Below, piece after piece: positions 1 through 64,000 of a DNA stretch of 64,000 nt (positions within the stretch are counted from its first letter, which is position 1; every line of letters begins with the position of its first letter). The notes under the pieces are model-generated. The model had not been told where the DNA came from and ran no database searches. It saw only the letters and a program-made list of their open reading frames with translations. The stretch spans positions 1 through 64,000 of the forward strand of contig JAPOVD010000006.1 in assembly GCA_026708305.1 (NCBI GenBank). The letters are read 5' to 3'. The DNA is from Nitrososphaerota archaeon. GTDB lineage: Archaea; Thermoproteota; Nitrososphaeria; Nitrososphaerales; Nitrosopumilaceae. The position numbers and the translations under genes were made by a program.

Positions 1-54
1 CCTGCAGCTAGACTTAAAACCACTAAACCTGCAGCTAGACTTAAAACCACTAAA
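1..54. repeat. 27-bp perfect tandem repeat, two visible copies
   Basis: Bases 1-27 and 28-54 are identical and in frame, each coding PAARLKTTK. More copies may lie to the left of the window. Perfect nucleotide identity suggests recent duplication or slippage. Confidence 0.9.
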
Positions 55-438
55 TCGTCTGTAACATATATTGATAAGTCAATCAAACATGATGATCATG
101 AGTTTTCAAAATTAATGCAAGAGATGCGTGTAATTCTAGAATCTAATATTAGTGATGGTATTAGTAAAAATGATTTATGCAAAAAATTACAAATCAATAA
201 CAATGAATTTCTGATGCTAATTTCTGAATTAGAAAATACCAAAACAATAAAAAAAGTACGTAAAAATGGAAAATTATTGTATAAAATATTGATAAAAAGC
301 TCATTCATTGATACATCAACTATAGAAAATGCACCTTGCTTGATCTGTCCAGTAGAACAACAATGTTCATTAGACGGCGAAGTTACTCCTAAAACCTGTA
401 AATTGATAGAAGAATGGGTTATAAAAGATATAAATTGA
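1..438 (+). CDS. RPC34-like RNA polymerase III-type subunit, C-terminal part (5' end outside window)
   Basis: The frame is open to the left edge, so only the last 145 residues are visible. The end has Cys-x2-Cys-Pro-Val, then Cys and a further Cys in a context ending GEVTPKTC (codons at 337, 346, 364 and 397). This matches the Fe-S-binding C-terminal tail of eukaryotic RPC34/RPC39, a winged-helix subunit of RNA polymerase III that has orthologs in Crenarchaeota and Thaumarchaeota. A winged-helix-like segment precedes it at about codons 115-290. The visible N-terminal end carries two perfect copies of PAARLKTTK, a basic linker. The rlmE-like methyltransferase follows after 9 bases. The family call rests on the Cys tail; the rest of the protein cannot be seen. 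Confidence 0.75.
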   Translation, partial: PAARLKTTKPAARLKTTKSSVTYIDKSIKHDDHEFSKLMQEMRVILESNISDGISKNDLCKKLQINNNEFLMLISELENTKTIKKVRKNGKLLYKILIKSSFIDTSTIENAPCLICPVEQQCSLDGEVTPKTCKLIEEWVIKDIN

Positions 439-447
439 AACAATATA

Positions 448-1044
448 GTGAAACAATTAGATTCTAAAACTGATCACTACAGAAATCTGGCTCATAAACT
501 AGGTTATCGAAGTAGATCTGCATTTAAACTGATAGAACTAAACAAAAAATATAAAATAATCAAAAGAAATTTTTTTGTACTAGATCTTGGATGTGCTCCT
601 GGAGGATGGATGCAAGTATCAAAAAAATTAGTTGGTATTAAAGGAAAAATTGTTGGTATTGATGTATCAAATATGAACGAAATTACAGGTACGTATTTCA
701 TTAAAACTGATATCCATTTAAAAATAAATACAGAAATTTTAATTAATCATTTCGGAAGGAAAATCGATTCTGTCATATGTGATATCGCACCAAAAGTAAT
801 TGGAATTAGAGCTTTGGATCATGTACGACAAATTGATTTGATTAATAAATGTGTAAAAATAATGGATTCTGTGTTAACTAAAAATGGAAACGCTTTATTC
901 AAAGTATTTGACGGTGAACATGCACAAAAATTTAAACACGACTTAAAACCAAAATTTTTACGATTCAAAGTAACGAAACCAAAATCAAGCAGAAAGTCAA
1001 GTAGTGAAACATATTGTATTGGTTTAGGTTACTTATATGATTGA
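448..1044 (+). CDS. rlmE: FtsJ/RrmJ-family rRNA 2'-O-methyltransferase
   Basis: This is an AdoMet-dependent ribose 2'-O-methyltransferase that probably acts on 23S rRNA, as RlmE does. The AdoMet loop DLGCAPGGW is at residues 46-54. The K-D-K-E catalytic tetrad can be placed at K27, D112 (in CDIAP), K152 (in FKVF) and E187 (in SSETY). The length of 198 residues is normal for the single-domain family. The start is GTG, 9 bases after the preceding stop. The 3' end overlaps the convergent trm1 gene by 16 bases. The exact RNA target in archaea is inferred. Confidence 0.93.
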   Translation: MKQLDSKTDHYRNLAHKLGYRSRSAFKLIELNKKYKIIKRNFFVLDLGCAPGGWMQVSKKLVGIKGKIVGIDVSNMNEITGTYFIKTDIHLKINTEILINHFGRKIDSVICDIAPKVIGIRALDHVRQIDLINKCVKIMDSVLTKNGNALFKVFDGEHAQKFKHDLKPKFLRFKVTKPKSSRKSSSETYCIGLGYLYD

Positions 1045-2171
1045 AAAATTTTTACAATTTCAGATAATTTGGCGTCTGTTCTAAATCCACATTGATTAAG
1101 AGATGTAGGACTTGCAATAAAATTATTTTCATGAAGAATATTGATAATTTTGTTTAATTTTAATGGTGACATATGCATTGTAGACGCAATTTCATCTGAT
1201 GTAAAATAAACTTTAACTATATTTGATTCTAACAAACATTTTTTTAATATTTCATAATATCTTCTATTAATATAGTTATAGTTTTCATTTAGCATACTGA
1301 TTACAAATTCTTCATCAAATAGTTTACCTATCCACAAAGGTCCAGCAATCTCTACATTATTTTTACAATTCGAACATATTTGTATATCGCTTCTAATTTC
1401 TCTATTACCACATTTTTGACAATGCAAAATATATCCAATTTTGTCATCTCCATTGTCTGGCTTGTTTAAAATTTTAACATATATTCTATAATAATGAAAA
1501 TTATTTTCTACCAACATTGGAACTATTGTGATATCTAGACGTGATGACACAAAGTATACTGATCCTAATATCAACCTAATAGATATTTCATTACTATAAG
1601 TGGTTTTAATTGGAACGCCATAATATTTTCTTTTGCAAGTTTGTTTGAAAATACCATGTAATACTTGTAAATCTGTAGATGTCATAGATAACAGTCCTCC
1701 ATGCATAGTAGCTCTTATCCCACAGTCTATATACTTTGAAGATGATCCAAAAGGATCAATATCTACAATCATCCCACGCTTGTGTTTTTTTGCATGCATA
1801 CTCAAAAAATTACAAGCTTCGTTATTAGAAATATAATAATTATTTAAATTATTAATATGTGCTGATAATAAACTTAGTTCTAGTGCTTTGTTATTCATAT
1901 CGTTAGCGATAACTTTAATGTTTTTTATTTCATTTGCTACACGTAGTCCTCTTGCACCTACCCCACACAAGGAATCAAGAAATATTTTTGGCCCGTTAAA
2001 TCTTTTTGCGAATGCTGAATACGCAATAATGGAAAAATCTCTATTTATTGATGCTTTTGGATTGAAAAATATTTTCAAATTTGATGACGGAATATTATTT
2101 AATGTTTCAGTGGGAACAATGATCTTTGTATTTCCTTCTACAATTTCAGTGATGTTTTTTATATTGTACAT
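1029..2171 (-). CDS. trm1: tRNA (guanine-26 N2)-dimethyltransferase Trm1
   Basis: Trm1 makes N2,N2-dimethylguanosine at position 26 of tRNA from AdoMet. The N-terminal region EIVEGNTKIIVP is typical. The AdoMet-binding segment DSLCGVGARGLR lies at residues 66-77 and the catalytic DPFGS at 139-143. A four-cysteine zinc module follows at about residues 250-270, and the C-terminus has a winged-helix-like segment. The length of 380 residues fits archaeal Trm1. It is divergent from rnhB and convergent with rlmE. Confidence 0.95.
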   Translation of the reverse strand: MYNIKNITEIVEGNTKIIVPTETLNNIPSSNLKIFFNPKASINRDFSIIAYSAFAKRFNGPKIFLDSLCGVGARGLRVANEIKNIKVIANDMNNKALELSLLSAHINNLNNYYISNNEACNFLSMHAKKHKRGMIVDIDPFGSSSKYIDCGIRATMHGGLLSMTSTDLQVLHGIFKQTCKRKYYGVPIKTTYSNEISIRLILGSVYFVSSRLDITIVPMLVENNFHYYRIYVKILNKPDNGDDKIGYILHCQKCGNREIRSDIQICSNCKNNVEIAGPLWIGKLFDEEFVISMLNENYNYINRRYYEILKKCLLESNIVKVYFTSDEIASTMHMSPLKLNKIINILHENNFIASPTSLNQCGFRTDAKLSEIVKIFQSYK

Positions 2172-2211
2172 GTTTTTAACAATTAATACATGTTATTAAT
2201 ATAAAATATCT

Positions 2212-2853
2212 ATGTATATTTGTGGGATAGATGAAGCTGGTAGAGGATCTATTCTGGGACCATTAGTAATAGCTGGCCTTCTCATACATCATTCGAAGTT
2301 ATCGCAATTGAAATCATTAGGTGTGAAAGATTCTAAAAAATTAACAAAAAAATCTAGATATAAATTATATCGACAAATAATAAAAATAGCTGATGACTAC
2401 AAAATTAAAAAAATACCTGCTAAAATAGTAGATCGTTATGTCTATAAACATAATTTAAATTTACTAGAAGCCAAATATATGGGTAAGACAGTATTGTTAT
2501 TAAGACCACAAATAACGTATGTGGATTCATGTGATGTAAATAATCTAAGATTTGGTAATCTAGTCTCACAAACATCTAGTTCCAAAGTGATATCATTACA
2601 TAAAGCTGATTCTAGATTGATGGTAGTGGCAGCAGCTTCAATAATAGCAAAAGTAAATCGTGATAATACAATAAAAAAATTGCAAAAACAGTATAATATT
2701 GGAAGCGGATATACATCTGACATTATAACATATTCTTTTATTAAAAATTGCATAAAAAATCAAAATATCCCATATTTTGTTCGAAATAGTTGGCAAACTA
2801 TATATAATATAAATTCTACTTATTGTAAAAATTGTGCTAATACGATAAAATGA
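2212..2853 (+). CDS. rnhB: Ribonuclease HII
   Basis: RNase HII cleaves RNA in RNA-DNA hybrids and at single ribonucleotides in DNA. The signature DEAGRG is at residues 7-12 and supplies the first metal-binding acids (D7, E8). The later YVDSCDV and the AAASIIAKVNRD helix supply the remaining conserved region. The length of 213 residues is normal for archaea. The 3' end overlaps the convergent fibrillarin gene by 34 bases. Confidence 0.95.
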   Translation: MYICGIDEAGRGSILGPLVIAGLLIHHSKLSQLKSLGVKDSKKLTKKSRYKLYRQIIKIADDYKIKKIPAKIVDRYVYKHNLNLLEAKYMGKTVLLLRPQITYVDSCDVNNLRFGNLVSQTSSSKVISLHKADSRLMVVAAASIIAKVNRDNTIKKLQKQYNIGSGYTSDIITYSFIKNCIKNQNIPYFVRNSWQTIYNINSTYCKNCANTIK

Positions 2854-3476
2854 TCTTTATCATAAGGATACAAATCAATTTTTTGAATTATTGAAAAAAG
2901 TTTTAGTTTCTTTATTTCATTATCTGCGACTTCTTGATATTTTTTAGTTACATCTATGCTTTTGGTTTTAATTACTAATAACAAATACCCGTTATTTTTA
3001 AGGTACATTTTGCAATTATTTATCGTTATTGTTGTTTGATTTTGTTGAGCAATATCTGCATATACTACATCTATTTTTTCGCATATGGAGAAATAATTTT
3101 GAGGTTTTCTAGCGTCTTCAATTATGGGAATTATGTTAAGTCTATTAGCTGCTACTCTATTTATGAATTCTCTAGCTACTCTACTAGAGTGTTCTACAGC
3201 AAAAATCCTTCCTTCTATTCCAACTATATCTGAAATATGACTTACAGTGGTTCCAGTAGAAGCTCCCAAATATAATACTGATGCTTTTTTTTTGATGGGC
3301 ATAGGTTCCAATTTTTTCATTATTGCAGCAGCTAATTTACTTCTAAACGGATCCCATATTCTATATTCATCATTTTTTATTTTGATTGTTTTTTCTTTAT
3401 ATGATTTGATACCTGGTACTAAATTTTTTGTAGCTATGCTGTAGTTGTGTAATTTTAGATGATAAACACCATTCAT
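2820..3476 (-). CDS. flpA: Fibrillarin-like rRNA/tRNA 2'-O-methyltransferase
   Basis: Fibrillarin is the methyltransferase of archaeal C/D-box sRNPs, which guide 2'-O-methylation of rRNA and tRNA. The protein carries the family hallmarks YRIWDPFRSKLAAAI, then the AdoMet loop YLGASTGTTVSH, then VYADIAQ and a terminal core. The length of 218 residues is typical. Its ATG overlaps the stop of nop5 in an ATGA junction (3473-3476), so the two partner proteins are probably translationally coupled. Confidence 0.96.
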   Translation of the reverse strand: MNGVYHLKLHNYSIATKNLVPGIKSYKEKTIKIKNDEYRIWDPFRSKLAAAIMKKLEPMPIKKKASVLYLGASTGTTVSHISDIVGIEGRIFAVEHSSRVAREFINRVAANRLNIIPIIEDARKPQNYFSICEKIDVVYADIAQQNQTTITINNCKMYLKNNGYLLLVIKTKSIDVTKKYQEVADNEIKKLKLFSIIQKIDLYPYDKDHFIVLAQFLQ

Positions 3477-4756
3477 TTCTTATCATTTCTATTACGTTTT
3501 GTAAACTTTGGCTTATCATTTCTATTACGTTTTGTAAACTTTGGCTTATCATTTCTATTACGTTTTGTAAACTTTGGCTTATCATTTCTATTACGTTTTG
3601 TAAACTTTGGCTTATCATTTATAATTCTGTATTTATTTGTTTCATAAACTGAATTTATTGTATTGATTTCAGTTATTTTATGATTCAACTTTTCAAGAAT
3701 TTTTTTATTTAGACCTAATCCAAAATTATCTATTCTTGATGCAATAGCTGTATTGGATGCTATTGTTCTAGCTATTTTACCACGTTTTGATCTATCTGCA
3801 CTATGAATTAATGAGTGCTGAAATAATAAACCGTGTTTTGGTGGTTTCGAACCTGTTTTGATTGATCTAAATAATGCTTTTTCTGCACCAATTATTTGAA
3901 TAGTACTTGAAGACATACATGCAAGTTTTCTGAGACTTCCTACATGTGCTATCATTCGTGCACCTAATATTGATCCTAATATTGATGATATATTAGGTGC
4001 AATTTTTGACATTTGTTTTTCTAAATATGATTCTAATTCATTACGCGTTTCATTCATTTGGATTATGAAATTTGATAACGTATGTATGAAATTCATGCGA
4101 TCATGTGTAATATCTCCTCCATTACTTTTACTAGCGGCATTTATGATCTCTACGCACTTCTCTTCTGGAAAACCTGATTCTTTACATATTTCAGTAGATA
4201 TAAATTTACGATTTTTAGTTCTCATTACTAATTTAGCATAACCTGTTATAGTATCTATTATGTTCTCAAGCTCTGGAAAATGTAATCCGTACCATTCTTT
4301 TAGTCTGGATCCAATGAAATTAATTATTCGATCTAACTCATCTAAAGAGTTTACTGCTTGAATTACATGCAAGTCATCATTTTGTGAAGTTTCAATTATC
4401 TTTGATGATGACAATTGTAAAGCAAAGTCACGTAGCTTAGAAATAGCATCCTCGGAGTTCTTTGCAATCTTAGCATCGATCAAAATATCTTTTTTTGTAA
4501 TCATAAACTTATTAATTTCATTATCAGTCATCATTTTTACATTAATAGAATATGCTTGTAACAAATTTAATAATGCAAAATCGTTTACTAAGCATGATTC
4601 TGAGCCTATAAATTTGACTAACTCTTCTATTGTCTTGGTTTTATTGTAGTTTTTGATTGATTGATATTCTTCTATTGTATTAACAAAAGAGAAAAATCTA
4701 ATCATATTATTTTTATACACTGCAATTCCATATTCAATCAAAATAATGTTATACAT
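3473..4756 (-). CDS. nop5: C/D-box sRNP scaffold protein Nop5 (Nop56/58 family) with basic repeat tail
   Basis: Nop5 bridges fibrillarin to L7Ae-bound guide RNA. The conserved Nop domain contains MIAHVGSLRKLA, IIGAEKALFR and the PKHGLLFQHS run, followed by GKIARTIASNTAIASRID. The last 50 or so residues are four perfect copies of NDKPKFTKRNR plus NDKK, a strongly basic tail. Such tails recall the Lys-rich tails of eukaryotic Nop56/Nop58. The gene is directly upstream of flpA with an ATGA overlap. The tail is encoded by identical 33-bp DNA repeats and probably varies in copy number. Confidence 0.96.
   Translation of the reverse strand: MYNIILIEYGIAVYKNNMIRFFSFVNTIEEYQSIKNYNKTKTIEELVKFIGSESCLVNDFALLNLLQAYSINVKMMTDNEINKFMITKKDILIDAKIAKNSEDAISKLRDFALQLSSSKIIETSQNDDLHVIQAVNSLDELDRIINFIGSRLKEWYGLHFPELENIIDTITGYAKLVMRTKNRKFISTEICKESGFPEEKCVEIINAASKSNGGDITHDRMNFIHTLSNFIIQMNETRNELESYLEKQMSKIAPNISSILGSILGARMIAHVGSLRKLACMSSSTIQIIGAEKALFRSIKTGSKPPKHGLLFQHSLIHSADRSKRGKIARTIASNTAIASRIDNFGLGLNKKILEKLNHKITEINTINSVYETNKYRIINDKPKFTKRNRNDKPKFTKRNRNDKPKFTKRNRNDKPKFTKRNRNDKK
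3479..3610. repeat. 33-bp tandem repeat, four perfect copies, inside nop5
   Basis: Identical 33-bp units start at 3479, 3512, 3545 and 3578, followed by about 10 bases of a fifth copy from 3611. The repeat is in frame and codes an 11-residue basic unit. There are no spacers between units, so it is a coding minisatellite and not a CRISPR array. Confidence 0.97.
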
Positions 4757-4827
4757 GTTTCTATTATCATCTACTTAATTTAAAAACATTAGATTACTTA
4801 TATTATATTTATTGATAATTATAATTA

Positions 4828-5739
4828 ATGACGCCTAATCTATTTACAAGAATTGGACCAATATCTATCAATAATCCTACTATTCTTGCATCTGGAATCT
4901 TGGGGATTTCTATAAATGTATTTAATAGAATTTATGAGTCTGGGGCTGGAGCTGTTGTTACAAAATCGATTAGTGTGTTACCGTCTGATGGTTATGATGG
5001 TCCAAACATGTTTAGTATTGGAGACCAAGGATGGCTTAATGCAATTGGGTTGTCTAATCCTGGTGTAGATAATTTCTCAAAAATACTAAAACAAAATAAA
5101 AAAATACCAATTGTGGTCAGTCTGGTAGGATCCAACGAACACGATTTCGTTAATATGATACAAAAACTGCGTAACATGCAAATTCTAGCATATGAAATTA
5201 ATTTATCATGCCCTCATGTAGAAAAAGTAGGACTTGATGTTGGAGATGATCCTGATTTAGTATACCGCATTATAAAAAATATTGATAGCATAACTGAAGT
5301 ACCAATAATAGCAAAAGTGGGCTTGGGTTCTACTAATTATCTGGATACAGTGCGTGCTGCTTGTGATGGTGGAGCTGATGCAATTACAGCAATTAATACG
5401 CTACGTGCAATGTCAATAGATATAGAAACTATGAGACCTATACTTGGAAATAAAATAGGAGGCTTGTCAGGCAAACCTATCAAAACCATAGCTGTACGAT
5501 GCGTCTATGAAATTTCTTCTAAATATGATATACCTATAATTGGATGTGGTGGTATATCTAGTTGGCAAGATGCTATAGAATTTATTTTAGCTGGCGCATC
5601 AGCAGTACAAATTGGTAGTATTATAAATTATAAATGGTTAAAAATATTTAGTGATATTAATGACGGTATAATAAAATACATGTCAAAAAAGAAAATTTAC
5701 AGTATAGGTGAAATGGTTGGAATTTCTAAGAGATTTTAA
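4828..5739 (+). CDS. pyrD: Dihydroorotate dehydrogenase, catalytic subunit (class 1B)
   Basis: PyrD oxidises dihydroorotate to orotate in UMP synthesis, using FMN. The N-terminal NPTILASGILG, the active-site region INLSCPHVEKVG and the C-terminal FMN phosphate loops IIGCGGISSW and GASAVQIGS are all present. The length of 303 residues fits class 1B. The next gene is pyrK, overlapping by 32 bases, which supports a PyrD-PyrK heterotetramer that passes electrons on to NAD+. A TATA-like element at about 4796-4810 lies some 25 bases before the ATG, so the message is probably leaderless. Confidence 0.95.
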   Translation: MTPNLFTRIGPISINNPTILASGILGISINVFNRIYESGAGAVVTKSISVLPSDGYDGPNMFSIGDQGWLNAIGLSNPGVDNFSKILKQNKKIPIVVSLVGSNEHDFVNMIQKLRNMQILAYEINLSCPHVEKVGLDVGDDPDLVYRIIKNIDSITEVPIIAKVGLGSTNYLDTVRAACDGGADAITAINTLRAMSIDIETMRPILGNKIGGLSGKPIKTIAVRCVYEISSKYDIPIIGCGGISSWQDAIEFILAGASAVQIGSIINYKWLKIFSDINDGIIKYMSKKKIYSIGEMVGISKRF

Positions 5740-6547
5740 TAAACCACATACATGTAAAATAGAATACATAATAAATGAGACTCCTACTGTTAGAACTTTC
5801 GTTTTTTCTGATACTATCATGTCAAAATCTTTACCTGGGCAATTTGCCATGGTGTGGATTCCTGGAATCAATGAATTACCAATGAGCATCATGGTCTCTA
5901 ATGAGAAGAACAAGGCAGCTTTTACAGTACGTAAACGTGGTATTAATTCAACAGCATTATATAATTTAAAACCAGGTCAAAATATTGGAGTACGTGGGCC
6001 TTACGGAAACAATTTTAATATTAAAAATGGTAATATATTACTAGTTGGAGGAGGTACTGGATTGGTACCGCTTATGCGACTTTTGAAATTTGTCACTCCG
6101 TCTAACAATGTTAAATTAATAATAGGTGCAAGCACACAAAATGAAGTTTTCTTTGAAAATTTAGCAAAAATTTTATTGAAAAATAATGTTCATGATATAA
6201 TAATCACAACTATAGACGGTTCATATGGTAGAAAAGGATTGGTGACTGATGTTGTCAGTGAATTATTAAATACAACTAAATTCAATGGAATCTATACATG
6301 TGGCCCAGAATTGATGATGTTTCATACCATTAAACTAGCAGTATCAAAAAAAGTATTCATACAAGCTAGTGTGGAACGTATTATGAAATGTGGAATCGGT
6401 ATATGTGGAAGCTGTTCTATGAATGAAAATCTTATTTGTAAAGATGGTACTGTATTTAATGGTAATTATTTGTTAGAAAACAATGAATTTGGTTTCTCAT
6501 ACCGTGATAAATCTGGCTCGATCATCAAATATACTAGTAAAGTTTAA
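5708..6547 (+). CDS. pyrK: Dihydroorotate dehydrogenase electron-transfer subunit (FAD, 2Fe-2S)
   Basis: PyrK carries FAD and a [2Fe-2S] cluster and links PyrD to NAD+. The ferredoxin-reductase fold is seen in LPGQFAMVW (FAD region) and LLVGGGTGLVPLMRL (NAD region). The C-terminal cluster motif is CGIGICGSC followed by a fourth Cys in LICKDG. The length of 279 residues is normal. I use the GTG start at 5708, which overlaps pyrD; nearby TTG codons are alternatives because no strong ribosome-binding site settles the choice. Confidence 0.93.
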   Translation: MKWLEFLRDFNKPHTCKIEYIINETPTVRTFVFSDTIMSKSLPGQFAMVWIPGINELPMSIMVSNEKNKAAFTVRKRGINSTALYNLKPGQNIGVRGPYGNNFNIKNGNILLVGGGTGLVPLMRLLKFVTPSNNVKLIIGASTQNEVFFENLAKILLKNNVHDIIITTIDGSYGRKGLVTDVVSELLNTTKFNGIYTCGPELMMFHTIKLAVSKKVFIQASVERIMKCGIGICGSCSMNENLICKDGTVFNGNYLLENNEFGFSYRDKSGSIIKYTSKV

Positions 6548-6571
6548 AACAAATTAACAATTTAATTCGAA

Positions 6572-8311
6572 TTGAGTAGAAAATTGCATTATCCAAAAAT
6601 AGTTTTGACAGCAGATAGGACATTGATGTCAACATATAGAGGAATATCATTAGCTACATTTTTTGGCTGTGCTCCAGCATTAGACCCATATAGAAATAAA
6701 AAAAGTTTTTGGTACAAAATTTTAAAAAATCAAGTAACACCAAAAATTTTATTTGATTTCATCTGTAACACAATACCTCATACAAATGGATTAGCACATT
6801 ATGCTCCTTATGGATTGCGTAAAGTTGAAGCTGGGTTATTGCGTGACGGTTTCAAAAGAAAAGATGTTGTAATCGCGCATCCAGATCACATAGATAAATT
6901 TATAGGCCCTGAAACGGAAGTGGTTGGAACATATGAAATGGATCCTCTTGGAATGGGACCAGTAACAATGACATTCACATATGGAAGAAAACAAATGTCC
7001 TATGATGAATATTATTGTAAAGACCTTCATATGAAAATTAATGAAGCTAAAAAAAAGAATAATAGTAATGCAAAAGTTATAGTGGGAGCTTCTGGGACTT
7101 GGCAATATAATTATGATCCTGAAAAAATTTTAGAATATGGCCTGTATGCTGTATTGGAAGGCGAATTTGGTGGTATTGCACCAGAAATAGATGGACATGC
7201 AGGTCGTTTTTTTAATTATCTTATTAATGGAGATTTTGAGAATATGGACCCATTTCGTAAGAAAAGCGATTTCAAAGTAAATGTTAAAGAATTCCAAAAA
7301 AATGGTAAAAAATTTCATGGAAGATTTGTAAATTTTTGGGATAGGCCAGATTTGGATGATATTCCTGAAATAGTTGAACCAAGCATGCATGGAATGATCG
7401 AAGTCATGCGTGGATGTGGACGTGGATGTAAATTTTGTGATGTTACATTGAGATCACTTAGATATTATTCCCCAGAGAAAGTAAAAAAAGAAGTTGAAAT
7501 AAATTTAAAAAAAGGAAACATAAAATCTGCTTGGGTTCATAGTGATGACATATTTGTTTATGGGATAGACCCAAAAACTACTAAACAAATGGAACCTAAT
7601 AGAGATTCTCTTGAAGAATTATTTAAAGCTATAATGTCTACTGGTGTAGAACACACTAATCCTACACATGGTACATTGGCAGGAGCAATAGCTGATGAAA
7701 AACTAATACCTAACATTTCTAAAATAATTAAATCTGGTCCAAATAACCTTACTGGGATACAATGTGGATTTGAAACAGGAAGTTTGAGATTAATAGCAAA
7801 ATATGCTGATCGTAAATTATCTCCATATTCTCCTGAAGAATGGCATTGGGTTGTAAAGGAAGGAGTAAAAACATTAAACGAAAATTATTGGATTCCTGCT
7901 TTTACACTTATAATGGGATTGGATAATGACGAAACTCCAGAAGACTCATGGGATACTATAAGAATTATTACTGAATTGGAACATGAACAACCAAATGCAA
8001 TGTTTACTGTTACTCCATTGACTTTTGTGCCCATAGGATTATTAGAAAAATCAGAATTTTTTAATATAGGTAATGAAATGAATCCAGCTCAACTAGGTGT
8101 CATGTATAAAACTTGGCAACATAATTTTAAGTATGGTATTCAAAAATTTATGTCAAAAACAGGCCGTAATGGATCTATCAAAAAATATTTCTTTAACATA
8201 TTAGCCAGATCCTTAGGTGGAGTTCCATTAGGAGCTATGGAAAGATATGCTAGAAGAAAAGGACCACAACATGAAAAAGTAATCAACATAATTAAAAATC
8301 GGTACTGGTGA
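6572..8311 (+). CDS. Radical SAM enzyme, candidate tetraether-lipid (GDGT) ring synthase
   Basis: The radical SAM motif Cys-x3-Cys-x2-Cys is at C282, C286 and C289 (CGRGCKFC). The N-terminal third (about residues 10-230) is the alpha/beta region typical of COG1032-type 'B12-binding' radical SAM proteins, with IVLTADRTLM and MDPLGMGPVT. These two motifs recur in the paralog at 17260-18834. Archaeal enzymes of this architecture include GrsA/GrsB, which build cyclopentane rings in GDGT lipids, and the organism type implied here makes the ringed lipid crenarchaeol; that functional link is inference. A related tetraether synthase (Tes) role is the main alternative. The start is TTG, 24 bases after pyrK. 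Confidence 0.65.
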   Translation: MSRKLHYPKIVLTADRTLMSTYRGISLATFFGCAPALDPYRNKKSFWYKILKNQVTPKILFDFICNTIPHTNGLAHYAPYGLRKVEAGLLRDGFKRKDVVIAHPDHIDKFIGPETEVVGTYEMDPLGMGPVTMTFTYGRKQMSYDEYYCKDLHMKINEAKKKNNSNAKVIVGASGTWQYNYDPEKILEYGLYAVLEGEFGGIAPEIDGHAGRFFNYLINGDFENMDPFRKKSDFKVNVKEFQKNGKKFHGRFVNFWDRPDLDDIPEIVEPSMHGMIEVMRGCGRGCKFCDVTLRSLRYYSPEKVKKEVEINLKKGNIKSAWVHSDDIFVYGIDPKTTKQMEPNRDSLEELFKAIMSTGVEHTNPTHGTLAGAIADEKLIPNISKIIKSGPNNLTGIQCGFETGSLRLIAKYADRKLSPYSPEEWHWVVKEGVKTLNENYWIPAFTLIMGLDNDETPEDSWDTIRIITELEHEQPNAMFTVTPLTFVPIGLLEKSEFFNIGNEMNPAQLGVMYKTWQHNFKYGIQKFMSKTGRNGSIKKYFFNILARSLGGVPLGAMERYARRKGPQHEKVINIIKNRYW

Positions 8312-8354
8312 AATTTTACTAAATATATAAATTAAGTTATTAACGATCTAGCAT

Positions 8355-8537
8355 ATGCCTACACATGGATCATTAACTAAAGCTGGCAAAGTACGTGGAC
8401 AAACACCTAAGATAGAAGGGCGTAAAAAACATGGAACTAATTCTAGTTTAAGAAACAAAAATAATTTTAAAAAAAGGTTAATTCTACAACGTTACCCTGG
8501 ACAAAACAAACCATCTCAAAAACGTAGGCACAGATAA
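8355..8537 (+). CDS. rps30e: Ribosomal protein S30e
   Basis: The 60-residue basic protein begins [20 protein letters not shown], the diagnostic start of S30e, and ends in a Lys/Arg-rich tail. It is a component of the small ribosomal subunit near the decoding centre. A TATA-like run at about 8320-8333 precedes the ATG by roughly 25 bases, suggesting a leaderless message. It lies just upstream of radA. Confidence 0.96.
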
Positions 8538-8566
8538 TCAAATAAACACGTATGTTTATATTAGAG

Positions 8567-8585
8567 ATACCGTATGGTACGGTAT
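8567..8585. promoter_or_regulatory. Perfect 8-bp inverted repeat in the radA promoter, possible operator
   Basis: ATACCGTA (8567-8574) and TACGGTAT (8578-8585) are perfect inverted repeats around a 3-base centre. A TATA-like element lies at about 8554-8563, and the preferred radA ATG is at 8586. The palindrome therefore fills the space between TATA box and probable transcription start, where archaeal repressors commonly bind. The structure is seen; the operator role is inference. Confidence 0.5.
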
Positions 8586-9578
8586 ATGGATGAGTTACGA
8601 TTAGATATTTTGGAAGGAGTTGGTCCAATAACAGCTAAAAAATTAACTGATGTTGGGATACATAATATAATGGATTTAATAGTGCGTGGTCCTGTCGAAC
8701 TTTCAGATATAACTGGAATGGATAAAGATACTGCAGAAAAAATAGTTAATAAAGCAAGACACCAACTAATAGACGAAGGACTCATCGTCAAAGATTTTCA
8801 AACTGCAACTGAAATCTATAAGCGACGTCAAGATATTGGTAAAATAACCACTGGTACCAATTGTTTGGATATGTTATTAGACGGCGGTGTAGAAACACAA
8901 GCACTAACAGAGGTATATGGAGAGTTTGGTTGTGGTAAAACACAATTTTGTCATACTTTGTGCGTGACTGTACAAAAAACTAAAGAAAACGGAGGTTTAA
9001 ACGGTGGTGTTTTATATATTGATACTGAAAATACCTTTAGACCTGAAAGAATAGTAACAATAGCACAATCTAATGAAATGAATCCTGATGATGTACTTAA
9101 TAACATAACTGTTGCGCGAGCTTATAATAGTTCACACCAAACTTTGATCTTACAAGAAGCTGGGCAAATTATTAAAAACAATAATATAAAACTCATAATA
9201 GCTGATTCAGCTGTTGGATTGTTCCGTGCTGATTATTTAGGACGAGGAACCCTCTCTGAGAGACAACAAAAACTTAATCATTTTGTACATCTTCTTTCAC
9301 GAATAGCTGAAACATATAATTGTGCAGCTGTAGCTACAAACCAAGTCATGTCATCTCCAGATGTATTTTTTGGAGATCCAACTAGACCAGTTGGTGGTAA
9401 TGTTGTAGCACATACTAGCACTTATAGAATATATTTTAAAAAATCAGGAAAAAAAAGAATTGCCAGAATGATTGACAGTCCTCATCATCCTGAACAGGAG
9501 GTTATATTCATTTTAAATAATTCTGGTGTTTCGGATCCAGAAGTAGATTCTACAAAACGAAAAAAGTCTATTGAATAA
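8586..9578 (+). CDS. radA: DNA repair and recombination protein RadA
   Basis: RadA is the archaeal RecA/Rad51 recombinase that forms filaments on single-stranded DNA. A helix-hairpin-helix domain is N-terminal (LEGVGPITAKKL). It is followed by the Walker A loop GEFGCGKTQ, Walker B LIIADSA, loop L2 region ATNQVMS and the C-terminal PVGGNVVAHTSTYR. I prefer the ATG at 8586 (MDELRLDI) over the in-frame ATG at 8574 because the TATA position predicts a leaderless transcript beginning there and the upstream ATG sits inside a palindrome. With either start the length, 330-334 residues, is normal. Confidence 0.97.
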   Translation: MDELRLDILEGVGPITAKKLTDVGIHNIMDLIVRGPVELSDITGMDKDTAEKIVNKARHQLIDEGLIVKDFQTATEIYKRRQDIGKITTGTNCLDMLLDGGVETQALTEVYGEFGCGKTQFCHTLCVTVQKTKENGGLNGGVLYIDTENTFRPERIVTIAQSNEMNPDDVLNNITVARAYNSSHQTLILQEAGQIIKNNNIKLIIADSAVGLFRADYLGRGTLSERQQKLNHFVHLLSRIAETYNCAAVATNQVMSSPDVFFGDPTRPVGGNVVAHTSTYRIYFKKSGKKRIARMIDSPHHPEQEVIFILNNSGVSDPEVDSTKRKKSIE

Positions 9579-9608
9579 GTATAAAACCAAATGTCTATAA
9601 TTATATTC

Positions 9609-9908
9609 ATGACAACTAAAAAATCAAGTGGTCATTCTCACGGATTTAGATTCAAATCTAGATCTACATTAACTAAGAAATACATACGAGGAGTATCATT
9701 TTTACTTAGAACGTATAAACGTGGTGAGAAGGCTATAATAGTAATAGATCCTAGACAACATAAATCCATGCCACATAAAAGATATCAAGGAAAGGTTGGG
9801 ATAATTAACAGCATTGGAAAACGTAGTATTGTATTAAACGTAAAACTTGGAAATAAAATGAAAACGTTGATTACTAGGGCAGATCACATAAAACCTACTG
9901 ATGTATAA
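9609..9908 (+). CDS. rpl21e: Ribosomal protein L21e
   Basis: This large-subunit protein has the L21e hallmarks SHGFRFKSRS near the N-terminus and the SH3-like core with VIDPRQHKSMPHKRYQGKVG. I start at the ATG at 9609 (MTTKKSSGHSHG); an in-frame ATG at 9591 would add six hydrophobic residues not expected in the family. It begins the conserved archaeal run L21e-RpoF-DUF655-KsgA-HemK, with the rpoF start only 2 bases after its stop. Confidence 0.95.
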   Translation: MTTKKSSGHSHGFRFKSRSTLTKKYIRGVSFLLRTYKRGEKAIIVIDPRQHKSMPHKRYQGKVGIINSIGKRSIVLNVKLGNKMKTLITRADHIKPTDV

Positions 9909-9910
9909 AT

Positions 9911-10231
9911 ATGGAAGAAATGAAATCCAAAACACTAGTGTCCATATCAGAAGTTAAAGAAATATTATCGAAAATAGATGTTGAGTATATGGATCAAATA
10001 CAACGATGGACATATGATTATGCTACTAAATTTGCTAAATTAGATTCTGAAGATGCCAAAAATATGAAATCAAAACTAGTGGGAGATTGTAAATTAACAG
10101 AAGAGGAAGCAATCGAACTAATTAACATAATGCCTAAAACATTATCTGAATTACGTTCTTTTACATTTGGTTGGAAGAAATTAATTTTAGCCGAAACATT
10201 AGAAAAAATATTAAAAATATTAAACCAATAA
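9911..10231 (+). CDS. rpoF: RNA polymerase subunit F (Rpo4/Rpb4)
   Basis: RpoF pairs with RpoE to form the stalk of archaeal RNA polymerase, binding nascent RNA and helping open the promoter. The protein is 106 residues, all-helical and acidic. It carries the HRDC-like end with LTEEEAIELINIMPKTLSELR, of which the PKTLSELR portion is strongly conserved. Position between L21e and DUF655 is the standard archaeal arrangement and strongly supports the call. Confidence 0.93.
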   Translation: MEEMKSKTLVSISEVKEILSKIDVEYMDQIQRWTYDYATKFAKLDSEDAKNMKSKLVGDCKLTEEEAIELINIMPKTLSELRSFTFGWKKLILAETLEKILKILNQ

Positions 10232-10246
10232 CAAATAGATATAAAA

Positions 10247-10807
10247 TTGCAGAATAATTCATCTAGAAAATATGAAGAATACGCATATGTTCTTGATTTC
10301 CATACTCGTCATAAATCTTTAACTGTTCCTGGACGTGAAGGTACTATAATCATAGGATTGGGTGAAGATAGATTAACATTACTAGAAATACTTGGAGTAC
10401 CAAACGCTACTTTCGATGTGGGTGAATTAATATACATAGGAAAGGACGGTCGCACCAAAGTACTTTCAGTTTTAGGAAAAATTAGTTATAATAGAATTTC
10501 AGCTTCAGCAAAAAATGAACTTGATTCAATAATTGAAAAAATAGTTACTAAAAACGAAAAACGATTTGTTGACTACTTGAATAACGCGCAACCATTAACA
10601 CCACGTATACATGCATTAGAATTAATTCCAGGAATAGGTAAAACGTATATGAAATCTATGCTGGATGAAATAAAAAAGAAAAAATTTACCAGTTTTACCG
10701 ACTTACAAGAACGTGTTGGTTTCAAAGAGCCAGCTAAAAACATAGCCAAAAGAATTATGGATGAAATAACAGGTAAAACTAGAATGAATTTTTTTGTCAA
10801 AAGATAA
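10247..10807 (+). CDS. DUF655 family protein (helix-hairpin-helix, nucleic-acid binding)
   Basis: The protein has an N-terminal OB-like beta region beginning YEEYAYVLDF. It ends in a helix-hairpin-helix region with LELIPGIGKTYMKSMLDEI, so nucleic-acid binding is likely. DUF655 is conserved between rpoF and ksgA in most archaea, which suggests a role tied to rRNA or transcription, but no biochemical function can be read from the sequence. The start is TTG. The end overlaps ksgA by 14 bases. Confidence 0.9.
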   Translation: MQNNSSRKYEEYAYVLDFHTRHKSLTVPGREGTIIIGLGEDRLTLLEILGVPNATFDVGELIYIGKDGRTKVLSVLGKISYNRISASAKNELDSIIEKIVTKNEKRFVDYLNNAQPLTPRIHALELIPGIGKTYMKSMLDEIKKKKFTSFTDLQERVGFKEPAKNIAKRIMDEITGKTRMNFFVKR

Positions 10808-11492
10808 AACTAGCTACGGACAAAATTTCTTGGTGTCTAATTATGTTATACGTAGTATTTTGAAAGCAGCCAACATAAAAAGTAGTGATATTGTACTTGA
10901 GATAGGAAGTGGACGTGGCGTATTGTTACCATTGCTTTGCCAAAAAGCTAAAAAAGTGATCTCTATAGAATTAGATAAAAAATTATATTCTTTTGTAAAA
11001 CTGAATTTTTCAAATATTGATAATTTAATACTCAAGAATGAAGATGGATTCAAAAAAACATATACGTTCACAGTGTTTATATCAAATCTTCCATATTATA
11101 GAAGTAAAATTGCATTTGAATGGTTATCGCAACAAAAATTTTCGCATGGCGTAATCATGCTACAAAAAGAATTTGTTGATAAAATTTTACACAAATTAAC
11201 AGCAACGTCAGTTTTAGTTCATCATGCATTCGATATAAATCCACTTATGAATGTAGATCGCACAAATTTTTTCCCAATACCAAATGTTAATTCAGTGTTG
11301 ATTAAACTAGTACAAAAACGTTTATTGTCTATAAATACTATATACTCTATTAATTCATTTTTTTTAAATAAAAAATTAGTTCGTAATATCTTTAGAAAAT
11401 ATAATATAAAACATGTTACAGCTAAAAATAAATTAAACGATTTTCAAAACAATAAAATAGTTGAAATTGCAAAAAAAACTAGATTTTTATAA
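10794..11492 (+). CDS. ksgA: 16S rRNA dimethyladenosine transferase (KsgA/Dim1)
   Basis: KsgA dimethylates two adjacent adenosines in the 3' helix of 16S rRNA during small-subunit assembly. The start YGQNFLVSNYVI, the AdoMet loop LEIGSGRGVLLPLL, the acidic strand VISIELDK and the catalytic NLPYY are all present. It has 232 residues, slightly shorter than the usual 250-270, with a reduced C-terminal domain. The start is TTG, inside the DUF655 gene, and the end overlaps the HemK-like gene by 32 bases. Confidence 0.94.
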   Translation: MSKDKTSYGQNFLVSNYVIRSILKAANIKSSDIVLEIGSGRGVLLPLLCQKAKKVISIELDKKLYSFVKLNFSNIDNLILKNEDGFKKTYTFTVFISNLPYYRSKIAFEWLSQQKFSHGVIMLQKEFVDKILHKLTATSVLVHHAFDINPLMNVDRTNFFPIPNVNSVLIKLVQKRLLSINTIYSINSFFLNKKLVRNIFRKYNIKHVTAKNKLNDFQNNKIVEIAKKTRFL

Positions 11493-11997
11493 TCCTTCAG
11501 AAGATACGTTTTTCTTTGCTGATAATTTGAAGCATGAAAAAGGATATAGTGCATTAGATATTGGTACAGGCTCTGGTTATTTAGCTCAAGTTTTATTGAA
11601 TAATTTTAAATTCGTTGTAGCCACTGATATTAATTTTGATAGTTTAAAATTAAGTGAAAATTTATCATATAAAATATGCTGTAAAAATGCAGATGCTTTA
11701 TTACATAGATTTGATTTAATAGTATTTAACCCGCCATATTTACCTTCTAGTCGTATACAAGATGTTACTATAGATGGTGGAAAAGACGGAATAGAAATAA
11801 CACTTAAAATAATTGAATCTGCAAAATTTAGACTCAAAAGTTCTGGAAGCATTATATTTTTAACATCTTCGTTATCTAACTATAATAGTTTGTTACACAT
11901 GATAAACTCAATTGGTTTTGGTACTGAAATAATTAATAGGAAAAAACTATTTTTTGAAGAATTAATAATGGTAAAAGCTAAAATAAAAAAATGGTAA
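11461..11997 (+). CDS. HemK/Mtq2-type methyltransferase (probable release-factor glutamine N5-methylase)
   Basis: The AdoMet loop LDIGTGSGYLAQVLL and the catalytic NPPYLPSS mark an N5-glutamine methyltransferase. In archaea and eukaryotes the short form (about 180-200 residues, no N-terminal helical domain) methylates the GGQ glutamine of release factor aRF1 with Trm112. The 178-residue length fits that short form. The target is inferred from the family. It closes the L21e-RpoF-DUF655-KsgA-HemK run. Confidence 0.85.
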   Translation: MKLQKKLDFYNPSEDTFFFADNLKHEKGYSALDIGTGSGYLAQVLLNNFKFVVATDINFDSLKLSENLSYKICCKNADALLHRFDLIVFNPPYLPSSRIQDVTIDGGKDGIEITLKIIESAKFRLKSSGSIIFLTSSLSNYNSLLHMINSIGFGTEIINRKKLFFEELIMVKAKIKKW

Positions 11998-12013
11998 GTT
12001 AATGATAAACTAA

Positions 12014-13036
12014 TTATTTTCTTAAATATAGTTTAGCTTTTTTGGCTATCTCGTTAGCCATTTGGCTTGTTTTTGAATTTCCTCCTATGTCATACGTTAT
12101 GTATTTTCCTTCATTAATGACATTTTTAGTAGCATTAAAAATTGCGTTTTTTATATTAGTTTCTCCTAAATATTCTGCCATCCATGCACCTGATAGTATA
12201 GATGCTGTTGGATTTACTTTATCCATACCTTTGTATTTTGGGGCGCTTCCATGTGCTGGTTCGAACATTGCATAAGAATCTCCAATATTAGCTGAATAAA
12301 CATTACCTATAGATCCTATATTTCCAGAAGCGCACTCTGATATTATATCCATAAACAAATTTGTACTTACCAATATTGTTTTATTGAATCTTTCTGGGTT
12401 TTTTACCAATTGTTGTGTCATGTTATCTATATAATATTCTTCTATTTCTATATCGTGTTGGTCATCACGAGCTTTTTCTAATTCTTCCCAAAATATCCCA
12501 TCTGTTTTTTTTAATATATTTCGTTTTGTTATACCAATGATCTTTTTAATTTCGTATTTTCGTGCCCATGAGAATGCGGATTCAATTATTTTTTTACATT
12601 TTTTTCTCGTGACTTTTCTTATTGCTATTGCCGCATCATGTGATACATTAAATTCTATACCTGAATACAATCCTTCTGTCGCTTCTCTAAAACATACAAA
12701 ATCTAATGACCGATTAGGAGATAATCTTTCATACGTCTTTATTGGACGCACATTTGTATGTAAATTAAATTTTTGTCTTGTAGACACTGCTACACTTCGA
12801 GGAGCACTTGCAAGTGGTATTGTTGTTGTAGGGCCTTTATAACATGCATTGCATTCCTTCATGATCGTATCAGTACTTTCTGGTATGTATGTTTCTCCAC
12901 CATGTTTTTCCCAATATTCAGATCCAGCATCACATAAAATTAATTCTACATTTGTATTACAGGTCTTTAAAACATGCGTCATTGCATTTACTAATTCTGG
13001 ACCTACACCATCTCCTTTTATTATTGCTGCTTTCAA
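12014..13036 (-). CDS. Isocitrate/isopropylmalate dehydrogenase family protein, probably isocitrate dehydrogenase
   Basis: This is a decarboxylating beta-hydroxyacid dehydrogenase. It begins IKGDGVGPELV, has FREATEGLYSGIEF (the substrate-binding region resembles NAD-isocitrate dehydrogenase), and ends with the metal- and cofactor-binding stretch FEPAHGSAPKYKG and NPTASILSGAWM. At 340 residues it has the short NAD-type length. Isocitrate is most likely, but homoisocitrate is possible because the window also encodes LysW-type lysine synthesis and no separate homoisocitrate dehydrogenase. The gene stands alone next to tRNA-Ser. Confidence 0.8.
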   Translation of the reverse strand: MKAAIIKGDGVGPELVNAMTHVLKTCNTNVELILCDAGSEYWEKHGGETYIPESTDTIMKECNACYKGPTTTIPLASAPRSVAVSTRQKFNLHTNVRPIKTYERLSPNRSLDFVCFREATEGLYSGIEFNVSHDAAIAIRKVTRKKCKKIIESAFSWARKYEIKKIIGITKRNILKKTDGIFWEELEKARDDQHDIEIEEYYIDNMTQQLVKNPERFNKTILVSTNLFMDIISECASGNIGSIGNVYSANIGDSYAMFEPAHGSAPKYKGMDKVNPTASILSGAWMAEYLGETNIKNAIFNATKNVINEGKYITYDIGGNSKTSQMANEIAKKAKLYLRK

Positions 13037-13150
13037 ATTCTATTATTGTAAGATGGCTCTAATATATTTAATTTTATCATGTATTTTAATGTTTTACAAT
13101 GATTAGTATTCTTAAATAATTTTATTATCTATTTTATATTTTATAAATAA

Positions 13151-13237
13151 GCGGAGATTGCCTAGCATGGTAAGGCGTGGGATTGCTAATCCCATATTCA
13201 TTTGAATACGTGGGTTCAAATCCCTCTCTCCGCGCCA
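13151..13237 (+). tRNA. tRNA-Ser(GCT), CCA encoded
   Basis: The acceptor stem GCGGAGA pairs with TCTCCGC. A D-arm (GCC/GGC) and an anticodon stem TGGGA/TCCCA with loop TTGCTAA follow, giving anticodon GCT for AGY serine codons. A long variable arm (TATTC/GAATA) confirms a class II serine tRNA. The T-loop is TTCAAAT; its stem has one T-T mismatch. The discriminator is G and CCA is encoded at 13235-13237. A TATA-like run at about 13110-13118 sits at the usual distance upstream. Confidence 0.95.
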
Positions 13238-13274
13238 AAAATAAATTTAATAGTTGTGTTATATTACTCATATA

Positions 13275-13439
13275 ATGGGTAGGCGTAAAAAAACACAAAA
13301 AATAATTCGCACATCTGCAAAGAATATAGCTACAGGATTATGTCCATTATGTAAAACTATTGGTAAAATAATGATTATCGGGCAGATTGGGAAGGAAAAA
13401 GCAAAATGTCCATCATGTAATCAATTATTTGAATTATGA
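13275..13439 (+). CDS. Small zinc-ribbon protein, Elf1-like
   Basis: The 54-residue protein begins MGRRKKTQK, a basic start like that of transcription elongation factor Elf1. It has two Cys pairs, CPLC and CPSC, about 22 residues apart, giving a zinc ribbon. Archaeal Elf1 homologs are usually longer, so the assignment is tentative. I use the ATG at 13275, which lies about 25-30 bases after a TATA-like run at 13241-13252; an in-frame ATG at 13254 would add seven unrelated residues. It follows tRNA-Ser closely. Confidence 0.6.
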   Translation: MGRRKKTQKIIRTSAKNIATGLCPLCKTIGKIMIIGQIGKEKAKCPSCNQLFEL

Positions 13440-13482
13440 TCGATTACCAAAACTTTTTATTGTTTGCTCCATTTTCATTTTT

Positions 13483-13656
13483 ATGAATTCGCAGAATGTG
13501 GAAACCATTTATGATAGAGTAGAAAAACTTGAAGATGAAGTTGCTGTATTGAGAAATGAGGTGGATGTATTAAAAAAAGCTTTACGAAATAAAATAGCTA
13601 GACATGAAGTCTCATTGATCAAAAAGGGCAAAGATGTAGTATCTATTATTGACTAA
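13483..13656 (+). CDS. Small coiled-coil protein of unknown function
   Basis: The 57-residue product has a heptad-like run, RVEKLEDEVAVLRNEVDVLK, followed by a basic end (KKALRNKIARHEVSLIKKG). It is therefore a probable coiled-coil dimer. I start at the ATG at 13483; the frame is open further left to 13387, but that stretch overlaps the zinc-ribbon gene and does not look like protein. The function is unknown. It could assist the neighbouring Elf1-like protein, which is only a contextual guess. Confidence 0.6.
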   Translation: MNSQNVETIYDRVEKLEDEVAVLRNEVDVLKKALRNKIARHEVSLIKKGKDVVSIID

Positions 13657-13817
13657 TTTAATTTTAATTTATTATTATTTGAAATCAAAAAATTTATTGT
13701 TTAATGTATATTAAAGATATATTATTTATATAAATATATATTATTTACTTAACATCGTATTTGTATTTAACTTCAATTTTTATATAGCTATTTTTCACAA
13801 TATCATTTATAAAATTT

Positions 13818-15038
13818 TTATTTTTGCCTAGATATTCTATTAATATATAAATTTGGTTGATTGAGTTCTTTTATAGTTGGAATATTGTTGATTAGAATGT
13901 TAAATGCCTTTTTATGAAAAGAGTTATAACAAGTCTCAACAAGACTATCACCCACATTTTTTTTGTTATATCTAATTACATTATCTTCGTGCCAAATTTT
14001 TATGTAATCGCAAAAATTTTTATCATATTTGAGAATGTTTTTGATTATGAATTTTATCTTTCCTTCTATGATGTTAAACACTACATGTTGCTTTTGTATT
14101 GGTTTTAACCATTGCATGTACATATCATGTAGTTGTGGGATTGTTGAATTTATTTTTTGATCAATTTCTATTTTGGTGAAATTCATAACATTTGATCCTA
14201 GTGCATTCATGATAAAATTATCTGGAGTTAAATTAAAAAACAAATTGGCTTTTTTAGCAGTAGGAAACTCTTCTGGAACAGGTTCCAAATTTAAATATTT
14301 TGACAACTTGGTAATTTTGTTATCGTCTAAATTTAAAATCAACTTTGCTATTTCCTCATTTACATAATTAATATGTTGTATTGCTTTTTTATTTATTTCA
14401 TGTAATTTTATTTGAGTAGAATGTATTATTTCTTCAGCTATTGTCATTTTCAGTGCGCCAAAGTATGCAGATCTTACACTCTCAAATTTTAAATTGTATG
14501 GTTTGCCATATTTATATAAAATTATCTTTGGATATATATTTAAAATAAATTTGTTTATGTAAATTGTTGAGTCATAGTAATCTCCATATGTAGTAGAAAT
14601 CTTAGATATGTATGATTTGGCATATGTAGAATAAACTAAAAATTTCGAGATGTCATTATTTATTAGACATACGATCTTATCGAAATTATTATTTGATATT
14701 GCATCAAACAATTCATAGACATAATTTCTTGATCTTTGTGTTGGATGAACTTTTTTACCTTTTACTTTTTTAAAATCTACCAAATCCAAATGTTGTATTT
14801 TCACATTTGGAGAAACCTCTAACCCTGTAAAATCAATTATCAATTGTTTCATTTTTTGGAATAATTCATTTGATGTCCTTTTCAAATCATCAAATTCTTG
14901 TGTAAAACTTGAATCTTCATTTATTGTTCGTATCAAATTTGCAATTTCATTTTCTTCATTAGTCTCTATTGATATTTGATCGAGTAATGCTTCTGTAAAT
15001 TCTTTACTTTCATCCATTTTATTATTTATATTAATCAA
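13818..15038 (-). CDS. Unrecognised 406-residue protein
   Basis: I do not recognise a family. The first 60 residues are acidic and helical (TEALLDQISIETNEENE). The middle is mixed, with VHPTQRSRNYVYELFDAI and a helix MTIAEEIIHSTQ that has an E-E-x2-H arrangement. The C-terminal half is rich in Lys, Asn and aromatic residues (MQWLKPIQKQHVVFN). No signal peptide or membrane segment is evident, so it is probably cytosolic. Codon use and A/T content match the neighbours. A second ATG at 15017 (MDESKEF) is an alternative start. It may be a lineage-restricted thaumarchaeal protein. Confidence 0.8.
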   Translation of the reverse strand: MININNKMDESKEFTEALLDQISIETNEENEIANLIRTINEDSSFTQEFDDLKRTSNELFQKMKQLIIDFTGLEVSPNVKIQHLDLVDFKKVKGKKVHPTQRSRNYVYELFDAISNNNFDKIVCLINNDISKFLVYSTYAKSYISKISTTYGDYYDSTIYINKFILNIYPKIILYKYGKPYNLKFESVRSAYFGALKMTIAEEIIHSTQIKLHEINKKAIQHINYVNEEIAKLILNLDDNKITKLSKYLNLEPVPEEFPTAKKANLFFNLTPDNFIMNALGSNVMNFTKIEIDQKINSTIPQLHDMYMQWLKPIQKQHVVFNIIEGKIKFIIKNILKYDKNFCDYIKIWHEDNVIRYNKKNVGDSLVETCYNSFHKKAFNILINNIPTIKELNQPNLYINRISRQK

Positions 15039-15082
15039 AATTTAATATTAATTACTTTTGTAATTGTATATTTGTTTGTTTA

Positions 15083-15169
15083 TGCCGGAGGTGGGTTTCG
15101 AACCCACGACCTCCAGATTATGAGTATTGCCTATTTCTGGCACTCTAGGCCAGGCTGAGCTACTCCGGC
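15083..15169 (-). tRNA. tRNA-Met(CAT), elongator, with an 11-nt intron at a non-canonical site
   Basis: On the minus strand the acceptor stem GCCGGAG pairs with CTCCGGC, the T-arm is GTGGG-TTCGAAA-CCCAC and the discriminator is A without encoded CCA. The sequence matches archaeal elongator tRNA-Met. The anticodon stem is CCAGA/TCTGG with loop CTCATAA, but 11 extra bases interrupt it between positions 30 and 31. Removing them gives a normal 76-nt tRNA. Confidence 0.93.
15126..15136 (-). other. 11-nt tRNA-Met intron within a bulge-helix-bulge-like fold
   Basis: In transcript sense the intron is AAATAGGCAAT. Exon TGCC pairs with intron GGCA to make a 4-bp central helix. The 3-nt bulges AGA and ATA flank it, and GAG/CTC forms the outer helix. 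Cutting after the second base of each bulge restores the anticodon stem exactly. There is no inner intron helix, so this is a relaxed half-BHB form. Confidence 0.8.
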
Positions 15170-15219
15170 ACACGTATTATATTGAACTTAAATAATTTAA
15201 TGATTCTGATACATGTTGT

Positions 15220-16758
15220 TTATTTAGTATTTTTTATCCACAAAAATTTTTTTTGTAAAGATGTAGAATATAACTTTTCCCATTCTACCTCTACTTCGTC
15301 AGCCCAAGTTTTGTAAACTCTAGGATCTATATAATTTCGTAATGATGTTCCTAAATTATAATCTTTAGTTTTTGTTAATAGTTTCATTGCCAAAACAGCT
15401 TTTTCTTTTCGTATCTTAAGTTTATCTGATTGTTTTTTAGTTTTGGTTTTTATAGCATTGATTTTTTTTAACATATCTCGTTTTTTTTGTATTGACTGTT
15501 GAAATGTCTTTGAAATGGTTTTTTTATGATTACACATTTTAGCAGCTTCCAAATTTGCCAATTTTGCATGATATAATTTAATATGTAGTGGTTTTGATTT
15601 CATATTTTTAGTTTGTAAATTGTTTCTAACTACATTAGTAGCTAAATATGTTCTAAATACTTTTGCTGTTAGTCCATGTATTATACTAGAATAATATGCA
15701 TTTACATGTCTAGAAGTGATACCATGAAATATCTCCTCCTCTGATTTCTTATTTTCTATTAATTCTTTTAGATTATCATAAAATAATTCATCATCTTTAT
15801 TATTAATTAAAATATCTTTTTGCCATCTTACGCTATCTTTACCTAAAAAGTCAAATTTTATTTTTTTATTTTTTAGCTTAGTATGCTCTGTTCGTAGTGT
15901 AGTTGCTCCTACTGTATCTACTTCGTCTACATCTTTTTCGTCACCTACTCTCATTGCAGCACGATAAATCAAATAACATACAGTTGCAATTTTTTTCTTT
16001 GTTTTGTTATCATCATTCATGTCTATTCCTATTATTTTTTTTATTTGATTGATTTTTTTAGAAAGTTTTATGGCTTTATCATATTTTGCTTGATCTCTTT
16101 TTTGTTTGATTTGGGATGTGTCAGCAAGCCATACATATTTTCTTTTTTGAGTAAGCATATCTTCCCAACATGCTATCCACATAGATTTTTTATCATGTAT
16201 AATTTTCTTCCATTTGCCAATTGGGACTGTTGCTTCTCTACCTAAATTCAATGTAACACAATGTGGAGTAATTTTATACTTCCATCTTCCTCTTAGTGGG
16301 TGTTCTCCTCTTCCAATGAAAATACCTGAAGGCTCTGCAATATAATTAGCAATGTCTACTTTCTCTCCATCTATTACAGCTTTTCCATATTTTTCTTTCA
16401 TTTCATCGCGTATTTTTTTGCGATATGAAGTTAATAACTTCTTAATGTCTTTATTCATAAGTTCTTTTACGGCTTTTTCTTTGTCTATGAGTTTGTTTGC
16501 ATAAGTAAAATCTATATCGGAGTATTTGATATTTTTTGATTTTACATGTAACGTTTTTTTAAAATCTTTAAGAAAATTTTGTTGGAATGTTTTATCATTT
16601 ACATATTTTGTATTTTTTTTTTTACACCAATGATAGATCATTTCTTCTTGTAATAAATTTGGTTTGAAATCTATTCCATTTATTTTTATTGTGATGCCAT
16701 GTGATTGATATGGTGGTGGAAATAATATCCCATTGTGTTGAAGAGTTTTCCATTTCAT
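15220..16758 (-). CDS. DNA topoisomerase IB (eukaryote type)
   Basis: TopoIB relaxes positive and negative supercoils by single-strand cleavage through a 3'-phosphotyrosine. The protein shows the eukaryotic core: PPPYQSHGI at the N-terminus, EPSGIFIGRGEHPLRGRWK in the core, GDEKD and the THLxT-like TLRTEHTKL region. The C-terminal active site is NYIDPRV, with the catalytic tyrosine at Y476. At 512 residues it lacks the long charged N-terminal extension of human TopI. The enzyme is a hallmark of Thaumarchaeota among archaea. Confidence 0.96.
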   Translation of the reverse strand: MKWKTLQHNGILFPPPYQSHGITIKINGIDFKPNLLQEEMIYHWCKKKNTKYVNDKTFQQNFLKDFKKTLHVKSKNIKYSDIDFTYANKLIDKEKAVKELMNKDIKKLLTSYRKKIRDEMKEKYGKAVIDGEKVDIANYIAEPSGIFIGRGEHPLRGRWKYKITPHCVTLNLGREATVPIGKWKKIIHDKKSMWIACWEDMLTQKRKYVWLADTSQIKQKRDQAKYDKAIKLSKKINQIKKIIGIDMNDDNKTKKKIATVCYLIYRAAMRVGDEKDVDEVDTVGATTLRTEHTKLKNKKIKFDFLGKDSVRWQKDILINNKDDELFYDNLKELIENKKSEEEIFHGITSRHVNAYYSSIIHGLTAKVFRTYLATNVVRNNLQTKNMKSKPLHIKLYHAKLANLEAAKMCNHKKTISKTFQQSIQKKRDMLKKINAIKTKTKKQSDKLKIRKEKAVLAMKLLTKTKDYNLGTSLRNYIDPRVYKTWADEVEVEWEKLYSTSLQKKFLWIKNTK

Positions 16759-16810
16759 TTTACATATTTTGCATTTTCTTCACATAGTTCACATATATCA
16801 AGTTACTCAT

Positions 16811-16837
16811 AGTAATAATTTATTTGATATTATTACT
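16811..16837. promoter_or_regulatory. 9-bp inverted repeat in the divergent promoter region
   Basis: AGTAATAAT (16811-16819) and ATTATTACT (16829-16837) are perfect inverted repeats around 9 bases. They lie between the start of topoisomerase IB and the small gene at 16932. The site could be an operator shared by both promoters, but A/T-rich DNA yields such repeats by chance. Confidence 0.25.
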
Positions 16838-16931
16838 TCGATAAAACACAACAATTTATTCATATACTAATGAAATTATACTAGTTACATATGTGGCGTA
16901 ACTTATTATATGCAAATGTTCATGATTATGC

Positions 16932-17255
16932 ATGAACATAGAATATGAAGAATTCGAAACAATTGAGGATATATTCATGTATATGTCTTCTGTGGCTCCT
17001 CCAATGAAAAATACGATGCCTATAAGCTCTTATAAAAACTATGTATTTGCATTTATTCCTCTTGGTCAATCTTCTGGAGACCTTTACCTGTTTATATATT
17101 CTAAAGGCAATCTTAATCATAACATATTGGAATTTGATATAAGTACTAAAAAATATAAACCAGTAAATACTATAGAAAGAGCAGATAAAAACTATTTTGT
17201 TGTGCTTAAACCAAAACGTAATACCATTGCAGATGCAGCATTAGAAAAAATATAA
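16932..17255 (+). CDS. Unrecognised small protein (107 residues)
   Basis: The product is acidic at the start (NIEYEEFETIEDI), then beta-rich (YVFAFIPLGQSSGDLYLFIYS) and Lys-rich towards the end. No Cys motif, signal peptide or membrane helix is visible. A TATA-like run at about 16900-16910 is roughly 25 bases before the ATG, consistent with a leaderless transcript, which favours a real gene. It ends 4 bases from the convergent radical SAM gene. The function is unknown. Confidence 0.7.
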   Translation: MNIEYEEFETIEDIFMYMSSVAPPMKNTMPISSYKNYVFAFIPLGQSSGDLYLFIYSKGNLNHNILEFDISTKKYKPVNTIERADKNYFVVLKPKRNTIADAALEKI

Positions 17256-17259
17256 TTTT

Positions 17260-18834
17260 TTATTTTGTGTATGCAGGGGATGTTACAGATCTAGCTCTAG
17301 CATATTTTTCTATTATCTCATAAGGTGTTTTACCATTAAATATATTTTTACATAGACCGCGTAAATATCTCATGATTGCCCACGTGCCAGCTTTCAGCAT
17401 ACCGTACATAAACACTTTCATAGGTGGTCCGTATGTTTTATTTCTTAGTATTATTGGTATGATGTCATTTATTACTTTTAGATTATTTTCCCAGCATTTC
17501 CAAAATAACGTAAACTGTGCTTCATTCAGATTTCCAAAATGCATTGAGTTTTTTTCATTGAAGTCTTGGTATAATAATGGTGCGATTAGACCTCTAAAAT
17601 CAGTTATTCTAAAATCTTCTAACATGTCAATTGTATATTTAGTTTCATCAAGTGCTTCATCAGGCCATCCTATTATTATGGTAGCAGCTGGAAACCAATG
17701 ATTTTCATTTAATATCTTTGCTCCATTTCTTACTACCCAGCCCCATTCATCAGTAGAAAAAGGTTTTGTTTTTACACCCAAATGCTTTTTAACCATTTTT
17801 GGAGCAACTGTTTCTATACCGAGATTAGTTGCTAGCCACCTTCCATTATTATTCATGCCATTTAATTTTGATATATCTTCAATTAATTTTTGATCTGCGC
17901 ACACTGCAGAAAAAGTCATATGTGTAGTTCCAATAAAATTAGGTCCTAATGATTTCAAGTTTTGCCATAGATCTATTATGGCATCATAATTAGGTTGAAA
18001 ATCTTTATTATCACATCCATAAAGAAGCATTTCATCAGAATGAAGCCAAATAGAATCAAATCCATATTTCAGATTGATTTCAGCTTCTTGTTTTAGTCTA
18101 CTTACTGGCAGGTCTTTCTTAGATCTTTTGTTAACATCACAAAAATCGCATCCTCTTCCACATCCTCTCATAGCTTCTATTAGTGAATTTACAGTTGGTC
18201 CATTTATTATTGGAATATTTTTTATATCCTTTACTGCACAATGTATTAATTCTTCTCCTTCTCCTACTTCCAATTTTTTAAACAAATCTAATGCTAATTC
18301 ATCAGCTTCCCCAACCACAACAGTATCAATTCCATGTATTTTCATTCTGTCTTGTTTGGCTAATTCCCATGCGCCATTGCCTCCTGCAACTACTCTAAAA
18401 CCATATTTTTTCTTTAATTGTATTATGTTTGCACACATGCGTTTAAATTTCATTGCTACATATGATAATTTTTCAGGAGACATAGTAGTGGTAACAGGAG
18501 CCATACCTAAAGGATCCATCACATTGATCCCTACTACTTTTGTATTAGGACCAATTGATTTATTTAAATAATCTGGGTTTGATATAAAAATATCATTATT
18601 ATCATACTCTTTTAATAATGCGCTTTCTATCCTTCTTAAACCTACTTGAGCAACTTTTGCTTCTCCAGTGTTTGTATCTGTCTCTACAGCTGGACAAAAA
18701 ACCTTATCGAAAACCCATTCAGGTAAAACTTCATAGGGACCGCAAGCTATGAATCCGTACAAAAAATTTCCTCGATAGTTAGTCATTAAGCTTCGATCTG
18801 CAGTTAACACAATTTTTTTACTAGTCAATAACAA
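17260..18834 (-). CDS. Radical SAM enzyme, second candidate GDGT ring synthase
   Basis: This 524-residue protein is a paralog of the one at 6572-8311. It shares IVLTADRSLMTNYRG at the N-terminus, MDPLGMAPVTTT in the alpha/beta region and the radical SAM motif CGRGCDFC (C225, C229, C232). It lacks some insertions present in the larger paralog, hence the shorter length. Two GrsA/GrsB-like enzymes would fit sequential ring formation at different carbons of the lipid core, but this role is inferred from family resemblance and organism type. It may instead act in tetraether bridging or another B12-linked radical reaction. Confidence 0.65.
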   Translation of the reverse strand: MLLTSKKIVLTADRSLMTNYRGNFLYGFIACGPYEVLPEWVFDKVFCPAVETDTNTGEAKVAQVGLRRIESALLKEYDNNDIFISNPDYLNKSIGPNTKVVGINVMDPLGMAPVTTTMSPEKLSYVAMKFKRMCANIIQLKKKYGFRVVAGGNGAWELAKQDRMKIHGIDTVVVGEADELALDLFKKLEVGEGEELIHCAVKDIKNIPIINGPTVNSLIEAMRGCGRGCDFCDVNKRSKKDLPVSRLKQEAEINLKYGFDSIWLHSDEMLLYGCDNKDFQPNYDAIIDLWQNLKSLGPNFIGTTHMTFSAVCADQKLIEDISKLNGMNNNGRWLATNLGIETVAPKMVKKHLGVKTKPFSTDEWGWVVRNGAKILNENHWFPAATIIIGWPDEALDETKYTIDMLEDFRITDFRGLIAPLLYQDFNEKNSMHFGNLNEAQFTLFWKCWENNLKVINDIIPIILRNKTYGPPMKVFMYGMLKAGTWAIMRYLRGLCKNIFNGKTPYEIIEKYARARSVTSPAYTK

Positions 18835-18915
18835 TCATCATTATTTTGAATTATATAAATTATTTACGAGAACATTATCTTATGATTTATTTCTAGCTTG
18901 TTTTAAACTACAAAT

Positions 18916-19632
18916 ATGATTAGAGATTACCCTCACATTGAAAATCATCTTAAAGAATCTAGCATGATGCGTGACTTTGTTTTTGGTTTTGGAGATGGCA
19001 TCAATACATCATTAGGGATAGCTGCTGGTGTTGGTGGTGCTAACGTAGCATCTGATATTATAATATTGGCTGCATTGGTTGGAATGTTTACAGGTGCTAA
19101 AGCTATGGCGGTACAAAATTATTTGGCCATTAAATCTCAACGTGAATTATTAAAATCAGAAATAGATCGAGAAATATGGGAAATAAAAAATAAACCAGAA
19201 GATGAGAGAGAAGAAATAAGGAAAATCTATGAAAATAAAGGCTTTGTTGGTGAAGAATTGGACATGATAGTAAATAAAATCACGTCTGATGAGAATGTAT
19301 GGTTAAATACCATGCTAACTGAGGAATTAAATTTAAACCTAGATGTGATTGGAAACCCATTCAAAAGCGCTATGATTATGTTTTTATCATTTTTAATGGG
19401 TGGAATGTTGCCAATAACACCATTTTTTTTTAATGATGGAATATATGCATTGATGTTTGCAATAGGAATAAGTCTTACTGCTTCTTTTATTGTTGGATTT
19501 GTTAAATCTAAAATGGCTAATACTAATATTATTAAAGGTGGACTAGAAATGGCTGGACTGGGAACTGGAATAGCATTGATCGGTTATGGAGTTGGTAACG
19601 AGTTAGCTAACCTTGGAATAATTAACGTTTAG
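18916..19632 (+). CDS. VIT1/CCC1-family Fe2+/Mn2+ transporter
   Basis: The protein begins with the family's first membrane segment, DFVFGFGDGINTSLGIAAG. A cytosolic charged metal-binding domain follows (about residues 65-140, rich in Glu/Lys, with LKSEIDREIWEIK). Three hydrophobic segments close the C-terminus. VIT/CCC1 carriers move ferrous iron or manganese against protons, usually out of the cytosol or into a store. The 238-residue length is normal. The 3' end overlaps larB (convergent) by 30 bases. Metal specificity cannot be read from the sequence. Confidence 0.88.
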   Translation: MIRDYPHIENHLKESSMMRDFVFGFGDGINTSLGIAAGVGGANVASDIIILAALVGMFTGAKAMAVQNYLAIKSQRELLKSEIDREIWEIKNKPEDEREEIRKIYENKGFVGEELDMIVNKITSDENVWLNTMLTEELNLNLDVIGNPFKSAMIMFLSFLMGGMLPITPFFFNDGIYALMFAIGISLTASFIVGFVKSKMANTNIIKGGLEMAGLGTGIALIGYGVGNELANLGIINV

Positions 19633-20409
19633 CTTCTTTGTATTTGCTATGTTTGATGCTATTGCCCCTGCGCCTATACCATTATCTATGTTCACTACAG
19701 CTAATCCTGGAGAACAACTTTGTAACATGGACGCAAGTGATGCTATTCCTTTTTTACCATAACCATATCCTACAGATGTTGGTACTCCTATTACTGGTAT
19801 GTTCACTAGTGCAGAAACCACAGAAGCCAATGCTCCATCCATTCCTGCAACAACTATTATTGAACTAACATCTTTTTTGATCAATTTCTTAATCGCTGGG
19901 AATAATCTATGGATGCCTGCTACCCCTACATCATAATCACAAACACATTTACAATTCATTGCTTCACACATTAATCTAGCTTCTTCAGCTATGCCAACAT
20001 CTGCTGTACCTGCAGTTAAGATACCAACATATCCATCATCGCATTTTGTCATTTTTTTTTGGATCAAAATAGAAGTTGTGTTTCTACCTTTATTTAATAT
20101 CCAATTATTTTTTTCAGCATATTTTATAATTTTTATATAATCAGATTTTTTTAATCTAGAAAGAAACACAGTATCTGACTTCTCTAAAATCTTTTTTGTA
20201 GCTTGTTTGATTTCTATAAATTGTTTTACTTCTGCGTAAATTACTTCTGGTATGTTATTTCTGTATTTTCTTCCAACGTCTAGTTTCATTTTATTACTTA
20301 TTTTTTCAATAGAATATAGCGATAATAATTTTTTTGCTTCTTTAGTAGATATGAAGCCACTTTGAAGATCGTTCAAAATATTTTCTAATTTCAATATTGA
20401 ATTGTGCAC
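19603..20409 (-). CDS. larB: LarB, pyridinium-3,5-biscarboxylate mononucleotide synthase
   Basis: LarB carboxylates nicotinate adenine dinucleotide and hydrolyses its phosphoanhydride, the first step to the nickel-pincer nucleotide (NPN) cofactor. The C-terminal half is PurE-like, with VGILTAGTADVGIAEEA, YDVGVAGIHRLF and VVAGMDGALASVV. The N-terminal 120 residues form the LarB-specific extension, including LDVGRKYRNNIPEVIYAE. The length of 268 residues is typical. It lies 1 base after the malate dehydrogenase gene and probably shares its transcript. Confidence 0.93.
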   Translation of the reverse strand: MHNSILKLENILNDLQSGFISTKEAKKLLSLYSIEKISNKMKLDVGRKYRNNIPEVIYAEVKQFIEIKQATKKILEKSDTVFLSRLKKSDYIKIIKYAEKNNWILNKGRNTTSILIQKKMTKCDDGYVGILTAGTADVGIAEEARLMCEAMNCKCVCDYDVGVAGIHRLFPAIKKLIKKDVSSIIVVAGMDGALASVVSALVNIPVIGVPTSVGYGYGKKGIASLASMLQSCSPGLAVVNIDNGIGAGAIASNIANTKKLNVNYSKVS

Positions 20410-20410
20410 T

Positions 20411-21334
20411 CTAGTTATTATTTAATGAATTTATTGCATTTTTTATATTTTCTACTGCCTTTTTTAATTTTTCTTTTTCCTCTTGATTTAAATCAAGTTC
20501 TATTATTTTTTCTATCCCATTTTTACCAATTACGGCTGGGACTCCTATTGTGACATCGCGAAAACCATATTCGCCATCCAAATATGCAGATATTGGAATT
20601 ATTTGTCGTTTATTCTTAATTATTGATTCTACTATTGAAGTTATTGCTATAGCTGGAGCATATTCAGTAGCTCCTTTTAAGTTTATAACATATGAAGCTG
20701 CTTCTTTAGTTTTTTGTATTATATTTTCCAAAATATTTTTGGATATAACATGTTCTAATGGAATTCCTGATAATGTAGTGTATCTAGTTAACGGAAGCAT
20801 ATTTTCTCCATGTTCTCCAATCACCAAAGAACTTATAGAGTTTGATGAACAATTAGTAGCCATATGAATTAAATTTTTAAATCTTGCTAAATCTAACATA
20901 TTACCCATTCCTATTACTCTGTTTTTTATAAATTTAGAAACTTTATAGGTTATGTATGTAATAGGATCCAAAGGATTTGTTACAGGTATTAAAATAGATT
21001 CTGGAGAATGTTTTGTGATATTTTGAACTACACCTGTAATTATTTTGCTATTGGTACTAAGCAAATCTAATCTACTCATACCGGATTTTCTCCCACTTCC
21101 AGCTACTAAGATTACTATCTTGGAATTATTTATTTCGTTATAATCGTTGGTTCCCGTAATTTCTACATCTATTCCTTGTGCTGACAGTGAATGATTTAAA
21201 TCTAATGCTTCTCCTAAAGCTAGATTCTTCTGAATGTCAAACAATGCTATTCTTTCATCTAATTTTTTTAATGCCAAGAAAAGCGCAGTTGTTGATCCAA
21301 CTTTTCCAGAACCAATTATAGTTATCATATGCAA
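20411..21334 (-). CDS. mdh: Malate dehydrogenase (LDH-like type)
   Basis: The enzyme interconverts malate and oxaloacetate with NAD(P). The nucleotide loop is IIGSGKVGSTTA and the active-site His is in VIGEHGENMLPL. The substrate loop reads AGSGRKSGMSRLDLL; Arg at the position that is Gln in lactate dehydrogenase favours malate. The length of 307 residues fits the archaeal LDH-like malate dehydrogenases. An internal ATG at 21328 (MITIIGSG) is an equally plausible start. The gene is divergent from larC and is followed by larB after 1 base. Confidence 0.9.
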   Translation of the reverse strand: MHMITIIGSGKVGSTTALFLALKKLDERIALFDIQKNLALGEALDLNHSLSAQGIDVEITGTNDYNEINNSKIVILVAGSGRKSGMSRLDLLSTNSKIITGVVQNITKHSPESILIPVTNPLDPITYITYKVSKFIKNRVIGMGNMLDLARFKNLIHMATNCSSNSISSLVIGEHGENMLPLTRYTTLSGIPLEHVISKNILENIIQKTKEAASYVINLKGATEYAPAIAITSIVESIIKNKRQIIPISAYLDGEYGFRDVTIGVPAVIGKNGIEKIIELDLNQEEKEKLKKAVENIKNAINSLNNN

Positions 21335-21406
21335 TTTTATAATTATATTGTTAATTAAATTTAGTGTTAGGCAGAAATATATTGATTCTGTTATTTTAAT
21401 TTTCTA

Positions 21407-22615
21407 ATGGTAGTTTTCATTGATCCACAAATTGCTGGAATTTCAGGCGATATGATTTTATCGGCGTTGATAAATCTTGGCGCTAGTAAATCAAAAATCA
21501 TAGATGGAATTAATATGATTAAAAAAACAGGAAATTTTGTGTTTGATGTTGATTTTAATAAAATCAATAAACATGGTATACATTGCACTAAACTCTCGTT
21601 ACACTATGACGATTCAATAAATGTTAAGACTGCCAGTGGTATTAAAAGCAGTATTCAAAATGTAATTAATAGACTGGATCTTTCACAAAAGTCTATATTT
21701 TTCATTAATAAGGTTATTGATACTTTAATCAGATCTGAATCTAAAATACATGGTGTGCCTATAGAAAAAGTTCATTTACATGAAGCATCAGGAATTGACA
21801 CCATGGTTGACATCATAGGAACAACAATTGCATTGGAAGATCTAAATATTTTTGATGAAGAGATAATAACTGCACCGGTAGCAGTAGGAAGCGGCACAAT
21901 CAAATTTTCACATGGAATAACTTCAAATCCTGCATATGCTATAGTTGAAATATTCAAAAATTCTAATATTTCTATTGTTGGAAGTGCGGTAAAAAGTGAA
22001 TTAACTACGCCAACTGGAGCTAGCATCCTTGTTTCGTTAACTAATAGATGTCTTGACTATTATCCACATATGGCAATAAACTCTGTTGGATATGGAGCGG
22101 GTACAAAAGACTTCATTGAATTTGCTAATGTTTTAAAAATTGTACTCGGTGAACAAATACATGATCTTGAACGCAACGTTGTCAAGATAATAGAAACTAA
22201 TGTTGATGATATCTCTGGAGAAGCATTAAGTAATACAATAGAAAAAATTATGACATATGGTGCAAAAGATGTAACTATAACTCCTTCATTAACCAAAAAA
22301 GGTAGAATCACTAACATTATAAAAGTTATATGCGCTCCATCTAATTCGAGTTTATTATTAAATAAATTGATTGCAGAAACTGGAACATTTGGAGCGAGAA
22401 TACATACTGTAGAAAGACTAATAGTTCCAAGAAAGCTAATTGAAACTAACATCACAATTGAACATCAAAAATTTAAAATTAGATACAAGAAATCATTAAC
22501 TAATGATTATTTTAAACTAGAATACGATGACGTTAAATTCATTTCTGATAATTTAAACAAACCATTCATATATGTTGAAAAAATAATTAAGAATATAATA
22601 AGACAAAATGAATAA
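21407..22615 (+). CDS. larC: LarC, nickel insertion protein for the NPN cofactor
   Basis: LarC is a CTP-dependent cyclometallase that inserts nickel into the pincer nucleotide. The start VVFIDPQIAGISGDM and the metal-site region KVHLHEASGIDTMVDIIG are diagnostic, as is TNVDDISGEAL in the second half. The protein is a single full-length 402-residue chain; some bacteria split it into LarC1 and LarC2 by programmed frameshift, which is not the case here. It overlaps larE by 8 bases. Confidence 0.95.
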   Translation: MVVFIDPQIAGISGDMILSALINLGASKSKIIDGINMIKKTGNFVFDVDFNKINKHGIHCTKLSLHYDDSINVKTASGIKSSIQNVINRLDLSQKSIFFINKVIDTLIRSESKIHGVPIEKVHLHEASGIDTMVDIIGTTIALEDLNIFDEEIITAPVAVGSGTIKFSHGITSNPAYAIVEIFKNSNISIVGSAVKSELTTPTGASILVSLTNRCLDYYPHMAINSVGYGAGTKDFIEFANVLKIVLGEQIHDLERNVVKIIETNVDDISGEALSNTIEKIMTYGAKDVTITPSLTKKGRITNIIKVICAPSNSSLLLNKLIAETGTFGARIHTVERLIVPRKLIETNITIEHQKFKIRYKKSLTNDYFKLEYDDVKFISDNLNKPFIYVEKIIKNIIRQNE

Positions 22616-23405
22616 AATATATAAATTAAAATCTTGGTTTTATAATAAAGACAAGGTCTTCATAGCATTGTCAGGAGGTGTTGATAGTGCATTAGTTGCT
22701 TATGCTGCATTTCAAGAACTTAATAAAGATGCGATTGCAGTAACTGCTAATTACCAATCAATCTCTAAAATTGAGTTAAATTATGCAAAACAAGTATGTT
22801 ATGAAATAGGAATCAGACACGTCATACTCACATATGATGAATTACAAAATAATAATTTTGTACGTAATGACAAGAACAGATGTTATTATTGTAAAAATGA
22901 ACTTGCAGTGAATTTATTAAACCTATCTAAATCGTATAATGTAAACACAATAGTGGACGGTACTAATTTAGATGATTACGGAGATTATAGACCCGGAATA
23001 AAAGCTATGAAGAATAATAATATACGTAGTCCTTTAGCTGAACTTGAATTTACAAAAAAAGACATTAGGGAAAGTGCCAAAATAGCAGGAATTTCAATTT
23101 ATGACAAACCATCAAATTCATGTTTGTCATCACGAATACCGTGGAATAATACAATAACCAAAGAAAAATTATTACGAGTGGAATTAGGTGAAACAATAGT
23201 TAGACACGAAACAAATGCCAAGCAAATTCGTGTGCGTGATATTAATGGAACTGCAAAGATAGAAGTAGATAAAAATGAATTAAATCTATTGACAGGATCT
23301 GTACTTGATTCAATAATATCCAAATTGCAGTTGATTGGATTTTCAATGGTCATTGTAGATCCAGAAGGTTATCAAACAGGTAAACTAAATCTGATGGCAA
23401 ATTGA
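22608..23405 (+). CDS. larE: LarE, ATP-dependent sulfur transferase for the NPN cofactor
   Basis: LarE adenylates the pincer precursor carboxylates and replaces them with thiocarboxylates. The PP-loop SGGVDS is at residues 22-27. Cysteines lie at C92 and C95 (RCYYCK) and C172 (SCLSSRIPW), the last matching the sacrificial Cys region of Lactobacillus LarE. LarE forms with three suitable Cys can hold a [4Fe-4S] cluster and turn over; whether this one does is inference. The next gene, a cysteine desulfurase, overlaps by 4 bases and could feed sulfur to it. Confidence 0.93.
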   Translation: MNKIYKLKSWFYNKDKVFIALSGGVDSALVAYAAFQELNKDAIAVTANYQSISKIELNYAKQVCYEIGIRHVILTYDELQNNNFVRNDKNRCYYCKNELAVNLLNLSKSYNVNTIVDGTNLDDYGDYRPGIKAMKNNNIRSPLAELEFTKKDIRESAKIAGISIYDKPSNSCLSSRIPWNNTITKEKLLRVELGETIVRHETNAKQIRVRDINGTAKIEVDKNELNLLTGSVLDSIISKLQLIGFSMVIVDPEGYQTGKLNLMAN

Positions 23406-24562
23406 TTTACCTTGATAACGCTTCGTCAACAATGATGTATGATGAAGTACTGAATACAATGTTACCATTTTTGAAACAACAATATGGTAACCCATCTTCA
23501 CTACATAAATTAGGAATATCGTCGCATAATGCAATCAAAAAAGCTAAAAATATGATTGCAAGTTTGATAAATTCAAGACAAGACGAAATCTACATCACAT
23601 CAGGTGGAACTGAATCTAATAATACTGTCATATATGGAGTTGCATCTTATAACAAAAATAAAAATCATATAATCGTATCATCTATTGAACATGACTCTAT
23701 ATTACAGCCATGTTGCCAATTAGAAAAAAAAGGATTCGAAATAACTTACTTAAAAGTAGATGAAAATGGTTTGATAAACCCAAAAGATGTTGAAAAATCA
23801 ATAAACGATAGAACTTGTTTGGTTAGTATAATGTTTGTAAATAACGAAATTGGTACCATACAACCAATACATAAAATTTCTGACATATGTTCTAAAAATA
23901 ATATATTGTTTCATAGTGACTGTTCACAGTCTGCAGGAAAACTTTGTATTGATGTTAAAAATTCTAAACTAGATATGCTTACTATATCATCACATAAAAT
24001 GAATGGTCCAAAGGGAATTGGTGCACTTTATGTACGGAGTGGTACTAAATTATCTCCACTGATTGTTGGAGGTGGACAACAAAACGGATTTAGATCTGGA
24101 ACTGAAAATGTTGCAAGTATAGTTGGTTTTGGAATCGCATGTAAGCTATCCAAAGATAGATTATTACAAAATTTCATACATTTTAATAAACTTCAAGGTT
24201 ACTTGCATCATGAGATAAATAAAAAAATTACACATGTGAAACTTAATGGAAATGCTACAAGAAGAATTCCAAATAATTTAAATTTTTCATTTTTTGGAAT
24301 TAATGGTGAAGATCTGATAACAAAATTAGATGAATATGGGATAGCTGTATCTACAGGTTCTGCATGCAAATCAAATACAAAAAAAGCTTCTCATGTATTA
24401 AAATCAATGGGTTTATCATATGAAAGAATTAATAGCTCTATAAGAATTACAATCGGTGTTCATAACACAATGAATGAAATGAAACAAACTGTATTAGTAC
24501 TTGACAAAATTATTAAAGAACTAAGAAGTATTTCTCCTCTTAAATACAAATATAATTTTTAG
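23402..24562 (+). CDS. iscS: Cysteine desulfurase (IscS/NifS family)
   Basis: The PLP enzyme takes sulfur from cysteine as a persulfide. It begins IYLDNASST, has GTESNN and the PLP lysine in SSHKMNGPKGIG. The mobile Cys loop is STGSACKSNT. At 386 residues it has normal IscS length. The TTG start overlaps the larE stop (TTGA), so larC, larE and this gene are probably one operon. It may serve Fe-S cluster assembly in general, LarE in particular, or both. Confidence 0.94.
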   Translation: MIYLDNASSTMMYDEVLNTMLPFLKQQYGNPSSLHKLGISSHNAIKKAKNMIASLINSRQDEIYITSGGTESNNTVIYGVASYNKNKNHIIVSSIEHDSILQPCCQLEKKGFEITYLKVDENGLINPKDVEKSINDRTCLVSIMFVNNEIGTIQPIHKISDICSKNNILFHSDCSQSAGKLCIDVKNSKLDMLTISSHKMNGPKGIGALYVRSGTKLSPLIVGGGQQNGFRSGTENVASIVGFGIACKLSKDRLLQNFIHFNKLQGYLHHEINKKITHVKLNGNATRRIPNNLNFSFFGINGEDLITKLDEYGIAVSTGSACKSNTKKASHVLKSMGLSYERINSSIRITIGVHNTMNEMKQTVLVLDKIIKELRSISPLKYKYNF

Positions 24563-24568
24563 CTAACA

Positions 24569-24898
24569 TTACTCTTTTTCGTTGATCTTTATAGAAATTA
24601 ATTTTTGTAGTTCTTCATTGGTTTTACCAATATGATCAATATCTAATGATTTTGCTATGATTTCTAATTTTTGCCTATCATTTTTAATTGGTCCACGCAC
24701 AGCTATATTTGGGTTTGATACCTCTGATATAGTATTTTGTAAATTTTGCTTAGTTTTATTATATTTGCCTATTACTTTACCAAATTTTTTTGATAACGAT
24801 GGTAATTGGTTTGTTCCGAAAATCAAAAATATTGCAACAAATACGATTATGAACCATTCTGTGCCAATTATATTTAGAAACCAATTTAACATTGCCAA
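24569..24898 (-). CDS. tatA: Twin-arginine translocase subunit TatA/TatB family
   Basis: TatA proteins form the pore-like assembly that exports folded twin-arginine substrates. One N-terminal membrane helix (WFIIVFVAIFLIF) is followed by the hallmark FG-x2-LP turn (FGTNQLP), then an amphipathic helix (SLSKKFGKVIGKY) and a charged cytosolic tail. The length of 109 residues is normal. No tatC lies in the window. The convergent cysteine desulfurase ends 6 bases away. Confidence 0.88.
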   Translation of the reverse strand: MAMLNWFLNIIGTEWFIIVFVAIFLIFGTNQLPSLSKKFGKVIGKYNKTKQNLQNTISEVSNPNIAVRGPIKNDRQKLEIIAKSLDIDHIGKTNEELQKLISIKINEKE

Positions 24899-24943
24899 TT
24901 TTATAAATTAACTAAATTATAAATTAAATATTTGTGTATATAA

Positions 24944-25633
24944 TTATTTATAAGCTATAATCATTATGGCTCCTCCCATTAATCCTTTATAAAATTTTAC
25001 TTTTGTAAATTTTGTTTTTAATAATTTTAATAACATGTCATTTGTAATCCATCTTTCATATGTGCCGCATATTCTTTTAAATTTCAACCCATTTTTTCCT
25101 CCTATGATAAATGCAATAACTGGTAATATTAAATACAAATAAAATAATATTCCAGTTCTAATAATTTTATTATCGGGTTTTCCTAAATCAACAATTATCC
25201 ATCTTCCCCCATTTTTTAATACTCTGTGTACTTCTGATATAGCTTTTTCTACATTTAAAGCATCTCTCAATGAATATCCACATAATACTACGTCAAATTT
25301 ATCATCTTTTATAGGAATATATTCAAAAATACCTGATATCAAATTATGGTGTTCATGTATATATGTTGAACTATTTTTTAACATTGATGTAAGCGGATCA
25401 TATAGAGTTAAGTTTATGTTTTTTGTTATACTTAAAGCAGACTTTGACATGTTTCCAAAACCAGATCCAGCATCAAAAACTTCATCATTTTCTTTTATAT
25501 TTCCACAAATTCCACGCAACCGATATTTTTCATCCTTGCCTACAGATATATAAAAATTTATTTTGTTATATATTGGAATTATATCGTTTAATGTTTTAAT
25601 TACTTTATTCCAATAAGTACGCTCTAAACCCAT
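24944..25633 (-). CDS. UbiE/MenG-like class I methyltransferase
   Basis: The AdoMet fold shows DAGSGFGNMSKSAL, acidic strand LTLYDPL, and the UbiE-like CGYSLRDALNVEKA followed by LKNGGRWIIVDLGKP. A hydrophobic stretch (LFYLYLILPVIAFII) near residue 165 suggests membrane contact, as expected for a quinone-precursor methylase. Thaumarchaeota use methylated menaquinone-type quinones, so a role in quinone synthesis is plausible but not shown. Confidence 0.75.
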   Translation of the reverse strand: MGLERTYWNKVIKTLNDIIPIYNKINFYISVGKDEKYRLRGICGNIKENDEVFDAGSGFGNMSKSALSITKNINLTLYDPLTSMLKNSSTYIHEHHNLISGIFEYIPIKDDKFDVVLCGYSLRDALNVEKAISEVHRVLKNGGRWIIVDLGKPDNKIIRTGILFYLYLILPVIAFIIGGKNGLKFKRICGTYERWITNDMLLKLLKTKFTKVKFYKGLMGGAIMIIAYK

Positions 25634-25670
25634 TTTTATTTCAAGCTATGTATTATATGACTCATTAGTC

Positions 25671-26399
25671 TTATTGTTTATTATATTTTTGTATGTTATT
25701 ATTAATTATCGTATCTAGATCATTTTTATTTATTTTTTCTATTTTTTTTTCCGCAGTTGATATATATTCCATTTTTATATTTTCTGTATTTTTTTTATCC
25801 TTGTTTTTTATATTTATGGCTAACGATGCTAAAGTCATAGCATCCTCTAAATTAACATCATCAGTATAATTATTTTCAAAAAATTTTGTGACATCATCTG
25901 AATTTGCTCCTATGGCAACTGCAGCATATGATACGTATATTCCACTTGGATCTGTCATGTATATGGAACTTCCTTTTTGATCTACGCCAGCTACTATTAA
26001 TGCTACTCCATATGGGCGCACTCCTGAATATTGTGTATATCTATGAGACTGATCTGCCAAATATTTTGCTATTGTCTCTATTTCTACTGCTTCGTCATAA
26101 TTTATTCTATTGCTTTGAGAAAAAAATCTTGCGTTATCTACTTGAACACGTGCATCTGGTATGTATCCAGCTGCAGCTATTCCTACATGCTGATCAACTT
26201 GAAAAATTTTTTGTGTAATATTGGAAACTTGTAATGTTCGTGACTTTTCTTCTACTGCTAAAACTACACCGCCTTTACTTCGTATTCCTACTGCTAATGT
26301 TCCGCGATTAACTGTTTCTATGGCGTATTCCACCTGATATATCCTACCATCTGGAGAATACATAGTTGGTGTCATATCGTAACCTCTGGATGCCATCAA
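25671..26399 (-). CDS. psmA: Proteasome subunit alpha
   Basis: The alpha ring of the 20S proteasome gates substrate entry and docks the PAN or Cdc48-type ATPase. The N-terminal gate RGYDMTPTMYSPDGRIYQVE, containing the YD, YSPDGR and QVEYA elements, is diagnostic. The domain continues with TLAVGIRSKGG and GIAAAGYIPDAR. It lacks the catalytic Thr, as expected. The C-terminus is Lys/Asn-rich. A second ATG three bases downstream is an equally good start. Confidence 0.97.
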   Translation of the reverse strand: MMASRGYDMTPTMYSPDGRIYQVEYAIETVNRGTLAVGIRSKGGVVLAVEEKSRTLQVSNITQKIFQVDQHVGIAAAGYIPDARVQVDNARFFSQSNRINYDEAVEIETIAKYLADQSHRYTQYSGVRPYGVALIVAGVDQKGSSIYMTDPSGIYVSYAAVAIGANSDDVTKFFENNYTDDVNLEDAMTLASLAINIKNKDKKNTENIKMEYISTAEKKIEKINKNDLDTIINNNIQKYNKQ

Positions 26400-26465
26400 G
26401 TCACTCTTAATTTTTTTTTAGTTAATTTAAGGGTTGTTTTGTTAAAATATTTTTATACTTATTGA

Positions 26466-27737
26466 TTATGGCCAAATTCCTTTTGTTTGAAAAGCATCAA
26501 CTACCTTGTTTACTGCTACCATCATAGCTGCTTTCCTCATATCTACTTTATTTTTTTTAGATATAGTTAAAACTTCATGAAAACTCTGTATTATTTTTTT
26601 CTCCATTTTTGAAATTATTTCTTCTTTAGACCAATAATATCCAATATTGTTTTGTACCCATTCTAGATATGATATATACACACCTCCAGAATTCGCTAAT
26701 ATATCTGGTATTGTCGTGATTTTCCTATTGTGTAATATTTCATCAGCATCTGGTAGTGTTGGACCATTAGCTGCCTCTGCAATAATCTTGCATTTTACAT
26801 TACTTGCAATATGTGAGTCTATTTGATTTTCTAAAGCTGCAGGAACCAAAATATCGCATTTAGTTGTAAGTAATTCGTGGTTTGTAATTTTGTTACTCTT
26901 GCTGAAACCTACCACAGATTTATTTTTTTGTTTGTATTCAATTAACTTTTTTATATCAAATCCAGATTTGTTTATTACGGCTCCCTTTGAATCGCTTACT
27001 GCAATTATTTTGGCACCCATTTTTTCTAAATATTCTGCAACAAAAATTCCGGCATTTCCAAAGCCTTGAATTATTATACATGCTCCAGAAATTTTCATTT
27101 TTATGCTTTTTACAGCTTCCCTTATACAATATACGCATCCTAACCCTGTAGCCACATCTCTCGCTAAAGAACCTCCTTGATTTATCGGCTTGCCTGTAAT
27201 CACACTTGGTTCATATGTTCCATGCAATTTACTAAAAGTGTCCATTATTTGTGTCATTTCGGTGCTTGTTGTGTATACATCTGGAGCTGGTATATCCTTT
27301 TTTGGACCTATGATTTCAGATATTGCATAAGCAAACCTCCTAGTTATTCTTTCCATTTCACCAGCGCTTAATTTTTCTTTCTTTGGATTTACAAAAACAC
27401 CACCTTTAGCACCTCCAAATGGAACATCAATAATAGCACATTTCCATGTCATCCATGCAGATAATGCCATAACTTCACGTTCCATATATTCTACACCGCC
27501 ATCTGGATCAAAAAACCTTATACCGCCTTTATACGGTCCTCTATCATTATTATGTTGACTCCTAAACCCTGTAAATATTCTTATATTGCCATCGTCCATC
27601 TTCACAGGTAATTTAACTTTGAGTACTTTATTTGGTTGTTCTAAATATTGTCGTAATTCTTTGCTAATTCCTAATAGATCACATGCGTCATAAAGCTGCT
27701 GTGTCGCATTTTTCCAAGGATCTAATAAAGGTGCCAA
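26466..27737 (-). CDS. gdhA: Glutamate dehydrogenase
   Basis: GdhA interconverts 2-oxoglutarate plus ammonium and glutamate, a main entry of ammonium into amino acids. The substrate region GPYKGGIRF, the catalytic PFGGAKGGVFVNP and the dinucleotide loop QGFGNAGIFVAEYL are present. The 423-residue length is that of hexameric archaeal enzymes. The gene is divergent from the acyl-CoA synthetase across a 168-base promoter region. The cofactor (NAD or NADP) is not certain. Confidence 0.96.
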   Translation of the reverse strand: MAPLLDPWKNATQQLYDACDLLGISKELRQYLEQPNKVLKVKLPVKMDDGNIRIFTGFRSQHNNDRGPYKGGIRFFDPDGGVEYMEREVMALSAWMTWKCAIIDVPFGGAKGGVFVNPKKEKLSAGEMERITRRFAYAISEIIGPKKDIPAPDVYTTSTEMTQIMDTFSKLHGTYEPSVITGKPINQGGSLARDVATGLGCVYCIREAVKSIKMKISGACIIIQGFGNAGIFVAEYLEKMGAKIIAVSDSKGAVINKSGFDIKKLIEYKQKNKSVVGFSKSNKITNHELLTTKCDILVPAALENQIDSHIASNVKCKIIAEAANGPTLPDADEILHNRKITTIPDILANSGGVYISYLEWVQNNIGYYWSKEEIISKMEKKIIQSFHEVLTISKKNKVDMRKAAMMVAVNKVVDAFQTKGIWP

Positions 27738-27818
27738 GTGAATATAATTTGTTTATCTATGATCTATTTAAATTTATTACTTGAAGTTTGAATCTCATTT
27801 TCAACAAACAAATTAAAA

Positions 27819-27857
27819 ATTCATTAATTAATGTAAATACACTATTCATTAATTATG
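27819..27857. promoter_or_regulatory. Near-palindromic direct repeats upstream of the carbon-fixation genes
   Basis: ATTCATTAATTA occurs at 27819-27830 and 27844-27855, 25 bases apart. The first copy contains the perfect 12-bp palindrome CATTAATTAATG (27822-27833); the second is one base shorter. A BRE/TATA-like element follows at about 27865-27880, about 26-30 bases before the ATG at 27906. A regulator site for the divergent gdhA/synthetase promoters is plausible, but the A/T-rich context tempers this. Confidence 0.35.
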
Positions 27858-27905
27858 CTAATTTGATTAAAGTTTAAATAATAATTTATTGTTTGTTCGA
27901 TAATC

Positions 27906-30014
27906 ATGGATTATGTTAAAAAAATCTTTGATGATGCAATGAAAATGGATCATAAAATAATAACAGAAGACATATCTAAAACAATTTTAAAAAAATATGA
28001 CATTTCTGTACCGGAATTTGCATTAGCCAAATCGTCAACAGAAGCTGTTAATGCAGCTAAAAAAATAGGTTTTCCATTGGTAATGAAAATAGTTTCTTCA
28101 CAAATATTACATAAAACTGATGTAGGTGGAGTAAAAGTAGGTTTAAACAAAATAAAAGATGTAAAAAACACATTTGACGAAATGAGTAAGATCCCCGCAA
28201 AACAGGGTATTAAAAAGTTTGATGGCGTCCTGATCGAAAAAATGTCTCCTAACGGTATCGAATTAATAATAGGTCTGAAAAATGATCCTCAGTTCGGACC
28301 CACAGTTATGGTTGGATTGGGTGGTATACTTACTGAAATATTCAAAGACGTATCATTTAGATTACTTCCAATCACAATCTCTGATGCAAAATCAATGTTA
28401 CATGAATTGAAAAGCTTTAAACTACTAAATGGATACAGAGGAAACGCACCAATAAATATAAAAATGCTTTCTAAAGCATTATTGCAAATTAGTAAGCTTG
28501 GAGTAGATAATGCAAATTATTATGAGAGTATAGATTTTAACCCAGTAATCTGTTATGAAAATTCTTATTATGTTGTGGATGCAAAAATAGTTCTTAATAA
28601 ACAAATTAGAGCAAATTCTGTTTCAAAAAAGAAACCAAATTCTACTTTTATGGAGCAATTTTTTACACCCAGATCTATTGCATTAGTTGGAGCTTCATCG
28701 ACACCTGGAAAAATAGGAAATTCTGTATTAGATAGTCTAGCTAAACATGATTATAAAGGTAAAGTTTATCCTATAAATCCTAAACAGAAAGAAATCTTGG
28801 GAATCAAGTGTTATCCTAGCTTAGATAAAATACATGCTAATGTAGATTTGGTAGTAATTTGTGTAGATTTGTCTGTAATTCCACCGATAATAGAATCTTG
28901 CTCTAAAAAAAATATTCATAATGTTGTCATTGTTTCTGGAGGTGGAAAAGAACTTGGAGGAGAAAGAGCAGAATACGAAAAACAAATTAAAAACTTGTCT
29001 TCAAAATATAAAATCAGAATAATTGGACCTAATTGTATTGGCATGTTTAATGCAGCTAATAGACTTGATTGCGCGTTTCAGGGACAAGAAAGAATGATAC
29101 GTTCAAAATTAGGACCTGTAGCATTTCTGTCTCAAAGTGGTACTATGGGAATTAGTTTCTTAGAAATAGCTGATTCATTTGGTTTATCCAAAATGATTAG
29201 CTACGGTAATAGATCTGATGTTGATGAAGCAGACATGATATGGTATCTATCTGAAGATCCACAAACAAGAGTCATTGCATTATATGTAGAAGGATTCGGT
29301 GACGGTAGAAAATTCATTAATACTGCAAAACGAGTAATGAAAACAAAAAAAAAGCCAATAGTGATATGGAAAAGTGGTAGAACTTCTGCAGGTGCTAAAC
29401 AAGCACAATCTCATACTGGTTCTCTAGGAGGTTCTAATGAAATTATTATGGGTGCATTTAAACAATTTGATATAATATCTGTCAATAGTTATCAAGAACT
29501 TACTGGAGTGGTAAAGGCTTTATCATGGCAGCCTGCTGCAAAGGGTAATCGTGTTGCTTTATGCAGTAATGGTGCTGGACCAATGATTGGTGCAATAGAT
29601 CATTTCGATAAGTTAGGACTGAAATTAGCACAAGTAGGAAAAAAGACACTTCAAAATATGAGATCTCATTTTCCACCAACTTACGTAATAGGAAACGGTA
29701 ATCCTATTGATGTTACTGGAGGTGCTAATGCCAGTGATTATAAATTTACTATAGAACAATTTATTGATGATCCTAATGTAGACATAATAATGCCCTGGTT
29801 TGTATTTCAAGACGATCCATTAGAAGAAACTATTATTCAGTATTTGTCTGAATTGAATGGCAAAAAACCAATACTTGTAGGAGGAAATGGCGGTCCTTAT
29901 ACACAAAAAATATCCAAATTAATTGAAAAAGAACACGTTCCAGTTTATGACGATATAAGAACATGGGTTGCTGCCGCATCAGCTTTGTCACAATGGGGTA
30001 AAAATAGTATATAG
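27906..30014 (+). CDS. ADP-forming acyl-CoA synthetase, probable 3-hydroxypropionyl-CoA synthetase
   Basis: The enzyme couples ATP to acyl-CoA formation, releasing ADP plus phosphate. The order is ATP-grasp domain first (about residues 1-230, with [16 protein letters not shown]), then the CoA-binding domain ([13 protein letters not shown]) and the succinyl-CoA-ligase-like part. The phospho-histidine is H503 in SHTGSLGG. Thaumarchaea use such ADP-forming enzymes for 3-hydroxypropionate and 4-hydroxybutyrate in the energy-efficient HP/HB cycle. Adjacency to the enoyl-CoA hydratase, as in Nitrosopumilus, favours 3-hydroxypropionate. A 4-hydroxybutyrate or acetate role cannot be excluded. Confidence 0.85.
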
Positions 30015-30051
30015 TATAAACACTTAAGTCTCATACTGCTAATCAATCCTC

Positions 30052-30822
30052 ATGTCATTACTCATCACATCGATCGATGAAAGCGGAATTTGTTTAATTA
30101 AAATAAATAGACCTGATAAACTTAACGCAATGAATGTGGATGTCGCAAATGAGCTTATAAAATTCTTAAATGAAATAGAAAATAATGAAACCGTGAAAGT
30201 TATTGTAATAACAGGTGTCGGTAATAAAGCTTTTTCTGCAGGAGCTGATATAGAATATATGTACAAAATATCAGCTGATCAATCTGAACAATATGCAAAA
30301 TTAGGACAATTATTAACTACAACAGTAGAAAACATAAAACAACCTACAATTGCTGCAATAAATGGATTTGCATTAGGTGGAGGATGCGAGCTTGCATTAT
30401 CTTGTGATATCCGATTAGCTTCTAATAATGCTCAAATGGGACAACCTGAAGTTACTTTAGGTATACCACCTGGTTGGGGAGGAACACAGCGTTTAATGAA
30501 AATAATTGGAATGGCAAAATCCAAAGAACTTATTTTTAGTGGGAGATTGGTTAATGCTAATGAAGCTCAGTCTATTGGTCTAGTTAATGATATTGTTGAA
30601 CCTGATCTATTGTTGGATCAATCTATAAAAATGGCAAAAATAATAGCTGCCAATTCTGTGATGGGAGTTCGTATGTCTAAAATAGCTATTAATAAAGGCA
30701 GTAATACAGATTTGAACACTGGTCTCAATATAGAATTATTGGCATGGAGAAATTGTTTTACACATGAAGATAGAAAAAACAGAATGGAAGAATTTGTTAA
30801 TAAATCAAAAAAACCCAAATAA
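30052..30822 (+). CDS. Enoyl-CoA hydratase family; probable 3-hydroxypropionyl-CoA dehydratase/crotonyl-CoA hydratase
   Basis: This crotonase-fold enzyme has both catalytic glutamates, E113 ([11 protein letters not shown]) and E133 (QPEVTLG), spaced 20 apart as in rat enoyl-CoA hydratase. The oxyanion region is [12 protein letters not shown]. In thaumarchaea one such enzyme serves both 3-hydroxypropionyl-CoA dehydration and crotonyl-CoA hydration in the HP/HB cycle. Placement 37 bases after the ADP-forming synthetase supports this. The length of 256 residues is normal. Confidence 0.88.
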
Positions 30823-30872
30823 TTTTTTGGTTGGAAAGATTATTATAGTTATGGTATTCAATATTTATTAGT

Positions 30873-31226
30873 ATGATTAATGATTGTAATACACAAAAAA
30901 TTATTACTGTTACTCCTAAAGCTGCAGAAAAAATACAAGAATTCATGAAAGATGAAAAAGATAATCCTGAATATTTGAGAGTATATGTTCAAGGTGGTGG
31001 TTGTTCTGGTCTTTCATATGGTATGGGTTTTGAATCTAAACCAGATCATGATGATAAGATCATAGAAGAGCAAGGCGTGAAGCTGCTTGTTGATAGTTAT
31101 AGCGAAGAACATTTGAAAGGTGCTAACGTTGATTATATCGAAAGTTTAATGGGTTCTGGTTTTAAAATAAATAATCCTAACGTAACAAAATCATGTTCTT
31201 GTGGACATTCGTTTAGCACAGAATAA
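30873..31226 (+). CDS. IscA/ErpA-type Fe-S cluster carrier
   Basis: A-type carriers hold and pass on [2Fe-2S] or [4Fe-4S] clusters. The three cluster cysteines lie in GGGCSGLSYG and the terminal SCSCGHSF. The length of 117 residues is typical. The gene follows the carbon-fixation pair in the same direction; the HP/HB cycle needs an Fe-S dehydratase, but the association may be only positional. Confidence 0.92.
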   Translation: MINDCNTQKIITVTPKAAEKIQEFMKDEKDNPEYLRVYVQGGGCSGLSYGMGFESKPDHDDKIIEEQGVKLLVDSYSEEHLKGANVDYIESLMGSGFKINNPNVTKSCSCGHSFSTE

Positions 31227-31280
31227 AGCTATATTTGTGTTAAATAAGTTACGTATTTAATTAACTTTAATTCATTAATA

Positions 31281-31290
31281 TGTGTACACA
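31281..31290. promoter_or_regulatory. 10-bp perfect palindrome upstream of dnaG
   Basis: TGTGTACACA is a perfect palindrome in the 90-base leader before dnaG. Downstream, GAGGAG at 31303-31308 lies 8 bases before the GTG start and looks like a Shine-Dalgarno site, so this message probably has a leader. The palindrome is short and its role is unproven. Confidence 0.25.
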
Positions 31291-31316
31291 AAACTGATAT
31301 TTGAGGAGTTGTTAAC

Positions 31317-32462
31317 GTGTTGCCACAATCGGGAATTGTTAAATATAATGTTAGATTATCTTTTGAAGTAGATGGATTAGTAGAACGAGCTGATCTTATT
31401 GGCGCTATATTTGGTCAAACAGAAGGATTATTGGGACCAGAAATGAATCTTAATGAGCTACAAAGAATATCTAAAGTAGGAAGAATAGAAGTAAATACAT
31501 CCACTACTACTAATACTACTTTGGGAAGCGCACTTATTCCTATGAGCACTGACATTGACACTTGTGCTTTATTAGCTGCTGCTATTGAAAGTATAGACAA
31601 AGTAGGTCCATTTGATTGTCATTTTAAATTGATATCTATAGATGACGTTAGAGCTTCCAAAAAAGATGACATAGTAAGACGTGCTAAAGAAATTAAACAG
31701 AAATGGTCCACCAAAACTATAAGTGAGGGAGATACAATGTTGAAAGTAATACATGAATCCAGCTCTAACAAATTAACCACATATGGTAAAGAAAAACTAC
31801 CATGTGGACCTGGTATATTTAACTCAAATTGGATAGTATTGGTTGAAGGGAGAGCAGATGTGATAAATCTTCTTAGATCTGGATACGATAATGCTATTGC
31901 AATAGAAGGAGCCAAAATAGATGAATCTATAAAAGAATTATGCGATTCTAAAGACAAAGTTGTAGCATTCTTAGATGGTGATAGAGCAGGTGGATTTATA
32001 CTAAAAGAATTAAAATCTATTGTGCACATAGATGTGATACATCGTGCTTACGATGGAGTGGAAGTAGAAGAATTAACACCACAACAAATTGTTGATATTC
32101 TTAAAAACACATCTAATGAGCTAAATCAAAATTCTAAATATAATAATATTGATGAAAATACACAAATTGTAGATTTAGTAACTAAGATTTATCCTAAATT
32201 AAATGAAACATTAGAAGCTATAGCAATAGACGATAATCAAAAAGAAGTTTTTAAAGTTCCAATTAGCGAATTAGTGAATAAATTATCAACACACACTAGC
32301 ATAAAATATCTTATTTTGGATGGAATAATAACACAGAGGTTGTTGGATGAAGCGAAGCAAATTGGCATTAATTATATAGTAGGTCATAGGATCGCTAAAT
32401 TGGATAACAGTAATGGAATGTATCTAAAAACATTTTCTCAATTAGGTTTGACATCAAATTAA
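31317..32462 (+). CDS. dnaG: Archaeal DnaG-type primase/exosome-associated protein
   Basis: Archaeal DnaG has a TOPRIM fold and is known both as a primase and as an RNA-exosome subunit. The N-terminal GAIFGQTEGLLGPEMNLNELQ region (read here as FGQTEGLLG plus following residues) is diagnostic. The TOPRIM domain shows WIVLVEGRADVINLL and VAFLDGDRAGG, supplying Glu and Asp metal ligands. At 381 residues it is close to the family length. The GTG start is supported by a Shine-Dalgarno-like GAGGAG. Its stop overlaps the next ATG by one base. Confidence 0.95.
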   Translation: MLPQSGIVKYNVRLSFEVDGLVERADLIGAIFGQTEGLLGPEMNLNELQRISKVGRIEVNTSTTTNTTLGSALIPMSTDIDTCALLAAAIESIDKVGPFDCHFKLISIDDVRASKKDDIVRRAKEIKQKWSTKTISEGDTMLKVIHESSSNKLTTYGKEKLPCGPGIFNSNWIVLVEGRADVINLLRSGYDNAIAIEGAKIDESIKELCDSKDKVVAFLDGDRAGGFILKELKSIVHIDVIHRAYDGVEVEELTPQQIVDILKNTSNELNQNSKYNNIDENTQIVDLVTKIYPKLNETLEAIAIDDNQKEVFKVPISELVNKLSTHTSIKYLILDGIITQRLLDEAKQIGINYIVGHRIAKLDNSNGMYLKTFSQLGLTSN

Positions 32463-33148
32463 TGATAAATCTAAAAATACAACATCTTATGACACTTATG
32501 TACTTGCTAACAATAGGAGCAAAAAATAATTTTAGGCCGATTACTACCATCTCACTTGGTAAGCATATTAATAAATCCCAACAGGCCGCATCTAAACATC
32601 TATCTGAACTAGAAAAAAACAAATACATTAAAAGAATAACAAGAGGTAAAAATACATATGTTAAGATTACTGATAATGGTTACAATGAAATAAAAACGAT
32701 GTCTAATTTGCTGAACAATAGCCTCAGTTCTTCATTGTTATCATTCATAGAGTTACAAGGATTGTTGATTTCAGGTATGGGTGAAGGTGCATATTATATG
32801 TCTTTACGTGGCTATACGGATCAATTTAAATCAAAGATAGGCTACATCCCATTTCCTGGAACCTTAAATATCAAGCTAAATGATGTAATATACTTAGATA
32901 CAATTAAACAAATATGTGAATCAAAATGTATAGTCATCAATGGATTTTCAGATGGTATAAGAACTTATGGTTGGGTAAAATGTTTTAAAGCTATTATGAA
33001 TAAATCTATAGACTGTCATTTGATCTTTTTAGAACGTACTCATCATGATAATTCTATCATAGAATTAATTTCCAAGCAAAATCTACGTCAATATGCTAAT
33101 ATATCTAACAATTCAAAAGTTACAATCAAGATTCCTGTTTATGATTAA
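32462..33148 (+). CDS. ribK: CTP-dependent riboflavin kinase with N-terminal helix-turn-helix (RbkR type)
   Basis: The C-terminal half (about residues 95-228) is the archaeal riboflavin kinase fold, with SGMGEGAYYMSLRGY and the FPGTLNIKL motif, which makes FMN using CTP. The N-terminal 85 residues are a winged helix (SLGKHINKSQQAASKHLSEL), giving the RbkR architecture of a combined transcription factor and enzyme. The ATG overlaps the dnaG stop. The next gene, convergent, is an FAD synthase, so both steps from riboflavin to FAD are neighbours. Confidence 0.93.
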   Translation: MINLKIQHLMTLMYLLTIGAKNNFRPITTISLGKHINKSQQAASKHLSELEKNKYIKRITRGKNTYVKITDNGYNEIKTMSNLLNNSLSSSLLSFIELQGLLISGMGEGAYYMSLRGYTDQFKSKIGYIPFPGTLNIKLNDVIYLDTIKQICESKCIVINGFSDGIRTYGWVKCFKAIMNKSIDCHLIFLERTHHDNSIIELISKQNLRQYANISNNSKVTIKIPVYD

Positions 33149-33758
33149 TCTTATATTTTGTTTCTATTTTTGAACTAGAAATCTCTGGTACCGGAGAAAA
33201 AAGTCTTGTAATTTCAACATTTAAGTTCAATTTTTTACATTCTTCTATGATGGATTTTTCTTGATGTAGTTGATCGTATCCTAGAGCAATAATTTCTGGG
33301 TTTATATTTTTAACTGTTATAAACATATTGTTTTCGTTGCCAATAATCCCAAAATCTACCATTTTTAATGAATTAATTAATAGACATCTTTGTTTTTGAT
33401 TATGTAAAGATGATTTTTTCTTTAATGTTAGTACCGTCTTATCAGTTGCTACTACTACGATCAAAATGTCTCCTAATGATTTGGCTAAATTTAGAGTATG
33501 TATATGTCCTGGATGAATTATATCAAAAACTCCCCCAGTTAATATTACTTTTATAGACGCTCTACCTTTGTTTGTTAATGTTTGTTTGTCACTATCTACA
33601 AACTCATTTTTTATAAGATTCTTTAATCTTAAATTTATACAATCTTCAATATAGCTGTTTTTGTTTACATCCATAAATTTAGTAAATTTTAAAGTCTTTG
33701 CTATTGAATTTACATATATTGAAGACATAATAATTTTGTCTATTTTGTTCAATTTCAA
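33126..33758 (-). CDS. ribL: FAD synthase (RibL type) with N-terminal helix-turn-helix-like extension
   Basis: The cytidylyltransferase-like fold adenylates FMN to FAD. The signatures are GGVFDIIHPGHIHTL (the HxGH motif) and the terminal ISSSKI. Archaeal RibL is usually about 150 residues; this protein has about 67 extra N-terminal residues ending LTNKGR, a phrase common at the end of winged helices. The extension may be a regulatory DNA-binding or dimer domain. It is convergent with ribK and overlaps it by 23 bases. FAD specificity is inferred from family and context. Confidence 0.82.
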   Translation of the reverse strand: MKLNKIDKIIMSSIYVNSIAKTLKFTKFMDVNKNSYIEDCINLRLKNLIKNEFVDSDKQTLTNKGRASIKVILTGGVFDIIHPGHIHTLNLAKSLGDILIVVVATDKTVLTLKKKSSLHNQKQRCLLINSLKMVDFGIIGNENNMFITVKNINPEIIALGYDQLHQEKSIIEECKKLNLNVEITRLFSPVPEISSSKIETKYKINHKQES

Positions 33759-33784
33759 TTATATTCACTAATATTATTATGGCA

Positions 33785-34825
33785 TCAATCAAATCTTTTA
33801 AGTTTTGCATTATTATGAATTGCAATTAACGCATCGATTAATCCTTCTGCATATCCAATACTTAACATTGCTATTTCATTATGTCCATCTGAAAAAAAAT
33901 TCTCAGCATCTTTTGCATATGATTCTGCATTTTCTATTATGTTTAATAATTTTTTTTCATTATAATGAAGTTTTAACTGTTTTGACACAATATTTAATTT
34001 TGGAACGTATTTATTTAATAGCCGTTCTGTTGTTGTTTGTATTTTGTCAGAATTACTCTGTGGTGGATCCACACATGTAAGCAAATTTTTTATTGCGTCA
34101 TATTCTGTAAAATGTAAGTTTCCTATTATTATTATGGTATGTGGAGGCTCGTTAAAATCAATTTTGAGTAAATTTGATATTTTGCCTGCTATTATATTCT
34201 GATTGTCCAAACCCACACGTGAAGCAACAATCGCATACGTAGACTCATTTATAATGTTTGTTTTGTGTACTTTTTCTATCTTTAATAAATTTTTTAAAGC
34301 AATTTTTGGATCCAAAAAAAAATTTTTTTCGTGGTTAAATTCTAAAAGCAAAACACTATGATTATTTTCTATCATGTTTTTATAAATGACATTATACGGA
34401 GTCATCATCATTTTTAATTCGTTTGTTATAGTAGCTACTCGTCCTATTTTATAATAATGTAATCCACATTCTCCAACAATAGCTGTTATGGATGAAGATG
34501 CATGAATCGTTTTGGTTATTATTTTTTCTTTATTTGCCCTAATTCTCAGATCATAATGAGTGGTAGCTATATATGGATCTCCATAAGTTAAAATTGTGAC
34601 ATTATCGTGTTTTGCTTGTTCTAAAATTTCATTCCCATCTTCTATGAACCATCGTTTTGTTAGTATGACATTGGGACTTAATTTTTTAATATTGTTTATG
34701 GTGATAACATTAATTGGACTTGTAAATTGTTCTAAATATACAAAACGTGATTTTTTGATTATATTTATAGAGTATAATGGTAATGATCCATACCCGCTTA
34801 TTCCGATTCCTATAAAATAAAGCAT
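33785..34825 (-). CDS. dphB: Diphthine synthase fused to a DUF357-like domain
   Basis: DphB methylates the 3-amino-3-carboxypropyl histidine of elongation factor 2 on the way to diphthamide. The TP-methylase fold is clear in MLYFIGIGISGYGSLPL, ILTYGDPYIATTH and the MMTPYNVI region (residues 1 to about 260). The last 70 residues (AESYAKDAENFFSDGHN, then YAEGLIDALIAI) resemble DUF357, normally a separate small archaeal protein. Standalone DphB is about 260 residues, so 346 indicates a fusion. It begins directly after the lysK stop. Confidence 0.88.
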   Translation of the reverse strand: MLYFIGIGISGYGSLPLYSINIIKKSRFVYLEQFTSPINVITINNIKKLSPNVILTKRWFIEDGNEILEQAKHDNVTILTYGDPYIATTHYDLRIRANKEKIITKTIHASSSITAIVGECGLHYYKIGRVATITNELKMMMTPYNVIYKNMIENNHSVLLLEFNHEKNFFLDPKIALKNLLKIEKVHKTNIINESTYAIVASRVGLDNQNIIAGKISNLLKIDFNEPPHTIIIIGNLHFTEYDAIKNLLTCVDPPQSNSDKIQTTTERLLNKYVPKLNIVSKQLKLHYNEKKLLNIIENAESYAKDAENFFSDGHNEIAMLSIGYAEGLIDALIAIHNNAKLKRFD

Positions 34826-35950
34826 TTAATTTCTTTTGTCATGCAATCTTTTCAAATGCAATAGACTTTCACATAGAATTGTTATTCCTTTCAAGTACTC
34901 ACTAATAGATATCTTTTCATTCAATGTGTGCGAATCATGTGGGTTTCCTGGACCATATGATATTATAGGTATTTTCGTCTGATTACCAATTATGTTCATA
35001 TCCCCAGTTCCTGTTTTTCTTATTAATATTGGATGTTTATTTTCCACGTTCAATATACCCAAAGTAAAAGCTCGTATTAATAATGAATTATGAGATGTTT
35101 CAAATGGTTCTGTTTCGTCTAATATGGAATAAAATATCTCAGTTTTTCGTTCTTCAGAAACACGCGAAATTAAATTTGCTAATTTTTCTTCAATATGTTT
35201 GCAATTTGTATTTACTGGTATCCTTATGTCTAATGTAACATAACATTCTTTTGGTGTTACATTGTGGCTACTGCCTCCTTTAATTTCAGTGATAGTTGCT
35301 GTTATAATCATACTCTTTTTTTTATCATCTTGGCCGTGTTCTAATAATTCCTTTAGTTTGGATGATGTTATGATCGCTTCTTCTATTGCATTTTTTGATA
35401 GCCATGGTGCACTTGCATGGGCACTATTTTTGACATTGATTCTTAGATTTATTGCTAATCTTCCTTTATATGAAACTGTTATTTGTTTCAATCCACTAGG
35501 CTCTCCAAATATTGCGTAATCAAAATCATGTTTTTGCTTCATAATATTCTTTATTCCTGTAGCGTTACCTTCTTCATCAACTACGCCTATTAAGGTGATA
35601 GTTCCTACATTTTTTTTTATTGATGCGGTAGCTAATAACATAGTAATTAACGAGGTTTTTGCATCTGATGCACCTCTACCAAATAACTTATCCCCGTCTT
35701 TTCTTACTTTTATTTCTCCTGGAACTGTATCCATATGACCACATAATAAAATCTTTGGAGATCCAGAACCTTTTTTAGCTATAATATTACCAACATCATC
35801 AATTTTAATATCATTAAATCCCAAGTTATCGCATTGTTCTGCTAAAAATTCTGCTAACGGTTTTTCTCTTAGTGACGGCGTGTATATCTTTAATGATTTT
35901 TCTAATAATTTGATTGCAAATTGTGAATCTGGAACAGCAAATGAATCCAA
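34826..35950 (-). CDS. lysK: [LysW]-lysine/[LysW]-ornithine hydrolase LysK
   Basis: This M20-family metal amidase releases lysine (or ornithine) from the LysW carrier. The metal sites are visible in LLCGHMDTVPGE, LFGRGASDAKTS and VVDEEGNATG, with a final HDSHTLNEKIS-type region near the C-terminus. The length of 374 residues fits the ArgE/DapE/LysK group. Its place 3 bases after lysX and downstream of homocitrate synthase marks it as the last step of the carrier-bound pathway. One LysK may serve both lysine and arginine synthesis. Confidence 0.9.
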   Translation of the reverse strand: MDSFAVPDSQFAIKLLEKSLKIYTPSLREKPLAEFLAEQCDNLGFNDIKIDDVGNIIAKKGSGSPKILLCGHMDTVPGEIKVRKDGDKLFGRGASDAKTSLITMLLATASIKKNVGTITLIGVVDEEGNATGIKNIMKQKHDFDYAIFGEPSGLKQITVSYKGRLAINLRINVKNSAHASAPWLSKNAIEEAIITSSKLKELLEHGQDDKKKSMIITATITEIKGGSSHNVTPKECYVTLDIRIPVNTNCKHIEEKLANLISRVSEERKTEIFYSILDETEPFETSHNSLLIRAFTLGILNVENKHPILIRKTGTGDMNIIGNQTKIPIISYGPGNPHDSHTLNEKISISEYLKGITILCESLLHLKRLHDKRN

Positions 35951-35953
35951 TTT

Positions 35954-36796
35954 TTACTTTAAGCTTTTTATATAGTTGATAATCATTGTTGGTATATCAA
36001 CATTACATACTTTCACTGTGTTTTTATATTCCGTTGTATTATTTATTTCATGAACCAATAAACCTCTCTCTTGGCTTTCCATTAGATCTATTCCTAATAT
36101 TTGTCCATGTACAGCATCTCTTGCTTTAAAACATAATTTCTCCATTTCGTTAGTAATCTTGCATTCTTCTGCTTTTCCACCTAATGCCATATTTGTTTTC
36201 CAATTTGTATTTCCAGAGTATCTGTATATCGCTGCTACTATGGCATCTCCTACCATTATAGCTCTTATGTCTCTTGGCGGTCTTTTGACAAATTCTTCCA
36301 TATAATGAATTTGGTATATTGGACTCATAGTTTCTCTGTTTTCTATTATTTGTTCTCCAGCTACTTTGTCATTTATTTTTGAAATCATTCTGCCCCAACT
36401 TCCTATAGTTGGTTTTATAATTTGTGGACATCCATATTTTTCTAAAATTTCCATAGCGCTTTCTTTAGAAAATGCAATTGATGCAAATGGTGTTTTCACA
36501 CCATATTTTTTTAATAGCATATGGGTGAATAATTTATTGCCTGCGTAGATAGCAGTATGTAAGCAATTTATTACATTCGCACCTGCACCTTCTAGGGCTG
36601 CTGTAGAATGTAAATTTCTATAATAACTTACACATCTTTGTAAAAAGATACTATTTTCAATTTTTTTATTCAAATCTAACATTAATTTTTTACAATTCAC
36701 CATTTTTATTTTCACATTGTTTTTTTCACATGTTTTTGCAAGAGCTTTTTCTTCCCATCTTATCGTGTCATATAAAACTGTGATTGAATTTGTCAT
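35954..36796 (-). CDS. lysX: LysX, LysW-alpha-aminoadipate ligase (ATP-grasp)
   Basis: LysX ligates the amino group of alpha-aminoadipate to the C-terminal Glu side chain of LysW. The ATP-grasp fold shows QIIKPTIGSWGRMI, KRPPRDIRAIMVGD and the final HEINNTTEYKN metal site. The assignment to the lysine branch rests on position: it overlaps lysW1 (ATGA) and lies below homocitrate synthase. The paralog beside argG is the likely ArgX. The substrate loop differs between the two (NNTTEYKN here, NSTVEFSG there). Confidence 0.85.
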   Translation of the reverse strand: MTNSITVLYDTIRWEEKALAKTCEKNNVKIKMVNCKKLMLDLNKKIENSIFLQRCVSYYRNLHSTAALEGAGANVINCLHTAIYAGNKLFTHMLLKKYGVKTPFASIAFSKESAMEILEKYGCPQIIKPTIGSWGRMISKINDKVAGEQIIENRETMSPIYQIHYMEEFVKRPPRDIRAIMVGDAIVAAIYRYSGNTNWKTNMALGGKAEECKITNEMEKLCFKARDAVHGQILGIDLMESQERGLLVHEINNTTEYKNTVKVCNVDIPTMIINYIKSLK

Positions 36797-36960
36797 TGTC
36801 CCCAGTCCTCACCTACTGATTGTGCAGGTTTTAATTCTAAATTGCCATTATTTTTCATAATTTCAAAACTCGATCCACAATCTTGGCATGTGACTATTTC
36901 ACCTTCTAAAGAATCTTTTGGAATTGTAATGTTAAAATCACATTCTGGACATTGTGTCAT
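36793..36960 (-). CDS. lysW: LysW1, amino-group carrier protein with C-terminal Gln (lysine branch)
   Basis: The 55-residue protein has a zinc ribbon, CPEC and CQDC, and the signature end GEDWG. The last residue is Gln (codon CAA, 36798-36796) followed by TGA, whereas LysW normally ends in Glu, whose side-chain carboxylate is where the substrate is attached. It starts at 36960 and overlaps lysX by ATGA. The second LysW in the window ends in Glu. The gene is shorter than many ORF callers accept. The end residue is directly seen; its meaning is discussed as a finding. Confidence 0.93.
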   Translation of the reverse strand: MTQCPECDFNITIPKDSLEGEIVTCQDCGSSFEIMKNNGNLELKPAQSVGEDWGQ

Positions 36961-36997
36961 CCTAATATTTTTTATTTGGCTATTAATTACTTTTTTG

Positions 36998-38152
36998 CTA
37001 GTCTGTATCTAATGGAATTTCTATTAAATCTCCCATTCGTAATTTTTTAAGTGATTGTGCTACGTCTTTTGAAAATTTTGTATTTTTTATACCTAGTACG
37101 GAAAGTAAATATGATGCACCCGTTTTTCCTGATAATTCTCCAAATACAATTCTACGTTTATTTCCGACAGATCTAGGATTTATAATTTCATAAGCGGCTG
37201 GATTTTTTAAAACAGCTGCTAAATGTGTACCAGCTTTATGTTTATATGCTGATGATCCAACTATCGGTTTAGAATCATACGGTATTATTTTTGTATACTG
37301 TTCAATTAATCTTGAAAGATCTACCAACATGTCTAATCTAAAATCATTTTTAATTTTATATATATGTGATATTGCAGTGGCAACTTCTGCTAATGATGGT
37401 ATTCCTGTCCTTTCTCCTATCCCATCTATGGTTGTATGAATTTGATCTGCACCTGCTTTACATGCTGCAAATGAATTTGCTAACGCAAACCCTACATCAT
37501 TATGACAATGAACATCTAATGGTATTTTGATTTCTGATCTTACTTTCTTAACGAAGTTATACATACCTGATGGATGCAATATGCCTACAGTATCTGGAAG
37601 GCTTATTCTATCTACTTTTGAATTTTCTATTGATTTACATAATTTGATTAAAAAATCTGGATTGGCCCTGCTTCCGTCTTCTACCGTGAATCTTATTTTT
37701 AATCCGTGTTTTTTGGCATATTCTACTACATCTATGGATCTCTCCAAAGCCTCTTCTCTTGTGATTCTTAATTTATCATTTAAATGAACATCTGATATTC
37801 CTAAATAAGTAGCAACCCAATTTGAATCACATTTTAATGCTATATCTATATCACTTTTTAAAGCACGTACATGAGCTACTATGTCAGCTTTTAATCCTTG
37901 TTTGATAATTATTTTGGTAGCATCAAAATGATCTGTTGATACTACCGGTGATATTTCTATTTGATCAACACCAAAGTAATCAAGCATCCATGCAATTTGA
38001 ATTCGTTGTTTATTTGTAAAATACACTCCCGGATGTTGTTCTCCTTCTCTTAATGTGCTGTCTAAAATCTTGATATGTTTTATACTGGCTTTGTTATATG
38101 TTTCTGCGTAGTAATTCGGCTCTTTCATGACTAATTTAGGTGATATAGGCAT
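36998..38152 (-). CDS. lysS: Homocitrate synthase
   Basis: The enzyme condenses acetyl-CoA with 2-oxoglutarate, the entry of the alpha-aminoadipate route to lysine. The HMGL-like barrel shows DSTLREGEQHPGVYFT; the RDGEQ position reads REGEQ as in homocitrate synthases. HCHNDVGFALANS and the catalytic YKHKAGTHLAAVL complete it. The length of 384 residues is normal. It heads the lysine-specific section, 38 bases before lysW1. Isopropylmalate synthase is a weaker alternative because of the REGEQ motif and the context. Confidence 0.9.
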   Translation of the reverse strand: MPISPKLVMKEPNYYAETYNKASIKHIKILDSTLREGEQHPGVYFTNKQRIQIAWMLDYFGVDQIEISPVVSTDHFDATKIIIKQGLKADIVAHVRALKSDIDIALKCDSNWVATYLGISDVHLNDKLRITREEALERSIDVVEYAKKHGLKIRFTVEDGSRANPDFLIKLCKSIENSKVDRISLPDTVGILHPSGMYNFVKKVRSEIKIPLDVHCHNDVGFALANSFAACKAGADQIHTTIDGIGERTGIPSLAEVATAISHIYKIKNDFRLDMLVDLSRLIEQYTKIIPYDSKPIVGSSAYKHKAGTHLAAVLKNPAAYEIINPRSVGNKRRIVFGELSGKTGASYLLSVLGIKNTKFSKDVAQSLKKLRMGDLIEIPLDTD

Positions 38153-38208
38153 AAAATATAAACATAATCATGTATAACAACACGAATAATACATTATAAA
38201 AAAGACAA

Positions 38209-38628
38209 TCACAAGATATTTTTCAGAATGATGACGGTATTTGTATCAGCTATTCCTGAAATTTTTCTTAATTCGTCTATGCAATTATTAATCTCAATTA
38301 TATTTTTTGCGTTTATAATTACTATTATGTCATATTGACCAGTAATCTCATATATTGTTTTTATACTACTAATCTTCATTAATTGAGTAGAGATTTTGGA
38401 TGTATCAGTAGTAGAATGAACACTAATTAAAACCATTGCACTTGTTTTGTTGGATTCTTCTATTTCTATGGTGAACTTTTTTATTACACCTTCTGTAATT
38501 AAACTCTTTACACGTCTTCTTACTGCTGATTCTGATAATTTCAATTTTTTGCCAATATCTACAAATGATTCTCTTGAATCATTTCTTAGTAATGTTAGTA
38601 TATTGTCATCTATTTTGTCTCTGCGCAT
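38209..38628 (-). CDS. Lrp/AsnC-family regulator, LysM-like
   Basis: The winged helix begins RRDKIDDNILTLLRNDSRESF, and the recognition region is LKLSESAVRRRVKSL. The C-terminal half is the RAM ligand-binding domain (YEITGQYDIIVII). The gene sits inside the lysine/arginine block and overlaps lysJ, as does the position of the lysine-responsive LysM in Sulfolobus. It is therefore likely to sense lysine or arginine. I use the ATG at 38628; an in-frame ATG at 38652 would give 147 residues and a longer overlap. Confidence 0.88.
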   Translation of the reverse strand: MRRDKIDDNILTLLRNDSRESFVDIGKKLKLSESAVRRRVKSLITEGVIKKFTIEIEESNKTSAMVLISVHSTTDTSKISTQLMKISSIKTIYEITGQYDIIVIINAKNIIEINNCIDELRKISGIADTNTVIILKNIL

Positions 38629-39796
38629 TTCTACGTTTTTCCTCTCTTGCAAATAAAATATCTAAAATATTTAATATCGATATAACATTATCTTTGTTTA
38701 GAATCAACGGCGGTAATAATCTGATTATGTTTCGTCCTGAATAAAGTAATAATAAACCATGTTTAATACCGTCAAGAATGATCTGTTTTATATCAAATTT
38801 TAATTCTATTCCTATCATTAATCCTTTTCCACGTATTTCTCTAATAATTGTATGACGCATTTTAAGATCTTTTAATCCTGTTAATAATAATTCGCCTTCT
38901 TTCTGTGCATTGCTAATTAAGTTTTCTTCTATTATAGTCTCAATCACTGCATTTCCTGCGGCACAAGACAATGGGTTTCCTCCAAATGTAGAAGAATGTT
39001 CGCCTTTTTTAATACATGATAATATGTCTTGACGAACTAATGTAGCTCCCATTGGCAAACCTCCTGCTATTCCTTTTGCAAGACACATTATATCTGGTAT
39101 TGTATTCCAATGTTCTGCTGCCCACATTTTACCAGTTCTCCCTAATCCTGATTGTATTTCATCAAAAATTAATAATATATTCAATTCATCACATATTTTC
39201 CTTACATTCTCAAGAAATTTATAATTAGGAAGATAAATACCGTTTTCACCTTGTATCGGTTCTATAATTATTGTACCAGTATTATCATTAATTAAAGATT
39301 GTAATGATTCTATATCATTAAACTTTGCGAATGATACATCTTTTAATAATGGTTTAAAAGATAATCTATATTTAGAACTATGAGTTATTGATAATGCACC
39401 TATGGTTTTACCATGATATGCACCTGTCATTGATATTATACCTGTTTTCTTACTGAATTTCCTTGCGAATTTTATAGCAGCTTCCACTGATTCTGATCCA
39501 CTATTACTCAAATAAACATTGGATAGTTTTTTTGGAGATATTTTGACAATATTCTCCAAAAATTTTTCTCGTGTTTTATTATATAAAGAGCTATGTACTG
39601 TAATTATTTTAGTTAATTGTTCAGTTATTGAATTTAGTAACCTTTTATTTGAATGACCAATAAGAGCTACTCCATACCCTCCAATACAATCTATGTATTT
39701 TTTACCATTTGTATCCACCACATTAATACCGTTTCCTTTTTCTATTGTTATCGGAAATTTTTGATATAAAGTTCCGGAAAATCTATCTTCATTCAT
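38606..39796 (-). CDS. lysJ: [LysW]-aminoadipate semialdehyde/glutamate semialdehyde transaminase LysJ
   Basis: This class III PLP aminotransferase makes carrier-bound lysine or ornithine. YIDCIGGYGVALIGHSN, the GAYHGKTIGALS loop and LLIFDEIQSGLGRTGKM are present, with the PLP lysine in MCLAKGIAGGLPMG. The length of 396 residues fits ArgD/LysJ. It overlaps lysZ by 4 bases. With a single copy in the window it probably acts in both the lysine and arginine branches. Confidence 0.93.
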   Translation of the reverse strand: MNEDRFSGTLYQKFPITIEKGNGINVVDTNGKKYIDCIGGYGVALIGHSNKRLLNSITEQLTKIITVHSSLYNKTREKFLENIVKISPKKLSNVYLSNSGSESVEAAIKFARKFSKKTGIISMTGAYHGKTIGALSITHSSKYRLSFKPLLKDVSFAKFNDIESLQSLINDNTGTIIIEPIQGENGIYLPNYKFLENVRKICDELNILLIFDEIQSGLGRTGKMWAAEHWNTIPDIMCLAKGIAGGLPMGATLVRQDILSCIKKGEHSSTFGGNPLSCAAGNAVIETIIEENLISNAQKEGELLLTGLKDLKMRHTIIREIRGKGLMIGIELKFDIKQIILDGIKHGLLLLYSGRNIIRLLPPLILNKDNVISILNILDILFAREEKRRNAQRQNR

Positions 39797-40593
39797 TTAT
39801 AAATCTCCGTACATTCATTATGATCTAAAGCTGACATTATTGGATTCTTCTTTTTACCATTAGAAATTATGATCTTATTTACTCCCATTTCTAAAGCCTC
39901 TATGCTTGCTAAGATTTTTTTTTCCATACCGGGGCCTATTCTGTTTCTGAGTTTATTAGCTTGTTCATAATCGAGATTTTTAACAAGTTTACCATCCATA
40001 AATAAACCATTTACATTAGTTAAAAAAATTAATTTATCCATTTTTAAACTACCTGCTATGTTGGCTGCAGCTCTATCTCCATCCACATTTAAGAATTCAA
40101 ATTCTTCGCTAATTGCAATAGGTGCAATTACAGGAACATATCCGTTTTTTAATAACAATGTTAATATTGATCTATTAATTTGTTTGATTTTTCCAGTATA
40201 CCCCCCATCTACAACTTGTTTACGACCATGTTCGTTGATGATCATTAATTTTTTTTTTCTATTTGCTTGAATGAGGTTGCCATCTATTCCTGATATTCCA
40301 AAAGCATTAATATTATTTTTTTGAAATGATTTAGTAATCGTCTTGTTTATTTTACCTGCCATTATCATAGTGAAAATCTGTATTGTTTCTTTATCTGTAT
40401 ATCTACTTTTTATCCCGCTCGGTGATATTAAAAATTTTGGAACTTTGCCCATTATTTCACAAACTTTAGTAATTTCTTTTCCACCTCCGTGCACAATAAC
40501 AATCTGATCGTCTTTTACCATATTTTTAATGTCGTCCATGATACTTTCATGTAAATCATCAAATACGCTACCACCTATTTTTATGGTGATCAT
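39793..40593 (-). CDS. lysZ: [LysW]-aminoadipate/glutamate kinase LysZ
   Basis: The amino-acid kinase phosphorylates the carrier-bound acid. It begins ITIKIGGSVFDDL, has VIVHGGGKEITKVCE and the ATP region MDKLIFLTNVNGLF. At 266 residues it has ArgB/LysZ length. It lies 1 base after lysY and overlaps lysJ by 4, so the three central steps are tightly coupled. Confidence 0.93.
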   Translation of the reverse strand: MITIKIGGSVFDDLHESIMDDIKNMVKDDQIVIVHGGGKEITKVCEIMGKVPKFLISPSGIKSRYTDKETIQIFTMIMAGKINKTITKSFQKNNINAFGISGIDGNLIQANRKKKLMIINEHGRKQVVDGGYTGKIKQINRSILTLLLKNGYVPVIAPIAISEEFEFLNVDGDRAAANIAGSLKMDKLIFLTNVNGLFMDGKLVKNLDYEQANKLRNRIGPGMEKKILASIEALEMGVNKIIISNGKKKNPIMSALDHNECTEIYK

Positions 40594-40594
40594 T

Positions 40595-41647
40595 TTATAC
40601 TGGTGTTAGTGGAGAATACGAAATTCCATCTGCTTCGTCAAAATTTAACATTATGTTCATATTTTGTATAGCTGAACCAGCAGCACCTTTCATTAGATTA
40701 TCTGACGCAGATAAAGCAACACATCTATTATTATCATAATCTATGTCAAATCCTATGTCACAGAAATTAGATCCTACTACAAATTTTGGATCTGGATATT
40801 TATAGAAACCGCTCTTATCTCTAATCAATCTTATAAATTTTTCATTTTGAAATTCATTTCTGTATATTTTCCATAAATCTTTTTCAATTATGTCTTTTAT
40901 TAAGAAAGTATGGTTTGTACAAAGTATACCCCTGACAATGTCTACTGCATGTGGACTCATAGAAACATTAATGTTAGTATTAGCTATCTCACTAAGTTCC
41001 TGTTGTATCTCTCCAGTATGTCTGTGATTTGCAGGCTTGTATGGTCTTATCACACCAGCTCGCATTGCATGTTGTGTGGATAGAACTACATTTGTACCAG
41101 CTCCTGAAGAACCTATTTTAGAATCTATGACTATATGTTCTTTATCTATTATATTATTCTTAATTAATGGATACAATGCAAGTATAGAAGTCACAGCCAT
41201 GCAACCTGGACATGATACCAAATTCGCATTCCTAATTTCTTTTCTATGTATCTCTGGAATTCCAAAAATTGACTTCGATAAATATTCTGGATAGGGATGC
41301 TTAAATTTATACCATTTTTCATAAGCCTCAGGATTATGCAATCTGTAATCTGCACTTAAATCAATTATCTTTATGCCTAAATCATGCAAGTTTTTTACTA
41401 TCTCTACAGAGGTTCCGTGTGGTACTGCAGTAAACACTAAATCGCATTTGTCTGATATCTCATTATAATCTAATTTAGAGAATATAAGATCTGTAAAACC
41501 TTTTAAGCTTGGATGTATTCTGTGTAAATAATTTCCTACATGCTGTCTTGATGTAACAACATTCACATCTACTTTTGGATGACTTAATAATAACCGTATT
41601 ATCTCTCCTCCTACATATCCAGAAGCTCCTATTACGCCAATTCTCAT
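40595..41647 (-). CDS. lysY: [LysW]-aminoadipyl/glutamyl phosphate reductase LysY
   Basis: The reductase forms the carrier-bound semialdehyde with NADPH. The dinucleotide loop is IGVIGASGYVGGEI and the catalytic Cys is in LVSCPGCMAVTSIL. The conserved IGSSGAGTNV and HRHTGEIQQEL regions follow. The length of 350 residues matches ArgC/LysY. It lies 28 bases after argX. Confidence 0.94.
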   Translation of the reverse strand: MRIGVIGASGYVGGEIIRLLLSHPKVDVNVVTSRQHVGNYLHRIHPSLKGFTDLIFSKLDYNEISDKCDLVFTAVPHGTSVEIVKNLHDLGIKIIDLSADYRLHNPEAYEKWYKFKHPYPEYLSKSIFGIPEIHRKEIRNANLVSCPGCMAVTSILALYPLIKNNIIDKEHIVIDSKIGSSGAGTNVVLSTQHAMRAGVIRPYKPANHRHTGEIQQELSEIANTNINVSMSPHAVDIVRGILCTNHTFLIKDIIEKDLWKIYRNEFQNEKFIRLIRDKSGFYKYPDPKFVVGSNFCDIGFDIDYDNNRCVALSASDNLMKGAAGSAIQNMNIMLNFDEADGISYSPLTPV

Positions 41648-41675
41648 TATATGTCATTTTATTATGTAGTATAAT

Positions 41676-42530
41676 TTATTTCCTCGCGAAATCTAATGCA
41701 AATTGGATTATTTCTCTTGGTATGTTTGTTTTTGTTACTTGCATTAATCCTGAAAACTCTACTGTGCTGTTTATTTCATGTACTACCAAACCATCTTTTT
41801 CATCCTCCATTATATCAATTCCTAATATGCTGTTTTTCATACTCATAGATATTTTCATACATATTTCTTCTATATCTTTAGTAATATCACAAACTATTGG
41901 TAATGCACCACATGCAATATTTGTTTTAAAATTATCTGAAGATTTCCTATACATAGCAGCTAAGATCCGTTCTCCTACCATAATAACACGAATGTCTCTA
42001 GGTGGACGTTTTATGAATTCTTGAAAATAATATAATCTATCAAATGGCCCATTATTAATTTCTCTAATTTCTAATATTGCTTCTGCAGAATCTTTATCTT
42101 TTAATAATGCTATTCCTCTTCCCCAACTTCCTATTATGGGTTTTATAACTAGAGGATATCCTATTTTTTCTATGTTTGAGATTGCTGAGTCATGAGAAAA
42201 AGCAAAATACGTTTTAGGAGTCGATATGTTATATTTTTTTAAAAATAATGTGGTAAGTAATTTATTTCCACATACGTTCATGACATCATACTTATTTATA
42301 ATCGGCATGTGCAAAAATTCTAAACAAGCAGTAAAATGTAATCCTCTTAAATAACTTATGCATCTTCCTATCGCTACATTTCCAAAATAATATTGGTTTA
42401 CTGAATTTGGATCGATTTGAATGTTTTTCACATCTTTCATTATGATGTTGTGACCCATGCGAATTCCTTCTGACTTCAATAACTTTTCTTCTTTTCTTAT
42501 TCGATCAAACACGATACATACATCTGACAA
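41676..42530 (-). CDS. argX: ArgX, LysW-glutamate ligase (ATP-grasp)
   Basis: This is the second LysX-type ligase in the window. The ATP-grasp core reads LVIKPIIGSWGRGIA, KRPPRDIRVIMVGE and VHEINSTVEFSG. It directly follows lysW2 (TTG start immediately after the TAA stop) and lies below argG, so it most likely ligates glutamate for arginine synthesis, while the paralog beside homocitrate synthase serves lysine. The assignment is by context; I cannot read substrate choice with certainty from the residues. Confidence 0.82.
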   Translation of the reverse strand: MSDVCIVFDRIRKEEKLLKSEGIRMGHNIIMKDVKNIQIDPNSVNQYYFGNVAIGRCISYLRGLHFTACLEFLHMPIINKYDVMNVCGNKLLTTLFLKKYNISTPKTYFAFSHDSAISNIEKIGYPLVIKPIIGSWGRGIALLKDKDSAEAILEIREINNGPFDRLYYFQEFIKRPPRDIRVIMVGERILAAMYRKSSDNFKTNIACGALPIVCDITKDIEEICMKISMSMKNSILGIDIMEDEKDGLVVHEINSTVEFSGLMQVTKTNIPREIIQFALDFARK

Positions 42531-42698
42531 TTATTCGCCCCAATCTTCACCTACATTTTCTGCTCGTTTTACTTCTATATGACCTTCGTCATTTTTTGAA
42601 ATCTCAAATTCAGAACCACAATCTGAACATGAAATTATTTCTCCTTCTACTGCATCATTTGGAATCTTTAATACAGCATCACATTCTGGACAATTCAT
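42531..42698 (-). CDS. lysW: LysW2, amino-group carrier protein with canonical C-terminal Glu (arginine branch)
   Basis: The 55-residue protein has the zinc ribbon CPEC and CSDC and ends GEDWGE, with the Glu that receives the substrate. It is slightly over half identical to LysW1 by eye. It begins at 42698, 9 bases after argG, and its stop abuts the argX start. Its acidic surface and carrier role are known for the family. Confidence 0.95.
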   Translation of the reverse strand: MNCPECDAVLKIPNDAVEGEIISCSDCGSEFEISKNDEGHIEVKRAENVGEDWGE

Positions 42699-42707
42699 TG
42701 TTTCAAT

Positions 42708-43895
42708 TTACACATTTTTTTGTAATTTATTAGCTTCTGTTGTTTGCATTCCCCATAATTTTATGAATCCCAAAGACATAGTCTGATCAAAAACAGAATT
42801 GTCTCCATAAGTAATCATATCTTTGTTATACAATGAATTTTCGCATTTCCTACCTACGACGCGTAAATTGCCTTTGTACATTTTTATTTTAACCAACCCG
42901 GTAACATTTCTTTGTGTGGAATTTATAAACATATCTAAATCTTTACGTAATGGATCATTCCATAATCCTGAATATACTAATCTTGACCATTCTTCATCTA
43001 CTGCTGATTTAAATCTGATTTCATGACTAGTTTGTACCATTTTTTCAAGATCAAAATGTGCATCAATTAAACATACAGCAGCAGGATTTTCATATATTTC
43101 ACGTGACTTCATTCCTATAATCCTATCTTCTATGTGATCTACTATTCCTATTCCATGACTTCCTGCCTTCTCATTAATATATTCGATCAATTGAATTGGT
43201 TCATTTCTAAATTGATTGTTAACAGATACTGGAATACCATTTTCAAATTCTATTTCTATATACGTAGGCCTGTCCGGAAAACATTTTGTAACCCATGAAA
43301 ATACTTCATCTCCGGGTTCATTATACGGATCTTCCAAAGACCCTCCTTCTATTGATCTTCCCCATAAGTTTTGATCGATACTGAATTTCTTAGCAATTTT
43401 TTCAATCTCAACGCCATGTTTTTTTGCAAAATCTATTTCTTTTTCTCTATTTAAATTCAAATCTCGTATTGGAGCTATTATGGACAAACTTGATTCTGAT
43501 TGCAATGCTATGTCGAATCTAACTTGATCATTTCCTTTACCAGAGCAACCATGTGCTACAAAATTAGCATTTTCTTTTTTTGCTATATTTGTTAATTTAT
43601 TTGCTATTAGTGGACGCGCTAATGCAGTTGCCAAACAATATTTTTTTTGATACAACGAATTAGCTTTTATTGATGGAAAAATGAAATTTTTAACAAATTC
43701 TTCTTTACAATTTATTGTATAATGATTTTTCACACCAAGGCTAATAGCTTTTGCTTTAATTTTTTCATAATTTTCATTTTGTCCAACATCTATAGTCACA
43801 GTTATGACATCTAAGTTATATTTTTCTTGTAAATATTTTACAACAACTGTTGTATCCAAACCCCCAGAAAATGCAACAACTGCTTTATCTACCAA
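42708..43895 (-). CDS. argG: Argininosuccinate synthase
   Basis: ArgG joins citrulline and aspartate with ATP in arginine synthesis. The PP-loop AFSGGLDTTVVV is at the N-terminus; the core has HGCSGKGNDQVRFDIAL and WGRSIEGGSLEDP. I use the TTG start at 43895 (MVDKAVVAFSGG); the frame extends to 43949, but those extra 18 residues are hydrophobic and unlike the family. It starts the arginine/lysine block. No argininosuccinate lyase lies in the window. Confidence 0.94.
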   Translation of the reverse strand: MVDKAVVAFSGGLDTTVVVKYLQEKYNLDVITVTIDVGQNENYEKIKAKAISLGVKNHYTINCKEEFVKNFIFPSIKANSLYQKKYCLATALARPLIANKLTNIAKKENANFVAHGCSGKGNDQVRFDIALQSESSLSIIAPIRDLNLNREKEIDFAKKHGVEIEKIAKKFSIDQNLWGRSIEGGSLEDPYNEPGDEVFSWVTKCFPDRPTYIEIEFENGIPVSVNNQFRNEPIQLIEYINEKAGSHGIGIVDHIEDRIIGMKSREIYENPAAVCLIDAHFDLEKMVQTSHEIRFKSAVDEEWSRLVYSGLWNDPLRKDLDMFINSTQRNVTGLVKIKMYKGNLRVVGRKCENSLYNKDMITYGDNSVFDQTMSLGFIKLWGMQTTEANKLQKNV

Positions 43896-43987
43896 ATCAA
43901 TAATCAAAGTGTAATACGAATTTATGAATATATTGATTTTTATGAACAATCAAATAATTATTTAACTTGTTATTGCTTCATTTATTT

Positions 43988-44992
43988 ATGCAATCACGAT
44001 CATCGATATTAGTATTTGCAATACTACCAATTTTAATAATATTATATTTTGTAATTGATAATAATGATGTTGGAAAAGATCAAATATCTTTAGTCTATTT
44101 TCCTAATGTTAGTCATATAATACCGATAATAGGTATTGAAAATGACATTTTTTCTGATAATATGGAGCATCTAAATATTATCATAAAATTATTTGAAAGC
44201 GGTCCACAGGTAATTGAATCTCTATTTGCAAAATCCATTGACGTCGCATATGTGGGTCCTGGACCTGCTATTAATGGGTTTATAAAATCAGATCAACATA
44301 TGATCAGAATAATTTCTAATGCTGCTTCTGGTGGAATAAGTTTCATATCTCATCCTGACTCTGATATTTCATTAATATCTGATTTACATGGTAAAAGAAT
44401 TGCCACACAACAAATAGGAAATACTCAAGATATTTCTTTACGTAATTATTTGTATGAAAACGAGTTAAAACCAGTTGAAAAAGGTGGATCAGTGTATATA
44501 CTTAACATTTCTAACTCTGATATTTACACTTTGTTTAGCAAAAATGAAATAGATGCTGCATGGGTATCTGAACCGTGGGCTACCATATTAGTAAAAGAGT
44601 TTAATGGTGTAAGATTATTGCAAGAACATGATCTGTGGCCAGAACAAAAATTTTCTTCTGTAGTATTAATAACACGATCTGATTATCACGATAATCACCA
44701 AAATACAATCAAAAATATAATTAATTCTCATATGGAAACAATAAATTGGATTAATGCTAACCCAAACAAGACTGAATTGATATTTGATGAATTCTTATAT
44801 GGTGTTATGGGACAATCTATAGATCGTAAAATTATCCACGAAGCTTTATCTAATATAACAATATCTAAAGAACAATTAAACAGTTCAATATATACATTTG
44901 CTGAGCGTGCATATTCATTGGGATATCTAGGTAGACAGCAATATAATTTAACTGGGATATTTTATCTTGCTCTGAATGTATTGTATGGGTGA
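43988..44992 (+). CDS. ABC transporter substrate-binding protein (NitT/TauT/SsuA type)
   Basis: The protein begins with a basic start and a hydrophobic segment (SILVFAILPILIILYFVI) that would act as signal anchor. The SsuA/NMT1-like fold follows, with KSIDVAYVGPGPAIN, LHGKRIATQQIGNTQD and EIDAAWVSEPWATIL. I use the ATG at 43988, about 27 bases after a TATA-like run at 43953-43964. The ATPase and permease follow. The family carries sulfonates, nitrate or thiamine precursors; the ligand here cannot be told. Confidence 0.88.
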   Translation: MQSRSSILVFAILPILIILYFVIDNNDVGKDQISLVYFPNVSHIIPIIGIENDIFSDNMEHLNIIIKLFESGPQVIESLFAKSIDVAYVGPGPAINGFIKSDQHMIRIISNAASGGISFISHPDSDISLISDLHGKRIATQQIGNTQDISLRNYLYENELKPVEKGGSVYILNISNSDIYTLFSKNEIDAAWVSEPWATILVKEFNGVRLLQEHDLWPEQKFSSVVLITRSDYHDNHQNTIKNIINSHMETINWINANPNKTELIFDEFLYGVMGQSIDRKIIHEALSNITISKEQLNSSIYTFAERAYSLGYLGRQQYNLTGIFYLALNVLYG

Positions 44993-45003
44993 TGATATAC
45001 TAA

Positions 45004-45789
45004 ATGAGTAAATTAGAAGCAAAAAATATTGTTAAATATTTTAACCATGATGGACACAAACTACAGGCACTTGCTGGAATAAACCTTAGTATTGCTGATG
45101 GAGAATTTGTTTGTCTTGTAGGGCCATCTGGATGTGGAAAATCAACATTTTTAAGGATTGTAGCTGGTCTAGAAATACCTGATAAAGGTAAAATTTTATT
45201 TGATGGTAAACCTATAAAAAATACTGATCCTGATAGAATTATGGTATTCCAAGAGGGTGCTCTTTTTCCATGGTTAAAAGTTTCTGATAATGTAGAATTT
45301 GGATTAAAAATTGCCGGTATTCCAAAAAATGAAAGATCAGAAATTTCTAGTCGTTACCTAGACATGATGCAATTAACCAAATTTGCAGATTCGTATACTT
45401 ATCAATTATCAACTGGTATGAAACAACGAGTAGCTATTGCTAGAGCTTTAGTTATGGATCCAGGTGTTTTGTTGATGGATGAACCATTTGCAGCATTAGA
45501 TACGCAAACTAGAAATTTATTACTGATCGAAATGCAATTGATATGGAAAGTTACTAAAAAAACAATTTTGTTTGTTACTCATAATGTTGCTGAAGCTACA
45601 GTACTCGGAACCAAAGTGGTTATTTTTAGAAATCGTCCATCATCAATTAAAAAAGAAATAACCATTAATTGTAAACGTCCTAGACATATAGACGACGCAA
45701 ATCTTATTCAATATAACCAACAAATATTAAATGAACTAAAACCAGAATCTAACAGAGATAATAAAATTGAAGAAAAATATAATAATTAA
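45004..45789 (+). CDS. ABC transporter ATP-binding protein (SsuB/TauB type)
   Basis: Walker A is GPSGCGKST and Walker B is LLMDEPFAALD. The signature loop reads LSTGMKQRVAIARAL, where Thr-Gly replaces the usual Gly-Gly as in many TauB/SsuB relatives. The protein has 261 residues. It overlaps the permease gene by 23 bases and lies 11 bases after the binding-protein gene, forming a three-gene transporter operon. Confidence 0.93.
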   Translation: MSKLEAKNIVKYFNHDGHKLQALAGINLSIADGEFVCLVGPSGCGKSTFLRIVAGLEIPDKGKILFDGKPIKNTDPDRIMVFQEGALFPWLKVSDNVEFGLKIAGIPKNERSEISSRYLDMMQLTKFADSYTYQLSTGMKQRVAIARALVMDPGVLLMDEPFAALDTQTRNLLLIEMQLIWKVTKKTILFVTHNVAEATVLGTKVVIFRNRPSSIKKEITINCKRPRHIDDANLIQYNQQILNELKPESNRDNKIEEKYNN

Positions 45790-46525
45790 AAAAATTATTT
45801 TTTTTGTTATTCTAATAGTCATTTGGCAAATAGTAGATGTAGCTAACATATGGCCTGACAACATTTTTCCTTCTCCTTATGAAGTTGGAGAAGATTTAAT
45901 GTATGGAGTTAGCGATGGAAGCTTATTTTATGGAATGGGAACAAGCATGTGGAGACTAGCTGTGGGTTTAGCCATAGCAATTGGAGGTGGAATGGTGCTT
46001 GGAATTTTTATGGCACGAACTGAAACCATAAACCAAACAATAGGTTCACTAGTTTTGGGACTTCAATCAATACCGTCAATAGCGTGGGTTCCTTTAGCTA
46101 TATTATGGTTTGGATTGACAGATGCAGGAATAATTTTTGTTACATCTATAGGAGCCATATTTGCTGTGACAATCAATACTTATTCTGGAGTTAAAAATAT
46201 TGATCCAAACTATCTAGCGGCAGCACGAAATATGGGTGCCAAAGGAAATCAATTAATCATAAACGTCTTGATTCCTGCAGCATTTCCACATATGATATCT
46301 GGATTTAAGCAAGGATGGGCATTTGCATGGAGAGGTGTTATAGGAGCTGAGTTATTATTTTCATTTCTAGGGTTGGGGTTTTTATTAAATGTGGGAAGAC
46401 AATTAAATGATGTCTCTGAAGTTATCGCTGTGATGTTAATAATAATGGGAATGGGTATGTTAATAGATGGATTTGTATTTAAAAAAATAGAAGATAAAAT
46501 AATGTCTAGATGGGGATTAAGATAA
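45767..46525 (+). CDS. ABC transporter permease (SsuC/TauC type)
   Basis: The protein has about six hydrophobic segments, beginning KIIFFVILIVIWQIVD. The EAA-type coupling loop is visible as YLAAARNMGAKGNQLIINV followed by LIPAAFPHMI. The length of 252 residues is normal. It completes the transporter with the two upstream genes; substrate unknown. Confidence 0.92.
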   Translation: MKKNIIIKKIIFFVILIVIWQIVDVANIWPDNIFPSPYEVGEDLMYGVSDGSLFYGMGTSMWRLAVGLAIAIGGGMVLGIFMARTETINQTIGSLVLGLQSIPSIAWVPLAILWFGLTDAGIIFVTSIGAIFAVTINTYSGVKNIDPNYLAAARNMGAKGNQLIINVLIPAAFPHMISGFKQGWAFAWRGVIGAELLFSFLGLGFLLNVGRQLNDVSEVIAVMLIIMGMGMLIDGFVFKKIEDKIMSRWGLR

Positions 46526-46547
46526 ACATTAACAATGAGACAATTAT

Positions 46548-47651
46548 TTAGTTTAGTTCGTTTATTTTTAAAGATATTATGTATGCTATAATTATAACTA
46601 TTATTGCAAAATAAATTACCGTAGTATAACCAAAATAAAATGCAAAAATACCAGCAAAAATGGGTCCAATTACTGAAGAAATAGAAAGTGTAGAGCTAAA
46701 AATTCCAGTAGCTGTAGATTTTGGATTGTTTTCCATCAAATGAAAATTACCTCCTATGAAAATAAATGCCCACGTACCACCAACTAGAGCCATAAAAGGT
46801 ATCGCCATCCACCACTCATTTATTAATGATAATCCGATAAAAACGAAAGCAGTTAACCCTATGCCAATTTTAAATTTTGTTATATTTTTAAGTGATATTT
46901 TATATGCCATTACGTTCATGATTAAAAACGCAGTCAATGTATTGGATATATATACAAATGAAATTTCATAAAATTTTGCATTCAATATATCTACTAACAT
47001 GATTGGTAAAATGGTCCATACAGAAGCAGCTCCTATATGCCTAAGCAATAATGATAAAAATAAAAATTTATTTGTAAGAAACACTTCTTTTGTGCTTGCG
47101 TCTATTTTTTTCACAATTTTAGCTTGAGGTAATTTGTTTGAAATTATGAAACCAATTAGAAAAAATATGCTGCTTATAACAAAAATAGATTTTTCATTAT
47201 TTGTTAAACCTCCAATCACTATACCAACTAACCACCCTAAAGCGTGAAATGAAATAACTGATGTTACTTTTTTTTTATCTTTTTCATTTTCATAAATATA
47301 TGCTAACATTGAAGGAATCATCATCCCACTAGTCATTCCAGCACACATACGAATTATCAATAAAGATATAGCATCATATGCAAAATAATGTAATCCAAAA
47401 GTAATAGAACAGCCTAAAAACCCAAATTTTATAAACGATAATCTGACACTTTTTTTATCTGAAATTCGACCAAAATATAATTCTGATAATATTTGTGCTA
47501 AACTAAATGCAGATACAATTATGCCTATTTCAAATATGGATTCTGTTACTTGCTTAGCTATTATTGGCATAAATACAAATATCATGGCAATACCTGAATG
47601 TTGTAAAAACACCGTTAAGCGAATTGTATTGTTAGTATTGGTTAATTGCAA
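46548..47651 (-). CDS. Major facilitator superfamily transporter
   Basis: The 367-residue protein has about 11-12 hydrophobic segments. It shows the MFS loop 2-3 pattern in ELYFGRISDKKSVR, between the second and third helices, and a weaker one in the second half. Substrate and direction cannot be inferred. It faces the ABC transporter operon convergently. Confidence 0.85.
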   Translation of the reverse strand: MQLTNTNNTIRLTVFLQHSGIAMIFVFMPIIAKQVTESIFEIGIIVSAFSLAQILSELYFGRISDKKSVRLSFIKFGFLGCSITFGLHYFAYDAISLLIIRMCAGMTSGMMIPSMLAYIYENEKDKKKVTSVISFHALGWLVGIVIGGLTNNEKSIFVISSIFFLIGFIISNKLPQAKIVKKIDASTKEVFLTNKFLFLSLLLRHIGAASVWTILPIMLVDILNAKFYEISFVYISNTLTAFLIMNVMAYKISLKNITKFKIGIGLTAFVFIGLSLINEWWMAIPFMALVGGTWAFIFIGGNFHLMENNPKSTATGIFSSTLSISSVIGPIFAGIFAFYFGYTTVIYFAIIVIIIAYIISLKINELN

Positions 47652-47725
47652 TTGTTTTAATTTTATATCTGTTGAGTATTAAACATTATAAAAATTAATA
47701 TGAATTCACAACATATTTCAATATT

Positions 47726-48679
47726 ATGACATTATGTGACATAAATATAATGGATGCGCTAGAAAATCAAATACTTTTACTTGATGGCGCAATTGGTACT
47801 GAATTACAAAAATTTCATCCATGTAAAGAAGATTACCTTGATAATAGTGAAGGATTTAGTGATAGCTTATCTATCACTAAACCGCAATGGATATCTCAAA
47901 TTCATAGAAATTATTTAAAAGCCGGAGCTAATTGTATAGAAACTAACACATTTTCATCCAATACAATAAAATTACAAGAATTTGGTTATGAAGGAAAAAC
48001 TGAATTATTTAACGAAAAAATTTCAAAAATTGCAGTTGACATATGTTCTGAATTTTCTGATTTGCCACGCTATGTACTTGGTTCTATGGGACCTACTGGA
48101 TTCTTACCAAGTTCAACTGATCCAGAACTAGGAAAAAAATCATTAGAAGAAATTAAAAATGCATTTGAAGCTCAAGCTATAGGATTAATACGTGGAGGTG
48201 TTGATGCGTTATTAATTGAGACTAGCCAAGATATATTAGAAGTTAAGCTAGCTGTTGAGGCATCGCATGATGCTATGTGTAAGATGAATACAAAAATCCC
48301 AATTTTTGCAAATATTACATTAGATCAATACGGTAGAATGTTGTTAGGTACTAATATACAAGCTGCTTATACAATAATATCTGGTATGGATATCGATGTA
48401 TTTGGGTTAAATTGTTCTACAGGCCCGTCTGAAATGTTTTCTAGTGTACAATGGCTTAATGAAAATTCTAAACATAAACTATTAATAGCTCCAAATGCAG
48501 GAATGCCAAAAAACAAAGATGGTGACGCATTCTACGATTTGAGTCCTAGTGAAATGCAATCAGATATGAAAAACATGATCTCAAAATGTAACCAAATTAG
48601 AATCACTGGTGGATGTTGTGGTACGACACCTGATCACATCAAATTATTACGTAAAATCATCGATAACAATTTTAGATAA
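47726..48679 (+). CDS. metH: Methionine synthase, homocysteine-binding subunit (split MetH N-terminal module)
   Basis: This is the zinc homocysteine S-methyltransferase module of cobalamin-dependent methionine synthase. LLLDGAIGTELQKF opens it, and the zinc cysteines are C230 (GLNCSTG) with C297 and C298 (GGCCGT). At 317 residues it stops where bacterial MetH continues into the folate module, which here is a separate gene 34 bases downstream. The two products must work together. Confidence 0.92.
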   Translation: MTLCDINIMDALENQILLLDGAIGTELQKFHPCKEDYLDNSEGFSDSLSITKPQWISQIHRNYLKAGANCIETNTFSSNTIKLQEFGYEGKTELFNEKISKIAVDICSEFSDLPRYVLGSMGPTGFLPSSTDPELGKKSLEEIKNAFEAQAIGLIRGGVDALLIETSQDILEVKLAVEASHDAMCKMNTKIPIFANITLDQYGRMLLGTNIQAAYTIISGMDIDVFGLNCSTGPSEMFSSVQWLNENSKHKLLIAPNAGMPKNKDGDAFYDLSPSEMQSDMKNMISKCNQIRITGGCCGTTPDHIKLLRKIIDNNFR

Positions 48680-48713
48680 ACTAAATATTTGGAGAATTTA
48701 ACTTTAATAACAT

Positions 48714-51173
48714 TTGGTAATGATAAGCTCTGCACTCAATGCAATAGATCTGACACAATCTCCACCACCACTTATAATAGGAGAAAGACTAAACACACAA
48801 GGTTCTAAACTTGCTAAAAATTATGTTTTGAATAATAACATTGATGGATTAGTAGATATAGCTAGAAAGCAAGTAAATGAAGGTGCACATTGCATTGATG
48901 TATGTGTTGCACTCACGGAACGTACAAATGAATTAGCATTCATGACAAAATTAATTAAACAACTAAGCTTGGAAATAAATGCTCCTCTGGTTATTGATTC
49001 CACAGATCCTAATGTAATAGTTACCACATTATCTAGAATACCAGGTAAACCTATAATTAATTCAATCAATTTAGAAGGCAACGCAGAAAAATTTCGTAAA
49101 ATTGCTCCATCCATGATTAAATATGGTGTTCCTGCAATTGCTTTATGTATAGGGCCTAATGGGATGGCAAAATCTCCATCTGAAAAACTTGCCACGGCAA
49201 ATTTATTATATGAAGAAGGAAAAAGGTATGGGTTAAAACCTGAACAATATATTTTTGATGTGTTAACATTTACACTAGCAACTGGCCAACAAGAATTTAT
49301 GGATGCTGGGAAAAATACTTTGGAAGGAATTAGATTAGTTAAGAAAAAATTCCCTTCATCATACACTACATTAGGATTAAGTAATATTAGTTTTGGTTTA
49401 AATGCATCAGCTAGAAAAATAATTAATTCTGTATTTTTGTACCATGCAATTAAAGTTGGATTAGATAGTGTAATAATGTGTGCTAAAGACATGTTGTCAT
49501 ATTCCGAAATAAGTAATAAGGAAAAGACTTTAGCTGAAGATCTTATATTTAACAAGCATGGTGATGCACTTTCTAATGTTATAGAATATTTTGATACAAA
49601 ATCAAACATTCCTACAAAAACTCAAATTAGTAATAGTTGGAATGCTGGTAAACGATTAAATTTTAAAATAATTAATAGATTAAATAATAATATTGAAAAT
49701 GATGTTATTAACGCTATAATGGAAAAAACAAAGTACAGAAACAATAGTGTGACTGTAAAAAATTCAAATACAAGAAATCAATTAATACATGATGCAGCTT
49801 TACGAACTCTAAATGAAAATTTATTACCTGCAATGAAAGAAGTAGGAGATAAGTTTGGTTCTGGTGAACTAATTTTACCATTTGTGTTAAAATCTGCAGA
49901 ATGTATGAAAATAGCAGTTAACGAATTAGAAAAACATCTTATACGTAAAGACAATATTAGCAAAGGTAAAATTGTTTTAGGTACTGTATATGGAGACGTA
50001 CATGACATCGGAAAAAATCTAGTAAAAACAATCCTTGAAAATAATGGATATTTAGTATATGATATTGGTAAACAAGTACCAATACAAAAATTCATTGATA
50101 AAATAAATGAAGTGAAACCAGAAGCAGTAGGTTTATCAGCTTTATTGGTTTCAACATCTAAACAAATGCAAATTTTTGTTGAACATATTAAAAAAAATGA
50201 TATACATGTTGCTGTACTTTGTGGTGGTGCTGCTATTAATAGTAATTATATTAATCGTATTGCAAAAGAAAATCAAATTTATGAAGACGGCGTATTTTAT
50301 TGTAATACTATGTTCGATGGATTGAAAATCATGGATTCTTTGACTTCTAAAAACAAAGCAGTTTTTCTTGAACAATGGAAAGCAAAAATTGAAAAATGGA
50401 AAGATGTGACAGAAAACAAACAAACAACTAATTTGTCAAGCGAGATTATCCCTGTTGCTCCTCCTACACCACCTATTTTAGGTAAGAGTATTAGATTGGA
50501 GTCCAATCAAATTAACCTGAATGAAATCTGGAATCTAATTAATAAAAAATCACTTTTTGTGTTGTCATGGGGCATGCGTGGTAAACATCTAAACAACATG
50601 CTTAATGAATACGAACAACTCTTACACAAATGGAAAAAAAGAGTAATCGAAGAAAAGCTTATAGAACCAAAAGCAGTTTATGGATATTTCAAATGCCATA
50701 GCAGAGGTAATAAATTAATAGTAGATCATTCTGGAAAAGAATTCATATTCAATTTTCCACGCTCTACAAAGAAGAAGCATTTATGTATTGCAGATTTTTT
50801 TGGTCAAGATGACATAGTAGCTTTCCAATCTGTAACAGCTGGAGATAAAGTATCTAAAATTGTGGAAAAATGGAATAGCCTGGATAAATACACTGATGCA
50901 TATTATTTGCATGGATTTGCAGTAGAGATTGTAGAAGCCATGGCTGAATGGATTCATAAAAAGATAAAACATGAATTAAATATCAAACATGGTCTTAGAT
51001 ATAGCTGGGGGTATCCTAGCTGTCCTGATGTATTACAACATAGATTGATATGGCAATTATTAAAGCCAGAGAAATCTGGAATGTCACTCACTGACCTAGG
51101 GCAAATAATACCGGATCATTCTACAGCTGCAATAGTAGTACATCATCCGAACGCAGAATATTTTGTTTTATAA
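48714..51173 (+). CDS. metH: Methionine synthase, folate-, cobalamin-binding and activation modules (split MetH)
   Basis: The 819-residue protein carries the remaining MetH modules in order. The pterin domain starts PLIIGERLNTQGSKLAKNY (about 19-290). A helical cap comes next (about 350-410), then the B12 domain with D428-x-H430-x2-G433 (DVHDIGKNL; His is the cobalt ligand). A linker with VAPPTPPILG leads to the activation (AdoMet) domain, ending SLTDLGQIIPDHST. It completes methyl transfer from methyl-tetrahydropterin to homocysteine with the preceding gene product. The 3' end overlaps the convergent reductase-like gene by 6 bases. Confidence 0.93.
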   Translation: MVMISSALNAIDLTQSPPPLIIGERLNTQGSKLAKNYVLNNNIDGLVDIARKQVNEGAHCIDVCVALTERTNELAFMTKLIKQLSLEINAPLVIDSTDPNVIVTTLSRIPGKPIINSINLEGNAEKFRKIAPSMIKYGVPAIALCIGPNGMAKSPSEKLATANLLYEEGKRYGLKPEQYIFDVLTFTLATGQQEFMDAGKNTLEGIRLVKKKFPSSYTTLGLSNISFGLNASARKIINSVFLYHAIKVGLDSVIMCAKDMLSYSEISNKEKTLAEDLIFNKHGDALSNVIEYFDTKSNIPTKTQISNSWNAGKRLNFKIINRLNNNIENDVINAIMEKTKYRNNSVTVKNSNTRNQLIHDAALRTLNENLLPAMKEVGDKFGSGELILPFVLKSAECMKIAVNELEKHLIRKDNISKGKIVLGTVYGDVHDIGKNLVKTILENNGYLVYDIGKQVPIQKFIDKINEVKPEAVGLSALLVSTSKQMQIFVEHIKKNDIHVAVLCGGAAINSNYINRIAKENQIYEDGVFYCNTMFDGLKIMDSLTSKNKAVFLEQWKAKIEKWKDVTENKQTTNLSSEIIPVAPPTPPILGKSIRLESNQINLNEIWNLINKKSLFVLSWGMRGKHLNNMLNEYEQLLHKWKKRVIEEKLIEPKAVYGYFKCHSRGNKLIVDHSGKEFIFNFPRSTKKKHLCIADFFGQDDIVAFQSVTAGDKVSKIVEKWNSLDKYTDAYYLHGFAVEIVEAMAEWIHKKIKHELNIKHGLRYSWGYPSCPDVLQHRLIWQLLKPEKSGMSLTDLGQIIPDHSTAAIVVHHPNAEYFVL

Positions 51174-51935
51174 ACCTAATAAATTGTGAATAACATTTTT
51201 TGCATAAACGAAATCATTTGGTGATGTTATTATCATATCTTTACTTATGTTGTAAATGTCTCTAATAAAATCTAATATTCTGTATTGATAATTACTCCAA
51301 TCAAAATTCAACTTTAAAGCTGATTTTAAATTATTTGAAGACGGTAATAATATGCATGGTATTATCTTAAATCCTTGTGGTTTTAAATTATCTACAATGG
51401 TTGATACTTGTTCTACTTCATTGACTATTTGAGTTATAAAACCAGTAGGTTCAGATTCTATCTTGTTTTTGATTCTATCAAAATCTGGATTTGATGGTAT
51501 TGATAAAAATAAATCTATTTTATCCATGATACCTATTTGCTTAAAATGCTTTACAATTTTACTGGGTGATAAATCAAAATCTTTTGATTCTAAAAGTGGT
51601 TTGTCTCCATTTATAAGTAGTATGCCATTTATATTGAGTAGTATAGAATCATACATGTATTGAGTAATTGATGTAAAGTTTCTATCTCTTATTCGTAAAC
51701 TTGTTGTTATTTCGATATTTTTACAATTATTTTTTACTATTGAGCTAAGTATTAATGGTGATATTCTTGGAATGCCTAATACTGAATCTGTTATATGTAT
51801 GCCAGAGCATTTTTTAGTTATGGTATAAATGTTATTATTAATAGATTCAAGTAAATCTTGTATTTTATAATCATCTAATAAAACATTATTTTTTATTAGC
51901 TTAGGCGGATTTATCTCATATCGTAAATGCATCAA
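51168..51935 (-). CDS. Methylenetetrahydrofolate reductase-like protein
   Basis: The 255-residue protein has the sparse hallmarks of the MetF barrel: YEINPPK near the N-terminus, ITDSVLGIPRISPL, the RDRN region and ILLINGDKP at the expected flavin-pterin strands. MTHFR makes the methyl donor used by methionine synthase, and the gene lies next to both metH genes, which strengthens the call. Similarity is weak, so a related flavin or pterin reductase remains possible. Confidence 0.72.
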   Translation of the reverse strand: MMHLRYEINPPKLIKNNVLLDDYKIQDLLESINNNIYTITKKCSGIHITDSVLGIPRISPLILSSIVKNNCKNIEITTSLRIRDRNFTSITQYMYDSILLNINGILLINGDKPLLESKDFDLSPSKIVKHFKQIGIMDKIDLFLSIPSNPDFDRIKNKIESEPTGFITQIVNEVEQVSTIVDNLKPQGFKIIPCILLPSSNNLKSALKLNFDWSNYQYRILDFIRDIYNISKDMIITSPNDFVYAKNVIHNLLGL

Positions 51936-52003
51936 AAATATTATTTATTAATTAGATTAAAACTTTTGAAAAATAAAAATACTACTTTTGCATAAACTTA
52001 GCA

Positions 52004-52552
52004 GTGAACACAAACCAAATTCAAAATTTTATAGCAAATAAAACAACATTGGATAAATTTGATAATCAAAATAAGCCATCATCAGTACTTGTAATAATAA
52101 ATTCATGTAAACCTAAAATAATTATGATCAAACGTAGTCATAATCTTGGTATGCATAAAGGAGAAATGGCATTTCCAGGAGGCAAATATGCTCCATATGA
52201 TAAAAATATTTTGGATACTGCAATTAGAGAAACTAAAGAAGAATTAAATCTAACTATATTTAAAGATCAAATTATAGCTAGATTGACTCCTGTATCAACA
52301 TCTACAGGATTCATAATTTTTCCTTTTGTTTCAATAATAAACAATATAAAACAGTTACAAGCTAACAAAAGCGAAGTCGAAACTGTATTTAATATCCCAT
52401 TATTTTCATTCTTAGATACAATTGAATTCCAAAACCAATCAAATAATTCATACATATTTACACATCAAAATAATATTATTTGGGGAGCATCTGCTCGTAT
52501 CCTTAAACAATTAAGAGATATTTTAATATCTAATTTCAATTGTTTAGATTAA
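52004..52552 (+). CDS. Nudix hydrolase, CoA-pyrophosphatase-like
   Basis: The Nudix box is readable as FPGGKYAP, then TAIRETKEELNL; the catalytic REtxEE core is intact, and the upstream MHKGEMAFPGGK resembles the NudL/CoA-pyrophosphatase group. The typical substrate there is CoA or its derivatives, but other nucleotides are possible. The length is 182 residues with a GTG start. Confidence 0.82.
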   Translation: MNTNQIQNFIANKTTLDKFDNQNKPSSVLVIINSCKPKIIMIKRSHNLGMHKGEMAFPGGKYAPYDKNILDTAIRETKEELNLTIFKDQIIARLTPVSTSTGFIIFPFVSIINNIKQLQANKSEVETVFNIPLFSFLDTIEFQNQSNNSYIFTHQNNIIWGASARILKQLRDILISNFNCLD

Positions 52553-52583
52553 TTTAAAAATAAGCATTATGATCCTATATCAT

Positions 52584-52742
52584 ATGCCTTCGCATAAATC
52601 TACTTCTAGAAAAATACGTCTGATAAAGAAACAAAAACAATCATCACCTGTGCCAGCTTGGATAATATTGAAGACTAAAAGAACAGTTAGAACTAATCCA
52701 AAACGTAGAGCGTGGAGAAGGACAGATGTAGAAGTGGGTTGA
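52584..52742 (+). CDS. rpl39e: Ribosomal protein L39e
   Basis: This 52-residue, strongly basic protein begins MPSHKSTSRKIRLIKKQKQS and has NPKRRAWRRT, both diagnostic for L39e, which lines the exit tunnel of the large subunit. It is short enough to be missed by ORF callers. Its TGA stop is immediately followed by the ATG of rpl31e. Confidence 0.97.
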   Translation: MPSHKSTSRKIRLIKKQKQSSPVPAWIILKTKRTVRTNPKRRAWRRTDVEVG

Positions 52743-53042
52743 ATGTCAGACGAATTAGAACGTATTTACACAATCAATCTAGGTAAAGTTTTGTTATCTC
52801 CAAACAACCGTAGATCTAAAAGAGCTATTAATGTAATCAAAGATTTTGTTATTAAGCATACACATAATGAACAAGTCAAAATAGATAAAGATCTAAATTT
52901 ACATATATGGAAAAATGGTATGAAAAATCCACCTCGGAGAATTAAAATCAAAGTGACTACTACTGAAAAAGGAGATCTTTTAATTTCTAACTATATAGAA
53001 AATGCAAAAACTATTGATACAAAATCTGATTCCAAGTACTAG
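52743..53042 (+). CDS. rpl31e: Ribosomal protein L31e
   Basis: L31e sits near the exit of the ribosomal tunnel. The markers are ERIYTINLGKVL at the start and NRRSKRAINVIKDFV, then LHIWKNGMKNPPRRIKIK. The length is 99 residues. It begins directly after the L39e stop, the standard archaeal pair. Confidence 0.96.
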   Translation: MSDELERIYTINLGKVLLSPNNRRSKRAINVIKDFVIKHTHNEQVKIDKDLNLHIWKNGMKNPPRRIKIKVTTTEKGDLLISNYIENAKTIDTKSDSKY

Positions 53043-53051
53043 ATAGATATA

Positions 53052-54008
53052 TTATTCTAATTGTTGTAAAGATAGATTGTAGTTTATCTCACAATCAGGT
53101 TCCTCATAATCAATTTCATTGTTTATAGGTATTATTGTTAACGGATCATTAAAATTCATTCTAGAATGATCGTTCAATGAGGCTACTAAAATAATTTTTG
53201 GTTTTTTGATTGATTTAGTATATGACACGGAGACAACATTCTCATTCATATATATATTTTCCACGATATTTGCAATATGATTGATACATCCTATTGTAGT
53301 ATGGTCATCAGACAACAAAATGTGTAATATGGTCTTATCTACATTTTCCGGAGATACGTTTTTGTAAAGCATTTTTATAGAATCTCCAAGTGACTTTTCT
53401 AAATCTTCTGTGATTCCACTTGTGGTTATCAAATTTATTTTTTTAGATAAGTTAGGAGACTTCAACAAATGTATTATACTACTCATAGTATTGATTGATA
53501 TTCTATTGCATTCTAATTTTGTTAAATTTGGATTGCTATCTAATAAAGCATTGTTATCAAAGACCATCATACAATTAGAAGCCCGTTGTAAATGTTTTAA
53601 TGAAACGCTTGACATGAATAGCTTATCCTTTTCGAACTTAAATGGCATTATAATTAACGATATTAAATTCTTGTTTTCTTGTCTACAAATTCGTGCAAGT
53701 ACTGGTGAAATACCGTTGCCATTATTACCTGCTAAATTTGTTATTATTATTATTGTTTGGTATTCTGATATTTTATCTTTGAATTTATCTTTGATTTTAT
53801 ATGTGCATGATCTGATCACATTTGCTGATGGGTTAATAATTCCATTCGAATTAATTTTTATTGAATTTGAAATATTTTTAAAATCGTTTTCATCATTACT
53901 AACTAATAAATAATTAGAATCCATCTGATTTTTAATATTCATCGCTATTTCTGATCCAGCTCTACCTATTCCTATTATCAAAACTGGCTTCATGATATTT
54001 AATTCCAT
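53052..54008 (-). CDS. Degenerate FtsZ/tubulin-like protein
   Basis: The fold markers are a nucleotide loop GIGRAGSE (residues 13-20), as in FtsZ, and a tubulin-signature loop that reads AGNNGNG (93-99) where FtsZ has GGGTGTG. The T7 catalytic loop NxDxxD is not evident. Thaumarchaea divide with the Cdv system and are known to carry such a divergent FtsZ homolog of unclear role. This copy may bind nucleotide weakly and is unlikely to polymerise like true FtsZ. An ATG five codons in (MKPVLIIG) is an alternative start. Confidence 0.82.
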   Translation of the reverse strand: MELNIMKPVLIIGIGRAGSEIAMNIKNQMDSNYLLVSNDENDFKNISNSIKINSNGIINPSANVIRSCTYKIKDKFKDKISEYQTIIIITNLAGNNGNGISPVLARICRQENKNLISLIIMPFKFEKDKLFMSSVSLKHLQRASNCMMVFDNNALLDSNPNLTKLECNRISINTMSSIIHLLKSPNLSKKINLITTSGITEDLEKSLGDSIKMLYKNVSPENVDKTILHILLSDDHTTIGCINHIANIVENIYMNENVVSVSYTKSIKKPKIILVASLNDHSRMNFNDPLTIIPINNEIDYEEPDCEINYNLSLQQLE

Positions 54009-54063
54009 GTCTTAAATTTGTTGTAGTAATAAAAAACTTTTACTTTCAATAATCATTCATTGG

Positions 54064-55332
54064 TTAGTTAATACTTCCAATTAAACAATGATTAGTACAA
54101 TTGGTTATTTTGACATTAAGTATTTTACCTAGTTTTATGTAGTGATTGTTTATGAATACTGGCTTGTATGCAAAATTACGTCCTTTCACACCATTTTCAT
54201 TTTTTTCGTCTATGAGTATTTCGCCTTTCCAACCTATCCATTTTTTATTATTTTCGAAAGAAATTTTATTAACCAACTCAGATGCAATTTTACTTCTTCT
54301 TTTAATCTCATGAGAACTGAGTTGTTCTAATTTGAATGATTCAGTTCCAGGACGTCTACTATATTTAGATAAATTTACAATATCAGGATTTGTTTCTTTA
54401 AGCAGTTTGATAGTTTCAAAAAATTGTTCATCACTTTCTGTGGGAAACCCAACTATTATGTCTGTTGAGATAGTACATTTTTTAAAACTACTTCTAAATT
54501 TTTTTACTATATCAGTAAAAACTTTTGAAGTATGCCCTCTTCTCATATGTCTTAAAACTTCATCATTTCCGCTTTGTACTGGAACATGAATAAATTTGAA
54601 TACTTTTTTATTTGCATAAGAATCTACTAGTTCAGAACATATTTTTGGCAAATGCATAGGGTTCATCATTCCAATTCTAACCATAAAACTATTTTTTATC
54701 TTGGTTATTTCGTTAATTAATTTTGGTAAGTTACAATCAATATCAAAACCATAACATCCATTATCAGTAGAAGTAAGCCAAATTTCTTTACAATCGCCAT
54801 TTATTTCGTTTTTAATTTGCCTGATTATGTCACCAATCCTATAACTATATAACTCACCTTTTGAAATTTTGGTTTGACAAAATGTACATTTGTTAATACA
54901 ACCTTTGCCAATTTCTATTATTCCAACTACTTTGTTTAGTCTAATTTTTGGGAGATATGATTTAGTCTTGTCCATGTCCAATAATTCTACTTTTTTTCTA
55001 CCAGCTAGTGTAGATCTAATAACTTGATTAGTATTAATTAAAGAGTTTGGACCCAATAAACTTGCATCTGGAGATATCTTTTCTATGATTTTCCTTTCAG
55101 TTTTTGGTAAGCATCCAGCTATCACCAATGGTTTATTTTTTAATTTATTTATACGATTGATCATTTTACCTACTGTTGCATCTTTAACAGAACATGTAAC
55201 AATTATATTCAAATCTGAATCTTCTATGTTATTTACTAATTTGTGACCTTCTTTAGAAATTATTCCTGAAATTATTTCTGAATCTGCAAAGCTTGCAGAG
55301 CAACCATATGACTCTATCCAAATTTTTGCCAT
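54064..55332 (-). CDS. tRNA methylthiotransferase (archaeal MtaB/CDKAL1 type)
   Basis: This radical SAM enzyme adds a methylthio group to t6A37 of tRNA. The N-terminal UPF0004 domain has its cysteines in YGCSAS, VTCSVKD and AGCLPK. The radical SAM motif is CINKCTFC. A TRAM domain closes the C-terminus. The length of 422 residues and the eukaryote/archaea-like layout point to the CDKAL1 group. It lies 1 base after the fumarase-like gene. Confidence 0.92.
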   Translation of the reverse strand: MAKIWIESYGCSASFADSEIISGIISKEGHKLVNNIEDSDLNIIVTCSVKDATVGKMINRINKLKNKPLVIAGCLPKTERKIIEKISPDASLLGPNSLINTNQVIRSTLAGRKKVELLDMDKTKSYLPKIRLNKVVGIIEIGKGCINKCTFCQTKISKGELYSYRIGDIIRQIKNEINGDCKEIWLTSTDNGCYGFDIDCNLPKLINEITKIKNSFMVRIGMMNPMHLPKICSELVDSYANKKVFKFIHVPVQSGNDEVLRHMRRGHTSKVFTDIVKKFRSSFKKCTISTDIIVGFPTESDEQFFETIKLLKETNPDIVNLSKYSRRPGTESFKLEQLSSHEIKRRSKIASELVNKISFENNKKWIGWKGEILIDEKNENGVKGRNFAYKPVFINNHYIKLGKILNVKITNCTNHCLIGSIN

Positions 55333-55333
55333 G

Positions 55334-56725
55334 TTATCTTCTTATTAATAAGTTAAACTCATCATTTGTCAATATATTCTCTGAACTTATTATTTCCCTA
55401 ATGGATTTATTTTCTTCCAATGCTTTTTTAAATAACTTTGATGCCTTGTTATATCCTATTTTTGGAGCTAGTAAAGTAACAATAACAGGACTTTGTTCTA
55501 TTTGTTCTTTTAATTTCGTTTCATTAGCAACAATTCCGTTTATTAAATTAGATGAAAATATAGGAAGAAAGTTTTTGAGCATATCAATTGAATCTAAAAT
55601 GCATTTGGCCATGACTGGCATCATAACATTCAATTCGAATTGTCCGCTTTGTACTGCATAAGAAATGGTTGTATCGTTACCAATTACCTGAAAACAAATC
55701 ATATTCATGCATTCTGCTAATGATGGATTGACTTTTCCTGGCATTATAGAAGATCCAGCATGTACTGTTGGTATTTGAATTTCTCCTAAACCAGCTATTG
55801 GTCCTGACGCCATTAATCTAATGTCATTTGATAATCTATTTACTTCTAATACAAAATTCTTTATTGTTGAAGACAAGTTTGATATTGAAAACCTACTTTG
55901 AATTGAATATTGTAGATTTTTTTCAGATTTTAAATTTAATTTTGATATATGATTTAGTTCTTTGATCACTGCAGTTCTATATTTTTTACTGGCATTTGTG
56001 CCAGTGCCTACAGCTGTGCCTCCCAAAGCAACAAATTCAAGCTCTTTACTTGCAGTGATTATATATTGTAACGACCTATTAATGGATATAGCATAAGCAT
56101 GAAATTCTCCTCCTAATGTTACTGGGACTGCATCCATCAAATGAGTACGTCCTATTTTTTTAATGGAGGAGAATTGTTTTGATTTTTTTAGTAAAACTGA
56201 ATATAATTTCTGTATCTCGCTTATACATGATTTTAGATTGATTAATACTGCTATATTCATAGCAGTAGGAAATGTATCATTACTTGATTGAGACATATTA
56301 GCATGGTCATTTGGATTTATGTATTCGTACTGTCCTTTTTTTTTACCTATGATTTCTAATGCGATGTTTGTTATGACCTCATTTATGTTCATATGCAATG
56401 CAGTTCCAGCACCAGAATTTATAGAATCTATTACTATCTGATCTATAAATTTTCCATCCAGCATAATATCGCATGCTTTTACTATTGCATTGCCTATTTT
56501 TTTATTCAAAGCTGATGTTTTCATATTTGCTATGGCTGCTGATCTCTTTATCATTACAAAAGCTTGAACCAATTTGTTATGAGTTCTAATTCCTGTAGCA
56601 TTGTATTGATTAATAGCCCTAGCAGTAAAAGGTCCATAATATGCATCACTAGGTAACTTTACTTGGCCCAAAGAATCTATGTCTGTTCTATTATTATGAT
56701 CAATTTTTTGCAAATTACGAATCAT
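55334..56725 (-). CDS. Class II fumarase/aspartase family enzyme, probably fumarase
   Basis: The superfamily signature GSSIMPGKVNPSLAE is intact, as are GTALHMNINEVI and KIGRTHLMDAVPVTLGG. The DAYYGPFTARA start recalls aspartase and the GRTHL stretch recalls fumarase, so the substrate is not certain. Fumarase is favoured because a TCA-type malate/fumarate step is needed and malate dehydrogenase is also encoded here. Argininosuccinate lyase is excluded because its signature differs. The length is 463 residues. Confidence 0.8.
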   Translation of the reverse strand: MIRNLQKIDHNNRTDIDSLGQVKLPSDAYYGPFTARAINQYNATGIRTHNKLVQAFVMIKRSAAIANMKTSALNKKIGNAIVKACDIMLDGKFIDQIVIDSINSGAGTALHMNINEVITNIALEIIGKKKGQYEYINPNDHANMSQSSNDTFPTAMNIAVLINLKSCISEIQKLYSVLLKKSKQFSSIKKIGRTHLMDAVPVTLGGEFHAYAISINRSLQYIITASKELEFVALGGTAVGTGTNASKKYRTAVIKELNHISKLNLKSEKNLQYSIQSRFSISNLSSTIKNFVLEVNRLSNDIRLMASGPIAGLGEIQIPTVHAGSSIMPGKVNPSLAECMNMICFQVIGNDTTISYAVQSGQFELNVMMPVMAKCILDSIDMLKNFLPIFSSNLINGIVANETKLKEQIEQSPVIVTLLAPKIGYNKASKLFKKALEENKSIREIISSENILTNDEFNLLIRR

Positions 56726-56804
56726 AAAAAATGGTGCATATGATTAATAAATGTTTATAAAAAGTTAACATTAAAGTTATATTTATCTATTAAATGTTTG
56801 ATTC

Positions 56805-57734
56805 ATGAGTTTTTCTAAACATGTTCTAATATGTGATCCAGTGGATCCTATACTGAACAAAATACTGCAGGACAATGGATTCAAAATCAGATATAGTCCA
56901 ACAATCACAAATAAAGAATTAGAGCTAATCATACATGATTTTGATATTTTGATCATAAGGAGTAGAACTAAACTAACAAAAAAATTGATTGAAAAAGCTC
57001 ATAAATGTTCCATCATTGCACGTGTTGGAGTTGGTTTGGATAATATAGATCTTGAAGCAGCTGACAAAAAAAATATAGATGTAATCAATTCAGCTGAGAG
57101 TGCATCTACTGCTGTAGCTGAGTTGGTATTATGTTTATTATTATCGTTATCTAGGCAAATAATAAAAGCTGATGGTAGCATAAGACAAAATAAATGGCTA
57201 AAAAAAGAGTTACTTGGTTCTGAACTTAAAGGTAAGTATCTTGGTATCATAGGACTTGGTAACGTAGGAAAAAGATTGTCTAGACTAGCTAGAGGATTAA
57301 ATATGAATATAATTGGTTATGATATAAATAGTATTGATGATACGTATGCACGCGAAGTGGGATTGATCAAAACAGATTTTAACACATTGCTAAAAAGCTG
57401 TGATTACATTTCTTTACATGTTCCATTAATGAATTCTACTTATCATATGATAAATCAACAAAAACTCAGCATGATGAAAAAAACTGCGTTTCTAATAAAC
57501 ACCTCTAGAGGAGGAATAATTGATGAAGAGGCTCTATATTTAGCAATTAAAAATGGTGATCTTGCTGGAGCTGCATTAGATGTATTTGAAAATGAACCAA
57601 TATCACAAACAAAATTAACTGAACTCCCAAATGTGATATTAACTCCCCACATAGGTGCACAAACACAGGAAGCACAGCTTTTAGCAGCTAATGTAATAGC
57701 AGAAAAAATCATACATCGTATAAAAACTAAGTAA
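56805..57734 (+). CDS. serA: D-3-phosphoglycerate dehydrogenase family protein
   Basis: The enzyme would oxidise 3-phosphoglycerate as the first step to serine. IARVGVGLDNIDLEAA, the NAD loop GIIGLGNVGKRLSRLARG and the catalytic INTSRGGIIDEEAL and LTPHIGAQT (with active-site His) are present. At 309 residues it has no C-terminal ACT domain, so it is the short form without serine feedback. Another 2-hydroxyacid substrate is possible. Confidence 0.88.
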   Translation: MSFSKHVLICDPVDPILNKILQDNGFKIRYSPTITNKELELIIHDFDILIIRSRTKLTKKLIEKAHKCSIIARVGVGLDNIDLEAADKKNIDVINSAESASTAVAELVLCLLLSLSRQIIKADGSIRQNKWLKKELLGSELKGKYLGIIGLGNVGKRLSRLARGLNMNIIGYDINSIDDTYAREVGLIKTDFNTLLKSCDYISLHVPLMNSTYHMINQQKLSMMKKTAFLINTSRGGIIDEEALYLAIKNGDLAGAALDVFENEPISQTKLTELPNVILTPHIGAQTQEAQLLAANVIAEKIIHRIKTK

Positions 57735-57820
57735 ATTATGTGTAAACCCTAAATATAGTTTTTATAAAGATGGTAATCGTATACAAAATTCTAAATATGT
57801 ATCTGTAATTAATCTAAATA

Positions 57821-58267
57821 ATGAAACATCAAGATCATAACTGGCTTAAATTATGGAGCAAAAACAATACTGAAATGAGAAGAAAAGTTATACTTTGGAG
57901 AAAACAATGTTCATTAATTAAAATAGACAAACCTAGCAGAATATATCGTGCTCGTAGTTTAGGATACAAAGCAAAACCTGGAATCATAACAGTGAGAATG
58001 AGAGTTAGTGCTGGTGGAATGCGTAAACATAGACCTAAAGGAGGACGAAGGCCTAAACATTTAGGAGTGACTAGAATAAAAAGTAAGACAAACATGAAAC
58101 AAGTTGCGGAAAATAGAATAGCCAAGAAATATAAAAACATGACAATACTTGGTTCATATTTTGTATATGGGGACTCTCTACATTATTGGTATGAAGTCGT
58201 AATGATTGAAAATAACAAAACTAACAAATTTTTAAATGCGAATCATAAAACATCTACAATTGCATAA
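57821..58267 (+). CDS. rpl15e: Ribosomal protein L15e
   Basis: L15e is a large-subunit protein. The signatures are RIYRARSLGYKAKPGIITVR and GGMRKHRPKGGRRPKHLG, followed by the GSYFVYGDSLHYWYEV end. The length of 148 residues is normal for archaea. A TATA-like run at 57759-57768 lies upstream. Confidence 0.97.
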   Translation: MKHQDHNWLKLWSKNNTEMRRKVILWRKQCSLIKIDKPSRIYRARSLGYKAKPGIITVRMRVSAGGMRKHRPKGGRRPKHLGVTRIKSKTNMKQVAENRIAKKYKNMTILGSYFVYGDSLHYWYEVVMIENNKTNKFLNANHKTSTIA

Positions 58268-58297
58268 TTTAACAAAGATGTGCTTCGATCACACTAT

Positions 58298-58963
58298 TTA
58301 TTCATTTAATAATTGTTGTATTTTATTTTCTAAATTATAACCTTGACCAAATATTATCTCTCGTAATCTTGAATTTTTATCTATAATTATAGTTGATGGT
58401 GTCCCTTGTAAAGAAAACAATTCAAATGTTTCAGTAATAAATTCTTTAGATTTTAAATATGTTTTGACATTACTTTTTATTTTATTTTGATATTCTGTTG
58501 GATGTAGATTAAAATCAGGAATTTGGTTATAAATAAAATTGAGAATTCTATTTTCATCTATAATGTTATTATTTTGTTTGATCAAAGAATCCATAGCCAC
58601 CGGAAACGGTATCTTATATTTTAATCTTTTATTATTATCTAGGTAATTGTATTGTTCCAAAATTTTTTTAGTCTCTCCAATCACAATATTTTTTTTTAAT
58701 AACAATTCTAAATTTATTAATGTGTTCTTATCGAAATCTTCAAATGCTGTAGCAATTCCTAATACTGTCAATTTATTAAATTTATATTTATTATATACTT
58801 CTATCACATTTGGTATTCCATATATAAAACATCCTGGACAATTAACTTGAAAAACTTCAATAACTACGACTTTGCCTCTTTCTAAATCTATGTTGGTAGA
58901 ATTTCCTTGAACCCATGATGACACTTTAAAGTTTGGCGCATGTTTACCAATTTGTGCAGACAC
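58298..58963 (-). CDS. Thioredoxin-fold redoxin (TlpA/AhpC-like)
   Basis: The thioredoxin-like fold begins KHAPNFKVSSW and has an active CPGC at C42-C45, then a cis-Pro region in LQGTPSTIIID. The order suggests a TlpA- or peroxiredoxin-like dithiol protein. A central insertion of about 80 Lys/Asn/Ile-rich residues makes it longer (221) than a simple redoxin. No signal peptide is seen. Its partner is unknown. Confidence 0.8.
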   Translation of the reverse strand: MSAQIGKHAPNFKVSSWVQGNSTNIDLERGKVVVIEVFQVNCPGCFIYGIPNVIEVYNKYKFNKLTVLGIATAFEDFDKNTLINLELLLKKNIVIGETKKILEQYNYLDNNKRLKYKIPFPVAMDSLIKQNNNIIDENRILNFIYNQIPDFNLHPTEYQNKIKSNVKTYLKSKEFITETFELFSLQGTPSTIIIDKNSRLREIIFGQGYNLENKIQQLLNE

Positions 58964-59029
58964 AAATTATGAACGATTTAATATTTTAAAAAGATAGCTT
59001 AAAATGAAATATTACGAATAAACTTTATT

Positions 59030-59515
59030 ATGGATTGTATGAAAAAAAGATTAGAATTATTTACAATCATGGAAATGAAATATGATGATAGCGATGTAGA
59101 ATATTTTAAAAAATTATTGAAAAATGATGATTATGTAATAAGAACTCGAGCTACGTGCATTTTAGCTGATTTTGGATCTAAAGATTTGGTTAAACCAATA
59201 GCTGATGTACTACAAAATGACCCAAACGAACTAGTCAGACACGAAGCTGCTTTTTCATTGGGTCAACTATCATTTACAAATGCAATCAAATATTTACAGA
59301 GTGCTACTGAAAACGATCAGAGTGAATTTGTTAGACATGAAGCTGCTATTGCGTTGGGCGTAATAGGATCTAATATTGCAAAACAAACACTAAACAAAGC
59401 TTTGAATGATGTAAAACGTTCAGTACGTGAATCAGCTCTTATTGCTTTATCTAACATAGAATATGTGGAAAGATTATGCCATAATAAAAAATTTTCTAAA
59501 CTTGTAGGTGGTTAA
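59030..59515 (+). CDS. HEAT-repeat protein resembling one half of deoxyhypusine hydroxylase
   Basis: The 161-residue protein is all helical HEAT repeats. It carries two His-Glu pairs, H71-E72 (VRHEAAFSLGQL) and H103-E104 (VRHEAAIALGVIG), spaced 32 residues, then VRESALIAL and IEYVE. Deoxyhypusine hydroxylase (DOHH) has two similar halves, each with two HE pairs about 33 apart that bind the two irons, and VRES-like endings. This gene has one half, so a homodimer could rebuild a four-HE site. A plain PBS-lyase-type HEAT scaffold is the alternative. It is convergent with rad50, overlapping by 4 bases. Confidence 0.75.
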   Translation: MDCMKKRLELFTIMEMKYDDSDVEYFKKLLKNDDYVIRTRATCILADFGSKDLVKPIADVLQNDPNELVRHEAAFSLGQLSFTNAIKYLQSATENDQSEFVRHEAAIALGVIGSNIAKQTLNKALNDVKRSVRESALIALSNIEYVERLCHNKKFSKLVGG

Positions 59516-61593
59516 AAAGACGTAACATTTGAACCATTTGAATCTTTTGAAAATTTGTAAATTGTATCTATGTCAGCATTCTCAAATATTTCACTATCAT
59601 GGGTTATTATTATTAATTGCATAGATTCTTTTAATTTTGTAGTTTCTGATAGTTGTGAAAAAATATCTACTAATGATTTACGTCTTTCTTCATCCAAATA
59701 CATAGTAGGTTCATCCAATATGACGCAATTCAAATTTGATATTCCTAACATGTTCATGATTGATAATCTCAATGCAATAGCTATACTTACTTGTTCTCCT
59801 CCGCTAAGAGAGTCAATTTCTAATACGTCATTTTTGGAATAACATGTAATTGACATTTCATGAGTTTTTTCTGATATTTCTATTCTATTCACATTTATAT
59901 TTAATAATGATAAATAATCTGATGCTTTTCTTGAGATCATATTTAATACCCATGATCTTAGACTAGTTGCAACAACTCCTTCTCTATTAAATATTTTGTC
60001 ATGCATGGTGTCTATCATGTTAATATATTTCTTCACAAAATTAAGCTCAAGAAGTAAATTATTTATTTCGTTTATTTCTTTGTTTGCATTATTTAATTTT
60101 GATATAGTAGCACCTAATTCTTGATTAATTTCATTTAACAATGATTGTTTTTTCTTAAATTCCTTTTTTAATACAGAAAATCTTTCAAAATCAAACATTT
60201 GTACTTGTTGTTCTAATTCCCTTATTTTTATACACAAATCTCTCGTATGAAAGTCAATAGATGCCATTTCAAAGAGTTTATTAGATTTTAAATCATGTGT
60301 TATTTTATTTATATTTTTTTGATATGTATTATATTCTTCTTGCATTTGATTCATATCTTTGTAGCTACGTATAGAATGTGCTGATAATATAGCTTCAGCT
60401 TTCATTATGTTTTGTAATTCCATTTCATTAGTACGATTAATTTTTTCATATTCTAATTTTTTTGTATGTAAAATGTTCATCACGTTATTTATTTTATAAA
60501 TTTCATACTTGATGTATTTTTCATGAAATAAAGGATTAAGTTTTTTAATTGTTGAATAACAAATAGGACATTGGTTATTATTTAATTTTAATTTTTTTGT
60601 TAGCATCATATGTTCATTAAATATGTTTTCTTTATACTGGAATTCATTCATTTTTGTAATAATTTTTCCTAATATGCGTTTATTGTTCTTCATGTCGAAT
60701 TCTATTTTCGTTTTATTATTTAGTTGTTTTAATTGCTCGTTACAAATTTTTAGTTTCTGTTCTTTTTCATATATTCTTTCTTTAGTTGATGTTAGAAATG
60801 TATTGACATAATTGATCAATTCTGATTTTCTACTTTTTAATTCTTGGAATTTAGTCATTTTGTAAGTTTCATTTTCAATAGTTGTTTGTATTTTTTGTAT
60901 ATATGTATCATATAGTAATTTTTTATCTATTAATGATTTTTTTAATGGTGTTATTGTTTTTATAATATTATTTACATCTTCTTTTTTTTTACTTAATATG
61001 TTGATATGTGTATCATCATAGCCATTACTGTTTTGCACACTTTCCCTGAATTTTTTTTTAATTATTCTCATTGCTGATGAAGCAATATCTAGTTTGTTTA
61101 TTCCAATTAATGAATTAATTATTTCTTTGAATTCTTTTGGTTTCGATTTTATTATTGCATTCAATTCTCCTTGTTGAACAATCGAAGTAATTTTTAGTTT
61201 CGTAAAGCCCATTCCTAATATAGATTCTATTTGTTTCGTCATTGATTCTCCAAATTGTTTTCTTTCTCCTGAAACTAATAATAATTCTTCATTTTCATTT
61301 ATTTCTATTAAATGAGAGTACATCTCTCCATTTCTATCAATTTTTCTTATTGCTTCGTATGTTTTTCTATTTGTGGAAAACTGTATTTTTACGTATGCTT
61401 GATTGCATCCTTTTTTGATTAAGCTTTTATTTGATTTTCTAACATGCTTTCCAAATAATGCAAACGTTATGGCATCAATTATGCTTGATTTTCCTGATCC
61501 GTTGTGTCCGATAAATATTGTTAACCCTTTATCAAATTTTAATTTTGTAAATGAATGTGACAAAAAATTATTTAATTCTATTGCTTGTATCAT
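59512..61593 (-). CDS. rad50: DNA double-strand break repair ATPase Rad50 (short form)
   Basis: Rad50 clamps DNA ends with Mre11. Walker A GHNGSGKSS is at residues 29-37. The coiled-coil arms flank the zinc hook CPIC at C342-C345. Near the C-terminus are the signature DSLSGGEQVSIA and Walker B VILDEPTMYLD. At 693 residues it is shorter than the usual 850-900 of archaeal Rad50, mainly in the coiled coils. The start overlaps mre11 by 26 bases. Confidence 0.94.
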   Translation of the reverse strand: MIQAIELNNFLSHSFTKLKFDKGLTIFIGHNGSGKSSIIDAITFALFGKHVRKSNKSLIKKGCNQAYVKIQFSTNRKTYEAIRKIDRNGEMYSHLIEINENEELLLVSGERKQFGESMTKQIESILGMGFTKLKITSIVQQGELNAIIKSKPKEFKEIINSLIGINKLDIASSAMRIIKKKFRESVQNSNGYDDTHINILSKKKEDVNNIIKTITPLKKSLIDKKLLYDTYIQKIQTTIENETYKMTKFQELKSRKSELINYVNTFLTSTKERIYEKEQKLKICNEQLKQLNNKTKIEFDMKNNKRILGKIITKMNEFQYKENIFNEHMMLTKKLKLNNNQCPICYSTIKKLNPLFHEKYIKYEIYKINNVMNILHTKKLEYEKINRTNEMELQNIMKAEAILSAHSIRSYKDMNQMQEEYNTYQKNINKITHDLKSNKLFEMASIDFHTRDLCIKIRELEQQVQMFDFERFSVLKKEFKKKQSLLNEINQELGATISKLNNANKEINEINNLLLELNFVKKYINMIDTMHDKIFNREGVVATSLRSWVLNMISRKASDYLSLLNINVNRIEISEKTHEMSITCYSKNDVLEIDSLSGGEQVSIAIALRLSIMNMLGISNLNCVILDEPTMYLDEERRKSLVDIFSQLSETTKLKESMQLIIITHDSEIFENADIDTIYKFSKDSNGSNVTSF

Positions 61594-62725
61594 TATTACT
61601 CTTAAATTTTGTATAGTTTTCTGATATTAGGATTTGAGCTTCTTCTAGATTATTTATAGAAAGTAAGGGCAATAATTCATTTATTGCAAATTTTGCAATT
61701 TCTTCATTAGTGGATTTGATTGCTAATTTTAGTAATTCTTCGTCTACACTAACTGGTTTATCATTATATATCGTTGCTCCATAATCTTCATGATTTTCCA
61801 TTATTTTCCAAAAACAAAGTAGTGCGCACTTGAAAATTTCAGATATATGTTTTTGAATAACGTCATTTTCTATTTTTTTACCAGTTATTTTTAATTCAAC
61901 AATAGGTTTTAAATAATAATTATTGATTTTTTTTACGATCTCATGAATCGAAGTAGATAATTCATCATAAGATACACTAAAAGACATTTGAGGTCTTGTA
62001 TCTAATTTTATCCAATTTACTTCTACTTCTTTTTTTGAAGCATCAACTTCACAAAAACCTTTTTTTGTATTTTTTACTCCTTCGCTACTTGTTAATTCGA
62101 TTGAACCTGGATATGATATAGGTCCATGTAAATGATTCCATTTTTTTATATATCTATCATGTAAATGCCCCATTGCGTAATAAGTAAAATTGTTTGGAAG
62201 ATCTGTTGAATTTAATTCACCTGAAAATTTATTTATTTCATTAATAGCTTGATGCATTACTAATATTTTATGTCCGCTGTATCGTGATGCTATTAGATTC
62301 ACTTCGTTAAATTTTTTTTCATAGTATGACATTTCGTTTTTACGAATTTTATCAAAACCGGTTAACATTATATCTTTATAATATATTGGTTTTCCATTGC
62401 CAATATATCTAGAAAAACCAAGATTGTTATAAACAAAAGGTATTGGTGTAGATCTAATTCTACTTATGTCATGCTCTCCTAAAATAAAAAAAGATTCTAT
62501 ATTGTTATTTTTTAATAATCTCAATTCGTTAGCTAGATGAATCATTGCAGTTCCTGTAGTATTGGGTGTATGAAAAATATCTCCAGAAAAAATAACAAAA
62601 TCTACATGATCTTTTATGGATATGTCTATAGATTGTTTGAACGAGTTATAAATATCATTTTCTCTCTCTTTTAAACCATATTGAATCAAGCCTAAATGTA
62701 AATCTGAAATATGTGAAAATAACAT
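61568..62725 (-). CDS. mre11: DNA double-strand break repair nuclease Mre11
   Basis: The metallophosphoesterase domain is seen in SHISDLHLGL, FVIFSGDIFHT, ILGEHDISRI, MHQAINEI and AMGHLHDR, together giving the two-metal site. The C-terminal segment would bind Rad50. The length of 385 residues is normal. It is flanked by rad50 and herA with overlaps of 26 bases and 1 base. Confidence 0.94.
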   Translation of the reverse strand: MLFSHISDLHLGLIQYGLKERENDIYNSFKQSIDISIKDHVDFVIFSGDIFHTPNTTGTAMIHLANELRLLKNNNIESFFILGEHDISRIRSTPIPFVYNNLGFSRYIGNGKPIYYKDIMLTGFDKIRKNEMSYYEKKFNEVNLIASRYSGHKILVMHQAINEINKFSGELNSTDLPNNFTYYAMGHLHDRYIKKWNHLHGPISYPGSIELTSSEGVKNTKKGFCEVDASKKEVEVNWIKLDTRPQMSFSVSYDELSTSIHEIVKKINNYYLKPIVELKITGKKIENDVIQKHISEIFKCALLCFWKIMENHEDYGATIYNDKPVSVDEELLKLAIKSTNEEIAKFAINELLPLLSINNLEEAQILISENYTKFKSNNDTSNRIK

Positions 62726-64000
62726 TATTGACTAAATAATAAATCTTTGTTAATAAGTTCTTGTGCATCCTTTATAGCTTCATTAAAACGTGTCATTTTT
62801 TTCCATTCCCCTACTGCGTCTGGATCTGAACCAGTGATTTTTTCTTTTGCTTCGTGTATGTGAATTAAAGTTGGTAGATTCACGCATTGGCCTACTAAGA
62901 TTGCATCTCCCACATTTAATGAAGTTAATTGTGAAATAAGATCTTTGCTTATTGATTCTACTGCATATGCTATTTGCCTTTGATCATCTTCTTGAATTAT
63001 TTTCATTATTGCAAATGAACCAATTTGACTTAATACATTTGAATCTATATTTCTAGGTCTTTGTGATACTATTCCTATTCCGAGACCGAATTTTCTTCCT
63101 TCTCTAGCAATTTTTGAAGCCCAGTATTTAGCATGCGTATCTTCAAATTTCGGTATAAATACATGAGCTTCTTCAATTATTACAAAAACAGGTGAACTAA
63201 ACCTAAATTTTCTATGTTTTTTTTTAGAATTGTTAACTATTGTTGATAATTTTTTGTCTAATAGTAATTCTTGCAAATAATAAGCTACTACCACATTAGC
63301 TTGTTTCTCACTAAATCCGGAAATATTTAAAATGTTTATTCTAAATTCTTTAATTAAACTAATAGGATCTATTATGTCCGGATCCAATATGTCTGAAAAC
63401 CTGTGCCGCGCATCGTCTATTTTATCGCATACTCTATCTGCGGAATGTCTATCTTCTTTTCTTTCTGGATTTGCACCAACAAATTCTACCTGCTTGTATA
63501 ATTCATTCCAAAATTCCTTAGATTCTTTTACATTTTGTGTAAATGCAAGTCTTAGAATTCTTTGTTGTACATCAGCATTCTCTCTGATCTCCAAAATATC
63601 AGCTAAAGTACTTGAATCCAATAATCTTGGATTTATCTTTGCATCCATAATATTCATTTTTTTTATATTCAAATTATTGTAGTCGTTATGATAATCAAAA
63701 ATTATTAACGTGCCATTCAATTTTGCTATTTCTTTAGCTATTATTGCTATCAAATTGCTTTTTCCCATTCCTGTCATCGCTAATATTCCAAAATGCCTAG
63801 TTACTATTTTGTTAATATTTATCTTCAATTCTATTTTGGGATTACGAAGTAATGTTCCGATCTTTGCCCAAGATGAATTAGCAGGGTTAAATACATCTTC
63901 CAAATCATATTTTGTAGCTTCTAATATCTGTGTACCGGGAAATGGAGGTATTGATGGTATTACAACATTACCTTTCTTCAAACCTGATAAAAATCCTAAA
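62725..64000 (-). CDS. herA: DNA double-strand break repair helicase HerA (5' end outside window)
   Basis: HerA is a hexameric ATPase that pairs with the nuclease NurA in end resection. Walker A is MTGMGKSNL and Walker B is VFVIIEEAHVF; GREGRKFGLGIGIVSQRP-like residues and the arginine-rich region follow. The frame is open to the right edge (LGFLSGLKKGN before residue 1 of the visible ATG/TTG candidates), so the N-terminal HAS barrel is cut off by the window end. It precedes mre11 with a 1-base overlap. NurA is not next to rad50 here. Confidence 0.92.
   Translation of the reverse strand, partial: LGFLSGLKKGNVVIPSIPPFPGTQILEATKYDLEDVFNPANSSWAKIGTLLRNPKIELKININKIVTRHFGILAMTGMGKSNLIAIIAKEIAKLNGTLIIFDYHNDYNNLNIKKMNIMDAKINPRLLDSSTLADILEIRENADVQQRILRLAFTQNVKESKEFWNELYKQVEFVGANPERKEDRHSADRVCDKIDDARHRFSDILDPDIIDPISLIKEFRINILNISGFSEKQANVVVAYYLQELLLDKKLSTIVNNSKKKHRKFRFSSPVFVIIEEAHVFIPKFEDTHAKYWASKIAREGRKFGLGIGIVSQRPRNIDSNVLSQIGSFAIMKIIQEDDQRQIAYAVESISKDLISQLTSLNVGDAILVGQCVNLPTLIHIHEAKEKITGSDPDAVGEWKKMTRFNEAIKDAQELINKDLLFSQ

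Follow-up and report, generated by a model that had tools for sequence, protein, structure and literature searches.

LysW and ArgW, the amino-group carrier proteins described from Thermus, Sulfolobus, Thermococcus and Natrinema (NF041070, TIGR01206), have zinc-ribbon cysteines, an acidic body and a GEDWG tail, and are encoded in a W-X gene order next to LysZ/Y/J/K, with a partner ligase that carries a GSWGR motif. In the characterised systems, the amino group of the substrate is joined to the γ-carboxyl of the C-terminal Glu of LysW, the GSWGR motif of the ligase reads the EDWGE tail, and signatures separate ligases for aminoadipate (Asn-Thr, LysX) from ArgX (Gly) (PMC10433800). The terminal Glu is treated as the defining functional residue of these carriers, and the papers found on them describe Glu only (PMC10433800). 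We found no earlier report of a Gln-ended LysW in the open literature, subscription papers lying outside the search, and where LysW pathways are assigned in a genome-scale model of N. maritimus, the passages concerned make no comment on the terminal residue (PMC6038301). A comparable case is the Pup system of actinobacteria (PupQ, Dop and PafA), where ATP-driven isopeptide ligation requires a Glu side chain at the end of a small protein whose encoded C-terminal residue is Gln; Dop deamidates PupQ to PupE and also depupylates, so that one enzyme removes both amide and conjugate (PMC8599861). LysW and Pup are unrelated proteins, the former carrying a metabolite whereas the latter is a protein tag.

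The window analysed here, a 64,000-nucleotide stretch of DNA from a member of the Nitrosopumilaceae, holds a lysine and arginine cluster on its minus strand. Open reading frames and profile matches give the gene order argG-lysW2-argX-lysY-lysZ-lysJ-lysM-HCS-lysW1-lysX1-lysK, with the following features:

34826..35950, minus strand: LysK, M20-type [LysW]-lysine/ornithine hydrolase and candidate LysW1 deamidase (TIGR01902, 268 bits; motif check)
35954..36796, minus strand: LysX1, lysine-branch ATP-grasp ligase, GSWGR kept, signature NNTTEYKNT (Asn-Thr, aminoadipate type) (TIGR02144)
36793..36960, minus strand: LysW1, lysine-branch amino-group carrier protein, 55 aa, C-terminus GEDWGQ (NF041070, 88.9 bits)
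36796..36798, minus strand: C-terminal Gln codon CAA of LysW1, at the position of the canonical attachment Glu (sequence; matched stretch GGTGAGGACTGGGGACAATGA)
36998..38152, minus strand: homocitrate synthase-like protein (HCS) of the aminoadipate pathway (TIGR02146, 375.5 bits, under the cut-off of 413.55; cluster position)
38209..38652, minus strand: LysM-type Lrp regulator (NF040947, over cut-off)
38606..39796, minus strand: LysJ/ArgD transaminase, single copy in the cluster (family model match)
39793..40593, minus strand: LysZ [LysW]-aminoadipate/glutamate kinase, single copy in the cluster (NF010662, over cut-off)
40595..41647, minus strand: LysY/ArgC reductase, single copy in the cluster (family model match)
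41676..42530, minus strand: ArgX (LysX2), arginine-branch ligase, signature NSTVEFSGL (Gly type) (family model match, signature)
42531..42698, minus strand: LysW2 (ArgW), C-terminus GEDWGE (NF041070, 81.5 bits)
42708..43949, minus strand: ArgG, argininosuccinate synthase (open reading frame; identity from the initial annotation and conserved place)

Both carriers score above the 75-bit cut-off of NF041070, the archaeal LysW/ArgW family, and they are the only LysW genes found in the 837-kb assembly. LysW1 keeps the zinc-ribbon cysteines (CPEC ... CQDC) and the GEDWG tail, which are conserved across relatives, and in this cluster and its relatives it is partnered with LysX, LysZ, LysY, LysJ and LysK. 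LysX1 has both IGSWGR and the Asn-Thr specificity signature, the M20-type motifs of LysK are intact, and the match of HCS to the homocitrate synthase model is strong, though under the curated value. What sets LysW1 apart from described carriers is its end, SVGEDWGQ, which lacks the canonical terminal Glu whose γ-carboxyl takes the substrate and has Gln encoded in its place (CAA, followed by a TGA stop at 36793-36795 that overlaps the lysX1 start as ATGA). The last codon of LysW2 is GAA (Glu), so that the two differing carrier ends described in the initial annotation are confirmed. LysW1 is thus a LysW homologue, not a canonical LysW, that most likely works as LysW, and its mature form could carry Glu after deamidation.

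The initial annotation had allowed for a single-base error as the cause, which can be excluded. LysW1 ends in Gln in both other genomes of the source genus, in a synonymous context (GGC CAA TGA and GGT CAA TGA), and the residue is fixed across the family with two synonymous codons. A pattern scan found a Gln-ended carrier in 219 of 250 Nitrosopumilaceae genomes, representing all 22 genera (22/22), and in 126 of the 131 of good quality; the reversed pattern, used as a control, gave 0 matches in the same rows. At the named loci, leaving out three chance reads ending in TGG, the Gln codon is CAG in 100 cases and CAA in 16. Since CAA and CAG both encode Gln, it is the amino acid that is conserved and not the codon. 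One could still suppose that a constraint on the DNA sequence itself preserves the codon, for instance the overlap of last codon and stop with the lysX1 start (CA[A/G]TGA) seen in Nitrosopumilaceae. GAGTGA gives the same overlap, however, and is used by genomes that have reverted to Glu and by family f3; Gln is likewise encoded at loci without an overlap and before TAA or TAG stops, and both of its codons are in use. These cases refute the supposition, to which we give next to no credence.

Within the Nitrosopumilaceae, the glutamine follows the lysine branch. With ArgG as the anchor for the arginine side when reading relatives' loci, the Gln-ended carrier adjoins HCS, lysX or lysK in 26 representative genomes besides the window, and the argX-linked carrier, where also read in those genomes, ends in Glu. 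The same neighbours flank the Gln-ended carrier at every locus read in the family, save two orphan copies in genus g15, where two genomes each have such an additional Gln-ended gene. Orphan LysW copies that stand without an adjacent ligase gene occur in several Nitrosopumilaceae (L177, L244, L295, L296 and L313), those of G016 and G033 being Gln-ended and the others Glu-ended. The question whether the copy next to HCS always ends in Gln is answered positively for the family, apart from five genomes with Glu in the lysX-linked carrier (the clade of G152, G186, G187 and G208, plus G200) and one loss, in which lysW1 is gone from the lysine locus while lysX1 and HCS remain and a Glu-ended argW is the only carrier left (G024, locus L178). 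The five Glu genomes represent two natural reversions, and a LysX tree of Nitrosopumilaceae and family f3 needs three changes of carrier state in all.

Outside the family, neither that regularity nor a general tie of Gln to the lysine branch holds. In Nitrososphaeraceae, Gln may sit on either carrier or on both at once, and every lysine/arginine combination with at least one Gln occurs: Gln on both (for example g46, including the closed two-carrier genomes G314 and G297), Glu on the lysine carrier and Gln on the arginine carrier (g45 and g49), the converse of this (g50), and a lone carrier that ends in Gln (g29 and g52). These combinations reject a fixed rule of Gln for lysine and Glu for arginine beyond the Nitrosopumilaceae. 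In g52 (L166, L168 and L222), argX and argW are both absent between argG and lysY, and the single Gln-ended LysW is left. In the Nitrosocaldus-type family, g23 pairs a lysine-side Gln with an arginine-side Glu and g53 has Glu on both, and every carrier read in the order's remaining families ends in Glu. Across a sample of the order, the lysine-side state requires five changes on the LysX tree, which midpoint rooting resolves as three gains (in Nitrosopumilaceae, Nitrososphaeraceae and the Nitrosocaldus-type family) and two reversions within Nitrososphaeraceae; for the arginine carrier there is a single gain and a single reversion, both in Nitrososphaeraceae.

Genomes with a single Gln-ended carrier bear on whether such a protein can work at all. 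A sensitive search found exactly one LysW, Gln-ended, in each of 12 g29 genomes (Nitrosocosmicus type). Eight of the clusters were read, one of them cut by a contig end. In each, this sole carrier is accompanied by lysX, lysK and as many of the lysZYJ genes as the stretch read takes in, and all seven clusters that extend to the argX side contain that gene. At loci L157, L158, L190, L196, L197, L199 and L200 of this genus, argW has been lost and argX retained, so both ligases must depend on one Gln-ended LysW. One of the genomes (G043) is closed in one contig of 2,836,447 bases and putatively belongs to 'Ca. Nitrosocosmicus franklandus' C13, which was isolated and grown with ammonium in an inorganic freshwater medium (PMC6776761). 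Judged from gene content, then, the Gln-ended carrier must be functional in Gln-only lineages, since it is the sole carrier type there, including, putatively, in an isolate grown in inorganic medium.

This decides against an option raised in the initial annotation, in which LysW1 is a decoy and the Glu-ended LysW2 serves both branches, and against variants of it with LysW1 as a regulator or remnant. Such sharing has a precedent in Sulfolobus, where one LysW serves both branches (PMC10433800), and the genome without lysW1 has the Glu carrier only. The option fails in the face of whole lineages with Gln-ended carriers only: it is refuted for these by the 12 single-carrier g29 genomes, and other genera have Gln on both carriers. 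The rest of LysW1 is also conserved, including GEDWG and the zinc cysteines, and overall we regard a decoy, regulator or remnant as highly improbable.

The partner ligases appear indifferent to the change. GSWGR is intact in 88 of 88 LysX and 85 of 85 ArgX sequences, whatever the terminus of the carrier, and a co-change count (used in place of an independent-pairs test, which had too few changes for power) found no ligase column that tracks the Gln/Glu state. The revertant clade has a LysX1 that shares 88-89% identity with the nearest LysX1 with a Gln partner, and no informative revertant-specific residue was found in it, the sole clade-specific column being alignment position 1, at an uncertain start. 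LysX residue 34 is D with a Gln carrier and N with a Glu carrier at 91% tip agreement; as a compensating change it was rejected, given that the window has N34 and the Glu revertants keep D34.

An unchanged ligase has to be weighed against the possibility that the amide is never removed, with LysX1 joining aminoadipate to the free α-carboxylate of the C-terminal Gln and the downstream enzymes accepting an α-linked carrier. LysX1 is itself a RimK-family ATP-grasp enzyme (TIGR00768 match), and its relatives RimK, CofF and MptN make α-linkages on C-terminal acceptors, whereas LysX uses the γ-carboxyl of a terminal Glu; an extra enzyme would be unnecessary. We nevertheless hold this linkage to be distinctly unlikely, because the ligase remains the same with Gln or after reversal to Glu, because each natural reversion would switch the linkage, and because one LysZ/Y/J/K set would have to handle γ-linked ArgW-Glu and α-linked LysW-Gln in the same cell.

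The comparative evidence shows that the glutamine is genuine and conserved, with selection acting on the amino acid, that it marks the sole carrier type in several lineages, and that the ligases are unchanged with it. The window has one LysZ/LysY/LysJ/LysK set for both the Gln carrier (LysW1) and the Glu carrier (LysW2), which is simplest if the two become chemically the same. LysW1 is probably the working carrier of the lysine branch: translation would yield an inactive protein ending in Gln, and deamidation of this residue to Glu would then mature it. In this proposed route, deamidation would precede ligation, LysX1 would then ligate aminoadipate to the new γ-carboxylate, and the shared LysZ-LysY-LysJ-LysK set would proceed as usual on the matured carrier. 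Deamidation would probably be needed once per carrier molecule and not in each cycle, because release by LysK regenerates the Glu end. We infer that deamidation itself takes place: the conservation of Gln, the Gln-only lineages and the unchanged ligases are best accounted for by the suggestion of the initial annotation that LysW1, like Pup, undergoes deamidation before ligation. Points against it are the negative searches for a Dop homologue and for an adjacent amidase gene, described below, and also the distribution of the residue. Cost-free deamidation predicts drift between Gln and Glu, whereas within clades one or the other is almost fixed. The proposed route therefore leaves out some advantage of Gln, which could possibly lie in a later activation or in regulation through ammonia or through carrier synthesis.

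The amide could instead be lost by transamidation, in which the amino group of aminoadipate or glutamate replaces it in round one with loss of ammonia, later rounds using the regenerated Glu with LysX and ATP. The end point would be chemically equivalent, and LysX would be expected to stay unchanged. At the loci inspected, however, no transglutaminase-like gene was seen beside the carriers, and LysK is unlikely to run in reverse in an ammonia-rich cell, which makes such an exchange quite improbable. More generally, it seems unlikely that the terminal Gln itself is the acceptor, which would mean a second carrier chemistry, by α-carboxylate ligation or direct transamidation, beside the γ-glutamyl one, with one downstream set accepting both.

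For the proposed deamidation of LysW1, LysK is the leading candidate enzyme, a tentative assignment that we consider possible, though short of probable. LysK hydrolyses the γ-glutamyl amide at the terminal residue of LysW, and LysW-Gln corresponds to its normal substrate, LysW-Glu-γ-Lys, with ammonia as the leaving group; such a double role would resemble that of Dop, which acts on PupQ and on pupylated protein. LysK is also present in Glu-only lineages, so its presence does not discriminate between Gln and Glu lineages, and the LysK comparison gave no convincing residue that cleanly marks the former. The analogy with Dop drawn in the initial annotation holds for the functional logic and does not extend to homology: a Pup ligase/Dop homologue (PF03136) was found in 0 of 21 genomes, while the positive control matched in Corynebacterium glutamicum. 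Nor was a recurring amidase gene evident beside Gln carriers among the open reading frames of four loci outside the order.

Nearly all ammonia-oxidising archaea thus encode a Gln-ended carrier, and their synthesis of lysine, of arginine or of both runs on carriers whose genes lack the terminal Glu codon. Gln-ended carriers imply that a core pathway contains either a maturation step that has gone unrecognised or a second chemistry of attachment, and possibly that amino-acid synthesis can be controlled at this point in cells that handle much ammonia. Deamidation of LysW, if true, would give the Pup logic, in which Gln is encoded, deamidated and then ligated, a second example in unrelated proteins. 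The natural Gln/Glu revertants are matched controls.

Gln-ended carriers are also found outside the order, next to a LysX homologue, in families f25, f30, f48 and f51, by which a restriction to ammonia oxidisers is rejected; in other parts of the phylum, too, single carriers can end in Gln. Four matches are not LysW: L061 (Chloroflexi), L074 (Streptacidiphilus) and L126, which are chance pattern reads that end in EDWGQW, and L272 in f24. In f25 (L290-L293), each single cluster has one Gln-ended carrier with two LysX-type ligase genes. In one f48 genome (G464, locus L294), a Gln-ended LysW and a LysX-like ligase have a thiolase gene adjacent and no other lysine or arginine carrier genes nearby, and this system perhaps makes a different product.

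What the first reader, a model, noticed from the sequence alone, without database searches (positions are those of the whole stretch)
59030..59515. HEAT protein with two His-Glu pairs: a possible half-size deoxyhypusine hydroxylase
Seen: HE pairs at residues 71-72 and 103-104 in VRHEAA-type helices, spaced 32, followed by VRES and IEYVE. Known: DOHH is a two-lobed HEAT protein with HE pairs at the same kind of spacing and like surroundings, and most archaea lack a recognised DOHH although hypusine or deoxyhypusine occurs in their aIF5A. Inference: a homodimer of this 161-residue chain could rebuild the di-iron site.
Basis: partly seen in the sequence, partly recalled or inferred. Interest (0 to 1): 0.72.

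Follow-up and report, generated by a model that had tools for sequence, protein, structure and literature searches.

The report
Candidate half-size archaeal hypusine hydroxylase
A small helical-repeat protein in ammonia-oxidizing and related archaea carries, never varying, the same metal-binding His-Glu pairs as each half of the eukaryotic enzyme that finishes hypusine on a translation factor, so it is a concrete candidate for an archaeal enzyme that has been missing.

Summary
Window 59030-59515 (+) encodes a 161-aa HEAT protein with His-Glu pairs at 71-72 and 103-104. In 138 distinct orthologous sequences these four residues never vary. A profile of the family aligns once to each lobe of human deoxyhypusine hydroxylase (DOHH), about 70 bits each, with all four DOHH His-Glu pairs in register. 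DOHH is the best natural match in the PDB by sequence and in the Foldseek list. A HEAT family of the same size from the same genomes lacks the pairs and does not find DOHH. Of 94 Thermoproteota genomes with the gene, 93 have a heme-copper oxidase. In Archaeon HR01 it sits beside two deoxyhypusine synthase genes. The organism has DHS and an aIF5A with the modifiable lysine loop. I propose a homodimeric di-iron deoxyhypusine hydroxylase, a half-size DOHH. The dimer, the iron, the activity and the presence of hypusine are untested. A second archaeal family (B) shares the pairs, many aerobic relatives lack the gene, and DHS linkage is seen in only 3 of 36 genomes. Hence a new variant of a known kind, unproven.

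The parts
59030..59515 (+). Family A gene: 161-aa single-lobe HEAT protein, candidate half-size deoxyhypusine hydroxylase
59240..59245 (+). codons of H71-E72, aligned to DOHH H56-E57 and H207-E208
   Evidence: 139 of 139 rows
59336..59341 (+). codons of H103-E104, aligned to DOHH H89-E90 and H240-E241
   Evidence: 139 of 139 rows
59261..59266 (+). codons of G78-Q79 (LGQ after the first HE; both DOHH lobes have HExxYxLGQ)
   Evidence: invariant in 139 of 139 rows; aligned
59141..59149 (+). codons of R38-x-R40 (RxRA; both DOHH lobes have RxRA); R38 139 of 139, R40 130 of 139 rows
59423..59434 (+). VRES (132-135), aligned to VRES of the DOHH C-lobe; V132 and S135 invariant, R133 and E134 not
59492..59512 (+). 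conserved C-terminal tail, FSKLVGG here, mostly F-A-K-L-T-G-G in relatives; low model confidence at 152-158

Best explanation
The gene encodes a half-size deoxyhypusine hydroxylase. Two identical chains, each equal to one DOHH lobe, pair face to face so that H71, H103 and E104 of each chain hold one iron of a di-iron centre. E72 (with E104) of both chains binds the deoxyhypusine side chain of aIF5A. The centre activates O2 and hydroxylates deoxyhypusine, made by DHS, to hypusine. Shown by computation: single-lobe fold, invariant HE pairs in register with both DOHH lobes, association with aerobic genomes, DHS beside the gene in one lineage, DHS and aIF5A in this genome. Inferred: dimer, iron, substrate and reaction. 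My split: redox-metal HE-HEAT enzyme about 0.85; deoxyhypusine-aIF5A as substrate about 0.6; homodimer about 0.6.
For: The profile aligns to DOHH N-lobe (69.7 bits) and C-lobe (70.0 bits) with all HE pairs matched; with the eight catalytic residues masked 51 bits per lobe remain. DOHH E = 3e-38, against 7e-11 for the next natural PDB protein (6veh is a designed trimer by its title). The four residues are invariant in 138 sequences. AF2 model pLDDT 93.0; Foldseek to 4d4z rmsd 1.6 over 126 columns, 31% identity, the only natural protein that I recognise among the 39 matches at E <= 0.001. COX1 in 93 of 94 gene-positive genomes against 80 of 303 without; within the order the gene is in 10 of 17 COX1+ and 0 of 7 COX1- genomes (p = 0.019, relatedness not corrected). 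DHS pair next to the gene in Archaeon HR01, DHS 5 kb away in two Caldarchaeum-genus genomes. G000 has a canonical-looking DHS and aIF5A with a SKPGKHGAAK loop. Literature on DOHH residues: PMC9117371 (passages).
Against: DHS lies within 6 kb in only 3 of 36 gene-positive genomes, all in one family; P of at least one genus within 200 b by chance 0.046, of two genera within 5.1 kb 0.039. No aIF5A adjacency was seen. 80 COX1+ genomes lack the gene. Sulfolobus solfataricus makes hypusine (PMC6105217, passages), and I could not show the gene there, so another hydroxylase may exist. Family B carries the same HE pairs, so the pairs alone do not fix the substrate. In Nitrosopumilaceae the gene lies by rad50-mre11-herA, not by hypusine genes. 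The VIA alignment ranks many designed HEAT proteins above DOHH (Z 16.2).
Confidence: 0.58

Rival explanations
1. A di-iron (or other metal) HEAT oxygenase of the DOHH kind that acts on another substrate, perhaps another protein or a small amine.
For: Family B, also DOHH-like, shows that HE-HEAT proteins diversified in these archaea. The gene is patchy among aerobes. No aIF5A adjacency.
Against: DOHH is the only characterised HEAT di-iron hydroxylase known to me (recalled). DHS adjacency in HR01. A keeps LGQ and RxRA of both DOHH lobes, B does not keep LGQ.
Confidence: 0.25
2. A metal-binding but non-oxygenase HEAT protein, for example a zinc- or iron-bound scaffold or regulator, possibly linked to the Rad50-Mre11-HerA repair genes beside it.
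For: Of 95 loci holding family A, rad50 was found in 50, mre11 in 44, herA in 40; a rad50-like gene also lies near it in L034 and L089 from other families.
Against: The genes are convergent in the window, so not one transcript. The linkage is absent in most other families seen. It does not explain the oxidase association or the DOHH match.
Confidence: 0.12
3. An ordinary EZ-HEAT (PBS-lyase-like) adaptor whose HE pairs are lineage noise.
For: Generic HEAT models match; alphaRep designs score as high as or higher than DOHH.
Against: HE invariant in 138 sequences. Family C from the same genomes, same size and repeats, has no HE pair in 6 of 6 loci, and one member finds no DOHH in the PDB at E <= 0.1. 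NCBIfam lyase cut-offs are far from met (38.6 against 300).
Confidence: 0.05

Closest known systems
Human deoxyhypusine hydroxylase (DOHH, PDB 4d4z / 4d50)
   Same: HEAT lobe with two HE pairs in register, RxRA, HExx(Y/F)xLGQ, VRHE-x-A-x-ALG; 31% identity over 126 Foldseek columns
   Different: One lobe of 161 aa instead of two lobes in one chain; HE spacing 32 instead of 33; no linker; function untested
alphaRep designed HEAT proteins / EZ-HEAT consensus (Pfam HEAT_2, HEAT_PBS)
   Same: Same hairpin repeat (VRxxAAxALG)
   Different: No conserved HE pairs; by recall the alphaRep libraries randomise these positions
NblB, CpcE/CpcF, E. coli YibA and other PBS-lyase-like proteins
   Same: EZ-HEAT fold
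   Different: Scores far under NCBIfam cut-offs; YibA only 42.5 bits to the family profile against 134.1 for DOHH
Family B of these archaea (unnamed, about 170 aa)
   Same: HE pairs 32 apart in the same helix register; DOHH is its best PDB sequence match
   Different: No LGQ, different first repeats; patchy, absent from this genome

Membership tests
Deoxyhypusine hydroxylase (eukaryotic, two-lobed) | Two HEAT lobes, eight hairpins, in one chain of about 300 aa | tested here: not met
   161 aa; one lobe; the 138 family A sequences are 162-237 aa counted from stop to stop
Deoxyhypusine hydroxylase (eukaryotic, two-lobed) | HE pairs at the positions of H56-E57, H89-E90, H207-E208, H240-E241 (PMC9117371 passages) | tested here: met
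   Two pairs per chain, in register with both lobes, invariant. The full set of four needs a dimer, which was not tested
Deoxyhypusine hydroxylase (eukaryotic, two-lobed) | Glycine of LGQ reported for substrate binding (the review prints G65 and G214; by my count of the chain G63 and G214) | tested here: met
   G78 139 of 139 rows; weak test, since glycine is also HEAT consensus
Deoxyhypusine hydroxylase (eukaryotic, two-lobed) | Di-iron centre, stable peroxo intermediate | not testable with these tools
   none
Deoxyhypusine hydroxylase (eukaryotic, two-lobed) | Hydroxylates deoxyhypusine on IF5A | not testable with these tools
   Substrate pathway present: DHS and aIF5A in G000
Deoxyhypusine hydroxylase (eukaryotic, two-lobed) | O2 available in the host | tested here: met
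   COX1 in G000 and in 93 of 94 gene-positive genomes
Half-size DOHH as a homodimer | HE residues of two chains converge | not testable with these tools
   No complex prediction, no coordinates handed out
Phycobilisome/PBS-lyase HEAT families (NblB, CpcE, CpcF, YibA) | Curated NCBIfam score cut-off | tested here: not met
   Best 38.6 bits, cut-off 300
Pfam HEAT_2 (PF13646) | Gathering score 27.7 | tested here: met
   81.9 bits

The most novel reading that the evidence does not exclude
Hypusine hydroxylation exists outside eukaryotes as a homodimer of half-size chains in aerobic Nitrososphaeria and Caldarchaeum relatives, and eukaryotic DOHH is the fused, doubled form of such a chain. Bolder still, since family B resembles the DOHH N-lobe more than the C-lobe (47.1 against 27.3 bits), the two eukaryotic lobes could go back to a pair of archaeal half-size proteins; the tree, which joins the two lobes at 100/98, speaks against that part.
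Probability: 0.42. Interest if true: 0.87.

Novelty: new variant of a known kind. Interest (0 to 1): 0.76.

Why it matters
A 2018 study of Sulfolobus aIF5A states that no DOHH homologues were known in archaeal genomes and that the archaeal hypusination pathway remained unsolved (PMC6105217, passages and section 21). This gives a named, small, conserved gene that can be expressed and assayed at once, with a built-in negative control (family C) and a specificity test (family B). If true it shows that the second step of hypusine synthesis is not a eukaryotic invention in kind, suggests how a two-lobed enzyme arose from a one-lobed one, and gives many ammonia-oxidizing archaea an oxygen-dependent step in translation.

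Tried and rejected
Gene order as general support: outside Nitrosopumilaceae the neighbours of family A differ from family to family. Only the HR01 and Caldarchaeum loci put DHS near it. The rad50/redoxin neighbourhood was considered as a functional hint and set aside because the genes are convergent or divergent.

A/B heterodimer as the rule: rejected, because G000 has no family B gene; its only match to the B profile is family A itself.

Tree placement of DOHH inside A or B: the two DOHH lobes join each other (100/98), but their place is unresolved and long branches meet.

Origin outside the phylum could not be examined: the one genome-contig scan kept 80 of 324 relatives, and the titles listed are Nitrosopumilus-type, Nitrososphaera-type, Caldarchaeum, HR01 or unspecific archaeal and Thermoproteota records. 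Plasmids gave 1 record for the window protein and 2 for DOHH, all partial. PHROGs: no match at 0.01.

Literature on an archaeal DOHH: searches (PMC open-licence library, no preprints) listed none. I saw search listings only, except passages of PMC6105217 and PMC9117371 and one section of the first.

A regular expression had the wrong spacing and flagged all of family A; the column counts of the same call are the valid result.

Full report
What is there. Window 59030-59515 (+) is a 161-aa ORF with HE at residues 71-72 and 103-104, 32 apart, then VRES and IEYVE. Pfam sees HEAT repeats only (HEAT_2 81.9 bits). NCBIfam gives no model near its cut-off.

Conservation. 40 of 61 related genomes have a full-length or near full-length ortholog (E <= 1.6e-27; 45 of 61 at E <= 0.001). 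Together with other loci this gave 138 distinct family A sequences down to 36% identity to the window protein (identities). H71, E72, H103, E104, R38, R70, G78, Q79 and R102 are the same in 139 of 139 aligned rows (the window row repeats one sequence), while the positions that correspond to HE in repeats 2 and 5 vary. Sequences under 150 bits were dropped first: 16 of family B and 23 others, including fragments of broken or N-masked family A genes.

Match to DOHH. The profile of 25 sequences finds human DOHH at E = 3e-38; the next natural PDB protein, a proteasome subunit, is at 7.2e-11 and YibA at 4.8e-10, while designed HEAT proteins (alphaRep, 6veh) score from above to below DOHH. The broader profile A2 aligns once to each DOHH lobe, 69.7 and 70.0 bits, placing 71-72 on 56-57 and 207-208, and 103-104 on 89-90 and 240-241. 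Masking the eight DOHH residues leaves 51.2 and 51.6 bits, so the likeness is not only the HE pairs. The AF2 model is confident (pLDDT 93.0, pTM 0.86); both HE pairs are residues five and six of the helices 67-80 and 99-112. Foldseek: 4d4z rmsd 1.6 over 126 columns, 31% identity; the other matches at E <= 0.001 are designed or engineered HEAT and armadillo proteins by title, by molecule name, or by recall. VIA-align: Z 16.2, rmsd 3.3, 142 aligned, below about 20 designed HEAT proteins and above adaptins, CpcE/CpcF and YibA.

Controls. A third short HEAT family (C) from the same genomes has the same repeats but no HE pair in 6 of 6 loci (one stray HE in L242), and one member finds 24 PDB sequences at E <= 0.1, none of them DOHH. 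Among 65 HEAT motifs of the ORFs set aside, two read HE; a further look found VRHE only in three fragments of family A itself.

Which genomes. In 397 Thermoproteota genomes of at least 85% completeness, 154 match at E <= 0.001, of which I counted 94 strong ones (E <= 5.5e-51). COX1 (173 of 397 at E <= 0.001, 171 over the cut-off) is present in 93 of the 94 and in 80 of the other 303 (the exception, G420, is a draft of 95% completeness). Ten of these 94 lie outside the four ammonia-oxidizer-like families f1, f2, f3 and f8, in f10, f18, f31, f45 and f70, and all ten have COX1. Within the order, 10 of 10 gene-positive genomes have COX1, and all 7 COX1-negative ones lack the gene; 7 COX1-positive ones lack a full gene (Fisher p = 0.019). 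These genomes are related, so p values are only a guide. An O2-using enzyme predicts this pattern; it does not prove it, and the 80 aerobes without the gene need another explanation.

Link to hypusine synthesis. G000 has two DHS-family genes, one with the GGGISKHH stretch that I recall as the DHS active-site lysine region, and aIF5A with SKPGKHGAAK. In 40 genomes (36 gene-positive), DHS was found in 39 and aIF5A, with a weak model, in 31. In Archaeon HR01 (G174; locus L083, BEHD01000009.1) the order is DHS1 (+), DHS2 (-), family A (+); the A and DHS2 ORFs are 75 bases apart, divergent. DHS1 passes the NCBIfam deoxyhypusine synthase equivalog (384.3, cut-off 350), and so does the DHS about 5.04 kb from family A in a Caldarchaeum record (376.4). 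In the other 33 gene-positive genomes DHS is farther away or on another contig. Chance gives 0.047 expected genera within 200 b and 0.31 within 5.1 kb among 23 genera, so this is support, not proof.

Family B. Sixteen of 16 short non-A hits carry HE pairs 32 apart. H76, E77, H108 and E109 are invariant in 15 aligned rows (15 of the 16 were given), in the same helix register in a model of pLDDT 94.6. Its best PDB sequence match is DOHH (E 1.9e-20, N-lobe 47.1 and C-lobe 27.3 bits), and 4d4z is second in Foldseek. It lacks LGQ and is strong (E <= 4.4e-41) in 10 of 61 related genomes, not in G000. So HE-HEAT proteins are a small group in these archaea, and substrate cannot be read from HE alone.

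Mechanism proposed. By analogy with the residues given for DOHH in PMC9117371 (passages): H71, H103 and E104 of each chain bind iron, E72 and E104 take part in substrate binding, and two chains make the two-iron site. Shown here: register, invariance, fold of one lobe, company of DHS and oxygen metabolism. Inferred: dimer, iron, oxygen activation, deoxyhypusine as substrate.

Filing. It fails one defining feature of DOHH as known, two lobes in one chain, so it is not filed as a DOHH. It is filed as a DOHH-like half-size protein that probably works like DOHH. No paper on an archaeal DOHH was listed by the searches; preprints were not held.

Noticed in passing
L044-L049, L108-L117 (coordinates): Family B: second short HEAT family in these archaea with invariant HE pairs 32 apart and DOHH as best PDB match; patchy, absent from G000.
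   Followed up: partly
window 59492-59512 and orthologs: Family A ends in a strongly conserved low-confidence tail (mostly F-A-K-L-T-G-G; T and both G in 129 of 139 rows), replaced by other endings such as PRP or PHP in some other families.
   Followed up: no
window 58298-58963 (-) and 59512-63981 (-): Family A lies between a divergent thioredoxin-like gene and convergent rad50, mre11 and herA genes; found near it in 55, 50, 44 and 40 of 95 loci, rad50-like also near it in L034 and L089.
   Followed up: partly
L083:2970-4910; also the f8 and f45 genomes: Two DHS-family genes lie side by side in HR01, in the four f45 genomes and in most of the f8 genomes searched, suggesting two linked steps of polyamine or hypusine chemistry.
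   Followed up: no
L122:5120-5921: In a Caldarchaeum record family A is divergent from a Urm1/SAMP-like gene, below that model's cut-off, and a KEOPS Cgi121 gene.
   Followed up: no
L093, L094, L095, L028: Family A copies that are interrupted or next to N runs in G389, G373 and G004; assembly fault or gene loss not settled.
   Followed up: no
window 15082-15170 (-): ARAGORN reports a tRNA-like gene with a four-base anticodon call (aggc) that Rfam also scores as tRNA.
   Followed up: no
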